A stretch of DNA of 46,963 nucleotides from Calothrix membranacea FACHB-236 (GTDB lineage Bacteria > Cyanobacteriota > Cyanobacteriia > Cyanobacteriales > Nostocaceae). The notes under the pieces were generated by a model that was not told where the DNA came from, ran no database searches, and saw nothing but the letters and a program-made list of their open reading frames with translations. The DNA lies in the NCBI RefSeq assembly GCF_014696315.1, contig NZ_JACJPX010000063.1, positions 1 through 46,963 of the forward strand, written 5' to 3'. The translations under genes were made by a program, and so were the position numbers. This document shows, piece after piece, positions 1-46,963 of the stretch (positions within the stretch are counted from its first letter, which is position 1; each line of letters starts with the position of its first letter).

Positions 1-35
1 GGGTTTCCTGTTCGCGCTCTTGCTTTTCTACTCAT
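1..35 (-). CDS. possible 5' end of a gene cut by the window edge
   Basis: Reading leftwards from an ATG at 35, an open frame (MSRKARARTGN) runs off the window edge. Eleven codons are too few to identify, no clear ribosome binding site precedes the ATG, and the basic composition may be chance. The rest of 36-311 shows no gene that I can support. Confidence 0.15.
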   Translation of the reverse strand, partial: MSRKARARTGN

Positions 36-311
36 GATGTATCACTTAGAACATCAGAATTGATATTCTAAGATTACATCTTATGCTTCCTTTTAGCTTA
101 AGTTGACACCAATGGGCAGTACCTTGCCCCTACAATCTGTATCGTTCTTTTTTCAAATTGGTATAGCAATTTGTAATTCGTAATTAAGAAATCATTTGCA
201 TAGTAAATGGCAGTAACATTTAATGTTACTGCCGTGGTTGCTATTCCATCAAGTTATTCTTTTATCCCAATTACCGACACATCAAAAGCAATATCGCAAC
301 CTTAGTTGGCT

Positions 312-629
312 TTAGCGGCGGTATTCTTCATCAGCAGGATCGCCATAGGGGTCTTCGCTAGCGGGACGGACATCTCCGAAAACGTTCTGGTCTGCGGGGT
401 CGCCGTAGGGGTCTTGGCTAGCAGGGATGGCGTTTCCGTAAACATCAGCGGGGTCACCATAAGGGTCTTGGCTGGCTGGGATGGCGTTACTGTAAACGTC
501 CTGATCTGCGGGATCGCCATAGGGATCTTCGCTGGCTGGACGAACATCGCGATCGCGGTAATCTTCTTCAGCTTGATTGTTGTTCCCTAAGAAAAAATCC
601 TTCGCTTTGCGGAAAAAATCATCTACCAT
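312..629 (-). CDS. small acidic protein with four PASxDPYGDPAD repeats
   Basis: This 105-aa hydrophilic protein has no signal peptide or membrane segment. The first 20 residues (MVDDFFRKAKDFFLG...) form an amphipathic, helix-like head. After that come four imperfect repeats of about 18-22 residues, each with the core PAS(E/Q)DPYGDPAD, separated by short D/Q-V-x-x-(N/D) linkers, and the protein ends DEEYRR. The repeats are also visible in the DNA, so they probably arose by internal tandem duplication. I do not recognise a characterised family; the Asp/Pro/Tyr-rich repeats suggest an unstructured or protein-binding tail. It lies 92 bp downstream of the lipoprotein gene on the same strand and may share its transcript. 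The ATG at 629 has an AGGAGA-type site just upstream (the revcomp of tatctcctg). Confidence 0.75.
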   Translation of the reverse strand: MVDDFFRKAKDFFLGNNNQAEEDYRDRDVRPASEDPYGDPADQDVYSNAIPASQDPYGDPADVYGNAIPASQDPYGDPADQNVFGDVRPASEDPYGDPADEEYRR

Positions 630-721
630 GATCTATCTCCTGATTAATTCGTGGTTTCCACGTGCGCGACAGGCGTTATCCTTCGGGAAACCGCTGTTAA
701 TTGCACACACGTTTCATTTAT

Positions 722-1216
722 CTAAAATGCTGGGGCTTCAGTTGCACCACCGATACCTGTTAAATCTCGACCTGTGGAGCGCCCGTTATAGCCTTGAAAG
801 TCGCGGTATCTTTGTGCATCGGATTCAGGAACTCGAATTCCTTCAGATGGTGGAGTTACCCAGTGAGCGCGGTGTTCAGCATCGCGGTAGTAGACACGCC
901 CATTCTTGGAAAGATAATACTTACCCTGCGCTCCTTCTTGTGAAGCATTTTTATGTTGGTTGTAGAGGTAGTAAAGTGCTGCTGCTCCTGCCAAAATTGC
1001 TACTTTCTGTCCTGTACCTAGCCCCTTCTTAGCTTCGGTTTGGTTTGTGATGTTGCGATCGCTCACTGTTCTACCAGCCGTATCATCAACTGGTGGGGGA
1101 ACTGAAGCGTTGCGAGAACCGCCACAGCTAGTCAGCACGGGTACTATTAGTAATGCTGACAGACAGATCGCCAGCAGACGCGAAACCCATTTACGCTCTT
1201 TGTAAGTTGTGTTCAT
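722..1216 (-). CDS. predicted lipoprotein, unknown function
   Basis: This is a 164-aa protein with a type II signal sequence: basic start (MNTTYKERK), hydrophobic core, then lipobox LTSC with the lipidated Cys at residue 31, so it should be membrane-anchored. Residues around 68-85 (KVAILAGAAALYYLYNQ) form a small-residue-rich hydrophobic stretch. The C-terminal part, rich in Tyr, Arg and Gly (KYYLSKNGRVYYRDAEHRAHWV), looks like a compact surface domain. I cannot name the family. The repeat-protein gene follows 92 bp downstream on the same strand. The mature N-terminus is Ser/Pro-rich, as is usual for a lipoprotein linker. Confidence 0.75.
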   Translation of the reverse strand: MNTTYKERKWVSRLLAICLSALLIVPVLTSCGGSRNASVPPPVDDTAGRTVSDRNITNQTEAKKGLGTGQKVAILAGAAALYYLYNQHKNASQEGAQGKYYLSKNGRVYYRDAEHRAHWVTPPSEGIRVPESDAQRYRDFQGYNGRSTGRDLTGIGGATEAPAF

Positions 1217-1708
1217 CGTTTTTTATGACCTGCATTTGCTCAAGCCGTGCTGTTGCAAAATACAGAATTAGAATTCCAAGTATTTTTTCTGAAAATTGAA
1301 AAAATATTGGTAGCTCATTCACAACAGCACAAGTAAAGCGTTTCACTGTTATGGTGATGCAGATTTACAAGTATTCCATCCCGCCTTTGAAATAAACCGC
1401 ATTCATCCCTAGGTAATATGTTGGCAATTAACCAACTAGCTTTGCGTTGGGAGAAGCGATCGCTATTTTTAGCGCACAGACTTTATACCACTCACTGCCT
1501 ATAAGCTGTAAAAATCTACAAATCTAATTTGTGTTTGTTTGTTTACTTACTAAGCATTATTACTTAATAAAAATTTTAGTATCTATTTTAATTTGACGAA
1601 TGCAGGAATTATGCAAAACTTTTCAGCAATTTTTCCGTGCTTTCTAAGTAGGCAATGTAAAAAACTTAAAATTATCATGGTGTAAGAAAGTTAAATAGGC
1701 TACACAAA
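1217..1708. other. intergenic region, divergent, no gene seen
   Basis: These 492 bases separate the leftward lipoprotein gene from the rightward 79-aa gene, so they should hold both promoters. One HIP1 octamer lies near 1456. The section 1540-1700 is very AT-rich. I see no convincing ORF, tRNA or strong hairpin. Confidence 0.5.
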
Positions 1709-1948
1709 ATGGGTACAACTAAGAATAATTTCCAGGCTGCGAATCAAACTAAAACTCGTCTGCTGTTAGCGTTATGGGATTTGGGAGGAACGCAGCAAGA
1801 AGTAACAAAAGGTTTACTAGCCAAGAGAATTGTACCCAAGGGTAAGAAGGTAGCAGATTATCAAATCATATTTGAGGAATTGCAGCAACAAGGAGCGATC
1901 GCAATTTCCAAAAAGGGTTACTCGTTAGCATCTCAAAAGAAAGAGTGA
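1709..1948 (+). CDS. small protein, possible winged-helix, upstream of the OLD nuclease
   Basis: This 79-aa soluble, basic protein (several Lys-rich segments) has no signal peptide. The pattern is a helix (TRLLLALWDLGG), a second helix (EVTKGLLAKRI), a third (YQIIFEELQQQGAI) and a short beta-like end (AISKKGYSLAS). That order fits a minimal winged-helix domain, with the final hydrophobic/Gly-Tyr segment as the wing. This is an inference from secondary-structure pattern, not family recognition. It ends 57 bp before the OLD-family nuclease on the same strand and could be its regulator or partner. It contains a HIP1 site (near 1897), unlike the following gene. Confidence 0.65.
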   Translation: MGTTKNNFQAANQTKTRLLLALWDLGGTQQEVTKGLLAKRIVPKGKKVADYQIIFEELQQQGAIAISKKGYSLASQKKE

Positions 1949-2005
1949 TTGTATTTAGCTCTGAGCTTTTAGTATTAATACAAAGTTTGATCATCTCTAA
2001 TCTAT

Positions 2006-3859
2006 ATGTATATTTCCAAATTTCAAATTTCCAACTACAAATCTTATCTAGATTCTGGCTTATTAGAATTCAACCCAGATATGAATATTATTGTTGGGCA
2101 GAATAATGCAGGTAAAACAGCTTTGTTGGAAGCCCTGACATTGAATTTTAATGATATACCGCATCGCAGCATTAAAACTCTTGTAAATCCCACTTTATCA
2201 CTTAAAAATTCAAAGTCAGTAATTAAAGTTTTTGTAAAAATTGAGAAGGCAGAATTAGATTTACTTATAAATACTTTACTGACTCCAGTTGTAATTTTTG
2301 GTTCTGAAATTCACAAGCCAGAAATAGTAGTTAATATATTTACAGAATGGTTAGCAACATCAGGATATTTAGAATTTTATGTATCTCAGTTTAGTAATAA
2401 TATAATTAATATTAATGATACAGATTTATCTTTAGGATTATATCCTCCCAAAGTGCAATCAAATAGCTATATTAAGGGTGAGGTAGCCTACCAAGTTATT
2501 AATATAAAGCCAACTCCTGATGATATATTACGGTTACATAGTCAAACAAGTACAATAATTAAAGATACTCTTGCTATTAAGCTATTTAATTTACTCAAAA
2601 GTCGTATTTATAGATTCTATGCTGAACGTTTAAATATTGGTAGCTGTACTTTTGGTAATCAAGACATTTTAAAGCCAGATGCATCTAATCTCGCAGAAGT
2701 TATTAATGGAATGCAAGGACGCAATATTGAGCGTTTCCATAAATTCAATAAATTGGTAACATTAATTTTCCCACATATTAAATGGGTCACGATAGAGCCT
2801 GAAATTAATAACGCTTTAACAATCAAAGTTTGGAATATAGATACACAAACTGAAAGAGAAGATTTAGCTGTACCACTATCATCATGTGGAACTGGAATTA
2901 GCCAAGTATTGGCTATTTTATATGTGGTACTTAATTCAAAAGAACCACAAACTATCATGATTGATGAGCCGCAATCATTTTTGCACCCAGGAGCAGCAAA
3001 AAAGCTTATTGAGATTTTTAAAGATTTCCCTCAACATCAATATATTATTGCTACTCATTCACCTACAATAATTTCTGCGGCTAATCCTTCTAAAATTATT
3101 ATGCTTCAGTATGAAGACTGTGAAACAAAGGCATCTATAATTAATGCCAGAGAAGCAACGGAACAGCGCTCCCTTATAGCTGAGATAGGTGTTAGTTTAG
3201 CTGAGGTATTTGGTGCTGATAATATTCTTTGGGTAGAAGGGCCAACAGAGGAACGATGTTTTCCACTTATATTAAAAAAGCCATTAAGAGGCACAACAAT
3301 TTTATCTGTTAAAAATACTGGTGATTTAGATGGAAAAAGAGCTGAACTTATATTTGAGATTTATGACAAGCTAAGTGGTGGAGCTAGCTTATTTCCACCT
3401 GCTGTTGGATTTCTATTTGACCGTGAAGGTAAATCAGAGACAAAGATTCAAGATTTAAAGAGGAGAAGCAAAAATCCAGTTGAATTTCTACCTAGACGTA
3501 TGTATGAAAATTATTTACTTAACGCAGAAGCAATAGTAGCAGTCATTAATGAGGATGATAAAACTCGTGAAGCACCCCTTACTGTTGAAGAGGTTGAGCA
3601 ATGGCTGATGAACAAGAAGAATGAAGGTGCGTATCTCCCGAAGGGTTTTAAGATTGAGGAAGTTTTAGATAATGATTGGCTTTGCCAAGTTGATGGAGCT
3701 AACCTTCTCAAAGGATTATTTGAAAATTTTTGCGAAACTCGATTAGCTTTCTCAAAAACAAAACATTCTTTTGAGCTTACTCAATGGTTAGTTGAAAATC
3801 AACCAAATCAACTTTCTGAGTTAGCTAAACTACTAGAAAATATTTTGTACCGGGAATAG
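2006..3859 (+). CDS. OLD-family ATP-dependent nuclease (AAA ATPase + TOPRIM)
   Basis: This 617-aa protein has an SMC/RecF-like ATPase half and a TOPRIM half. Walker A is GQNNAGKT at residues 31-38, the ABC-type signature region SSCGTGISQ is near 291-300, Walker B TIMIDEPQSF near 315-325, and the H-loop ATHSP near 350. The C-terminal TOPRIM shows EGPTE near 410 and the acidic FLFDREG near 470. OLD nucleases (P2 Old type; also GajA of Gabija) cleave DNA and commonly act in phage defence. No UvrD-type helicase lies beside it, so this is a stand-alone OLD rather than a Gabija pair. The gene is visibly more AT-rich than its neighbours and I find no HIP1 octamer in it, which suggests horizontal acquisition. 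A strong hairpin follows at 3948. Confidence 0.9.
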   Translation: MYISKFQISNYKSYLDSGLLEFNPDMNIIVGQNNAGKTALLEALTLNFNDIPHRSIKTLVNPTLSLKNSKSVIKVFVKIEKAELDLLINTLLTPVVIFGSEIHKPEIVVNIFTEWLATSGYLEFYVSQFSNNIININDTDLSLGLYPPKVQSNSYIKGEVAYQVINIKPTPDDILRLHSQTSTIIKDTLAIKLFNLLKSRIYRFYAERLNIGSCTFGNQDILKPDASNLAEVINGMQGRNIERFHKFNKLVTLIFPHIKWVTIEPEINNALTIKVWNIDTQTEREDLAVPLSSCGTGISQVLAILYVVLNSKEPQTIMIDEPQSFLHPGAAKKLIEIFKDFPQHQYIIATHSPTIISAANPSKIIMLQYEDCETKASIINAREATEQRSLIAEIGVSLAEVFGADNILWVEGPTEERCFPLILKKPLRGTTILSVKNTGDLDGKRAELIFEIYDKLSGGASLFPPAVGFLFDREGKSETKIQDLKRRSKNPVEFLPRRMYENYLLNAEAIVAVINEDDKTREAPLTVEEVEQWLMNKKNEGAYLPKGFKIEEVLDNDWLCQVDGANLLKGLFENFCETRLAFSKTKHSFELTQWLVENQPNQLSELAKLLENILYRE

Positions 3860-3947
3860 ATCCCTTAAAAATTCAAAAACCTAAATTTAATTTTAGATTA
3901 ATAAAATACCTGGATTTTTATCAAAAGTGCTTACACTGTAAACACAA

Positions 3948-3974
3948 AAATACCTCCATATTCTGGAGGTATTT
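3948..3974 (+). terminator. hairpin terminator after the OLD gene
   Basis: A perfect 10-bp stem (AAATACCTCC / GGAGGTATTT) with a 7-nt loop is followed by CTTTATTT. It sits 88 bp after the nuclease stop codon and is the most likely end of that transcript. Confidence 0.65.
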
Positions 3975-4127
3975 CTTTATTTAGGGAAACTCCCCTAAAC
4001 CTAGTTCAGCAGGTGCAAATCAAGAAATCATGTCAATTACCTAAAAGTCTTGATATACAATTTTTTTGACTTTTGAGTACAGACGCTATTAATCGCGTCT
4101 CCGACTTTTGACTTCCACACAGCGGTG

Positions 4128-5489
4128 CTAACTTTTCGCTAACTTCAATACTTTCGCTGTCACTCCTAAGCTGTCTTCAAAAAGTGACTCATGTCCCCAA
4201 CGCTGTACCTGCTGACTCAGCAATGCTTCTGCCTTTTGTTCTGACAGTGAACTGACTTGTTGGAACAAACCAGCCGACTGCGCCCCACCGTGGGTTTCCA
4301 TCCGCATACAACCGCCAGTTTCAGAACAAATCACTGTACCGCAGTCAGCTTGAGGATTAGTAGAACTCAAGCGTAGGGCAATTAAATCGCCAGCTACTTC
4401 ACCCACATCCGCAACTGGAACCCCTGCTAATTCAGCTTCCACCTGCTTTTGGTCGTTGGTAACAAAGCGAATTTTACCTATCTCATAATCTCCGCTTTCT
4501 TTTTGATAGGAAACCGGTAGCCATTGTAATCGACTAGCTAGCCAACCCAAAAACAGCAATGCTTGTGTGGGGTTACCTTTTTCGTAGTCAATGTTAACTC
4601 GGTCAATTTCCTTCAACGCCGAGCAACGATTAGGTGAGTCATAAGCTTGCGCTGTTAATTCTTGCCATGCTGACAAACGCCGCCAGTTCAAATCTGCTAA
4701 AGGTACGCCTGTGTCCACCAATTCTTGCAGACTCAGCAAATCACTTTCTGGCTCGTTAAAATTACAAGAATCAACGATGACATTATTACAGATTGCCGCC
4801 AATTTCTTGAATAAAGAATTGTTGGGATCTGGTGTTGCTTTCCACCAAAGAAACTTAGGCAAACCACCAATCAACAAAGCTGGAATCATCCCGCCTATCC
4901 GTTCCAAGGCGCTAGCAGTTCCAGACAAAGTGATATATTCGCAACAAATGAGTGTACTTGAAGATTGCTTTTGAATGGGGCAATAAGCAGAAACTTGCGC
5001 TTTCACCCCTTCATCCTCTCCTGCAATGGGAAACAGGGCAATAATTCGGCACGGGTTCCGAATCGCAATTTCATCAGCAATTCTAGGGCTAGCTGTGTCT
5101 GCATAAGAAACTGCACCATCTCCAGCAGATCCGCGCTGACCTTTGGCGAATTGTTCGCGCAATATTGCCAGGGTTTCAGGGGTAGCGGTTCCGGTTTCTG
5201 GTAGTTCAAATTTGCGCTGTACATCCCGCAGTGCTGCTTGGGTCTGAGGCCCTAAAATGCCATCAATCGGCCCATTGTAAAACCCTAAAGTTGCCAAAAG
5301 ATACTGGGTTTCTTCTGGCTCGTACACAACTAAAGTAAAAGTCGTGGCGCGAGTTGCTGCAGGTAAGGCACCATCATCACCAGCGATCCCGTAACTTTGC
5401 CAAATTTGATTTAATTCCGCTTCAATTTCTGTGAGCGAAATATCCTTTGGTGCTTGCAGTGAAAAAATCGTAGGAGCTTGAGAAGTCAT
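4128..5489 (-). CDS. opcA: OpcA, glucose-6-phosphate dehydrogenase assembly/activator protein
   Basis: OpcA activates cyanobacterial glucose-6-phosphate dehydrogenase and links it to thioredoxin control. Here it is 453 aa from the ATG at 5489; a TTG two codons upstream is less likely. An insert at about residues 58-112 (YLLATLGFYNGPIDGILGP...ALRDVQRKF) reads as a peptidoglycan-binding-1-type three-helix domain within the N-terminal part. The remainder matches the OpcA family: the IIALFPIAGEDEG segment, a GLPKFLWWKATPDPN segment and a Cys-containing ETGGCMRMETHGG near the end. It is the last gene of the leftward fbp-tal-zwf-opcA cluster, 102 bp after zwf. That gap holds inverted 7-bp repeats. 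Confidence 0.95.
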   Translation of the reverse strand: MTSQAPTIFSLQAPKDISLTEIEAELNQIWQSYGIAGDDGALPAATRATTFTLVVYEPEETQYLLATLGFYNGPIDGILGPQTQAALRDVQRKFELPETGTATPETLAILREQFAKGQRGSAGDGAVSYADTASPRIADEIAIRNPCRIIALFPIAGEDEGVKAQVSAYCPIQKQSSSTLICCEYITLSGTASALERIGGMIPALLIGGLPKFLWWKATPDPNNSLFKKLAAICNNVIVDSCNFNEPESDLLSLQELVDTGVPLADLNWRRLSAWQELTAQAYDSPNRCSALKEIDRVNIDYEKGNPTQALLFLGWLASRLQWLPVSYQKESGDYEIGKIRFVTNDQKQVEAELAGVPVADVGEVAGDLIALRLSSTNPQADCGTVICSETGGCMRMETHGGAQSAGLFQQVSSLSEQKAEALLSQQVQRWGHESLFEDSLGVTAKVLKLAKS

Positions 5490-5506
5490 AGTCAATTTTG
5501 GGGTTT

Positions 5507-5586
5507 GTCATTTGTTCTTGGTCATTTGTCCTTGGTCATTTGTCATTGAGGTTTTACTAATGACGAATGACGAATGACGAATGACT
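5507..5586. repeat. short tandem repeats in inverted arrangement (zwf-opcA gap)
   Basis: The left arm holds four interrupted units of GTCATT(T) (5507-5547). The right arm holds four contiguous AATGAC(G/T) units (5559-5586), which are the reverse complement of the same 7-mer. The two arms could pair as one long imperfect hairpin in the zwf-opcA mRNA. The same 7-mer family recurs at 26895 and 36337. Confidence 0.75.
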
Positions 5587-5591
5587 AATTT

Positions 5592-7121
5592 TTAGAGTCT
5601 GCGCCAGCGACGACCATCTTGATTAATCAAGAATTCCGCTTCTGCTGGTTCCCAAGTACCGGCTTCGTACTGAGGAATGGTATTTGGATCTGCGGGTGCA
5701 TCCCAAACGGAAAGGGCTGGTGTCACTACCTGCCAAGCAGCTTCTACTTCATCTGCTCTGGTGAACAATGTTTGGTCGCCCATCATACAATCCAGGAAGA
5801 GGCGATCGTAAGCATCAGAAGTCGCTTGAATACCAAAGGAACCATAGCTAAAGTCCATATCAACGGAACGGGTGCGGAATTCTGCCCCAGGCATTTTGAC
5901 ATCAAAACGCAGGGAAATTCCTTCGTTCGGTTGAATCCGCATTGCTAAAACATTGGCATTTCTTTGTTGTGCGGCAGATTGGAACATCCGAGAAGGCACA
6001 TCCCGGAAGTGAATCGCAATCTCACTGACTTTTTTCGGCATCCGTTTGCCGGTACGCAGGTAGAAGGGTACGCCTTGCCAGCGCCAGTTATCGACTAAAA
6101 ACTTCATTGCCACATAGGTGGGTGTTGTGGAGTTGGGATCTACCCCTGGTTCTTCTCTATACCCAGGCACAGGTTGACCTTTCATCCACCCAGCACTGTA
6201 TTGTCCTCTAACTGCGGCACGAGACAAGTTATTTACTTCTGCCAAACGCGTAGCTTGTAACACCTTAACTTTTTCTGTACGGATACTGTCAGCATCCATT
6301 GCGTTTGGTGCTTCCATCGCAGTTAAGCAATACAGTTGCATCAAGTGGTTTTGCAACATATCCCGCAACGCCCCAGCTTTTTCATAGTAGCCAGCGCGGT
6401 CTTCAACTCCTACGGTTTCTGCCACGGTAATTTGCACGTGGTCAACAAACTGACGATTCCACAAAGGTTCAAAAATCGCATTGGCAAAGCGAAATACCAA
6501 CAAATTTTGAACAGTTTCTTTCCCTAAATAGTGGTCAATCCGATAAACTTGGTTTTCTTTGCAGAATTTCTGCACCACTTTATTAAGGCTTTTAGCAGAA
6601 GCTAAGTCTCTACCAAAGGGTTTTTCAATGACTAGACGGTGTTTGTAGGGATCGTCTAGCATTCCTGCTCCCCCTAGTTGCTTAATCGCTTCCGGAAAGA
6701 AGTTAGGAGCGACAGAAAGGTAGAACATCCGGTTTCCCCTTGTTCCCCGTTTCTCGTCTAATTCGCTCAATAAATTTTTCAGTTTTTGGTAACTTTCTGG
6801 GTTATCTATATCTCCAGGGCAATAGAACAGACCTTGAGAGAAATCTTGCCAGAGTTCTCCTAGTTCGACATCACTATGAGCCTCTTCCATCCCCTTCTGC
6901 ATTTGTTCGCGGAAGTATTCATGGCTCCACTCACGACGCGCCACACCCACAATGGTGATTTCTGGGGGAATACGCCGTTCCCGCCGCAATTTAAAAAGTG
7001 CGGGTACGAGTTTGCGCCAGGTAAGGTCACCGGAAGCGCCAAAAATAACTATAATCTGGGGTTCGGGCATCCCTTGCTGTTGCAGACCAACGCGCAGGGG
7101 ATTTTCTAAGAGACTGACCAT
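5592..7121 (-). CDS. zwf: glucose-6-phosphate 1-dehydrogenase
   Basis: This enzyme oxidises glucose 6-phosphate to 6-phosphogluconolactone with NADP, the entry step of the oxidative pentose phosphate pathway and the main reductant source in the dark and in heterocysts. From ATG 7121 it is 509 aa; the TTG at 7133 is in frame but unlikely. The nucleotide-binding motif [10 protein letters not shown] lies near residue 29 (the family GxxGDLA/T) and the substrate-binding motif RIDHYLGKE near 192-200. Full-length homology continues to the end (RRWRRL). It lies between tal and opcA on the same strand, and OpcA is its assembly partner. Confidence 0.97.
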
Positions 7122-7133
7122 AGGAATTTGCAA

Positions 7134-7247
7134 TTTGAGGTTTGAGATTTGGGATGTTAGGAAGGGGAAAAGGGGAAGGGTGAAGGGGAAAAGGGGGATT
7201 GGTTAATTTTCCCTAGTCCCCAGTCCCTAACCCCTAGTCCCTAGTCC
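7134..7247. repeat. low-complexity spacer between tal and zwf
   Basis: A run of GGGGAAAA/GGGTGAAGG units (about 7154-7198) is followed by CCCTAGTCCC-type units (about 7211-7250). The purine-rich and pyrimidine-rich halves are partly complementary. This is typical intergenic short-repeat DNA of Nostocales. I see no promoter that I could defend. Confidence 0.6.
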
Positions 7248-8393
7248 CTATACTGGTGACAATAGCTTGACTTTGTCTTCTAAAGAGTTCATTAAGGACT
7301 GGAAAGGCTGAACAAATTTGTCAATTCCTTCAACCAAAAGTTCGTCCATCACAGTATCGATATTGATATTGATGTCCGGATCTTTGAGGTTGGCTATCAG
7401 GTTGTAAGCTTCTTCTATACCTGTTTCAATGCGATTAGCAACATCGCAGTGATCTGCACAAGCAGCAATTGTGGCTGGTGGTACGGTATTAACAGTGTCA
7501 GGCCCAATCAACTCATCGACATACATCACATCGCTGTAGTTAGGGTCTTTAGTGCTGGTGCTGGCCCAAAGTAAGCGTTGTACTTTAGCTCCTTTTGCGG
7601 CTAAAGCTTGCCAGCGATCGCTCTCAATAATCTTGGTGTATTCTTGATAAGCAATCTTAGCATTTGCGATCGCCACTTTTCCTTTCACAGCTTTCAGTTT
7701 TGCCTCGATGGCAAGATCATCAACGCCTTTTTTCAACTTAGCATCAATCTTAGCGTCAATGTTGCTGTCAATGCGGCTGAGGAAGAAACTAGCGACGGAA
7801 GCTATGCGACTAATGTCTTCACCTGCTGCGGCCCGTTTTTCTAAGCCTCGAATATACGCCCAAGCTGTATTGATATAGCTATCTACTGAGAATAGCAATG
7901 TGATATTGACATTCATCCCCTCAGATATCACCTGTTCCACTGCTGGTAACCCAGCTTCTGTCCCAGGGATCTTAATCATCAAATTTTCCCGCCCAACTTC
8001 TTGGAAATAGCGACGGGCTTCTGTGATGGTGGCTTCAGTATCATGGGCAATGGTTGGCGGTACTTCTATACTCACATAACCATCTAGCCCATTGGATGCT
8101 TCATATACAGGGCGCAAAATATCACAAGCATTGCGGATATCTGCAAAAGCTAGAGATTCATAAATTTTGTATGTTGGTAAGCCAGCACGAACTCCTGCTT
8201 CTATATCGGCATCATAAATCACATTACCGGCGATCGCTTTTTCAAAAATCGCAGGGTTGGAGGTAATCCCACAAATCCCTTGATTTTCTACTAAGTTCTT
8301 GAGTTCGCCGGATTGGATAATGTCACGGCTCAAATTATCCATCCAGATACTTTGACCGTATTGTTTAATTTCCAATAAATGATTGGTTGCCAT
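7248..8393 (-). CDS. tal: transaldolase
   Basis: Transaldolase moves a dihydroxyacetone unit between sedoheptulose 7-phosphate and glyceraldehyde 3-phosphate in the non-oxidative pentose phosphate pathway. I place the start at ATG 8393 (MATNHLLEIKQYGQ), giving 381 aa, the usual length for the longer cyanobacterial/actinobacterial TalB-type enzymes. The frame stays open 51 bp further upstream, but homologues begin at MATN and an AGGAG lies just upstream of that ATG. Visible motifs are GITSNPAIFEKA near the N-terminus (transaldolase signature) and LMIKIPGTEAG with the Schiff-base lysine. It lies between fbp and zwf on the same strand. Confidence 0.95.
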   Translation of the reverse strand: MATNHLLEIKQYGQSIWMDNLSRDIIQSGELKNLVENQGICGITSNPAIFEKAIAGNVIYDADIEAGVRAGLPTYKIYESLAFADIRNACDILRPVYEASNGLDGYVSIEVPPTIAHDTEATITEARRYFQEVGRENLMIKIPGTEAGLPAVEQVISEGMNVNITLLFSVDSYINTAWAYIRGLEKRAAAGEDISRIASVASFFLSRIDSNIDAKIDAKLKKGVDDLAIEAKLKAVKGKVAIANAKIAYQEYTKIIESDRWQALAAKGAKVQRLLWASTSTKDPNYSDVMYVDELIGPDTVNTVPPATIAACADHCDVANRIETGIEEAYNLIANLKDPDININIDTVMDELLVEGIDKFVQPFQSLMNSLEDKVKLLSPV

Positions 8394-8652
8394 AGCTCTA
8401 GTTTGTTTCACTCCTGTAAAGATGTTTCTAAGTGAATTTGGCAAAACCCATCAATGTTTGATGGTGACTTTTGAATTCTGGCGTTGCCAATCACTTATTG
8501 CATCGGCCACGTGAGATAATGTTTAATTCACTTGCCAAAAGTGCTATTCTGCATTCCCAATCGCCATAGTTAACTTTTATTTACTTTGGGGTGATGTTCG
8601 TAGTGTCTTTGTATAAGCTTTTAATTCCTCATGCAATAAAGTTAAAATCTCT

Positions 8653-8677
8653 AAAAAGCTGATAGTGTCAGCTTTTT
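8653..8677 (-). terminator. intrinsic terminator just after fbp
   Basis: A perfect 10-bp stem AAAAAGCTGA / TCAGCTTTTT with a 5-nt loop starts 20 bp after the fbp stop codon. Read leftwards it ends in TTTTT, so it is a classical intrinsic terminator, symmetric in both directions. It would cut or attenuate read-through from fbp into tal. The rest of the 303-bp fbp-tal gap holds no gene and may carry a tal-zwf promoter. Confidence 0.7.
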
Positions 8678-8696
8678 AACGTTTGACCTTTGAGTA

Positions 8697-9746
8697 TTAG
8701 TGACCGTTTTGAATAAAAGACTCCACTTTCGCTACATCCTCTCTGCTACCAATAATTAGAGGTGTGCGCTGATGCAGTTTTTTCGGTACTACGTCCAAGA
8801 TATCTACCAATCCTGTCGTCGCCCGGCCACCTGCTTGTTCAATCACATAAGCGAGGGGAGCAGTTTCATACAGCAAGCGCAACTTACCTTCTGGTTTTTG
8901 AATTGTCCCTGGATAGAGGAATACTCCACCTTGAATCAGAACTCGATGAATATCACTGACCATCGCCCCACTGTAGCGAGCTGTGTAGCCTTCTGTACGA
9001 TGGACATAGCGGATATATTCTCGGTAAGATTCTTCCCACTGCCAAAAATTCCCTTCATTCACGCTATACACCGCGCCGTGATTAGGAATGCGGATATTTT
9101 CTTCTGTGAGGATAAACTCACCTAAGCTGGGATCGAGGGTAAATGAGTGAACGCCCTTACCTATAGTATAGACAAGCATAGTGCTGGGGCCATAAAGGAT
9201 GTATCCAGCAGCTATTTGGTTACGTCCATTGCTGAGTAGGTCTAATGCTTTGCCATCAGTATCATCGCCTTCCTGCCGCCTAATAGAAAAAATTGAACCT
9301 AGACTGAGATTAATATCAGTATTCGATGAACCATCAATTGGGTCATAGAGCAAGGTATAGCGACCAATAGGGCAGTTTTCTGGGATATAGTAGGGCTTAT
9401 CCATTTCCTCAGAAGCCAGGCGACAGACTAAGCCACTTTGCTTAAAAACTGCAATAAATACATCATTGGCATAGACATCCATCTTTTTGACGGATTCACC
9501 TTGGACATTGACATCCCCAGTAAATCCCAAAACACCTTCCATTAAGCCTGCATGACTCATGTGACGAGCAATTAGTTTGCCTGCTAGAGCGATGCGATTC
9601 ATCAGCGCACTCAAATCCTGCGCCTCTGCTGCAAAACTTTGACATTGCTGTAAAACGTGACGGGATAACGTTGTACAATCACGATCTAAAGCCCTATCTC
9701 CACCGAATTTCTTAGACAAATCTAAAGATTCAGGTGCTTGAGTCAT
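8697..9746 (-). CDS. fbp: fructose-1,6-bisphosphatase, class I
   Basis: This enzyme hydrolyses fructose 1,6-bisphosphate to fructose 6-phosphate (Mg-dependent), feeding hexose phosphate back to zwf in the oxidative cycle. It is 349 aa, normal for the class. The metal-binding signature [18 protein letters not shown] is intact near residue 135, and [21 protein letters not shown] near the C-terminus is the conserved sugar-phosphate/metal site. ATG 9746 is preceded by GGGAGA at a good distance. It is the first gene of the leftward fbp-tal-zwf-opcA cluster. A second, unrelated-type FBPase (glpX) lies at 19186, so the two phosphatases probably have separate roles. Confidence 0.96.
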
Positions 9747-10220
9747 TGTGTTGTTCTCCCTAGGATGTTGTGTTTGTTCGGCCGATGCCGTTGGTGGTAA
9801 CTTATCTAGTCTCTGCCTCTATCTTAGAAAGGTAATTTGATAACCCATATCTGTTTTTAGATAAACTAAAGAAATGAATATTTATTGGCTGTTACGCCTT
9901 AAGTAATAGATTTAAGCAAATATACTTAATTTTTTTGGCAATTTTATCCTGTAGCTACATCCCATCTCAAATTTATGTAGCCTGCACAGCCTAGTATTGT
10001 GGTAACTCTGGCTAGATGAAATTTTTTACAGTCTAATGGTGTATTGATTTTGCTGAAAATGCGAAAAACCGACCAGAGATCGGAATCTGTTTAGCGATCG
10101 CAACTAGTCGGGTCTAATTTTTAGATAGTTACTATGATGGAAAATTGCTTCTAGTAGATTTTACCTATTGAGGTATTGCGTAACTAGAAACCTATTTGCT
10201 ATTATCGTATCTCATAGATT
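9747..10220. other. intergenic region upstream of fbp
   Basis: These 474 bases lie between the end of the RNA-binding protein gene and the fbp start; both genes read leftwards. A small hairpin at 10069-10083 (CCGA / TCGG, 7-nt loop) runs leftward into TTTTT and may be a weak terminator for rbp. The rest is AT-rich and should hold the fbp promoter. No ORF that I can support. Confidence 0.45.
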
Positions 10221-10505
10221 TTATATCTCTTGTTTTTTAGCCCAGCTATCTCGCCGGTTATCTTCTCGTGGTTTAGCTTTATTGACTCTGAGTTGACGGC
10301 CCATCCATTCTGCACCATCTAATTCAGTAATAGCAGCATCCTCCTGGGCATCTTCAGTCATATCAACAAATGCAAAACCCCGAAGTCTACCAGTTTCGCG
10401 GTCTGTAGGTAGAACTACCCTTTTGACCTCGCCATAATCTGTAAATACTGCTCTTAAATCCGCTTCAGTAGCGCGGTAGGAGAGATTTCCAACGTAAATA
10501 GTCAT
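10221..10505 (-). CDS. RRM-type RNA-binding protein (cyanobacterial Rbp)
   Basis: This 94-aa protein is a single RRM domain: RNP2 is IYVGNL at residues 3-8 and RNP1 is RGFAFVDM near 43-50. A short charged tail (KPREDNRRDSWAKKQEI) replaces the glycine-rich tail seen in some paralogues. Rbp proteins bind U/G-rich RNA and many are cold-induced. The start is ATG 10505; the frame extends to a TTG at 10529, but the RRM starts at MTIYVG and the ATG is the better choice. The long AT-rich upstream region is compatible with a regulated 5' leader, which I cannot prove. Confidence 0.93.
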   Translation of the reverse strand: MTIYVGNLSYRATEADLRAVFTDYGEVKRVVLPTDRETGRLRGFAFVDMTEDAQEDAAITELDGAEWMGRQLRVNKAKPREDNRRDSWAKKQEI

Positions 10506-10950
10506 GTGGGATAAGGTAAGTTTCAACAAGGAGCGATGAGTTCAGCTAAAAAACAGATCTATATAACTTGCAACTCTTGCATAGTTTCCTCTGATTCACA
10601 GATGGCGAATGTTGTAGCGCTGCAACCCTAATTGTGGGGTGATGTACAACTAGATGGGCCATGTGGCTGAACTTACTCATACGCTCATATAATAACTGAT
10701 CATGATATTTTTCAAAGTATGAGATTTTACAAACCCTCATAACATAAAATTAATAGTTATTATAAATTTTTTTGATTTTATCATATAATAGTTAGTTTTT
10801 ATACTTATTAAGTATAAAAATTACTTAATAGCTAGGATTATAAATTTGTATAGTAGAATGCGGCGCAAATAATCAAGTAAACCTTTCAACTAGCTAAAAG
10901 CGCTGATATAAAAAATTTTCACTTTTAAACTTTGTACATAAGTACTAGTA

Positions 10951-11020
10951 CCGCAAGGCGGAATTCAAAATTCGTCTTGAAAAGTTTGCTCAACGGGGGG
11001 AACCCCCGTACGCAACTTTT
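10951..11020. repeat. compound hairpin repeat (CCGCAAGGCGG ... CGGGGGGAACCCCCG)
   Basis: 10951-10961 is a small hairpin (CCGC aag GCGG). 10980-11020 is a larger one with outer arms AAAAGTTTGC / GCAACTTTT and an inner arm CGGGGG / CCCCCG. It is followed by repeated AAAATTCA units. Such modules recur in Nostocales intergenic DNA; function unknown. Confidence 0.6.
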
Positions 11021-11118
11021 CGCAAAATTCAAAATTCAAAATTAAGACAGAGTAAGTGTTTTGTTGATTTTGAATAGTCTGTTTAGAGATAATTTATAAA
11101 GTAAACCTTAAATTGTAG

Positions 11119-11221
11119 TGGCGTGGCAAGGCTAAAATGTTGCAATAAAAATGTTTGTAGTTGCGCTGTCTTTAGCTTTCCAAATATAAGTCTAATGCAC
11201 AACTTTAGTCTTGCCACGCCA
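11119..11221. mobile_element. MITE-like element, about 103 bp
   Basis: The terminal inverted repeats are about 26 bp: TGGCGTGGCAAGGCTAAA... at the left and its near-perfect inverse ending ...CTTGCCACGCCA at the right. GTAG flanks both ends and could be a 4-bp target duplication. The element has no coding capacity. Confidence 0.5.
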
Positions 11222-11329
11222 GTAGGATGCGTTAGCGATAGCGTAACGCATCGATAAAGATGGTGCGTTACGGCTAAATTTCATTGTCTCTAAGTCCGAA
11301 ATCCTTGCACAGCCGTAACACACCCTACT
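11221..11329. mobile_element. second MITE-like element, about 109 bp
   Basis: The ends are AGTAGGATGCGTTA and ...GTAACACACCCTACT, imperfect inverted repeats. Internal GGTGCGTTACGGCT is also inverted against AGCCGTAACACACC. GTAGGGTGTGTTACGGC-type palindromes are common in Nostocales genomes. No ORF. Confidence 0.5.
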
Positions 11330-11374
11330 TAATATTTACTTTATAAATAGCCTCTTATTTACGCCGTGCTGTAC

Positions 11375-11420
11375 TAGTAATCCACCACTTTGATATATGA
11401 ATCAAAGTGGTGGACTACTA
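11375..11420. repeat. hairpin with 20-bp stem
   Basis: TAGTA-TCCACCACTTTGAT pairs with ATCAAAGTGGTGGA-TACTA around a 6-nt loop with one mismatch. It lies about 50 bp beyond the end of the 72-aa gene. No T-run follows in either direction, so it is more likely a repeat element than a standard terminator, though it could block transcription. Confidence 0.6.
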
Positions 11421-11472
11421 TTTGCTAATATTTAGCCTTGCTGTTCAAGCTGGATTTGCATGATGCGGACAT

Positions 11473-11691
11473 TCAATCAATCATAATCTGTTGAGGCCCA
11501 CCTGCTTTACCATTATGAGCCTCAGTTCCAGTTGGTGTGTAAGTGGTTACGCCAGTTTGTTTATCTAGCCAGCTTTTCACAGGATCATCAGCAAGGTTAA
11601 GCCGAAACATACCTGAAAAGAATCCACCCAAAAATGAGACTGGGTGTTGGGTAAGTTCTTTGAAAATAGGTGACAATTCATCAATGAACAT
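11473..11691 (-). CDS. conserved small cyanobacterial protein, unknown function
   Basis: This is a 72-aa protein starting MFIDELSPIFKELTQHPVSFLGGFFSGMFRLNL. Then comes DPVKSWLDKQTG and a C-terminal Gly/Pro-rich tail (NGKAGGPQQIMID). The central FLGGFFSGMFRL stretch is hydrophobic and Gly-rich, possibly membrane-associating but short for a true transmembrane helix. I recall similar short proteins in filamentous cyanobacteria but no function. The ATG at 11691 is preceded by an AGGAGAC site (complement of gtctcct), which supports translation. It lies downstream of nrdJ on the same strand, separated by a hairpin. Confidence 0.75.
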   Translation of the reverse strand: MFIDELSPIFKELTQHPVSFLGGFFSGMFRLNLADDPVKSWLDKQTGVTTYTPTGTEAHNGKAGGPQQIMID

Positions 11692-11801
11692 TAAGAGTCT
11701 CCTGGTAATAGCCTTATAAAATTATTACTTCTTTATTGATCGTAACGTGGAAATCAAAATTAGATTATTAGTAGCGTAGTATACAAAAGTTCTGAATACG
11801 C

Positions 11802-11835
11802 AGATACCCGACTTAATTTAATAAGTCGGGTATCT
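11802..11835 (-). terminator. hairpin after nrdJ
   Basis: A perfect 14-bp stem AGATACCCGACTTA / TAAGTCGGGTATCT with a 6-nt loop lies 42 bp past the nrdJ stop codon. No T-tract follows leftwards, so termination efficiency is uncertain. Confidence 0.5.
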
Positions 11836-11876
11836 AGATTGTCACTTCATCCTCATTTGCTGTTTATTGTGCCTTA

Positions 11877-12947
11877 TCAGGTTGGCTGCTGTTCAGGGAA
11901 CATACATTTATCAGAGTCGCAACCAGAGGGGCCTGCTTCAGACAATTCACCTAAATCATAGCGACTTAGCACTGCACAGAAATCATCTGTGATTCGGCGT
12001 GCTTTCACTTCTTGACTCAATTGCTCGTAGGTGGCTTTATCTATTGGTTCAAAAGGTAAACGAGGGAAAGATTGTAAATCATCAAACCGAGCTAAAAGTG
12101 CTGCGGAAATATATCCTTCATCATTCTGAATAGCTTCGTAAATCCGCTGTCCCAAAGGCTCTACTTCATCAGAACGTAGCTCTAAAGTTGCAGAGGTATT
12201 ATGAGTGACATAATGCTTCTGAACTTGCATCACAAAATCTAATTGAGCTAAAGCAGAGAACTTAGAAACATCAATTTGATCGGCTCCTGGTAAATCCGCC
12301 CAAGGTACAGCAACAGGGATTTCTACTAACCATTCGCTGACACGAGGATCGAAGGGATCATTCAGCAAATTACCATGTTCATCTTTGTCAGATTGAGAAG
12401 GAATAACATTGTAACCATAGTCAATACAAGCTAAGGCTACAGGGTCATTTTTGCGGAAAGTAATCCGACGAATAAATCTTTGCGCTTTAGGAGGATGCCA
12501 GCCAGAACTAGCACCTGTTAATAGTGCTTTAGTACCACTAGGTTGAACAGTTGTACAGCGATTGGGACGTTTGAGATTATGGCGATCGCAATAATCCCAA
12601 ACTACCCGATGTACAATATCTCTCCAGTAACTCAGATATTTCTCTTCTTGACGCTTAAATGCCAATCCTTGAGCAGTAGCGGGTCTTCCTCCTTCCCACC
12701 ACCGCAACCAATCAACACCAAAAGCATGGACAAAGAAATCAAATAAACCTGTAAAAGAAACCCCAACAATTGGGTCTAATTCCCGGCTTTTTTGATAGCG
12801 AGGTTCGAGGAATTTATGGTTTAAAAGTGAAGCTACAGAAAGCGCCCCAGCAGTAAAAGCTTCCTCTTGTTCTTTGTAATTTTTTGGGTCAAGTTGATTT
12901 AGGTGAATTTCTGACAAATTACAGTGAAAGTTACTACCAATAATTTC
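11877..12947 (-). CDS. nrdJ: NrdJ exon 2: class II (B12-dependent) ribonucleotide reductase, C-terminal part
   Basis: This is the second exon of the nrdJ gene whose first exon is 13270-14496. After splicing it continues GGT|GAA, so the finger-loop motif NPCGE is restored and the whole protein is 765 aa (409 + 356). Exon 2 starts at the catalytic Glu of NPCGE and has NFHCNLSEIHLNQ (second active-site Cys of the redox pair), the barrel segment PSGTKALLTGASSGWHPPKAQRF, and the C-terminal shuttle cysteines CDSDKC near the end. Class II enzymes reduce ribonucleotides to deoxyribonucleotides with adenosylcobalamin and work with or without oxygen. Unspliced, this frame could begin at the ATG 12950-12948 formed by the last bases of the intron. 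Confidence 0.93.
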   Translation of the reverse strand, partial: EIIGSNFHCNLSEIHLNQLDPKNYKEQEEAFTAGALSVASLLNHKFLEPRYQKSRELDPIVGVSFTGLFDFFVHAFGVDWLRWWEGGRPATAQGLAFKRQEEKYLSYWRDIVHRVVWDYCDRHNLKRPNRCTTVQPSGTKALLTGASSGWHPPKAQRFIRRITFRKNDPVALACIDYGYNVIPSQSDKDEHGNLLNDPFDPRVSEWLVEIPVAVPWADLPGADQIDVSKFSALAQLDFVMQVQKHYVTHNTSATLELRSDEVEPLGQRIYEAIQNDEGYISAALLARFDDLQSFPRLPFEPIDKATYEQLSQEVKARRITDDFCAVLSRYDLGELSEAGPSGCDSDKCMFPEQQPT

Positions 12948-13269
12948 CATTTTTGTTAACCTAGAGGCTCTTTATCCTCTAGTTCTACGAGTTCTTTATT
13001 CCCCGTAGATCCGACTATATTTTCTACTAAATATCAGCAAGCCATATTTAGTAGCTGGAGACTCGTGGAGCCGTTCCCAAGAACGGGGGTAAAACCCAGA
13101 TTATATTCTTATGACAATTTAAAATTTATCGTTAATTTTGAATTGTCATTAGTTTCACTCTCTAGTCTGTACGGTGTCAAAGGTGGTTTAAATCCTCTGA
13201 TTACCTCGGTATTCCCAATCTCAGGGTTCACCGAATTTCCCCAGTGTTTAACGTGAGGCAAAATTACTT
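12948..13269 (-). ncRNA. group I self-splicing intron in nrdJ (322 nt, no ORF)
   Basis: The nrdJ frame stops at TAA 13266-13264 and resumes exactly after the intron. The 5' splice site follows U (13270) and the intron ends in G (12948), as group I introns require. P1 is visible: exon CGTGTGGT (13277-13270) pairs with GCCTCACG (13259-13252) with one mismatch and the obligatory U-G pair at the splice site. The R element CAGACTA (13169-13163) and S element AATATAGTC (13021-13013) supply the two P7 strands (GACTA/TAGTC). Just before S is a perfect 11-bp P8 hairpin (13024-13054), and a P9-like hairpin CTAGAGG/CCTCTAG lies at 12961-12982. No homing endonuclease is encoded, so it can splice but probably cannot home by itself. 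Confidence 0.92.
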
Positions 13270-14496
13270 ACCACACGGGTTTAAGCCAAACCTAGCTAAA
13301 CGATGCTCTAATTCCTCAGCATCCATTTCTGGATAACGTTTTTGCAACCAATCTTTTGCTGTTCCTTGTTCGTAAGCCTTCAAGAAATCAACTTTCAATG
13401 TTGATGTTGGTAGTAAATCAATGTTAGATCTAGCTACTGCTTCACCAGCCCATTGAATTGCACCTTCACCACTGTAATATTGTTTACGAACAGCATCAAT
13501 AGATTCTTCTAATTTTGGCTTGCGATGAAACACTCTGGTATGGTTTGCCATCCGGAGAGCATCACGCTCTGGATCTATTCTCCAGTTACCTTCTGCATCT
13601 TGCTGCCATAAATTATCTTTGGCTGTAGCACCTAGTTCATCGTCAGACCTGAACTGCCTCATGCCCGCGCTTCTTCGTATATTACCTGCAACAATTGTTA
13701 CAGCAGCCTGATCGATTAATAGACAGCACTCAACAGAATTTAATTGCCTTCCTAAAGCTTTATTGAGAATAGATGCACAATTTTGATAAAGGATGGGCAA
13801 TTTAACTGGATTAGCTACCCCTCCAAAGCCATTTAAGGTTTCTCCAGCTTGGCGAACATCACTAATATCAACAAATACTTGAACTTCCCCGTTAAATCTT
13901 TCATCTGTAGAAAGTTCTAATAAAGTTTGATAAGATTCCACCCAACCTTCACGGCTATCGCCAACGTGGATAGTAACTTGATTACCCTCTATGGAAATTT
14001 CCGTATACTCACGACGCTGTTCTTTAGGAGTAGCACCAATTTCACCCTGCACTGTTACATGGAGGCGATTGCTGATTGGGGGCAGTTGATTAATATATCT
14101 TGGTTCTATGATGGCTCCAGTACCACAGCCCATCATGGCTAAATCCATCATCAACCCAAAGGCTTTCCAGTCTTGGAGGTTGGTAGAAGTGCAATTGTAA
14201 GCCCCAGAAAAGTTTTTTGGCTTGGCTATCCAATCGGTGCCACCAACCCATAACCAGCGCCCACTAGGTAGGGCTTTCATATTACGCTGCATCTTGTCTA
14301 AAATGGCAGCTTCTTCACGGCTGAGTTTCCCCAGTTCCACTAAGCCCATTAGGGTGCGATCGCATACTTCATCCCAAGTTTCTCTCAAACCTGCCGGGCT
14401 GCGGCGGCTATAGGTTCTGAAAAATACAGGATTAGCTGCAGGGGCGGTTTCCGGAAACCTTGTACTCTGGCGTTTTCTTTCAAGCTCTCGAACCAT
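13270..14496 (-). CDS. nrdJ: NrdJ exon 1: class II ribonucleotide reductase, N-terminal part
   Basis: This 409-codon exon starts at ATG 14496 (MVRELERKRQ...) and ends ...RFGLNPCG, where the intron interrupts the finger loop directly after the radical-cysteine motif NPCG. Unspliced reading adds one Lys and stops at 13264. GAYNCTSTNLQDW carries the first Cys of the active-site redox pair, and LAMMGCGTGAIIEPRY is the conserved segment after it. The N-terminus lacks the long ATP-cone of class I enzymes. The first 21 codons and the upstream region are duplicated 623 bp to the right (copy at 15059-15300). The original arrangement was probably nrdJ divergent from the gene now at 15276, sharing one promoter region. 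Confidence 0.94.
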
Positions 14497-14677
14497 AAAT
14501 CCAGTCTTGTTGCGTGCTGACAGATTAAGACTATAGACTAAGTAGATTTAGGATGAAAGATTGCCAAAAGGGACAACTTGCGCTTGCTTTACAACTGTAC
14601 AAAGTGCAACATCCATCGATAATGTATAATATTATCTCCATTTTTAAGCGTAATGTCTCTTGCTCCTTGGCGAAGTG
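14436..14677. repeat. 242-bp direct repeat, copy 1 (nrdJ start and divergent promoter)
   Basis: This is identical in length to 15059-15300, with about 15 mismatches and no indels by eye (about 94% identity), offset exactly 623 bp. It contains the first 21 codons of nrdJ (minus strand), the whole divergent intergenic region, and the first 8 codons of the gene now intact at 15276 (plus strand). A TATAAT at 14625-14630 suits a rightward promoter. Confidence 0.93.
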
Positions 14678-14706
14678 TTAATCCAAGGTCGTCATTAGAA
14701 AAATAG
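14653..14706 (+). pseudogene. truncated duplicate start of the 15276 flavoprotein gene
   Basis: ATG 14653 opens MSLAPWRSVNPRSSLEK and stops at TAG 14704-14706. The first eight residues (MSLAPWRS) equal the start of the FMN-binding-fold gene at 15276; after the end of the repeat the sequence is unrelated. It is a 17-codon remnant of the duplication and is probably not functional. Confidence 0.75.
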
Positions 14707-14768
14707 CGGTTTTCGAGGGATCTCATTACACCGCTATATTGCTTGATTAAAGACAGACAAGATTAAAT

Positions 14769-15119
14769 TTAGCGATTTTTAAGCCCTGGACGTAGTTCCT
14801 TGAGATTACGTCTCAAATGCTCCAGTTTTTGGCTGGATTCTTTTGTAATTTGAGTACAAAATTTTGTTGAAATTAACCCTATTGCAGTTGTGACGCTTCC
14901 CTCGCTTGCTTTACCAGAAATTAGGAGAAATGCGCCAATTAAACTCATACCTACGGAAGCATAAATTGCTACTAAACTGAGGTTAAAAGTTTGTCGTGCT
15001 TGGCGTAGATGTTCTTTTGAGACATCCAATACTATTTTCAAGTATGGATCGTCATTGACTGCAGGGGCAGTTTCGGGAAACCTTGTACTCTGGCGTTTTC
15101 TTTCAAGCTCTCGAACCAT
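14769..15119 (-). CDS. chimeric protein: NrdJ N-terminus fused to CyanoTRADD-associated 2-TM domain
   Basis: This 116-aa ORF has residues 1-21 (MVRELERKRQSTRFPETAPA + V) from the duplicated start of nrdJ and residues 22-116 from inserted DNA. The second part shows a helix (YLKIVLDVSKEHLRQARQTF), two membrane segments at about 45-67 (NLSLVAIYASVGMSLIGAFL) and 72-87 (EGSVTTAIGLISTKFC), and a C-terminal basic helix (SQKLEHLRRNLKEL). That matches my memory of the cyanobacterial TRADD-N-associated transmembrane domain, found beside TRADD-N-like adaptors in proposed NTP-dependent conflict systems. Here the adaptor and effector parts are missing. The fusion is in frame and keeps the nrdJ leader, so it may be expressed like nrdJ, or it may be a relic. 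A weak hairpin (ATAGCGG/CCGCTAT) follows at 14703-14737. Confidence 0.75.
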   Translation of the reverse strand: MVRELERKRQSTRFPETAPAVNDDPYLKIVLDVSKEHLRQARQTFNLSLVAIYASVGMSLIGAFLLISGKASEGSVTTAIGLISTKFCTQITKESSQKLEHLRRNLKELRPGLKNR

Positions 15120-15300
15120 AAATCCAGTCTTGTTGCGTGCTGACAGATTAAGACTATAGACTAAGTAGATTTATGATGAAAGGTTGCCAAAAGGGACAAC
15201 TTGCACTTGCTTAACAACAGTACAAAATGCAACATCCAGCGATAATGTATAATATCCTTTCTGTTTTTCAGCGTAATGTCTCTTGCTCCTTGGCGAAGTG
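15059..15300. repeat. 242-bp direct repeat, copy 2
   Basis: This is the partner of 14436-14677. It provides the start of the chimeric ORF on the minus strand and the promoter and first codons of the intact gene at 15276 on the plus strand (TATAAT at 15248-15253, 22 bp before the ATG). The breakpoints are sharp: left at CTGCAGGGG, right at CGAAGTG. Confidence 0.93.
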
Positions 15301-15860
15301 CGATCGCTCTTGCCCTCAATGAAAATAGCAATCTCGCTTATGCCCGTTATTTACAACTGGCAACAGTGCGGGTAAATGGTCTTCCAGCCAATCGAACTTT
15401 GGTATTTCGAGGCTTTTTAGAAAATACTAATCAGTTCAAATTTATTACTGATTCCCGTACTGAAAAAATCGAGCAGATACAGCAACAACCTTGGGCAGAA
15501 GCCTGCTGGTATTTCCCCAATACACGAGAGCAATTTCGTATTACTGGCACCTTAAACTTGGTAAGTGATAATGAGCAACACGATTTAGCATCAGCACGCA
15601 TTACCACCTGGCAAGAATTAAGTGATGCAGCACGGTTACAATTTGCTTGGCCTAGTTCTGGTCAACCGAGAAATAAAGATGAACAAGCAGCTTTTTCGCC
15701 ACCACAACCAGATTCCAGCCAGCCATTGCCAAATTTTTGCTTATTGCTACTAGAACCTGTTCAGGTAGATCATCTAGTGTTACGTGGAGAACCACAAAAT
15801 CGCTGGATATACTACCACGATGAACAGAATGGGTGGACGAGTCAAGAAATTAATCCTTGA
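15276..15860 (+). CDS. pyridoxamine 5'-phosphate oxidase-family FMN-binding protein
   Basis: This 194-aa protein has the split-barrel pattern of the PNPOx-like flavoproteins (the Pyridox_oxase_2/Alr4036-like branch). Seen are ARYLQLATVRVNGLPANRTLVFRGF near residues 24-48, FKFITDSRTEKIEQI near 53-67, AEACWYFPNTREQFRITG near 74-91, and a C-terminal domain (PNFCLLLLEPVQVDHLVLRGEPQNRWIYYHD). In this branch the substrate is generally unproven; vitamin B6 oxidation is possible, but I would not assign pdxH. The ATG at 15276 lies at the right edge of the 242-bp repeat and so has a duplicated, truncated relative at 14653. Confidence 0.88.
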   Translation: MSLAPWRSAIALALNENSNLAYARYLQLATVRVNGLPANRTLVFRGFLENTNQFKFITDSRTEKIEQIQQQPWAEACWYFPNTREQFRITGTLNLVSDNEQHDLASARITTWQELSDAARLQFAWPSSGQPRNKDEQAAFSPPQPDSSQPLPNFCLLLLEPVQVDHLVLRGEPQNRWIYYHDEQNGWTSQEINP

Positions 15861-15924
15861 TAGGGATTAGGGATTGGGTAATAGGTAATTGGTAATGGGG
15901 AAATAACCAAACACCAAACACTGG

Positions 15925-16689
15925 TTAGATTCCTGCACCATCTAAGAACTGCTGGATGGCTTTATCTCTGAGATTACACCAAGCGGTTTCTTTGAGGTGT
16001 TCAGCTTCATTAACAGCTAAATGACCTGCCAAAACAGGGGTTTTCTCAGCAGACTGGTTACGCTGAAGAACTTGTATTTGTTCTTCCAATGCTTCAATTC
16101 GGTCTACTAAAGCACGAATTACTTCAGCTTCTGAGTCTGGTAAGTTGTTGTGTTCTAGAGGCGCAACCCGAACTCCAGAACGATAGATAATGCGGCCAGG
16201 TATGCCAACAACAGTGCAATCAGAAGGTACATCACGTAGTACTACTGAACCTGCACCAATGCGGACATTATTACCAACTTGAATATTTCCTAGTACTTTT
16301 GCACCTGCGCCGACTACAACGTTTTCACCCAAAGTTGGGTGGCGTTTACCGCTTTCTTTACCAGTACCACCAAGGGTGACACCTTGATAAATTAGCGCAT
16401 AGTCTCCCACGATCGCAGTTTCGCCAATTACTACACCCATACCGTGGTCAATAAACACGCCATGTCCAATGGTTGCGCCTGGGTGAATTTCAACCCCCGT
16501 CAAAAACCGAGCCAAGTGAGATATCAGCCGGGGGATAAAGGGAATACCTATAATATGCAGCCAGTGAGCCAGTCGATAAAATAGCAAAGCTTGCAAACCG
16601 GGGTAACAGAATAAAACTTCCAACCAGTTGCGAGCAGCAGGGTCACGTTCAAAGATGATGCTAAAGTCGGCACGCATTGTAGATAGCAC
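15925..16689 (-). CDS. cysE: serine O-acetyltransferase
   Basis: This enzyme makes O-acetylserine from serine and acetyl-CoA, the first committed step of cysteine synthesis. It is 254 aa with an N-terminal helical domain ([32 protein letters not shown]) and a left-handed beta-helix of hexapeptide repeats. The helix contains the catalytic segment [17 protein letters not shown] and [18 protein letters not shown]. The C-terminal tail (from about 190) is a coiled, variable extension. I use GTG 16689 (MLSTMRADF) because cyanobacterial relatives begin that way and GAGGG lies 9 nt upstream; ATG 16677 is the alternative. Confidence 0.95.
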
Positions 16690-16849
16690 GAGATAGTACC
16701 CTCGGAAAGCAAAACGAGCTACTTTCCCATATTATCCTTCTCGGTGTAACTCGTAACAAATTGGGTGGGAGTCAAGAGTCAAAGGTCAAACGGTCAAGGG
16801 TTATTTCTTCCTTGCCTTCCCAGTCACCAGTCACCAATCCCCAATCCTT

Positions 16850-17341
16850 CTACGGCTGCTGCACTGTGAGAGTGTAGTTATGCTTGTCTCCAGAGTTAAA
16901 GGTACCTATCCAAATGCGATAGGTTCCGCTTTTGAAGTCGCGATCGTCGATGCTGGCATCTTTACTTTTACCAGTATCATCGCCACAGCGAATTGTTGAA
17001 TCGTCTGGGCCTTGGATGAGCATAGTGGTGTCGTAACCGCCACTATTTACTAGGAATTTCAGGCTAGCAAAGTCTTTCTCTAAGGTAATGATGTGATCTG
17101 GCTGGGGATCTGCAAAACCAATACAGGCTTTTTTATCGCGATCGCGGTTACTAATGGCAGACAGTGAGTACGATCCACCTGTGTATCCTTCAGCGACTCC
17201 TTGCGCTGGGTTAAAACCTGCTGATAGCTTCAGTGTGCCAAAGTTTGCTGTCTGTGCTATTACGGGTTGCGCCATGATAGCTGTACCTAGAGCCAAAAGC
17301 CAGCCTAATTGTGATTTAATCCGGAGGCGAAAATATTTCAT
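16850..17341 (-). CDS. secreted protein, unknown function
   Basis: This 163-aa protein has a Sec signal peptide: basic start (MKYFRLRIKSQ), hydrophobic core (LGWLLALGTAIMA) and a cleavage site after PVIAQ, near residue 30. The mature part, about 130 aa, contains GYTGGSYSLSAISNRDRDKKACIGFADPQPDH, DTTMLIQGPDDSTIRCGDD and a final YRIWIGTFNSGDKHNYTLTV. This is a beta-sandwich-like pattern similar to bacterial pre-peptidase C-terminal-type domains, where the GxYxIWxG motif is common. Two Cys residues could form a disulphide. ATG 17341 has GGAGGA five bases upstream. Periplasmic or extracellular location is inferred. Confidence 0.82.
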   Translation of the reverse strand: MKYFRLRIKSQLGWLLALGTAIMAQPVIAQTANFGTLKLSAGFNPAQGVAEGYTGGSYSLSAISNRDRDKKACIGFADPQPDHIITLEKDFASLKFLVNSGGYDTTMLIQGPDDSTIRCGDDTGKSKDASIDDRDFKSGTYRIWIGTFNSGDKHNYTLTVQQP

Positions 17342-17894
17342 AGTAGTCCTCCACCAAGCAATTTTATAAGTAACTATATATACTTATTGTAATCATTTTT
17401 TGGGAATATTTCCTGAATTGTGACACATTGAAATCTGCCACAATTCATGGCTAAAAAAACAAAAAAAGTGTGTTTTTAAGATAAATTTTATTGCGATTTT
17501 TAATAAAATTTTAAAATTACTTTTTTCTTATATTTAAATTTTCAATATAGTCACAGTTACTAAATGTTTTATTTTAGTTAAGACAAGATTATATAAACTT
17601 TTTGTGTGGTTTCTGAAAAGTTTATACAACTGTTAATATGCGGCTAATTATGGGGCAATACGGTTGAGATAAGACTTTTTCTCTCTCTGTATTTCTGCTC
17701 CCTCTGGCTACCTTAGCGTATAAATTTCTTTAAAATTAACACTATGGAATTGAGGGGTCAGAACCCTCATTAAACCAGCACTATTTTTGTAGAAGTTGAA
17801 GATATAAATTAAGAGAATGCATGAGACTAAGCTCATGCATCCTACAAACAAAAAATTGGGATAATTTGTAACTTTCGTCTCTAGTCTTAGCCTT
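17342..17894. other. AT-rich intergenic region
   Basis: These 553 bases contain the promoter region of the secreted protein (right side of its start) and long A/T runs near 17450-17560. No ORF of note. The only structured element seen is the hairpin at 17817-17840. Confidence 0.5.
17817..17840 (-). terminator. hairpin after grxC
   Basis: A perfect 9-bp stem ATGCATGAG / CTCATGCAT with a 6-nt loop lies 55 bp past the grxC stop. Leftwards it runs into a moderately T-rich sequence. It may be a terminator or a small palindromic repeat. Confidence 0.4.
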
Positions 17895-18206
17895 TTAAAC
17901 AGGTTCCGCTAACAGGGGATCAAGTTGACCTTTTGTATCCAAATCATAAATGTCATCACAACCACCAATATGCTGATTGTTAATAAAAATTTGTGGTACT
18001 GTGCGGCGACTATTAGCACGTTCTGCCATTTTAGTTCTGGCAGCTTCGTCACCATCGATTTTGTATTCTTGGAATTGCACACCTTTCCACCACAGCAGCA
18101 TTTTAGCGCGGATGCAATAAGGACAAGTTTGCCAAGTATAAATTTCGACATTGGCTTTAACTCGTTCTGGGTGTCGATTTAAAAGGGGATTAAGAAAGTC
18201 CAGCAT
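17895..18206 (-). CDS. grxC: glutaredoxin 3
   Basis: This 103-aa glutaredoxin has the dithiol active site CPYC at residues 28-31, the cis-Pro motif TVPQIFIN and the glutathione-binding GGCDDIYDL. It reduces protein disulphides and glutathione mixed disulphides in the cytosol using glutathione. The N-terminus (MLDFLNPLLNRHPERVK) is about 15 residues longer than the minimal fold, as is common in cyanobacteria. It is followed leftwards by a hairpin and preceded by the DUF981 gene on the same strand at a 125-bp distance, so they are not obviously one operon. Confidence 0.95.
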   Translation of the reverse strand: MLDFLNPLLNRHPERVKANVEIYTWQTCPYCIRAKMLLWWKGVQFQEYKIDGDEAARTKMAERANSRRTVPQIFINNQHIGGCDDIYDLDTKGQLDPLLAEPV

Positions 18207-18331
18207 ATTTTAAGAGATGGTAATTTAATCTGAATTTTCTCTAGCTTAAATCATGGTAATTATTCATTCGTAATTTGTAATTTACAAGGAGATTAAGTCA
18301 CAAAATTACGAATTTGGAATACTGGTGCCAA

Positions 18332-18904
18332 TTATCGCATTGGTATAGGAACCCATTTTTGGAAACTTTCTAAATGATTCCAGTAAGACATATAACCGAT
18401 AAATGCCCAAATTAAGGCTGCTGCGATCAGCACTGCTGCACCAATTAAGCGCCAGGTTCGGTTTGTTTTTAAGTAGAGGGTAGGTGCAGCAAAAACACCT
18501 CCTAAGCCTGTAAGGATAAAACCTATTCCTGCAATTAACGGTTGTCTCGTCAGTCCTAGATTAATGATGCGGAAACCGACAACAATGGAAACCAACCCAG
18601 CAAAGAAAGCGTAAATTGCGAGTGTGAGTAAATCCCATCCCAAAGAAAGCGCGATCGCGGCACCAATAAATAAAATTCCTAATAAAATTGTAGTTTCACC
18701 AAAAGCGATGTTAAAACTACCGCCAATGGGCCAAGTAAAGCTCATGTGTAACCCCGTAGTTAGGGCGATCGCTCCTGTTACGCCAAAGCCAGGAATCCAA
18801 TGTTTCTGATTATCGCTAACTATCCCCCGATATACATAATCTGCCAGTAGAAATAATCCAGCTACCATATTGATTAACATCAGAGTGATGTAGTCAATAA
18901 ACAT
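18332..18904 (-). CDS. DUF981 family integral membrane protein
   Basis: This 190-aa, very hydrophobic protein has about six predicted transmembrane helices. They include MLINMVAGLFLLADYVY, TGAIALTTGLHMSF, ETTILLGILFIGAAIALSL, LAIYAFFAGLVSIVVGF, LIAGIGFILTGLGGVFAA and LIGAAVLIAAALIWAF. The sequence fits the DUF981 family as I remember it (about 190 aa, Gly-rich helices, a conserved FTWPIGGSFNIAFGE segment); its biochemical role is unknown to me. ATG 18904 has GGAGA at a suitable distance. It is a single gene, transcribed leftwards, back to back with glpX across a 281-bp spacer. Confidence 0.85.
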   Translation of the reverse strand: MFIDYITLMLINMVAGLFLLADYVYRGIVSDNQKHWIPGFGVTGAIALTTGLHMSFTWPIGGSFNIAFGETTILLGILFIGAAIALSLGWDLLTLAIYAFFAGLVSIVVGFRIINLGLTRQPLIAGIGFILTGLGGVFAAPTLYLKTNRTWRLIGAAVLIAAALIWAFIGYMSYWNHLESFQKWVPIPMR

Positions 18905-19185
18905 GATTTATCTCCAGAGAGTTTATTAGAAAATACCTCTGAGTTGTTATTTTGTATATTGCTCCACAGATACAATTTTTTGTATTGATAAAATTTATCA
19001 ATTATTTAGCAGTATAAATAATTATATCAATGTCATTTTTACTACCTATAGTTTTTATTGGCATTAAAACTTAACATAGAGCCTCATCAAGACTATTTTC
19101 CACGTGTATCCGCCCTTTGGTAGACTTGAAGACTGGAATAGCTAGATAAAACGACGCGAAGTCAAGCAGTTGAGAGGGCGACTCT

Positions 19186-20223
19186 GTGGAAAATACACTT
19201 GGATTAGAGATTATTGAGGTAGTAGAGCAAGCCGCGATCGCATCCGCCAAGTGGATGGGTAAAGGCGAAAAGAACACTGCTGACCAAGTTGCAGTGGAAG
19301 CTATGCGGGAGAGGATGAACAAAATCTATATGCGTGGTCGCATTGTCATTGGCGAAGGCGAACGTGATGATGCTCCCATGTTATATATTGGGGAAGAGGT
19401 GGGTATCTGCGCCCGTCCAGATGCTAAGGACTTCTGTAACCCAGATGAATTGATTGAAATTGACATTGCCGTTGACCCATGTGAAGGTACGAACTTGGTA
19501 GCATACGGCCAACCTGGCTCAATGGCTGTATTGGCAATTTCTGAAAAGGGTGGCTTATTTGCTGCTCCTGACTTCTACATGAAGAAGTTAGCAGCACCAC
19601 CAGCAGCTAAAGGCAAGGTGGACATTAACAAGTCAGCAACGGAAAACCTCAAAATTCTCTCCGAGTGTCTAGATCGCTCTATTGAAGAACTTGTGGTAGT
19701 TGTTATGAAGCGCGAACGCCACAACGATTTAATTAAAGAAATCCGCGATGCTGGGGCGAGAGTACAACTAATTTCCGATGGTGATGTTGGTGCTGCCATT
19801 TCTTGTGGTTTTGCAGGGACTAATATCCACGCGCTGATGGGTATTGGCGCTGCACCAGAAGGGGTAATTTCCGCCGCTGCTATGCGTGCTTTAGGTGGGC
19901 ATTTCCAAGGTCAGTTGATTTATGACCCAGCAATCGTCAAAACAGGTTTAATTGGCGAAAGCAAAGAAGCTAACCTTGATCGTTTGAAGTCTATGAATAT
20001 CAACGACCCTGATAAGGTCTATGATGCTCATGAACTCGCATCTGGTGAAACTGTACTTTTTGCTGCTAGTGGTATTACCTCTGGAAATCTGATGCAAGGT
20101 GTACGCTTCTTCAAAGGTGGAGCCAGAACTCAAAGCCTAGTTATTTCCAACCAGTCAAACACCGCTCGATTTGTGGATACCATTCACATGTTTGATCATC
20201 CTAAGACCATACAAGTACGGTAA
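19186..20223 (+). CDS. glpX: class II fructose-1,6-/sedoheptulose-1,7-bisphosphatase
   Basis: This is the Calvin-cycle phosphatase of cyanobacteria, which acts on fructose 1,6- and sedoheptulose 1,7-bisphosphate. It is 345 aa, the normal length. Metal- and substrate-binding segments seen are [25 protein letters not shown] and [12 protein letters not shown], then [34 protein letters not shown]. The start is GTG 19186, supported by GAGAGGG about 8 bp upstream; no better ATG exists and homologues begin [11 protein letters not shown]. hemA follows 201 bp downstream on the same strand. That neighbourhood is common in cyanobacteria, but a strong hairpin separates the two here. Confidence 0.96.
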
Positions 20224-20251
20224 ACAATCGTAGTGCGGAGTCACCCCAGTT

Positions 20252-20276
20252 CACAGTGGCGGCTTCCGCCACTGTG
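20252..20276 (+). terminator. hairpin terminator after glpX
   Basis: A perfect 11-bp GC-rich stem CACAGTGGCGG / CCGCCACTGTG with a 3-nt loop starts 29 bp after the glpX stop. No T-run follows, but the stability suggests termination or protection of the 3' end. Confidence 0.55.
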
Positions 20277-20424
20277 ACTGAATCGCTGAGGTACTGAGTA
20301 TCCAGTAATACTCCAAAACTGATTATTCCTCAGCACTTTTTCAGTTAGGAGTTATGAATTGTATGAACTCCTAACTGACCATTCACCACTTACCAATTAC
20401 CATTTAGCAATTACTAATTAGCAG

Positions 20425-21711
20425 ATGAATATAGCAGTGGTGGGGTTAAGCCATAAAACAGCCCCAGTAGAAATCCGGGAAAAGCTGAGTATTCCAGAAC
20501 CTCAAATAGAAAGCGCGATCGCTCAACTTACTAGCTTTCCCCATATTGACGAAGTTGCTATTCTCAGCACTTGTAACCGCCTAGAAATCTACATCGTGAC
20601 TAGTGAAACCGAACACGGGATTCGGGAAGTAACTCAGTTTCTGGGCGAATACAGCAAATTGCCTGTCACATCTTTACGCCAACACTTGTTTATGTTGCTG
20701 CATGAAGATGCTGTGATGCATATCATGCGTGTGGCTGCTGGGTTAGACAGTCTGGTACTGGGAGAAGGCCAAATTCTGGCTCAGGTGAAAAATACCCACA
20801 AACTGGGACAACAATATAACGGTATAAAAACAATTCTCAATCGATTATTTAAACAAGCTTTAACAGCAGGTAAGCGAGTTCGCACTGAAACTAGCATTGG
20901 TACTGGCGCAGTTTCCATCAGTTCTGCAGCTGTGGAATTGGCGCACATGAAGGTAGAGAATTTAGCAGCTTGTCGAGTTGCTATTCTTGGTGCTGGTAAA
21001 ATGTCTCGCTTGCTGGTACAACACCTCGTTTCTAAAGGCGCTGGACAAATTAGTATTTTAAATCGCTCAAATCAACGAGCCGTAGAATTGGCTAAACTGT
21101 TCCCAGATCAGCCAATTGAAATTCATCCGCTATCAGAAATGATGGCAGTCATTGCCAACAGTCATTTAGTATTTACCAGTACTTCTGCTACAGACCCCAT
21201 TTTGGATCGTGCCAAATTAGAAATGGTTTTAGAGCCTAACCAGTCTCTAATGCTATTTGATATTTCCGTACCCCGCAACGTCCATTCTGATGTGAATGGG
21301 CTAGAAAACGTCCAGGCGTTCAACGTGGATGATTTGAAGGCTGTAGTGGCACAAAACTATGAAAGCCGTCGCAAGATGGCTCAAGAAGCTGAGAAAATCC
21401 TCGATGAAGAAGTAGAAGCTTTTGATATTTGGTGGCGCAGTTTAGAAACTGTTTCCACAATTAGCTGTCTGCGAAATAAAGTAGAAACCATCCGCGAGCA
21501 GGAATTGGAAAAAGCTTTGTCGCGCTTGGGTTCGGAATTCGCAGAAAAGCATCAAGAAGTAATCGAAGCTTTAACAAGAGGAATCGTTAACAAAATTTTA
21601 CACGATCCGATGGTGCAATTGCGAGCGCAACAAGATGTGGAAGCTAGACGGCGATGTATGCAGACTCTGCAAATGTTATTTAACCTAGATGCAGAGGAAC
21701 AGTTTAGCTAA
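20425..21711 (+). CDS. hemA: glutamyl-tRNA reductase
   Basis: This enzyme reduces glutamyl-tRNA(Glu) to glutamate-1-semialdehyde with NADPH, the first step of tetrapyrrole (chlorophyll, haem, B12, bilin) synthesis. It is 428 aa. The catalytic Cys is C50 in [11 protein letters not shown], and [14 protein letters not shown] is the conserved N-terminal segment. The NADPH domain has [11 protein letters not shown] near residue 190, and the C-terminal helical dimerisation domain is complete. The ATG at 20425 follows a stretch of short AATTAC-like repeats and no strong ribosome site is visible. Note that the B12-dependent NrdJ in this window depends on tetrapyrrole-derived cobalamin. Confidence 0.97.
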
Positions 21712-21726
21712 GTCTACGGACATCAT

Positions 21727-21756
21727 TGGTGCGTTAGGATTTGCTCCCACGCACCA
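21727..21756. terminator. hairpin between convergent hemA and arsR-type gene
   Basis: TGGTGCGT / ACGCACCA form an 8-bp stem around a 14-nt loop, placed in the 59-bp gap between two convergent genes. It may serve both transcripts. T-rich tails are weak. Confidence 0.4.
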
Positions 21757-21770
21757 GCAATGACTCAAGA

Positions 21771-22124
21771 TTAAAACCTTTTGCTAGTAGCTAAAGGTTT
21801 GAGACTTTGTAACTGTTGGGTTTGCTCCTCTAATCTTTCCGCGAGGCGATCGCATACTAACTCACATAGTCGCAAACATATAGGATCAGCGATTTCATAA
21901 ATGACGCTGACACCTTCTGGTGTTCTTTTAACAATACCCGCCTGAGTCAAGACTTTCAGGTGCTTCGACACATTTGCCTGTCCGAGTCCTGTTAAGGCGA
22001 TAATTTCCGTAACATTTTTCGCACCCGATTTCAAACAACATAAAACTTGTAACCGACTAACTTCAGACAAGACTTTAAAATAGTCAGCAACTGGGCTTAA
22101 TGCCCCAGGAAAAACTTCTGACAT
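21771..22124 (-). CDS. ArsR/SmtB-family transcriptional regulator
   Basis: This 117-aa winged-helix repressor has the core VLSEVSRLQVLCCLKSGAKNVTEI. The recognition helix region is GLGQANVSKHLKVLTQAGIVKR and the wing TPEGVSVIYEIAD. The classical metal site ELCVCDL of SmtB/ArsR is absent. Instead a Cys pair sits in helix 2 (LCCLK) and two more lie in the C-terminal helix (ICLRLCELVCDRL). That spacing resembles the thiol/persulphide sensors BigR/SqrR, where one Cys of each helix forms the switch. This ligand is an inference. An imperfect inverted repeat lies 32 bp upstream of its start and may be its operator. Confidence 0.88.
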   Translation of the reverse strand: MSEVFPGALSPVADYFKVLSEVSRLQVLCCLKSGAKNVTEIIALTGLGQANVSKHLKVLTQAGIVKRTPEGVSVIYEIADPICLRLCELVCDRLAERLEEQTQQLQSLKPLATSKRF

Positions 22125-22468
22125 AAAAAAGTAATAATACTTTATGGGCTTATATTTACTATTATACTATATGGTAATATAATCTTTGTACTCATGCCAT
22201 AGTTTTAATTAAGACAGAGCAAGAATAATTGGTATGTATAGTGTAACTATCAAGAAAAGAAATTATTACAATTAAATAAGTCTTAAGTTAAAGATTTTGG
22301 ACTCGTAATTTAGTTTAGAAGGGTAAGGGTCAAAAGCTTTTATTTACCCTTTAACTATCCAACAAAAAAATATTGAGTACGATAGGAATAGACGCAAAGT
22401 AACATTTGCAAGTTAGCACTTGCATCAAAATAATTTAGTATAGTCAAACAATTATAGATGCTATCTTT
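22125..22468. other. divergent intergenic region, ArsR-type gene / Uma2 gene
   Basis: These 344 bases hold the promoters of two divergent genes. The only pattern I can point to is the inverted repeat at 22156-22177. The rest is AT-rich, with no ORF. Confidence 0.45.
22156..22177. promoter_or_regulatory. possible ArsR-type operator
   Basis: Half-sites TTACTAT and ATGGTAA (6 of 7 inverted matches) flank an 8-bp AT-rich spacer, just upstream of the repressor gene. Size and composition suit an ArsR-family dimer site. Proposed from position and symmetry only. Confidence 0.35.
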
Positions 22469-23059
22469 ATGCAGTTAGAAACACAAAAGCGCTATTACAC
22501 ACCTGAAGAATATTTAGGACTTGAAGAAAAAGCAGAATATAAAAGCGAGTACCGGGATGGAGAAATTGTAGCGATGACTGGTGGAACTACCAATCATAAT
22601 AAAATTGCAGGCAACTTTTATGCTTATTTGAAGTTTGCTTTACGAGGCAATAATTATGATGTTTATATTGGTGATGTACGTTTGTGGATACCCCGTTATC
22701 GGCAACATACATATCCAGATGTAATGGTAATCGAAGGACAACCGATTTACACAGGAACTAGCACAACAACAGTCATGAATCCGCTGCTAATTGCGGAAGT
22801 TTTATCTAAATCTACTAAAAACTATGACCAAGGCGATAAATTTCTTTATTATCGCTCTATTCCAGAATTCAAGGAATATATTTTAATTGACCAATATCAG
22901 TATCATGTAATGCAATATATCAAAACTGCCACAAACCAATGGTCATTTACAGAAATTGAAGGTGAATCTGCATCTTTATCACTGCAAACTGTTGATTTTC
23001 AAATTGAATTACGAGACCTTTATGAAAAAGTTAATTTCGCAGAAGATGACGAAGATTAA
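22469..23059 (+). CDS. Uma2-family (DUF820) PD-(D/E)XK nuclease-fold protein
   Basis: This 196-aa protein belongs to a family hugely expanded in filamentous cyanobacteria. Seen are the N-terminal YYTPEEYLGLEEKAEYKSEYRDGEIVAM, the catalytic-type Asp in HTYPDVMVIEG, and the E-x-x-S-K-S-T motif in LIAEVLSKSTKNYDQGDKFLYYRSIPEFKEYILID. Together these make the restriction-endonuclease-like core (D...E-x-K variants). The cellular role is unknown; many copies lie near mobile or repeat DNA. It stands alone, divergent from the ArsR-type gene. Confidence 0.92.
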   Translation: MQLETQKRYYTPEEYLGLEEKAEYKSEYRDGEIVAMTGGTTNHNKIAGNFYAYLKFALRGNNYDVYIGDVRLWIPRYRQHTYPDVMVIEGQPIYTGTSTTTVMNPLLIAEVLSKSTKNYDQGDKFLYYRSIPEFKEYILIDQYQYHVMQYIKTATNQWSFTEIEGESASLSLQTVDFQIELRDLYEKVNFAEDDED

Positions 23060-23272
23060 AAAAATTTGTAATTAATAATTGTTAGTGCAACCTAAATTAT
23101 TATAAATAAAGGCACAAACAATGTTGTGCCGTGATAGTGGCTGATTAAATTGAAAATTATTAGAATAAAAAGTACTCACTACCAAACTTAAAATCCTTGT
23201 TAGGGTTACATGGATTTTTGGTAGCTATGATTGCCACTGTTTGAAATTGTTAATATTTGCGCTCAGAATAGC

Positions 23273-23491
23273 TTATAAGATAGGACGAGTTCTAACTTTA
23301 TAGTCCATTAAAGCGCCTTGACTAATTACAGTGCGTCCATTTCTTCTGCTGGTAGGAATTTGCCCTTTTTGCAGAGCCATATACAGAGTACTTTGATCTA
23401 CACCTAAAAACCTAGCAGCCTGTACAAATGAAGTACCCTGTCTGGGTATACTTCTGTTCCTTCTCTTTCGATTTGTGAATGGTCTGAACAT
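23273..23491 (-). CDS. small excisionase-like helix-turn-helix protein
   Basis: This 72-aa basic protein (MFRPFTNRKRRNR start) has a MerR/excisionase-type HTH: SFVQAARFLGVDQSTLYMALQKGQIPTSRRNGRTVISQGALMDYK. It shows the typical pattern of AA-x-x-LGV, then STLY, a GQIP turn, and R-x-G-R-T before the C-terminal helix. Such proteins bind DNA as Xis-like factors or antitoxins. No integrase or toxin is next to it, so its partner is unknown. It is divergent from the ArsR-DUF2087 gene at 23664 across 172 bp. Confidence 0.78.
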   Translation of the reverse strand: MFRPFTNRKRRNRSIPRQGTSFVQAARFLGVDQSTLYMALQKGQIPTSRRNGRTVISQGALMDYKVRTRPIL

Positions 23492-23663
23492 AGCGAAATG
23501 TGAAGAACTACTTAAGAAATCTCAACTTCCGGCCGAACAAATCGCAGAATTAACAATAATTCACAATCACAACAAAACAACCTCTGCCTGTTCAGAGGCT
23601 AACATCATGGCTTATTCGACTTCTTTCTAATTAGATTGAAATCGAATTTGATTATAACAAATT

Positions 23664-24269
23664 ATGAGGAAAGAACAGTTTCAAACCCTACTGCAATTTT
23701 TCAAAGTGTTGGCAGACGAGAGTCGATTAAAAATTGTAGGTATATTAGCAAACCAAGAGTGTAGTGTTGAAGAACTAGCAGTGCTATTGCAACTTAAAGA
23801 ACCGACAGTGTCACATCATCTGTCAAAACTCAAGGAACTAAACTTAGTAACTATGCGCCCAGAAGGTAACAGTCGCTTTTATCAGTTAGATAGCGACGTT
23901 TTGCAAAGTCTGAGCCAGGAAATTTTCACCCCAGAGAAAATGGCATCTTTAATTGAGGATGTTGATATTGCAGCTTGGGAAAGCAAAGTTTTGAAAAACT
24001 ATTTAGAGAATGACAGCAAAAATCTAGACGAAATACAGCGCCTGAAGGAAATTCCTGCTAGCCGCAAAAAGCGCTTAGTCATTCTTAAGTGGCTGGCTAG
24101 CAAATTTGAAGAGGGGGTTCAGTATCCAGAACGAACAGTAAATGAAACTCTCCAGCTTTACCATCCTGACTACGCTACCTTAAGGCGGGAGTTAGTTGGT
24201 TATCAGTTAATGCAGCGAGAGAATGGGGTTTATTGGCGCTATAACAACGATGGGAGACGCAGTCTCTAA
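23664..24269 (+). CDS. ArsR-type regulator with C-terminal DUF2087 domain
   Basis: This is a 201-aa protein. Residues about 8-85 are a winged helix (FKVLADESRLKIVGILANQECSVEELA, TVSHHLSKLKELNLV, MRPEGNSRFYQLD). Residues about 125-200 match DUF2087 (IPASRKKRLVILKWLASKFEEGVQYPERTVNETLQLYHPDYATLRRELV...GVYWRYN), a domain often fused to ArsR or GNAT proteins. CSVEELA replaces the full ELCVCDL metal motif, so a single Cys remains. It is probably a repressor of unknown signal. A 34-bp perfect palindrome lies 34 bp after the stop. Confidence 0.9.
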   Translation: MRKEQFQTLLQFFKVLADESRLKIVGILANQECSVEELAVLLQLKEPTVSHHLSKLKELNLVTMRPEGNSRFYQLDSDVLQSLSQEIFTPEKMASLIEDVDIAAWESKVLKNYLENDSKNLDEIQRLKEIPASRKKRLVILKWLASKFEEGVQYPERTVNETLQLYHPDYATLRRELVGYQLMQRENGVYWRYNNDGRRSL

Positions 24270-24303
24270 TCTCATCCTTGCTGTGAAGGCAGAATTGCCG
24301 ATG

Positions 24304-24337
24304 ATTAGGCATACTTCTAATTAGAAGTATGCCTAAT
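24304..24337. repeat. 34-bp perfect palindrome
   Basis: ATTAGGCATACTTCTAA is followed immediately by its exact reverse complement, with no loop spacer. It lies between the ArsR-DUF2087 gene and the HIT gene. It could be a regulator-binding site for the next gene or a terminator; no T-run follows. Confidence 0.75.
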
Positions 24338-24388
24338 GAGTAGTTGCCACTTTTGCTGCAATTTTTTATAGAGTGTGGGTTTTGAAGT

Positions 24389-24889
24389 TTGAATCTGTTG
24401 ACCTGCTCTACGGAACTTATATTGATCATAGATGGGTGTCTTGCTTGTCATGTCTTATCCGGAAAAATAAAAGCTCCTGGTGGAGCTATTTACGAAGATA
24501 ATTATTGGATTGTCGAACATTCTTTATCGCCTGTGCTGTTATCGGGATATCTGATTATCAAACTTAAAAGACATTGCGAAAATTTGGCAGATTTGACACT
24601 AGAAGAAGCCAATGCTTTAGGCCCCATTATTCAAAAAACATGTTTAGCATTATCGCGGTTAATGAAACCAGCAAAAATTCATGTTTGTTCTTGGGGCGAA
24701 GAAGTTAAGCATATACATTTTCACGTTATTCCCCGTAACGAAGATATGCCAGTAGGTAATCTAAAATTGCTAATTTATTTGCGGGTTAAAAAATTATTTA
24801 ATCAACTTGGTTTTAGTAAGTGGGTAAGCACTGAAGCAGCCGCAGAGATGGCGGCAAAAGTGCGCGATGAAATTGCAAAATTATGCTAG
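24389..24889 (+). CDS. HIT-family nucleotide hydrolase/transferase
   Basis: HIT proteins act on nucleotide phosphoester or phosphoramidate bonds. The family motif HIHFHVIPR (H-x-H-x-H) is present near residues 111-119. An N-terminal CLACHVLSGKI, with the C-x-x-C seen in many HIT proteins, and YEDNYWIVEHSLSP complete the fold. The start is uncertain because no in-frame ATG precedes CLAC. TTG 24389 gives 166 aa; TTG 24422 gives 155 aa and has GGA a few bases upstream, and I find it equally plausible. It follows the ArsR-DUF2087 gene by about 120 bp on the same strand, with a palindrome between. Confidence 0.88.
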   Translation: MNLLTCSTELILIIDGCLACHVLSGKIKAPGGAIYEDNYWIVEHSLSPVLLSGYLIIKLKRHCENLADLTLEEANALGPIIQKTCLALSRLMKPAKIHVCSWGEEVKHIHFHVIPRNEDMPVGNLKLLIYLRVKKLFNQLGFSKWVSTEAAAEMAAKVRDEIAKLC

Positions 24890-24979
24890 TAAGGTAGTAA
24901 GGGGAGATTAGGAAGCACGGAAGCAATTCCTTAAGTCTAATCCCCATTACCGATTACCCAATGCCCCATGCCCGATGTA

Positions 24980-25762
24980 TTATTTTCCTAAATACGCTTC
25001 TAAAACTTTGGGATTAGTTTGAATTTCTGCGGGTGTACCGTCGGCTAAATTTTGTCCTTCAGCAAGTACCCAAACACGATCGCACAAGGACATAATTACG
25101 TCCATGTTGTGTTCGATAATCAGAAATGTTAGACCATCCTGGCGGTTCCAGTTGAGAATGCGATCGCAAATATCATCAATTAATCTGGGATTTACGCCGG
25201 CTGCTGGTTCATCTAACAAAATCAGCTTGGGATTTGTCATCAAGGCGCGTCCCATTTCTAGCAGCTTACGTTGTCCACCAGATAAACCACCCGCGTAGTC
25301 ATGGGCTTTTTTGGCTAACCCGACTGACTCTAACAAAAACATGGCTTGTTCTTGCAGTTGCTTTTCTTCTTTCGCTACCACATGAGGTTGTAATTGCACC
25401 TGCCAAAAATTTTCCCCGGTTTGTTTTTGTGCCGCTAGCAGCATATTTTCTAACACCGACAACCGTGAAAGAGTCCGGGCTACCTGAAAAGTGCGGACTA
25501 CTCCTTGCTGGGCGATTTGGTATGGTTGCAGGTGATGAATTGGTTCACCATCAAAAATGACTCGTCCTTTATCTGGGCGAATGAAATTAGATAGTAAGTT
25601 AAAAAAGGTGGTTTTACCAGCACCATTCGGGCCAATTAAGCCTGTAATACTGCCTTTAGCTACTTCAATGCTGGCATTATTAACGGCTTTAATTCCACCA
25701 AAGCTTTTACAAAGTCTAGTAGCCGCTAGTAGGGGAAGTGGGGGTGATGGGTTATTTACCAA
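24980..25762 (-). CDS. livG: branched-chain/neutral amino-acid ABC transporter ATP-binding protein (LivG/NatA type)
   Basis: This 260-aa ABC ATPase has Walker A GPNGAGKTT near residue 43, signature LSGGQRKLLEMGRAL, Walker B LILLDEPAAGVNP and the switch His in IIEHNMDVI. The GV-N-P-x-L-I end of the Walker B region marks the LivG subfamily. It powers uptake of neutral or branched-chain amino acids; in Anabaena the equivalent NatA serves the N-I system. The start is TTG 25762, overlapping the livM stop by 11 bp, so the two are translationally coupled. Binding-protein, LivH and LivF genes are not adjacent, so the transporter's genes are dispersed, as known in cyanobacteria. Confidence 0.93.
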   Translation of the reverse strand: MVNNPSPPLPLLAATRLCKSFGGIKAVNNASIEVAKGSITGLIGPNGAGKTTFFNLLSNFIRPDKGRVIFDGEPIHHLQPYQIAQQGVVRTFQVARTLSRLSVLENMLLAAQKQTGENFWQVQLQPHVVAKEEKQLQEQAMFLLESVGLAKKAHDYAGGLSGGQRKLLEMGRALMTNPKLILLDEPAAGVNPRLIDDICDRILNWNRQDGLTFLIIEHNMDVIMSLCDRVWVLAEGQNLADGTPAEIQTNPKVLEAYLGK

Positions 25763-26885
25763 GGGTAAGTTCCTCCTTTTTCCCTAAGATACCTTGTGGT
25801 CGCCAAATCATCAGTACCATCAAAATTAAACCAATCACCATGATGCGGAATGCGCCTAAACGGGCTTCGTCTAGGGGAATAATTTTTGGTAAAAGTTCAC
25901 GGGTAATGGCATCGTAAGCAAAGTAAATCACCGTACCTAAAATTGTGCCGATATTATTTCCAGAACCGCCTAAAATTACCATAATCCAAGCATCAAAGGT
26001 AAGCTGTGGTTGGAAATTATCGGGGTAAACAGCACTGAGTTGCCAAGCAAAAAAACCACCAGCAATCCCCGCGATCGCACCGCCTAACATTAGTGATTGT
26101 AGTTTATACCAAAAGACATTTTTTCCCAGTGCCTTAGGAATTTCCTCATCTTCGCGGATGGCTTTTAGTACTCTACCCCAAGGCGATCGCACTAACATTT
26201 CCAACCGCCAAAAGACAAAAGCTAAGACTAACAGTGCCACCAGCATTAAACCTGCTTTGGGAACGTAGTTATATAAACTGATCATGCCAGAAACATAAAC
26301 AGCTATTGCCAGCAGCCCCAAAATTATCCCCACAACCAAACGCGATACAAATTCCTGTTTATTGGTTTTGCGCGTTAATTTCTCAGTAGCACCAGTTATA
26401 CGGGTATTGTTAATCCATCGCCATAAGGAAAACACTGTTACCGCTAACAGCAGCGTCAGCAATCCCATCATCACAAATCTCAAAAACAAATTCGGTGTTG
26501 TGGATAAAGGTATGGGGTAACTTTGTACACCGAAAGCACCAGATATCCACGTATCACCCACTGGTAAATCTTGGTTATTTACCACCAACCGAATCAGTTC
26601 TCCCACCCCAATAGTGACAATTCCTAAATAATCTTCTCGCAAGCGCAGAGTCGCAAACCCAATTACCAACCCCAGCAACGCTGCAACAATCGCCCCAACA
26701 ATAGCCGAAACAAGTATAGGAACACCTTTGAGGCTTAATAATACTGTTGTATAAGCTCCCAGGGTCATAAAAGCGATATGACCAAAATTAATTAACCCTG
26801 TAAAACCCCACTGCAAATTCAGTCCCAAACTAAACAATGCAAATGTGGCTGTAGAAATCGCTAAAAATATTAAATATTCAAACAT
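25752..26885 (-). CDS. livM: branched-chain/neutral amino-acid ABC permease (LivM/NatD type)
   Basis: This 377-aa integral membrane protein has about nine to ten helices. The LivM hallmarks are LGLNLQWGFTGLINFGHIAFMTLGAYTT near the N-terminus, ATLRLREDYLGIVTIGVGELIRL, and the cytoplasmic coupling segment SPWGRVLKAIREDEEIPKALGKNVF. VILGGSGNNIGTILG follows near the C-terminus. An inserted charged loop (TGATEKLTRKTNKQE, around 178-192) makes it longer than E. coli-type core domains. It precedes and overlaps livG by 11 bp, forming a two-gene operon. Its own start is preceded by a 7-copy tandem repeat. Confidence 0.93.
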   Translation of the reverse strand: MFEYLIFLAISTATFALFSLGLNLQWGFTGLINFGHIAFMTLGAYTTVLLSLKGVPILVSAIVGAIVAALLGLVIGFATLRLREDYLGIVTIGVGELIRLVVNNQDLPVGDTWISGAFGVQSYPIPLSTTPNLFLRFVMMGLLTLLLAVTVFSLWRWINNTRITGATEKLTRKTNKQEFVSRLVVGIILGLLAIAVYVSGMISLYNYVPKAGLMLVALLVLAFVFWRLEMLVRSPWGRVLKAIREDEEIPKALGKNVFWYKLQSLMLGGAIAGIAGGFFAWQLSAVYPDNFQPQLTFDAWIMVILGGSGNNIGTILGTVIYFAYDAITRELLPKIIPLDEARLGAFRIMVIGLILMVLMIWRPQGILGKKEELTLGK

Positions 26886-26894
26886 AGGTATTTA

Positions 26895-26943
26895 GTCATT
26901 TGTCATTTGTCATTTGTCATTTGTCATTTGTCATTTGTTATTT
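26895..26943. repeat. tandem repeat, seven GTCATTT units
   Basis: Seven consecutive 7-mers (the last is GTTATTT) start 9 bp upstream of the livM ATG. The unit is the reverse complement of the AATGAC unit at 36337, so this is one repeat family. Further degenerate TTTGGTG, ACCTATT and GTCAACA repeats follow to about 27040. Confidence 0.85.
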
Positions 26944-27113
26944 GGTAATTGGTGTTTGGTGTTTGTGTCTCTTACCCATTACCTATTACCTATTACCCCC
27001 CCAGTCAACAGTCAACAGTCAACCATCAACAATCCCCATAGTTTACCTCCTGCGATTAACCATTGCTGAACAAATGGGCATACTATTGTGTGGTGAGGGC
27101 TAAGAGGAGAAAC

Positions 27114-27323
27114 ATGAACTTGCTGCGAACGAGAATTCATCACTTAGTCGATCAGTTAGCAGATGAGGATCTGCCAAGTACTTGGGCGGCTGTCTACAAT
27201 TTGCATTGTGATTGTTATATGCTCAAAGCCATAGAACAAGCCAAGCGATCGCAACAGCCGTGGGATATATTAACCCAAGAAGAAGCGATCAGACAGTTAA
27301 TGTATTTTGGAAGTGAAACTTAA
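27114..27323 (+). CDS. putative antitoxin of a type II toxin-antitoxin pair
   Basis: This 69-aa, mostly helical protein (MNLLRTRIHHLVDQLADEDLPSTWAAVYNL...TQEEAIRQLMYFG) ends exactly one base before the toxin start codon. ATG 27114 has a strong AGGAGA four bases upstream; the frame is open further left but that is not needed. I see no clear DNA-binding domain, so it is assigned by size, composition and tight coupling to the RelE/ParE-like gene. Confidence 0.72.
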   Translation: MNLLRTRIHHLVDQLADEDLPSTWAAVYNLHCDCYMLKAIEQAKRSQQPWDILTQEEAIRQLMYFGSET

Positions 27324-27581
27324 GTGATTCTGGAAGTACGCTATACCAGGTCATTTCTCGTAGACCTGAAAAGTTTAGAAACATCTGCTTATGAGCGGGT
27401 GTATAATTTTGTCTTTTTTGAGTTTGCTCACCATTGGCAGATGCGATCGCTCCCAGAACTCCGCCAGCTTGATGATGAGGCCATATTTCACCGCTTTACC
27501 ATAGATGAATATTTAGTTGGCATAGAAGTGAGGGGTGAAATTGTCAAATTTTTGCGTGTCATCCCTATGCCAGATGTCTAA
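27324..27581 (+). CDS. RelE/ParE-superfamily toxin-like protein
   Basis: This 85-aa protein starts at GTG 27324, directly after the TAA of the upstream gene. The pattern is that of the RelE/ParE fold: beta strand ILEVRYTRSFLVDLKSL, helix (YERVYNFVFFEF), then RQLDDEAIFHRFTIDEYLVGIEVRGEIVKFLRVIPMPDV. The final strands (YLVGIEVRGEIVKFLRV) are the usual C-terminal sheet. RelE-type members cleave mRNA on the ribosome and ParE-type poison gyrase; I cannot tell which, or whether it is active. Confidence 0.8.
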   Translation: MILEVRYTRSFLVDLKSLETSAYERVYNFVFFEFAHHWQMRSLPELRQLDDEAIFHRFTIDEYLVGIEVRGEIVKFLRVIPMPDV

Positions 27582-27688
27582 AGGCAGAGCTTAGGTCAAC
27601 ACTTAAAACTGTATAAGGCAAAGCAGGGATCGCTATAGCCTTACATTAAACTGGTTTGTGAAAAACACGTTAAGTTGAGACTTCCCTT

Positions 27689-29275
27689 ATGGATGCTAAA
27701 GCACTTTGGCAACGATACCAGGATTGGTTATATTTCCACGAGGGATTAGGGCTGTATCTTGATGTTAGTCGGATGCGGTTTGATGATGCCTTTGTGGAGT
27801 CGTTGCGGCCGAAGTTTGATCAGGCGTTTGCGGATATGGCGGAACTGGAGAAAGGTGCGATCGCCAATCCGGATGAAAATCGCATGGTTGGACATTACTG
27901 GCTACGAAATCCAGATTTAGCACCAACGCCAGAACTCACCCAAGAGATTGTCCAAACCTTAGAACAAATCGAAGCCTTTGCAGAAAAAATCCAAACAGGT
28001 GCTATTCATCCTCCTAGAGCTAATCGTTTTACCGATGTGATCTCCATAGGTATTGGTGGTTCTGCCCTTGGCCCCCAATTTGTCGCCGAAGCCCTGTCCT
28101 CTGATTTCCCACCCCTGAAAATTCACTTTATTGACAATACAGATCCCGCAGGTATCGATCGCATTCTGACTCAGTTGCGAAATAGCCTCTCCAGTACTTT
28201 AGTTTTGGTGATTTCCAAATCTGGGGGAACACCAGAACCACGCAACGGCATGATTGAAGTCAAAAAAGCCTATGCTGGACAAAATTTGGACTTTTCCCAA
28301 TATGCAGTAGCTATCACTAGCACTGATAGTAACCTGGATAAAATCGCAAAATCTGAAGGCTGGCTGGCAACTTTCCCCATGTATGATTGGGTGGGCGGAC
28401 GCACCTCAGAAATGTCTGCTGTGGGTTTAGTACCAGCTGCATTGCAAGGTATTGATGTTCGCGCCATGCTAGAAGGTGCGAAAGAAATGGATGATGCTAC
28501 CCGTGTAGCTGATTTGAAAAATAACCCAGCAGCTTTACTGGCTTTGTCTTGGTACTATGCCGGTAATGGTAAGGGTGAAAAAGACATGGTGGTGCTGCCT
28601 TACAAAGATAGCTTGCTGTTGTTCAGCCGTTATTTGCAACAGTTAGTCATGGAATCCTTAGGTAAAGAAAAAGACCTAGATGGTAACACCGTCTACCAAG
28701 GGATCGCCGTTTATGGTAACAAAGGCTCAACCGATCAACACGCCTATGTTCAACAGTTGCGCGAAGGTGTACCCAATTTCTTTGCTACCTTAATTGAAGT
28801 TTTAGAAGATCGTAAAAATCCATCTCCCGAAATCGATCCTGGGGTGACATCAGGCGATTACCTTTCTGGTTTTTTGTTAGGAACCAGACAAGCGCTGTAT
28901 GAAAATCAGCGTGATTCCATCACAGTCACTATTCCCCAAGTCAATGCGCGTACTGTCGGGGCGTTAATTGCTTTATATGAACGTGCTGTTGGCTTGTATG
29001 CAAGCTTAGTCAACATCAACGCTTACCATCAACCAGGGGTTGAAGCTGGTAAAAAAGCCGCCGCCGCGATTCTTGACTTGCAAAAACGTGTCCTAGAAGT
29101 ACTGCAATCAGCAAAATCTGCCCTTACTCTCGATGAAATTGCCGAGAAAGCAGGTGCATCTCAAGAAATTGAAGCCATTTACAAAATTCTGCGTCATCTA
29201 CACGCCAATCAACGAGGCGTAGTCTTTCAAGGTAATCTCGCACAACCCAGCAGTTTAAAAGTTTCTGTCAGCTAA
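27689..29275 (+). CDS. pgi: glucose-6-phosphate isomerase
   Basis: This enzyme interconverts glucose 6-phosphate and fructose 6-phosphate in the cytosol, linking glycogen, the oxidative pentose phosphate pathway and the Calvin cycle. It is 528 aa, the usual size for the cyanobacterial form. The phosphate-binding segment [14 protein letters not shown] is near residue 174, and [14 protein letters not shown] near 231 contains the conserved arginine. [18 protein letters not shown] near 347 carries the catalytic-site residues, and the C-terminal [14 protein letters not shown] holds the active-site lysine region. It is a single rightward gene, ended by a hairpin. Confidence 0.96.
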
Positions 29276-29342
29276 CGGAATATAGCTTACAAATCAATCA
29301 AACTACCTTTCGATATTGTTGGATTGACAACAATTTTTTATC

Positions 29343-29394
29343 GTTAAGCATCCTGGTGATTGAAGCATAAACTTCTCCTTCCAGGGTGCTTAAC
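29343..29394 (+). terminator. hairpin after pgi
   Basis: GTTAAGCATCCTGG pairs with CCAGGGTGCTTAAC (13 Watson-Crick pairs, one G-U) around a 24-nt loop, 67 bp past the pgi stop. A weak T-rich tail follows (TGTATTTAAG). Confidence 0.5.
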
Positions 29395-29515
29395 TGTATT
29401 TAAGTAGAGCGCTGCAATTAAAGATAGCTGGTTTATCATCTTTGGAATTAATTATATAAATAAGCAATTCAGACAATTTATATTGCTAATTGAGTATGAG
29501 CTTAAATCAAATACA

Positions 29516-29704
29516 GTTCAGTTAATAAAATTAATTGATAACAAAACCAAAAAACTAGTTACGCAACAAAAAACAGAACAATAATTTTGGAGGGGGTTTG
29601 GGGGACGCAACCGTCACCCAATCGGGGGTTTGGGGGAGAATCCCCCAATTGAAAGAGCTTCTTTATATAAGTGACAAATCAATCGCTAATGAGCTTAACT
29701 GAAC
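29516..29704. mobile_element. 189-bp MITE-like element, copy A, G-tract rich
   Basis: A perfect 10-bp terminal inverted repeat bounds the element: GTTCAGTTAA (29516-29525) and TTAACTGAAC (29695-29704). 29518-29699 is about 96% identical to 38084-38266. The centre holds GGGGGTTTGGGGG twice, i.e. four runs of five G, plus a C5 run. No ORF and no clear target-site duplication. Confidence 0.8.
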
Positions 29705-29714
29705 CGCATTGACC

Positions 29715-32447
29715 TTAAATCGGCATTTCTTCCTGTTGTAAAGGAATTTCAATCCAGAATTCTGTTCCTTTACCCAGGACTGACTCACACCTCAAAATTC
29801 CTGCATGCTTTTCTACAACAATCTGGTAACTAATTGATAATCCTAAACCTGTACCTTTGCCTACTGGTTTAGTAGTAAAAAATGGGTCAAATAGCTTCGA
29901 TTGTAACTCTTGCGGGATGCCTGGGCCATTATCTGCAATCCTCACTATGACTCGACGATTATTAATAAGTTCGGTACGGATTCTAATCTGGCTGCGATTT
30001 GTTTGAGTATCTAATTGAGAATGCTGGTTACGGTGATTATCTAGAGCATCAATGGCATTATTAATAATATTCATAAATACCTGATTCATTTGCCCAGGAT
30101 AGCACTCTACTAAAGGTAATTTCTCATATTCTTTGATGATTTCAATACCGATGGGATTCTCTGACTTGGCTTTCAGACGATTCTGCAAAATTAGCAGGGT
30201 ACTATCAAGACCTTCATGAATATTAACTGCTTTCATTTCTGCTTCATCTAAGCGAGAAAAGTTGCGTAAACTCAGTACAATTTCTCGAATGCGATTAGTA
30301 CCAAGTCTCATAGAAGAAAGTAGTTTTAACAAGTCATTAGCAATAAATTCTAAGTCAACTTTTTCACAAAAATCTTGAATTTCTGGAGCAGGATGAGGAT
30401 AGTGTTTCTCATAAAGTTTGAGTAGCTCAAGTAAATCTTGGACATATTCATCAGCAGGAGATAGATTACCATGAATAAAGTTAACCGGATTATTAATTTC
30501 ATGAGCAATTCCGGCAACTAATTGACCTAAACTAGACATTTTTTCTTGCTGAATTAGTTGCGCTTGAGTTTGTTGCAACTTATGCAAAGTTTCACTGAGT
30601 TTTTCTGCTTGAGCTTGCGCTGCTAAGGTAGCAGTACGACTTTGAGTATAAAGTTGTGCATGGTCAATGGCAATTCCTAATTGATCAGTGACAGCTTGTA
30701 GCAAGCTAATTTCACTATTATCCCAAACACGTTCGCCACTACAATGGCTACACACAATTGCTCCCAATTCTCCCGTATTACTATTAACTGGTAGCAATAA
30801 TAAAGAGGTAATACCAAACTCAGTTAAGAATTTTTGGATATGCTTCTCAATTTGGCGATCGCTCTCAATATTATGAATACAAATTAACTCTTGATGCAGC
30901 AGTTTTTTTGCTAAAAATGGATAGCTTTTTAATGAAATCATGCCTAAAGTGCTAGGCAATTCTGTAAGTCTGGATTCATGAGTAATAGACAGGCTTGTTT
31001 GAGAAAAATGAGGTAGATAACGGATAAAATAGCAACGGTCTATTTGTAATAAGCTACGAATTTCTGTAACAGCAGTTTCTAAAATAGTATCGAGATCCAA
31101 AGAAATACGGATTTGACTAGCTAAACCCAGCAGTAAGGCTTCCCTACGGCTGAGGAGCTGTTCTTTAGCCCAAACTCTATCAATAGCTACAGCAATATTA
31201 TTAGCGATCCAATTGAGCAAATTATGGGTGGCTTGGCTTAAAGGTTCACAACTAAATAAAGCCATGAGCCCGACTAATTCTTGTTCCACTATTAATGGAT
31301 ATGCAGAAAAAAATAAATTTGAAGATATATGTTCAAAATTGTAATTATGAAATTCCGTACCTAACTCTTGATTTAATATTGCCTGATTATTTTGATTAAT
31401 GATATCAATAACACTGTTAGCAACTAAATTTTGATGAGCGAAATCTTGAATATTGGTTAAGCAGTTAAAATTATTATCTGTACAACTAACTCCTGCTTGG
31501 AATTTTAGCTCTGTTGTCTGTGGTTCCCCAGTCCAAATGCCGACAAAAGCAACATCCAAATATTGTGATATTACTTGTGTACTATGTTGAATAATCTCCG
31601 TTAGCGTACCGCTTTGAGCTAAGATTAAACTCACTTCTGCACTTAAGAGTGAAAGGTGCGATCGCTCTTGAATCGCTAACTCGGAAAGTTTACGCTGTGT
31701 AATATCCGTACGAATCGCTACATATTTCTCGGGTTTACCTTCCGCAGATAACCTCGGTACTATTGTTGTATCTACCCAGTAGAAACTACCATCCTTGGCT
31801 TGATTTTTAATTTCTCCCTGCCAGATTTTCCCTTGAGAAATAGTTTCCCACAATTGCGCGAAAAATTCTTGGCTATGATAACCAGAATTAATAATGCTGT
31901 GTTTTTTTCCTATAAGTTCTTCTCTTGAATATTGAGAAATTCGGCAAAATTTATCATTGACATAAGTTATGATGCCATCTGTATCTGTAATTGCCACTAA
32001 ACAATGGGCATTTAAAGCATATTTTAAGCTTTCTGATTCTTTTAGAGAATTTCTTAAAGCAATTTCATTTTCTTTATTTGCCGTAATGTCACGAGCTACG
32101 GCATAAATTAAGTTCTCATCACTGAAAGTAGTAGAATTCCATGACAACCATTTATAAGAGCCATCAGCACAAAGATAGCGATTTTCAAAGCAAATTGCAT
32201 CTTGACCTGTGGTCAACTTCTGGGCTGCTAAAATCGTAGATTCGCGGTCTTCTGGATGAACAAACTCAAGAAATGGTTTATTAAATAAATCTTGATTTGA
32301 CCAGCCTAATGTTCTGCTCCAAGCTGGATTGATATGCTTAAAATAACCATCAAAACCAGCAATACAAAGTAAGTCTAGAGAAAGAGAGAAAAATCGCGAA
32401 TCTTTTGCTGCCGATTCTACATTTTCTAATTGAAATGGTTGTTGCAT
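29715..32447 (-). CDS. PAS-PAS-GAF-GAF sensor histidine kinase
   Basis: From ATG 32447 this is a 910-aa cytoplasmic kinase; the frame stays open to a TTG at 32516, but that start is less likely. Two PAS domains lie at about 20-125 ([19 protein letters not shown]) and 140-260 ([28 protein letters not shown]). GAF domains lie at about 275-430 and 445-600. The H-box [16 protein letters not shown] places the phospho-acceptor His near 646. The ATPase domain shows NNAIDAL near 797, DNGPGIP near 839 and [10 protein letters not shown] near 865. There is no membrane segment or receiver domain. The second GAF lacks the Cys of a bilin-binding phytochrome-type pocket as far as I can see. The partner response regulator is not in this window. 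Confidence 0.94.
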
Positions 32448-32568
32448 ATACTCAGGGCTTGTAAATTTTGAAAGTCTTAATATGTGTAGATTGAGTACAG
32501 TTTCACAATTTCCCAAGTCATGCCAATTACCTACTAGTATTCAGCTATATTTTAGCTTTTACATAGTA

Positions 32569-32707
32569 ATACCAATTTAATGTGAAGTTGCAAATATCCT
32601 GATCCCCCTAAATCCCCCTTTTTAAGGGGGACTTTGATTCTTTTCCCCCTTTTTTAAGGGGGGTTAGGGGGGATCGAATTCTATGCAGCTTCATAAAGAA
32701 TTGGTAT
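32569..32707. mobile_element. palindromic MITE-like element, about 139 bp
   Basis: The ends ATACCAATT and AATTGGTAT are inverted, with further inverted match inwards (GAAG-TGCA / TGCA-CTTC). The core carries GATCCCCCTAAATCCCCC...GGGGGTTAGGGGGGATC and two internal CCCCCTTTTTTAAGGGGG hairpins. It is non-coding, and of a type abundant in Nostocales. Confidence 0.75.
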
Positions 32708-32896
32708 AAGCACTTTAGTGCCTTTGAACAAGGCTGATCTCCTTCCCAATTAAGCTTTAAGCAAAATTTCTACTTACCCAGTCTTCTGTTAGATTTAGAT
32801 TTCCCGAAAAGACTATAAAGTAAACGTGAATTTTACAAAATTTAAATAAGAAATGTTAAGTATAAAAAATTTGAAAATTATACCATTATGAGAATA

Positions 32897-34033
32897 TTAC
32901 TCTTGATTGAGCGTAGCTGCCATTCTTTGTAGCTTTCTCCCTACCTCTTCCATAATGTAAAAGAAGGTAAAAAACCGTAATAGCTCATCAATGGGATAAT
33001 CTGAATGCTGGGTTGGTTTCAGTTGATTAAATTCCTCTGTGGCATTGGTGAGTATAGCTTCCATCTCTGATATAGATAATTGTGACTGATGCGATTTAAC
33101 CGCTGTTGCTAGAGAGAGCATTGCATTTTGAGTTTCTTGCGCCAAGGGAGTAAGTTGAGGTGAGAGCATTTGCCAAAATGTATCTTGTTGTCTGGCGAGT
33201 ACAGTATGTTCCATTGTCAGAGTATGCTCCCAAATTCGCCGGATGAGAAATTCCCAAGCTGGATTAACTCGCATTTCTGGCGGTTCATTGCTTAATCCTT
33301 GCCTAACTTCCTTCCAGAGTTCCCGTCCTTTGCCAAAGGAATGAATAATACTAATTTTTAAAGCATCTGCATGAGAGCGATCGTAGTTTCCTGTAAAGGC
33401 GCAATTGACGACTAATCGGTAAAAATGTTCTAAATCTATCAGGGTTTGGGATAAACATTCTCGCAGCTGTAAGCCAGCAGCAGCCGGAAAAATAAAACTA
33501 TTTACCAACAGTGCCACACCAATACCTAACAAGGTTTCTAGTAATCTATCCCAGGCGTACAACCAGGGCGAATGATTGTAACTTAAAATGACGATCGCCG
33601 ATACATACCCCGCCAACTTTGCGGCTTCGTTAAATTTACAGACAGAAGTGGCAAAAATGGTTACAAATACACATACTCCCAGCGACCAGGGATTACTACC
33701 TAGTGTGACAGCAAAAACTGCTCCAGCCAAAGCACCAATAATTGTCCCAATTAAACGCTGTATCCCTAATGCTAAAGTGCTGCCATGAGTTGAAGACATA
33801 ACAATAATGGCAGCAATCACAGCATAGAAAGGATATTCCCATCGCAACCCTTGAGCAATCACTAAAGAAATTGCCGCTGCGATCGCCATTTTTCCTGCCA
33901 TCTTCGCTAACTGAAGCCATGAAATCGCCTGGGGAGAAACCATCCAGTTTTTGATATAAGCGATCGCGCCTACAAAAAGCGATCGCTTAGCTCGTTTATT
34001 TGAGCGTGACAAGCGACGAGAAAATTTGGCCAT
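32897..34033 (-). CDS. FUSC-family membrane protein (aromatic acid exporter-like)
   Basis: This 378-aa protein has a basic N-terminal tail (MAKFSRRLSRSNKRAKRS) and about five to six membrane helices between residues 35 and 190. These include MAIAAAISLVIAQGLRWEYPFYAVIAAIIVM, QRLIGTIIGALAGAVFAV and DRLLETLLGIGVALLVNSFIFP. A helical cytoplasmic C-terminal half follows. The R-L-I-G-T-I-I-G and D-R-L-L-E-T-L-L-G-I segments mark the FUSC/DUF939 family (YccS, PET153, AaeB relatives), thought to export aromatic or other small compounds. The substrate is unknown. The gene is isolated between two intergenic repeat regions. Confidence 0.87.
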   Translation of the reverse strand: MAKFSRRLSRSNKRAKRSLFVGAIAYIKNWMVSPQAISWLQLAKMAGKMAIAAAISLVIAQGLRWEYPFYAVIAAIIVMSSTHGSTLALGIQRLIGTIIGALAGAVFAVTLGSNPWSLGVCVFVTIFATSVCKFNEAAKLAGYVSAIVILSYNHSPWLYAWDRLLETLLGIGVALLVNSFIFPAAAGLQLRECLSQTLIDLEHFYRLVVNCAFTGNYDRSHADALKISIIHSFGKGRELWKEVRQGLSNEPPEMRVNPAWEFLIRRIWEHTLTMEHTVLARQQDTFWQMLSPQLTPLAQETQNAMLSLATAVKSHQSQLSISEMEAILTNATEEFNQLKPTQHSDYPIDELLRFFTFFYIMEEVGRKLQRMAATLNQE

Positions 34034-34160
34034 GCTTGAAATAATTCGTAATTAAGGCTATTTAAGCTACTTCAACAAATTTAATTACACATCCTTTTCT
34101 CTATGAGGCTTCCAGACATTAAATTATCCAAATTTCCGAGAGAAAATATTTTTTTATCCC

Positions 34161-34187
34161 CCCTGCTCCCTGCTCCCTGCTCCCTTG
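34161..34187. repeat. CTCCCTG tandem repeat
   Basis: Three to four CTGCTCC 7-mers lie upstream of the FUSC gene and beyond the end of the first kinase. The same unit recurs at about 41089-41119 before the FHA-ABC gene. Confidence 0.7.
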
Positions 34188-34251
34188 CCAAAAAAGCGAT
34201 AGTATATTTTTTTAGTTGGGAGTCCCTGTTCCCTGTTCCCTTTCCTCAAAA

Positions 34252-36069
34252 CTAGCTACACTTTTTAGCAGCAGCAGGACTCACAAAATCATGTAAGTCT
34301 GCATCCCAAATACTGATGTAAATAAAATCACATTCTTGCCGCACAATCTGACCCTTGACTCCACCTTGGGTAAATTGGAAATTATCAGACTGACGGCTTT
34401 GTATTTGTTGCAATCCCTGTTTAATTTCTGCTGTAGCTTGACCGCTTAACATTCCATTCAAAGTATTCTGCATGACTTGAGGATCTACAGATTGGGCAAA
34501 AGCTGCCTCTGTTTGGCGCAGCGCTCCTGTATTACGATCAAATAAGTAGCCTACGTCAATTTTGTTTGGTACTACTTTATAGGTGACAGCGCGAGTATTA
34601 CGCCACAGGCCTCTTAAATCTTTCTTGGGTCTACCAAGAGTAGCTTCCACACTGCTTCTGGAAGTACCTGTAGGAAATGCAGGAACGCTTTGACTAATGT
34701 TACTACTAGCGGATTTAGGAGGCTGGTCGTTGTTCTGTGGTGTCGCGCTTACCTTTGGTGTAGAAACTTCAGGAGGCTGATTTTCTGTGTTTGCCTGTGG
34801 TGTGTTTGTGGCAATTGGTGCAGTATCAGAATTTACAGTTTCCTGCTCAGGGATTGAGGTTGTAGTTTCTGGGGAATTAGATTCGACTCTGGGGTTAAGA
34901 GTAGAAATAGGTGCAGGAATTTCTTGCAAAGGCGATGGTGATGCACTGGGTGAAGTTGGTGTAGGTGTGGGGGTGTCGGTTGGTGGGGTAATAGTAGCTG
35001 AGGGTTCTGGTAAAGGAGTGGAATTTTGCACAATGGGTGTTTCCACTTCTGGTTGACGAGTAATATTAGAAATTACTAATCCACCAATCAACCCACCCAC
35101 AACTAAACTGCCAACAATTGCAGCAGGTTTTTGCCAATTGCTGGGAGCAATAGTTTGTGGTTGTGGAGCATATAATGGCTGAGTTTTCCCAATTGATGCG
35201 TTAGCTGTAGTAGGCCGCCTGGTGACTGTGGCTGGTGTAATATAGCTAGCAGACTGCAAAGCATAAAGCATTTTACTAGCAGTGGTGTAGCGATCGCTAG
35301 CATTGGGTTTAGTTGCTTGATCCAATACTTGAGCTAAACTAGGCGAAACATTAGGGGCATAATCTCGCCAGAGTATTTCCCCTGTTTGTTGGTTGGTTTC
35401 TAGTTCTTGGGGTTGTTTACCAGTTAGTAAATAAATAGCTGTTAAGCCCAAACCATAAATGTCAGTGGCATAAACTGGTCGTCCTAAAGCTTGTTCGCTG
35501 GACATATACCCTGGTGTACCAATCACCATTGAATGTGCAGGAGAACCTGGGGAAGTCACTACAGAACGGATAGTTTCCTTAACTGCACCAAAATCAATCA
35601 AAACTGGCTTGCTATCAGGAGAACGAACAATAATGTTATCCGGCTTGATATCTCGGTGAATGATACCTTTGCTATGGATGTATTCTAATACTGGCAAAAG
35701 ACTAAATAGAATTTCCCTAACAGCTGTTTCGCTGACTTGATTATTAGCTGTAACAATATCTCTCAAGGTTTGACCATGAATCCATTCCTGAACGAGATAA
35801 AATTGCCCTTTTTCAGAAAAATAAGCATAAAGCTCCGGAATTTGGTCACTACTTTTACCTAAAATCTCTAAAGTGGCGGCTTCTCTCTCAAACCGCTGTT
35901 GAATTATTTGGTAAGTTTGCGGATCGTTACTGATAGGCTTTAGCTGTTTAATTACACAGCGACGGCGAGAAGGCATATGAGTATCTTCTGCCAGGAAGGT
36001 TTCGCCGAAACCACCTGCACCGAGTACCTGAATAACTTGATACCGATTGTTGAGAAGGGTTATTGTCAT
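34252..36069 (-). CDS. membrane Ser/Thr protein kinase with C-terminal extracytoplasmic domain
   Basis: This is a 605-aa Hanks-type kinase. The G-loop LGAGGFGETFLAED is at 16-29, the catalytic Lys is in CVIKQLKP near 40, HRDIKPDNI near 138, DFGAVKE near 160, and the activation segment ends IGTPGYMSSEQ. The kinase domain ends near 275. A transmembrane helix (IVGSLVVGGLIGGLVI) lies around 316-332. It is followed by a Pro/Thr/Ser-rich spacer and a C-terminal domain of about 150 aa (FPTGTSRSSVEATLGRP...) that recalls BamE/SmpA-like folds; the latter is an inference. It probably senses something outside the membrane. It is one of three paralogous kinases read leftwards in this block. Confidence 0.94.
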   Translation of the reverse strand: MTITLLNNRYQVIQVLGAGGFGETFLAEDTHMPSRRRCVIKQLKPISNDPQTYQIIQQRFEREAATLEILGKSSDQIPELYAYFSEKGQFYLVQEWIHGQTLRDIVTANNQVSETAVREILFSLLPVLEYIHSKGIIHRDIKPDNIIVRSPDSKPVLIDFGAVKETIRSVVTSPGSPAHSMVIGTPGYMSSEQALGRPVYATDIYGLGLTAIYLLTGKQPQELETNQQTGEILWRDYAPNVSPSLAQVLDQATKPNASDRYTTASKMLYALQSASYITPATVTRRPTTANASIGKTQPLYAPQPQTIAPSNWQKPAAIVGSLVVGGLIGGLVISNITRQPEVETPIVQNSTPLPEPSATITPPTDTPTPTPTSPSASPSPLQEIPAPISTLNPRVESNSPETTTSIPEQETVNSDTAPIATNTPQANTENQPPEVSTPKVSATPQNNDQPPKSASSNISQSVPAFPTGTSRSSVEATLGRPKKDLRGLWRNTRAVTYKVVPNKIDVGYLFDRNTGALRQTEAAFAQSVDPQVMQNTLNGMLSGQATAEIKQGLQQIQSRQSDNFQFTQGGVKGQIVRQECDFIYISIWDADLHDFVSPAAAKKCS

Positions 36070-36272
36070 GCTCTTTGAAAGCGTGGACGACTAGATAGTC
36101 TGTCAAGTTTATTTTGATCGGTTAATTAGTTAGTAGTCGGGATTTTAGCCCTTGAATATTTAAGCACTAAAGTGCCAACTATGAACTTATCAAAATTAAT
36201 CTTGACATCCTGTTAATGGCTTGTCGTTAGACATCACCCTTTCCAATGTATATCAGGGAATGGGGATTGGGG

Positions 36273-36335
36273 GATGAGGGAGATGAGGGAGATGAGGGAG
36301 ATGAGGGAGACGAGGGAGATGAGGGAGATGAGGAG
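36273..36335. repeat. tandem repeat, seven GATGAGGGA-type 9-mers
   Basis: Seven consecutive 9-bp units (the fifth reads GACGAGGGA and the seventh ends GAG). It lies in the gap between two kinase genes and is directly followed by a 7-mer array. Confidence 0.85.
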
Positions 36336-36336
36336 A

Positions 36337-36385
36337 AATGACAAATGACCAATGACAAATGACCAATGACCAATGACCAATGACC
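36337..36385. repeat. tandem repeat, seven AATGAC(C/A) 7-mers
   Basis: Seven consecutive units, the reverse complement family of GTCATTT at 26895 and 5507. The array stops 5 bp before the end of the kinase gene at 36390. Confidence 0.85.
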
Positions 36386-36389
36386 CAAA

Positions 36390-38003
36390 TTATCTAGCAT
36401 CACTAACAACCCATCTGCTGTTTTGGGCATCCCATAATAGAGAAAAACGCACAGAAGCGGAGGATACTTTGCCGTTTTTTAAGTAATATCGCAAACTTGC
36501 ATCAACGGTTGCTGTTTCGGCGTTTGCTTGCACTAAACTCACTTGTGTAGCATCTACACTTTGCACTCTACCTCCCCACCAATCTATATAGGAAAGATAA
36601 CCATTAGGGTGGAGTTTGCGATTATTTTGTAAGCTGGGAGTTAGCAGGTTCCAAGAAGTTTGAAACTGTCCTTGATTAATATTGGCGTAATAATTTTGGA
36701 TCGCGGCTTCTGGTGATGGGCGATCGCTTGTTGTTTCGCTTGTTGTTGGTGTTGTGGGAGAAAATTGCAGAGATGGGGTTTGACTGGGGGTTGGTGTTGC
36801 AGTTTCCTCGGGTTGATTGCGGATTGTGTTAGATTCCGTGGTTGCAGGTGTGGCTTCGGCTACGATTTGGGGTTGTTTGTTGTTATTAAGGGCAAAAGCA
36901 ATAATTATTGCACCGCCAATCAAACCACCTGCGATTAAACTGGCAATAAAGACACCTCTTTGTCCATTGCTGGGATTGCTGGGATTTCCAGGTTGATAAG
37001 ATGGTGCTGGACTCACAGGAATTGTATTTGGTTGATGAGATGCCCCAGGACTGAGGGGGATTGTATATTGAGTAGGTGCTACTGGTGTGTTGGCTACTGG
37101 TGGTTGAGCATAAGGGTGAGTTGCTGCTGGTGTGTTGGCTACTGTTGGTGGGACATAAGGAACAGTCGGCGGAAAGGTATTTGCCCCAATTTGCAAGGCT
37201 TGGAGCATTTCTCTAGCTGTAGCGAAGCGATCGCGGGGATGATAGGCGATCGCTTTATCGATCACTCCTGCAAATGTGGGACTGACATTTAAAGCATGAT
37301 GAGACCAAATAATTTCCCCTGTGCGCGGATCTGTTTCTAATTCTTGCGGTTGTTTCCCAGTCAGCAAGTAAATTGCTGTCATGCCTAAACTGTATAAATC
37401 GCTGGAAAACACTGGCCTACCCATTGCTTGTTCGCTAGGCATATATCCTGGTGTGCCAATCACAATCGAGCTGGTAGGATTCCCTTGGGAATTTAATACT
37501 GTTCCCATTGTTTCCCGCACAGCACCAAAATCAATGAGTACGGGTTTGTTGTCGCGATAACGCAAGATAATGTTATCCGGCTTGATATCGCGGTGAATGA
37601 TCCGCTTTGAGTGAATATACTCTAATACTGGTAATAAATTTACTAATATTTCTCTGACTGAACTTTCGCTTAATAATCCCTGCTGTTGCAATTTGGCTGT
37701 GAGAGTCTGTCCTTCAATCAACTCTTGCACTACATAAAATTGCCCTTCTGACTGAAAATAAGCATATAAGGAGGGAATTTGGTCAGTAGCACCACCCAAA
37801 TCTTCTAAAATTGCAGCTTCTCTTTGGAAACGTTCTCTTACCAATTGATAAATCTGGGGGTTATTTTGAATTGGTTTGAGTTGTTTAATCACACAGCGAC
37901 GCTTGGATGGCATTTGGGTATCTTCTGCTAAGAAAGTTTCACCAAATCCACCGCTTCCTAAAGTTTGAATCACTTGATAGCGATTGTTAAGCAGGGTTTG
38001 CAT
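36390..38003 (-). CDS. membrane Ser/Thr protein kinase, second paralogue
   Basis: This 537-aa kinase is close to its neighbours in the catalytic part: LGSGGFGETFLAED, CVIKQLKP, HRDIKPDNIILR, DFGAVRE and GTPGYMPSEQAMGRPVFSSDLYSLGMTAIYLLTG. A Pro/Thr-rich linker with a duplicated motif (two similar ANTPxA-PxQxxxP blocks, about 285-345) precedes a transmembrane helix (GVFIASLIAGGLIGGAIIIAFAL). The external part is a Thr/Ser-rich spacer and a C-terminal domain of about 110 aa (AAIQNYYANINQGQFQTSWNLL...RWVVSDAR), an NTF2-like fold by pattern. The extracellular domains of the three kinases differ, while the kinase domains are alike, suggesting different signals into similar outputs. Confidence 0.94.
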   Translation of the reverse strand: MQTLLNNRYQVIQTLGSGGFGETFLAEDTQMPSKRRCVIKQLKPIQNNPQIYQLVRERFQREAAILEDLGGATDQIPSLYAYFQSEGQFYVVQELIEGQTLTAKLQQQGLLSESSVREILVNLLPVLEYIHSKRIIHRDIKPDNIILRYRDNKPVLIDFGAVRETMGTVLNSQGNPTSSIVIGTPGYMPSEQAMGRPVFSSDLYSLGMTAIYLLTGKQPQELETDPRTGEIIWSHHALNVSPTFAGVIDKAIAYHPRDRFATAREMLQALQIGANTFPPTVPYVPPTVANTPAATHPYAQPPVANTPVAPTQYTIPLSPGASHQPNTIPVSPAPSYQPGNPSNPSNGQRGVFIASLIAGGLIGGAIIIAFALNNNKQPQIVAEATPATTESNTIRNQPEETATPTPSQTPSLQFSPTTPTTSETTSDRPSPEAAIQNYYANINQGQFQTSWNLLTPSLQNNRKLHPNGYLSYIDWWGGRVQSVDATQVSLVQANAETATVDASLRYYLKNGKVSSASVRFSLLWDAQNSRWVVSDAR

Positions 38004-38083
38004 AAATTGGCGTTAGCCAGTCAGAACAAGGGTGTTTGTTGTATACTTTACCTCGTTTCTGGTAATTGGTCATGGTGTGAGTA

Positions 38084-38266
38084 TCAGTTAAGAAAATTAA
38101 TTGATAACCAAACCAAAAAACTAGTTACTCAGCAAAAAAAACAGAACAATAATTTTGGAGGGGGTTTGGGGGACGCAACCGTCACCCAATCGGGGGTTTG
38201 GGGGAGAATCCCCCAATTGAAAGAGCTTCTTAAATAAGTGACAAATCAATCGCTAATGAGCTTAAC
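38084..38266. mobile_element. MITE-like element, copy B
   Basis: This is the same orientation and about 96% identical to 29518-29699, including the double GGGGGTTTGGGGG. Its right end reads TTAACCCAA, so the terminal inverted repeat is degraded compared with copy A. It lies upstream of the second kinase gene. Confidence 0.8.
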
Positions 38267-38323
38267 CCAAGTGTATTGATATATATGCATAATTATCTAT
38301 ATTTCTGTACATTTTTTTAAAAT

Positions 38324-39136
38324 TTATCGCTGACTTCTAGCATTAGCAAATACGGCAGTTGCGTTGGCAGAACCTACATATCGCCAGTGCCAAGGTTCAA
38401 AACTTACGCCTTGAGAATTGTTGCGAGGAAAGGACAATTCAAAGCCAAATTCTTTAGCATGGCTAGTCAACCAACGATAAGCATCAGTTTTTTCAAATTC
38501 TAAAGTAATATCTTGTTTGGGAAATTTCCCATCTGTTAAATCTAAAGCAAATCCTGTATGGTGTTCGCTGTATCCCGGTGGCGCACTAATTTTTGCAGCT
38601 TCTTTCTCCGAACCCCGGCGTTTAATTTGTTGTAGAAATAGTTTTTGTTGTTGTTCGATAGTGCGAAATCCAGAAACAGGAATAATCCAAACACCCACTT
38701 CTCTGGCTGCATAAGTCATTTTCATAAATGCTTGTACAGCTTCACTATTTAAAGATTCAAAGCGCTGATCTGCACCAGTAGCATAACTACCAACAAGATT
38801 CATTTGATTGGGATCAGCTTGTGTGTAGGGAAAATGCCCATAAGCTAGCTGATTAGAATTAATTTTTTGATTAACTGAATTAGTTCTAGCTACTGTTAGA
38901 GGAGTAGAGTTAGTTGGTAAAGCTTCTATTGGTAGTGCAGGTAAATTTGATGTTGGTTCTGATGTAGATTCAGTAGTGACTACACTCGGTGTAGTGGGCG
39001 CAGTTGTCGCCTGAACTGCTGGATTTGATGCTGAAAAACGCATCATTAATGTTCCACAAATTACTATAGTAAAAGCAACAATTGTGGCAATAATTAAGAT
39101 ACGGGCAAGGTAAGATAACTTAGAAAAAAATCTCAT
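38324..39136 (-). CDS. VanY-family D-alanyl-D-alanine carboxypeptidase, membrane-anchored
   Basis: This 270-aa protein has an N-terminal membrane anchor (IIATIVAFTIVICGTLMM, residues about 15-32) and a Thr/Pro-rich linker of about 60 aa. The peptidase domain carries zinc-ligand motifs of the VanY/LdcB (M15B) family: SGFRTIEQQQKLF near 150, SEHHTGFALDL near 195 (H-x6-D), and EPWHWRYVG near the end. It should trim the stem peptide of peptidoglycan in the periplasm. It begins two bases after the stop of the third kinase, so it is probably cotranscribed and perhaps translationally coupled with it. Confidence 0.93.
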   Translation of the reverse strand: MRFFSKLSYLARILIIATIVAFTIVICGTLMMRFSASNPAVQATTAPTTPSVVTTESTSEPTSNLPALPIEALPTNSTPLTVARTNSVNQKINSNQLAYGHFPYTQADPNQMNLVGSYATGADQRFESLNSEAVQAFMKMTYAAREVGVWIIPVSGFRTIEQQQKLFLQQIKRRGSEKEAAKISAPPGYSEHHTGFALDLTDGKFPKQDITLEFEKTDAYRWLTSHAKEFGFELSFPRNNSQGVSFEPWHWRYVGSANATAVFANARSQR

Positions 39137-39138
39137 GA

Positions 39139-40836
39139 TTATTTGGTAATGATTTCTGTAGCAGCTATTTTCCAGCGCTGATTTACCAGTTGTAATTCAT
39201 AGCGCACTGTTCTAGTTTTAAAGTCAGTTTCTTTAGGTAGAATATTGCCTTTTCTATCAAAAAGTGTGCGGTCTTCAGTAACTTTTACTTGAATAATCGC
39301 TTCGTTTCCTTCAACGAAGAAATCATCTACACCATCAATTTGTTGTAAGCCATATTTGTAATAATGACCATCAGTTTTGAGAGAATTAATTGAGCCATCA
39401 TATCCGGCAACTTGTTGATATTGTTTGCCCGTAGTTAATTCCTCTGCTGGCTGAGGATTGTAGGGAGGTGCAAACATTACTTTTTTTGCTTGTAGCCAAT
39501 TGTTAATTAAATTTTTGGCTTCGGATTCTGTCAATACTTCTGTCGTATCTGCAGGGTTTTCTGTTGTTTGCGGAATAGGAATAGGAGTGTTTGTCTGAAC
39601 AGGAATTACTGCTTTAGTGGTAGGTTTAACAACTGGTGTATCTGTATTAGTTTTAGTTGCAGAATTACCCGCTTGTGTATCTGTCTGTGTGATTTGTGGG
39701 GAAATAGAAGGTGAACTGGAAGGAGATACACTGACTACTGGCTGCGGTTGATTAGATAATTTTCCTTGCACTAACCATAAGCCACCAACAACAACTATGC
39801 CAATTACACCACCAATAATTACACCTTGTTGCCATGTTCCTAAGCCTTGGCTAGGTGCTGGTGGATGGGAATAAGGTACAGGGGGAGGAGTTGGTGGTTG
39901 ATATTGTGGTGCTGGCGATGCGGCGACTGTTGGTATTTCTGCATAGCCAGGGGAAACTGGTGCAGTAGGTGTGGTGATGATGGTGGGAGCAATAATCGGT
40001 ACAGTGGGTGCAGCCGGAGTCTGCAATGCAGCTAGCATATCTCTGGCGCTGAGATAGCGATCGCGTGGTGATTGTTGTATTGCTTTATTCAACACTGCCA
40101 CAAAATCTGCACTGGTATTAGGGACAGCATTTCGCCACAGAATGTCCCCTGTACTATGATCTGTGGGAAATTCTGATGGTAATTTGCCTGTAAGTAAATA
40201 AATTGCTGTTAGTGCTAAACTATACAAATCACTTGAGAAAACTGGTCTGCCTACTGATTGTTCCATTGGCATGAACCCTGGGGTACCAATGACAATTGAC
40301 TGGCTGGAATTACCAGAAGCAGTCATAATTGTTCCCATTGATACTTTTACGGCACCGAAGTCAATTAAAATTGGTTTGCTATCTGCAAAACGCAAAATGA
40401 TGTTATCTGGTTTAATATCTCGATGTACAATGCGCTTGCTATGAACAAACTCTAGCACTGGTAAGATATTAATTAAAATATCCTTGACTGCACTTTCACT
40501 CAATAATCCTTGCTGTTTAATGATTTGAGTTAAGGTGTTACCTTCAATATATTCCTGTACTAAATAAAATTGCCCATTTTCGACAAAATAAGCATACAAC
40601 TTAGGAATTTGATTACTGCGATCGCCTAACTCTTCTAAGATGGCTGCTTCCTGTTGAAATCGTTGCTGAATTAATTGGTAAACCTGGGGATTATTAGCTA
40701 CAGGTTTAAGCTGCTTAATTACACAACGGCGGCTAGAGGGCATTTGAGTATCTTCAGCCAAGAAAGTTTCCCCAAAGCCTCCACTGCCAAGCACACGTAG
40801 TACTTGATAACGATTATTCAATAATGTTAACGTCAT
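39139..40836 (-). CDS. membrane Ser/Thr protein kinase with ARC6/IMS-like C-terminal domain
   Basis: This is a 565-aa kinase. LGSGGFGETFLAED, CVIKQLKP, HRDIKPDNIILR, DFGAVKVS and GTPGFMPMEQSVG are the catalytic motifs. A long Pro/Thr-rich region is interrupted by the membrane helix (GVIIGGVIGIVVVGGLWLV, around 338-356). The C-terminal domain of about 120 aa (TESEAKNLINNWLQAKKVMFAPPYNPQPAEELTTGKQYQ...QRWKIAATEI) matches the IMS/ARC6-like DUF4101 fold known from plastid-division proteins and cyanobacterial kinases. The ligand is unknown. The VanY carboxypeptidase gene follows after two bases, hinting at a cell-wall signal or target. Confidence 0.94.
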   Translation of the reverse strand: MTLTLLNNRYQVLRVLGSGGFGETFLAEDTQMPSSRRCVIKQLKPVANNPQVYQLIQQRFQQEAAILEELGDRSNQIPKLYAYFVENGQFYLVQEYIEGNTLTQIIKQQGLLSESAVKDILINILPVLEFVHSKRIVHRDIKPDNIILRFADSKPILIDFGAVKVSMGTIMTASGNSSQSIVIGTPGFMPMEQSVGRPVFSSDLYSLALTAIYLLTGKLPSEFPTDHSTGDILWRNAVPNTSADFVAVLNKAIQQSPRDRYLSARDMLAALQTPAAPTVPIIAPTIITTPTAPVSPGYAEIPTVAASPAPQYQPPTPPPVPYSHPPAPSQGLGTWQQGVIIGGVIGIVVVGGLWLVQGKLSNQPQPVVSVSPSSSPSISPQITQTDTQAGNSATKTNTDTPVVKPTTKAVIPVQTNTPIPIPQTTENPADTTEVLTESEAKNLINNWLQAKKVMFAPPYNPQPAEELTTGKQYQQVAGYDGSINSLKTDGHYYKYGLQQIDGVDDFFVEGNEAIIQVKVTEDRTLFDRKGNILPKETDFKTRTVRYELQLVNQRWKIAATEIITK

Positions 40837-41154
40837 AATATTTGGGCTGGTCAGCGTTTATGTATAATTTGTAATTAGCTTTTCAATATCATAAACTTTT
40901 GGTATATTAATTTAATATATTCTCTTCAAATAAAATTAATTTTTGATAAGTAAATAAGTATTAGATTCAATCAGTTTAAGATTCATAGTAATTACAGAGC
41001 ATCAACTACATCGAACTTTTTGATGATGTTATTTGATGTTTAATGTTGGTGTTTGGTATTTGGTATTTGGTGTTTGCCATTTGCTTTCTCCCCTGCTCCC
41101 TGCTCCCTGCTCCCCTGCCTTTTCCCAGCCCCCAGTCCTCAGTCCCAAACGATT
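40837..41154. promoter_or_regulatory. divergent region between kinase and FHA-ABC gene
   Basis: These 318 bases separate two divergent genes and must carry both promoters. The left part (40860-40960) is AT-rich. The right part (41040-41140) consists of TTTGGTGTTTGGTA-type and CTCCCTGCTCCC-type short tandem repeats. No operator that I can defend. Confidence 0.4.
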
Positions 41155-43533
41155 ATGGTACAGCTACCTTCACAAAGTCAGACTGTTCTAAGCACAAATC
41201 CTTATTTAGAATTAAATAATCAAGGTCAGGTTTTATACTTTGAACTAAAAAAGCCACAGCATATTTTAGGACGCGATCCCAATGTAGCTGATTTAGTTGT
41301 TCCCCAGCACTGGAATGTTGTGTCTCGGTTTCAAGCAGTATTACGACAAAATGGCGTTGACTACCGCATCTATGATGGTGATGGACAACAACCCAGTAGT
41401 AATAAGCTATATGTCAATCATTCTCTGATTACTCCCACAGAAGGCTATTACTTAAACCACGGTGTGGAACTGCAAATTGCCCAAAACCCAAATCAATTAA
41501 TTCAGGTAAGATATTTCAATCCAAGCAACGCACATTCAGTTACTACACCAACAACTTATACAGTTCCGCTAAAACAGCGTTCGGTTTTATTAGGACGCGA
41601 TCCCCACGCTAACTTGCAGTTAGATACACCGACTGTTTCCCGTCGCCACGCCACGATAGATACAGATAATCAAGGACGCTACATTCTGCGGGATTACAGT
41701 ACTAACGGAGTTTTCGTCAACGGTAAACAAGTCGCCGGTTCTGCGGTATTGACAAATGGTGCAAAAATCCGCATTGGCCCTTATACCTTGGTAGTACGGG
41801 ATGATAATTTAGAAATTCTCGACCAAGGCGATCGCATTCGTCTAGAAGCACATGACTTAATTCTAGAAACTAAAGGTAAGCGGCGACTTGATGATTTAAC
41901 TTTTGCAATTGAACCAGGACAGTTTGTCGCTTTAGTTGGCGGTAGTGGTGCGGGGAAGTCAACTTTGATGCGGACATTGTTGGGAATTGAGAAAACTACT
42001 CAAGGTGCTGTGCATATTAACGGCGTAGATTTGCAGAAAAACTTTAATTTGTACCGCACTCAAATTGGTTATGTTCCCCAAGATGATATTATTCACCGAG
42101 AATTGACCGTTGCGGAAGTGCTAACCTATGCAGCCAAGCTGCGTTTACCACCAGATATTAACCTGGAATCTGTGGTAGAACAGGCTTTAGCCGCAATTAA
42201 AATGACTCATCGCCGTCATGCTTTAATCAGCGATTTGAGTGGCGGACAACGCAAACGAGTTAGCATCGGTGTAGAATTGCTAGCCGATCCGAAATTATTC
42301 TTTCTCGATGAACCCACTTCCGGACTCGATCCCGGCTTAGATAAACAGATGATGCAGCTATTAAAAGACTTAGCGCATCAAGGCGGGAGAACAATTATTT
42401 TAGTGACTCATGCGACAGCCAACATTACCGAATGCGATCGCATAGTATTTCTTGGTTTAGGTGGGAGACTCTGCTATTTTGGTACACCCCAAGATGCATT
42501 ACAGTTTTTTGGTGTTAACGACTTTGCAGATATTTATATCAAACTCGAACAAGAGTTAGAAGTGATTAAATATGCGCTGCAATTCCAACAATCTAGCTAT
42601 TATCAAAAATACATAGCTAGTCAAATCAGCTTTGGTAATCTCCAGTCAACCAAATCTTTTGCACCCACTCCCAAGCAAATATCATTTTGGCAGCAGTGGC
42701 TGTTATTAACCCAACGTTACTGGCAATTAATTGTACGCGATCGCGTGAATTTGGGATTAGCACTTTTCACCGCACCCATCGGCATTAGCCTCATAATTTT
42801 AGCACTGCGAGATAAAACCCCCTTTGTGGAAGGAAACGAAGCCGATCCTACCCTCGCATCATTAGCCTTGCAAGTATTATTTGTCTTTACTTGTGCAGCT
42901 TTGTGGGTAGGACTTGCCAGTTCTCTGCAAGAAATAGTGAAAGAGTCAGCAATTTACTTAAGAGAACGCTTAGTTAATTTAGGATTATTAGCTTATCTTG
43001 CTTCCAAAGTCACAATTTTATCAGCTTTGGCAATTGTCCAAACCTTATTAATGATGGCAGTAATCCTTTTAGGCTTTAAATCTCCCAACCCCGAAATAAT
43101 TTCTTGGTCATTAGGGTTAGGAATTACCACATTTCTCACCTTATTAGCGAGTTTTAGTTTAGGCTTACTTGTCTCGACAACCGTGAGAAACAGTAGTCAA
43201 GCAAATAGCGCTTTACCATTACTACTGCTACCACAAATTATCTTTTCTGGAGTTTTATTTAAAACTGAAGGTGTTATCAATAAATTTTTGTCATGGCTGA
43301 TGGTCAGTCGTTGGTCAGTGGGAGCTTATGGTGCTTTAGTTAATGTTAATAGCCTTGTACCAGCACCAACCCAATTACCTGATGGTAGTACAATTCCCCA
43401 ACCCTTTAAACCCTCAGCAGTTTACAATGCCACTTGGGAAAATTTAACTGAAAATTGGGGATTTTTATTATTACATACAGCCGTTTATTTACTACTGACC
43501 TTGTTATTGCAAAAGCGGAAGGATATTTTTTAG
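41155..43533 (+). CDS. FHA-domain ABC transporter (ABCG-like half transporter)
   Basis: This 792-aa protein starts at ATG 41155; the frame is open 102 bp upstream but only through low-complexity repeat DNA. Two FHA domains are present. FHA1 at about 20-110 has GRDPNVADL, but SRFQ replaces the usual S-x-x-H. FHA2 at about 130-215 is intact (GRDPHANLQL, SRRHATI, STNGVFVNG). The ABC ATPase at about 230-440 has GGSGAGKST, DLSGGQRKRVSIG, FFLDEPTSGLDPG and the switch His in LVTHAT. The C-terminal 250 aa form an ABC-2 type permease with six helices. The ATPase-then-permease order is that of ABCG exporters. The phosphothreonine-reading FHA next to three Ser/Thr kinases suggests regulation by phosphorylation. 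Confidence 0.95.
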   Translation: MVQLPSQSQTVLSTNPYLELNNQGQVLYFELKKPQHILGRDPNVADLVVPQHWNVVSRFQAVLRQNGVDYRIYDGDGQQPSSNKLYVNHSLITPTEGYYLNHGVELQIAQNPNQLIQVRYFNPSNAHSVTTPTTYTVPLKQRSVLLGRDPHANLQLDTPTVSRRHATIDTDNQGRYILRDYSTNGVFVNGKQVAGSAVLTNGAKIRIGPYTLVVRDDNLEILDQGDRIRLEAHDLILETKGKRRLDDLTFAIEPGQFVALVGGSGAGKSTLMRTLLGIEKTTQGAVHINGVDLQKNFNLYRTQIGYVPQDDIIHRELTVAEVLTYAAKLRLPPDINLESVVEQALAAIKMTHRRHALISDLSGGQRKRVSIGVELLADPKLFFLDEPTSGLDPGLDKQMMQLLKDLAHQGGRTIILVTHATANITECDRIVFLGLGGRLCYFGTPQDALQFFGVNDFADIYIKLEQELEVIKYALQFQQSSYYQKYIASQISFGNLQSTKSFAPTPKQISFWQQWLLLTQRYWQLIVRDRVNLGLALFTAPIGISLIILALRDKTPFVEGNEADPTLASLALQVLFVFTCAALWVGLASSLQEIVKESAIYLRERLVNLGLLAYLASKVTILSALAIVQTLLMMAVILLGFKSPNPEIISWSLGLGITTFLTLLASFSLGLLVSTTVRNSSQANSALPLLLLPQIIFSGVLFKTEGVINKFLSWLMVSRWSVGAYGALVNVNSLVPAPTQLPDGSTIPQPFKPSAVYNATWENLTENWGFLLLHTAVYLLLTLLLQKRKDIF

Positions 43534-43757
43534 GTTTGGGGTTTGGGTGTTTGGTTATGGGAATTTACCCCCTTGTCTTTCTCATCTCCTTCATGACCCT
43601 GGTTCCCTGGCTACACAGCGATTGGTAATTATTTAAATTGGAAGTCTCATGAGCAACTGCTTGATATTGTCTCAGGAAAATCTGATTGACAAAATACCGA
43701 ACTGAGATAATAAAATTTTCTTATGCACATTAATCTGTCACCGACTGTGACTTTACC

Positions 43758-43786
43758 CATAAGCTTGCCGTTGCGGCAAAGTTATG
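43758..43786. terminator. hairpin downstream of tRNA-Val
   Basis: CATAAGCTTGCCG and CGGCAAAGTTATG pair at 11 of 13 positions around a 3-nt loop, 40 bp beyond the tRNA 3' end. Possible processing or termination signal; no T-run. Confidence 0.35.
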
Positions 43787-43825
43787 GTTTAAATCACACG
43801 ACGACAATTAGTCACTGTACAAAAA

Positions 43826-43899
<74 letters not shown>

Positions 43900-44566
43900 T
43901 TAATCCACAATTACTGAATATAGCATATTTATTTACTAGGTGCAAGCAAATTTTGCGATCGCCTGCAAATTTACTTATGCAAACTCATCCACTTATTGCC
44001 TCATTTGTCAATAGTGAAGACTCAATTTAGTTATATTAACCTACGATGATGTGTAACAGAAGCATATGCGGAAATATAGCGAGAGTTAAATATTAAACAT
44101 TCTCAAAAATAAGTATCGCCAGATACTTCGCCATTTAAATATCTTGTGATAAATATTTCTTGTATAAATGTGTTGAAGTTGAACTAGGAATATTAAGTAA
44201 TTGACGTGCTTTTTACTAGATTATCGTAGTTTACAGATGGTTTATTTTTACTTAAATTTAACAGTTTTGCTAGCAGATAAATCAGGTAATTTTACGGTAA
44301 AGCTAGTAAAAAAATACTGTAATGGATCAATTACTGCAAGCAACTTTTATTACATTTTGTTACATTAATAGAGCCAACTTAACCCAACTTCTTGTTGAGA
44401 ACGATTGGGTTGTTCATCAATTAGGAAATTAGTAGTAAAACATGGGCAATTATCCAGTAACTTTTTGAGACAGCAAGTTATTTTAAGTATGCTTCTGCAA
44501 GCAACATTACCGTGGGAAAATCAAAGAATATTCAGAAGTAGAGATTAGAGAGGAAAACCCTATAAT
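43900..44566. other. intergenic region upstream of dxs
   Basis: These 667 AT-rich bases contain no ORF that I can support. One HIP1-like site lies at about 43957. A 7-bp hairpin AACCCAA / TTGGGTT lies at 44381-44411. The long spacer before dxs may carry its promoter or an unrecognised small RNA; nothing definite is seen. Confidence 0.45.
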
Positions 44567-46474
44567 ATGCATCTGAGCGAAATCACCCATCCTAACCAGT
44601 TGCACGGTTTATCGATTCGGCAGCTGCAACAGATTGCCCGTCAAATCCGAGATAAGCACTTACAAACTGTAGCAGCAAGTGGGGGACACCTGGGGCCAGG
44701 TTTGGGTGTTGTAGAATTAACTTTAGGGCTTTACCAGACACTGGACTTAGATCGGGATAAAGTTATTTGGGATGTAGGGCACCAAGCTTATCCCCATAAA
44801 CTAATTACAGGTCGCTACAGCAACTTCCACACTTTGAGACAAAAAGAGGGAATTGCTGGTTATCTCAAACGGTGTGAAAGCAAGTTCGATCACTTCGGTG
44901 CGGGACATGCTTCTACTAGTATCTCAGCAGCTTTGGGTATGGCTTTAGCCCGTGATTTAAAAGGAGAAAAATTTAAAGCCGTAGCTGTGATTGGGGATGG
45001 TGCTTTAACTGGTGGGATGGCGTTAGAAGCCATCAACCATGCAGGACATATGCCGAAAACTAACCTACTAGTTGTTCTCAATGACAACGAGATGTCCATC
45101 TCGCCTAATGTAGGTGCTATTCCTCGCTACCTGAATAAAATGCGCCTCAGCCCACCAGTGCAGTTTATTAAGGATAATTTTGAGGAACAATTCAAGCATA
45201 TTCCCTTTGTTGGCGAATCCTTGTCTCCAGAACTGGGACGCATCAAAGAAGGGATGAAGCGTTTGGCTGTTCCCAAAGTTGGGGCTGTTTTTGAAGAACT
45301 CGGCTTTACTTACATTGGCCCAGTAGATGGGCATAATTTAGAAGAATTAATTGCTACCTTCCAACAGGCACATCAGATCCCAGGGCCAGTTTTAGTGCAT
45401 GTGGCGACTATTAAAGGCAAAGGTTATGAACTTGCCGAACAAGACCAAGTTGGCTACCATGCTCAAAATCCTTTCAATCTCACAACTGGTAAAGCGATTC
45501 CTTCTAGCAAGCCTAAACCACCTGCTTATGCTAAAGTCTTTGCCCACACTTTAGTTAAACTCGCTGAACAAAACCCCAAAATTATTGGGATTACGGCGGC
45601 GATGGCTACAGGAACAGGTTTAGATAAACTCCAAGCTAAATTACCCAATCAATATATTGATGTTGGGATTGCTGAACAGCACGCCGTTACCTTAGCGGCT
45701 GGACTTGCTAGTGAAGGGATGCGTCCCGTAGCTGCTATCTACTCTACTTTCTTGCAACGCGCTTACGACCAGATTATTCACGATGTCTGCATTCAAAACC
45801 TGCCCGTATTTTTCTGCTTAGACAGGGCGGGAATTGTGGGTGCTGATGGCCCCACCCATCAAGGTATGTATGACATTGCTTATCTGCGTTGTATTCCGAA
45901 TATAGTCTTGATGGCACCTAAAGACGAAGCCGAACTACAACGGATGATTGTCACAGGTATTAACTATACCAAAGGTGCGATCGCTATGCGCTTCCCCCGT
46001 GGTAATGGCCATGGCGTACCCTTAATGGAAGAAGGCTGGGAACCTTTAGAAATCGGCAAAGCTGAAATTCTCCGCACAGGCGATGATGTGTTAATTCTCG
46101 GGTACGGCACAATGGTTTACCCCAGTATGCAAGCTGCCGAAATTCTCAGCGAACATGGTATTGAAGCTACTGTAGTTAATGCTCGTTTCGCTAAACCATT
46201 AGATACTGAGTTAATTTTGCCATTAGCTAAGAAAATTGGTCGCGTCGTTACTTTAGAAGAAGGCTGCGTCATGGGTGGCTTTGGTTCTGCGGTAGCTGAA
46301 GCTTTACTCGATGCCGATGTTGTCGTTCCCGTTAAGCGCATTGGTGTACCAGATATCTTAGTAGATCATGCGACACCAGATGAATCTAAGGCTGAATTAG
46401 GTTTAACTAGTCATCAAATAGCAGAAAGAGTTTTGCAAGCTTTCTTTGAGCGACAACTATCTACTGTTAGCTAG
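44567..46474 (+). CDS. dxs: 1-deoxy-D-xylulose-5-phosphate synthase
   Basis: This thiamine-diphosphate enzyme condenses pyruvate and glyceraldehyde 3-phosphate, the first step of the MEP pathway to isoprenoids (carotenoids, phytol, quinones). It is 635 aa, full length. Motifs seen are [15 protein letters not shown] and [10 protein letters not shown] near the N-terminus, and the ThDP site [18 protein letters not shown] near residue 142. The catalytic Glu segment is [17 protein letters not shown] near 365, and the C-terminal transketolase-like domain is complete ([24 protein letters not shown]). An AGAGAGGA stretch lies about 12-17 bases before ATG 44567. It is followed by a strong intrinsic terminator. 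Confidence 0.97.
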
Positions 46475-46523
46475 TTAATGGTTACCGAGAATTACTGAAA
46501 TTAATCAAGGATGATAGCTATAA

Positions 46524-46560
46524 AATACACTCTACAGTTAAGCTGTGGGGTGTATTTTTT
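46524..46560 (+). terminator. intrinsic terminator after dxs
   Basis: AATACACTCTACAG pairs with CTGTGGGGTGTATT (12 Watson-Crick pairs, two G-U) around a 5-nt loop and runs into TTTT. It lies 50 bp after the dxs stop. The best terminator in the window. Confidence 0.85.
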
Positions 46561-46764
46561 GCGGGAATAGTTAAGATAGAAATTAGAGTATCTCTGCCAC
46601 AATTGATTAATTTGAATTGAGTGCGATCGCACAGCATCTTTCTTGAAAACAGAAGCGAATTTCACGATTTTTTATGATTTATTATTGCAGATGTTCAGGC
46701 AGAAATAGTGATATATGTAATGCCATAAGATAGTGCATCGATAAATCTCTTAAGGTAATCATCA

Positions 46765-46917
46765 ATGCCTGAGATCCAAAATTTTTTGCAAAAATTTTTC
46801 ATACCTTCCCTTTTTGTTCTTGTCAGCACACCAGCTAAGGCACAAATCACTCCTGACAATTCGGGAGCATCCACTTTTGGCAGAAACACTCAAATAGCAA
46901 GTAAACCATTCAGATAA
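46765..46917 (+). CDS. short secreted ORF, possible remnant of a two-partner-secretion exoprotein
   Basis: This 50-aa ORF has a hydrophobic signal segment (FFIPSLFVLVSTPAKA), a likely cleavage site after AKA and then QITPDNSGASTF. Cyanobacterial filamentous-haemagglutinin-like exoproteins typically begin their mature part with Q-I-T-P-D after such a signal. Here the frame stops after another 18 residues, so it is either a broken N-terminal piece or an unrelated small secreted peptide. No good ribosome site is visible. The gene could continue in another frame beyond the window. Confidence 0.4.
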   Translation: MPEIQNFLQKFFIPSLFVLVSTPAKAQITPDNSGASTFGRNTQIASKPFR

Positions 46918-46963
46918 GCACAACGAACAGAAAGAATTTGGTTGACACTCTCAACATTCCACT

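What the first reader, a model, noticed from the sequence alone, without database searches (positions are those of the whole stretch)
14436..15300. 242-bp direct repeats flank an insert and transplant the nrdJ promoter and N-terminus onto a foreign gene
14436-14677 and 15059-15300 are about 94% identical without indels. Each spans the nrdJ start, the divergent promoter region and the start of the flavoprotein gene. Between them lie 381 bp of unrelated DNA. The result is an intact ORF that starts with 21 NrdJ residues and continues as a two-transmembrane protein. The arrangement looks like integration of a circle, or a duplicative recombination, that captured a promoter and start. The roughly 6% divergence means it is not recent or is not homogenised.
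Basis: partly seen in the sequence, partly recalled or inferred. Interest (0 to 1): 0.72.

Follow-up and report, generated by a model that had tools for sequence, protein, structure and literature searches.

The report
Small genes captured behind nrdJ start
In this Nostoc-type cyanobacterium a small membrane-protein gene sits behind a second copy of the promoter and first codons of the DNA-precursor gene nrdJ, and a number of related cyanobacteria show the same arrangement with other small conflict-type genes, so the start of nrdJ looks like a recurrent docking place for such genes.

Summary
14436-14677 and 15059-15300 match at 227 of 242 bases with sharp edges and flank 381 bp. The result is an intact 116-aa ORF (14769-15119, minus strand): 20 NrdJ codons, then a CyanoTRADDas_TM protein.

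It is not a one-off. I found 26 extra copies of the nrdJ promoter and start in 23 Nostocales genomes: 20 beside nrdJ, six on other contigs. Several share one origin. Ends vary; a TATAGT box is kept in 24 of 26. Cargo recurs: CyanoTRADDas_TM, a single-TM family, a coiled coil, a PBECR-like pair; nine copies run in frame into one. A control start (glpX) shows no second copy in 208 genomes; hemA has second hits in 14 genomes, read as paralogues.

Tolypothrix sp. FACHB-123 has the same junction. There cargo dS is 0.18 against 0.36-0.69 for neighbours, and each genome's two repeats resemble each other most. Best reading: promoter/start capture by conflict-type genes, spread and lost by homologous recombination through the repeated arms. 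Expression and function are inferred. A parA-like gene of the own genome shows a similar start duplication, so nrdJ is not unique.

The parts
14436..14677 (-). repeat copy A: nrdJ-proximal module (nrdJ codons 1-20, promoter region, first 8 flavoprotein codons); serves nrdJ
   Evidence: 93.8% to copy B over 242 bp, no gaps
14678..15058 (-). 381-bp insert with the cargo
   Evidence: absent from four same-genus genomes with one module; present with the same junction in Tolypothrix sp. FACHB-123
15059..15300 (-). repeat copy B: flavoprotein-proximal module; gives promoter region, start and 20 codons to the cargo ORF and carries the intact flavoprotein start
14769..15119 (-). chimeric ORF, 116 aa: NrdJ residues 1-20 fused to a CyanoTRADDas_TM protein
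   Evidence: PF20712 54.8 bits, residues 36-98; cargo dN/dS 0.17-0.20 against FACHB-123; low-confidence AlphaFold2 model, residues 1-24 without structure apart from a 3-residue turn, helices 25-67 and 75-112, mean pLDDT 60.8
13264..14496 (-). nrdJ (class II ribonucleotide reductase), first exon
   Evidence: PF17975 and PF21995
11877..12950 (-). nrdJ second exon (ORF start is mechanical)
   Evidence: continues the NrdJ sequence that is uninterrupted in a relative, L029; by itself it has no Pfam match
15153..15158 (-). TATAGT, -10-like box of copy B, 39 bp before the start codon
   Evidence: box in 126 of 133 nrdJ upstream regions and 24 of 26 extra copies
14530..14535 (-). TATAGT, -10-like box of copy A (nrdJ)
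15276..15860 (+). divergent flavoprotein gene (pyridoxamine 5'-phosphate oxidase family)
   Evidence: PF12766 107.1 bits
14653..14706 (+). cut-off flavoprotein start left in copy A (MSLAPWRSVNPRSSLEK, stop)
   Evidence: read directly

Best explanation
The insert is a conflict-type cassette that has captured the promoter, ribosome-binding region and start codon of nrdJ. Shown: a segment spanning the nrdJ promoter and first codons is duplicated; one copy stays with nrdJ and the other runs in frame into a CyanoTRADDas_TM gene; the same kind of duplication, with other junctions and recurring cargo families, is found in 23 genomes. Shown for one pair of genomes: the cargo is under purifying selection, is less diverged than its neighbours, and the two arms of each genome resemble each other. 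Inferred: the cassette moves between strains and is lost without a scar by homologous recombination through the arms, with no recombinase of its own, and nrdJ keeps working because it retains one complete promoter and start. Inferred: the gain for the cargo is transcription and translation start under nrdJ control, so that a small membrane effector is made together with ribonucleotide reductase. The leader peptide is probably incidental, since its length varies from about 6 to about 130 residues between cases.
For: Recurrence: two nrdJ starts in 4 of 8 same-genus genomes; 26 copies in 23 genomes, 24 of them reaching at least 74 bp upstream and all at least 18 bp downstream of the start, with varying ends. 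TATAGT in 24 of 26 copies as in 126 of 133 nrdJ genes. Nine of 26 copies run in frame into a recognised cargo class. Of 31 filled nrdJ-flavoprotein intervals 12 hold a copy and 18 hold one of four cargo classes. Six of 16 family-wide hits of the single-TM cargo lie in this interval; three of the six (G084, G133, G151) are the cases from which I defined the family. The fourth-best hit of the window cargo, after three genomes of genus g11, lies behind an nrdJ leader at the same locus of another genus, G132, 65% identity. Control: glpX start pattern never twice in 208 genomes. Mobility: FACHB-123 has the same junction; cargo dS 0.18 against nrdJ 0.36, flavoprotein 0.64, cysE 0.69 (Fisher on rounded counts about 1e-4 and below for flavoprotein 1-2e-4 and cysE 1-5e-5, but only 0.04-0.06 for nrdJ). 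G003 is empty. Arms: within-genome 93.8/96.3%, between-genome 88-89%. nrdJ-linked CyanoTRADDas_TM fall in two parts of the tree.
Against: No expression data. Several copies are degenerate (leader stops after 26-57 residues) and could be decaying by-products. Two of 26 copies lack the box. The 26 copies are not 26 events: window/FACHB-123 share junctions, G108/G141 share the upstream junction, G061/G092 and G177/G214 share ectopic places. The arm pattern rests on one genome pair; ectopic copies show no clear homogenisation. Eight filled intervals hold cargo without a recognised copy, so a copy is not required. That none of 52 empty intervals holds a copy is no evidence: empty means under 450 bp and the smallest interval with a copy is 654 bp. 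The hemA control has second hits in 14 genomes; I read them as paralogues from their differing codons and distance but did not verify this. nrdJ is not unique: a parA-like gene of the own genome also has its start region duplicated, next to another CyanoTRADDas_TM gene.
Confidence: 0.57

Rival explanations
1. A site-specific integrative element attaches in the 5' end of nrdJ and carries a replacement promoter and start; the inserts are its remnants.
For: Displaced gene start at the far end of the insert, several copies in a row in G132 and G072, hotspot behaviour.
Against: Copy ends differ (from -5 to -240 upstream, +18 to +401 downstream; BLAST ends); the 381-bp window insert has room only for the cargo ORF; I saw no integrase among the insert ORFs I read (cut output; 27, 35), but only five proteins from such intervals or neighbours were scanned, so absence elsewhere is not tested.
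Confidence: 0.13
2. Neutral by-product: local duplications of gene starts arise often in these genomes and carry along whatever lies near; the small ORFs are junk fusions on the way to loss.
For: Several copies are broken; a parA-like gene shows a similar duplication; DUF2887 and Uma2 genes (nuclease-type by my recall) lie in some of these intervals and might provoke rearrangement.
Against: dN/dS 0.17-0.20 for the window cargo, the same cargo families again and again, box kept in 24 of 26 copies, no second glpX start in 208 genomes.
Confidence: 0.22
3. One ancient nrdJ-leader::CyanoTRADDas_TM gene inherited vertically, its leader kept similar to nrdJ by gene conversion, and lost many times.
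For: Same locus and related cargo in the window genus and in G132; within-genome similarity of arms.
Against: nrdJ-linked CyanoTRADDas_TM fall in two parts of the tree, with modest supports; junctions differ; other cargo classes occupy the same place.
Confidence: 0.08

Closest known systems
CyanoTRADDas_TM (PF20712), named for cyanobacterial TRADD-N conflict systems
   Same: The cargo domain is a full-length member by profile (54.8 bits, positions 1-67 of 68).
   Different: Here it stands behind an nrdJ-derived start; the own genome's seven other members start on their own codons. Two eLife papers on TRADD-N systems (PMC8195603, PMC7159879; seen only as passages found by term) have no occurrence of nrdJ or ribonucleotide reductase in the main text, and PMC7159879 none of 'promoter'.
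Integrative elements that enter the end of a housekeeping gene and restore it with their own copy (recalled)
   Same: Direct repeats of a gene end flank the insert and the gene stays intact.
   Different: Variable ends, no integrase in the window insert, repeats of 110-562 bp.
Polymorphic-toxin cassettes (Rhs, CDI, MafB) that swap tips through conserved upstream sequence (recalled)
   Same: Conflict-type cargo behind a conserved homologous 5' segment; a PBECR-like protein plus partner occurs as cargo.
   Different: The conserved segment is the start of a metabolic gene, not of a secreted toxin carrier.
Promoter capture known from experimental evolution (e.g. PMC4395868, search listing only)
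   Same: A gene gains a promoter by rearrangement.
   Different: Here recurrent in nature at one gene with recurring cargo families.

Membership tests
CyanoTRADDas_TM (PF20712) | profile match above the curated cut-off over the whole domain | tested here: met
   54.8 bits against 24.3, profile 1-67 of 68
CyanoTRADDas_TM (PF20712) | two transmembrane helices | tested here: inconclusive
   low-confidence model with helices 25-67 and 75-112, mean pLDDT 60.8
CyanoTRADDas_TM (PF20712) | linkage to a TRADD-N protein | not tested
   no TRADD-N search was made; the neighbours of the cargo are nrdJ and the flavoprotein gene
Site-specific integrative element at a gene end | fixed attachment core shared by all insertions | tested here: not met
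   ends vary among 26 copies; no junction-core search beyond this was made
Site-specific integrative element at a gene end | integrase gene in the insert | tested here: inconclusive
   not met for the 381-bp window insert; other inserts were read as ORFs and mostly not scanned by profile
Homology-driven cassette (Rhs/CDI-like exchange) | different cargo behind one conserved homologous 5' segment in related strains | tested here: met
   window, G133 and G108/G141 in one genus; four cargo classes in the family
Homology-driven cassette (Rhs/CDI-like exchange) | cargo exchanged between lineages while arms follow the host | tested here: met
   one genome pair only; ectopic copies inconclusive
Promoter/start capture with expression of the fusion | transcript and protein from the captured start | not testable with these tools
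   no expression data

The most novel reading that the evidence does not exclude
The 5' end of nrdJ in Nostocales is a recombinase-free docking site: conflict cassettes use a duplicated promoter-and-start of an essential DNA-precursor gene as homology arms, so they can enter any relative, are expressed in step with ribonucleotide reductase (and so with dNTP stress or phage replication), and can leave without a scar; other genes such as parA may serve in the same way.
Probability: 0.3. Interest if true: 0.85.

Novelty: new variant of a known kind. Interest (0 to 1): 0.65.

Why it matters
It would show how small defence or self-killing genes can gain expression without a promoter or a recombinase of their own: by copying the start of an essential gene. 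It would tie conflict effectors of multicellular cyanobacteria to control by the nucleotide-supply gene, gives a simple signature (a second copy of a housekeeping promoter plus start) with which to look for such cassettes elsewhere, and makes the unnamed single-TM and coiled-coil cargo families testable effector candidates.

Tried and rejected
Assembly artefact: unlikely (independent assembly). Leader as an ancestral part of CyanoTRADDas_TM: rejected. Cassette with its nrdJ leader on plasmids: not seen; eight plasmid records match at under 45% identity, the aligned part starting at query residue 10 or later. nrdJ leader on phages: eight records, annotated as phage ribonucleotide reductase except S-CBP42 (two records), which has no feature there. 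Known RNA element at the promoter: no match at gathering threshold in 11000-18000. Shared -35 box: TTTCAT at suitable spacing in only 9 of 133. Concerted evolution of ectopic copies: not supported.

Other CyanoTRADDas_TM genes with a duplicated gene start: of seven own-genome loci scanned for direct repeats, four had none of 35 bp or more, L032 and L035 have short-period repeats, and L033 has, besides such repeats, a duplication of about 180 bp that includes the start of a parA-like gene just downstream of the CyanoTRADDas_TM gene. So a similar event exists away from nrdJ; it is not an in-frame capture by CyanoTRADDas_TM.

Counts and what was dropped. Pattern search for the NrdJ start: 22 of 217 genomes have two or more hits; I count 15 as true second starts. 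Dropped: G143, G111, G011, G012 and G002 by their bases (not fetched for this), G071 (fetched, no nrdJ match) and G086 (38% contamination). G133's second start has more mismatches and appears only. Dropped from the 26 copies: L129, L244, L246 (20-bp inverted), L242 (89 bp, does not reach the start), L285, L295 (short, upstream only), and an inverted protein-level or DNA match in L067 and L070. The odds computed rest on a rough hit count and on queries taken from nrdJ loci; I do not use them. No paper on a hotspot or start duplication at nrdJ was found in the listings; only open-licence papers are held.

Full report
Check of the observation. The segments 14436-14677 and 15059-15300 match at 227 of 242 bases without gaps, and similarity ends abruptly on both sides. 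They contain the first 20 codons of nrdJ, the divergent promoter region and the first eight codons of the flavoprotein gene. The 381 bp between them, read on the minus strand from the nrdJ start of the distal copy, give a 116-aa ORF whose residues 36-98 match PF20712 CyanoTRADDas_TM with 54.8 bits. No other ATG stands before residue 58 of that ORF (read; TTG codons at residues 27 and 31 cannot be excluded as starts), so the captured start is needed for the intact product. The segment occurs once in the 8.8-Mb genome.

Empty sites and other inserts in the genus. The window's genus holds eight genomes in the collection; four have one nrdJ start and four have two. The one-copy genomes (G003, G056, G088, G122) show nrdJ, one module and the flavoprotein gene side by side. 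The other two-copy genomes have other inserts: a 171-aa ORF with one hydrophobic stretch in G133, and coiled-coil-like ORFs with similar tails in G108 and G141, whose inserts also share the upstream junction and so probably one origin. The coiled-coil label rests on reading and on sub-threshold Pfam matches.

Extent in the family. A degenerate pattern for the first ten NrdJ residues matched 164 of 217 family genomes (the list of places was cut by the tool). I fetched 133 genuine nrdJ loci and six ectopic copies (the 40 regions were chosen because of extra copies, kinship or adjacency) and searched each with its own nrdJ start. Eighty named loci, many of the same genomes, were searched as well. 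With the window this gave 26 extra copies in 23 genomes: 20 beside nrdJ, six on other contigs (how far away the latter lie is unknown in drafts). Identity to the own nrdJ start is 74-97%, aligned length 110-562 bp. Twenty-four of 26 reach at least 74 bp upstream and all reach at least 18 bp downstream of the start codon; the exceptions are one copy in G132 (-5) and one in G072 (-47). G132 has three extra copies, G072 two. The number of independent events is smaller than 26 and not determined: window/FACHB-123, G108/G141, G061/G092 and G177/G214 each share a place or junction.

What the copies keep. A TATAGT box lies 34-49 bp before the start in 24 of 26 copies and in 126 of 133 nrdJ upstream regions; the two copies without it are in G132. 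Nine of 26 copies run in frame into a recognised cargo: CyanoTRADDas_TM (window, FACHB-123, G177), the single-TM family (G133, G084, G151) and coiled coil (G108, G141, G054). In others the leader stops after 26-125 residues and a cargo ORF follows, e.g. CyanoTRADDas_TM in G132 and G010, or a PBECR-like protein and a partner in G157 and G055; such pairs are also by the copies of G053 and G041. The PBECR call rests on sub-threshold Pfam matches (E 0.0019 and 0.0036). The ORFs behind the copies of G061 and G092 match my CyanoTRADDas_TM profile weakly (E 1.6e-4 and 3e-5) and Pfam did not confirm them.

Association and controls. Of 133 nrdJ loci 83 have the flavoprotein gene in range: 52 intervals are under 450 bp and 31 are filled. 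Of the 31, 12 hold a start copy and 18 hold one of the four cargo classes; 10 of the 12 with a copy hold such cargo. Two more copies, both with the PBECR-like pair, are among the 50 loci without the flavoprotein gene. That no empty interval holds a copy is true by construction, since a copy with cargo makes the interval longer than 450 bp. The single-TM family has one hit in each of 16 of 208 genomes; six of the 16 lie in the nrdJ-flavoprotein interval, three of which served to define the family; several of the rest are beside ATPase-type genes. Among the listed CyanoTRADDas_TM hits five lie by an nrdJ start copy, the window included. Controls: the glpX start pattern is not found twice in any of 208 genomes. 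The hemA start pattern has two or more hits in 14 of 208 genomes; those listed differ in codons and lie on other contigs or far away, and I take them as paralogues without having checked. The nrdJ pattern raw count is 22 of 217, of which I accept 15. Against nrdJ being special, the own genome has a parA-like gene whose start region is duplicated (about 180 bp, interrupted by one small indel) some 520 bp upstream, right behind a CyanoTRADDas_TM gene (the parA label is my reading).

History of the window insert. Tolypothrix sp. FACHB-123 has the same insert with the same junctions at both ends; its chimeric ORF is 115 aa. Cargo: dS 0.18, dN 0.036; neighbours of the same pair: nrdJ dS 0.36, flavoprotein 0.64, cysE 0.69. 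On rounded counts the difference is clear for flavoprotein and cysE (Fisher 1e-5 to 2e-4) and marginal for nrdJ (0.04-0.06). So the cargo is probably younger in common ancestry than its surroundings, as expected from transfer between lineages. dN/dS of 0.17-0.20 points to purifying selection. The two repeats of each genome match at 93.8 and 96.3%, while copies match at 88-89% between genomes: the arms follow the host, by gene conversion or by crossovers within the arms. The closest relative G003 (cysE and flavoprotein dS below 0.09) is empty, so the window lineage gained the cassette recently or G003 lost it; I cannot tell which. For ectopic copies in two genome pairs no such arm pattern is seen. 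In a tree of 41 rows the nrdJ-linked CyanoTRADDas_TM fall in two parts, window/FACHB-123/G132 and G010/G177/G214, with modest supports.

Mechanism. The most likely reading is start capture: the cassette is cargo plus a copy of the nrdJ promoter and start, nrdJ keeps the other copy, and the two arms let the cassette enter and leave by ordinary homologous recombination. Leaders range from about 6 codons (G084, G151) to about 130 (G072), so the peptide is unlikely to matter; the low-confidence AlphaFold2 model leaves residues 1-24 largely without structure. The supposed gain is expression in step with ribonucleotide reductase. How the first junctions arise is open; DUF2887 genes (three loci, each with a copy) and Uma2 genes lie in some filled intervals, which is at most a lead. 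A site-specific element is less likely given variable ends and no room for an integrase in the window insert.

Known and new. The cargo domain is known. Recurrent capture of the nrdJ start by conflict-type genes was not found in the searched papers (listings; open-licence full text only; the TRADD-N papers were seen as passages found by term). I class it as a new variant of known kinds, namely homology-driven cassettes and integration hotspots at a housekeeping gene.

Noticed in passing
window 12996-13299 (minus): nrdJ is split by a group I intron-like stretch (RF00028, 28.9 bits, E 1.8e-5, below the gathering score of 50). In Calothrix brevissima NIES-22 an intein-like insertion sits at about the same point of NrdJ (after LNPC).
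   Followed up: partly
window 15276-15860: The flavoprotein allele of the window and G003 is strongly diverged from that of G088, G122 and G133 (dS 0.63-0.67) while cysE next door is at 0.22-0.26, so this stretch has probably been replaced by recombination.
   Followed up: partly
L033 1780-1958 and 2298-2477 (own genome, contig C160): The start region of a parA-like gene is duplicated just downstream of a CyanoTRADDas_TM gene; the first copy opens a short ORF.
   Followed up: partly
L311 2470-3141 and L126 about 4827: NrdJ of G114 starts with an extra stretch (DSLRDDVGVIRQ) that in G053 is found in the extra copy, suggesting exchange between copy and gene.
   Followed up: no
L302-L316: A rare single-TM protein family (PILxYGGVAVAVIIAM...): members tested had no NCBIfam match and no Pfam match better than E 0.15; it lies at nrdJ or beside ATPase-type genes.
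   Followed up: partly
L052, L053, L057; L167, L184 and others: DUF2887 genes (three loci, all with start copies) and close relatives of one Uma2 gene (11 loci, plus two weak matches) lie upstream of nrdJ.
   Followed up: partly
L307 521-1267 and 1492-1698: In G214 the PBECR-like pair and the single-TM gene, both nrdJ cargo elsewhere, are neighbours at another place.
   Followed up: no
L052 3100-8100: G132 has four nrdJ starts in a row with CyanoTRADDas_TM, a TPR-like, a DUF2887 and a PBECR-like gene between them.
   Followed up: partly
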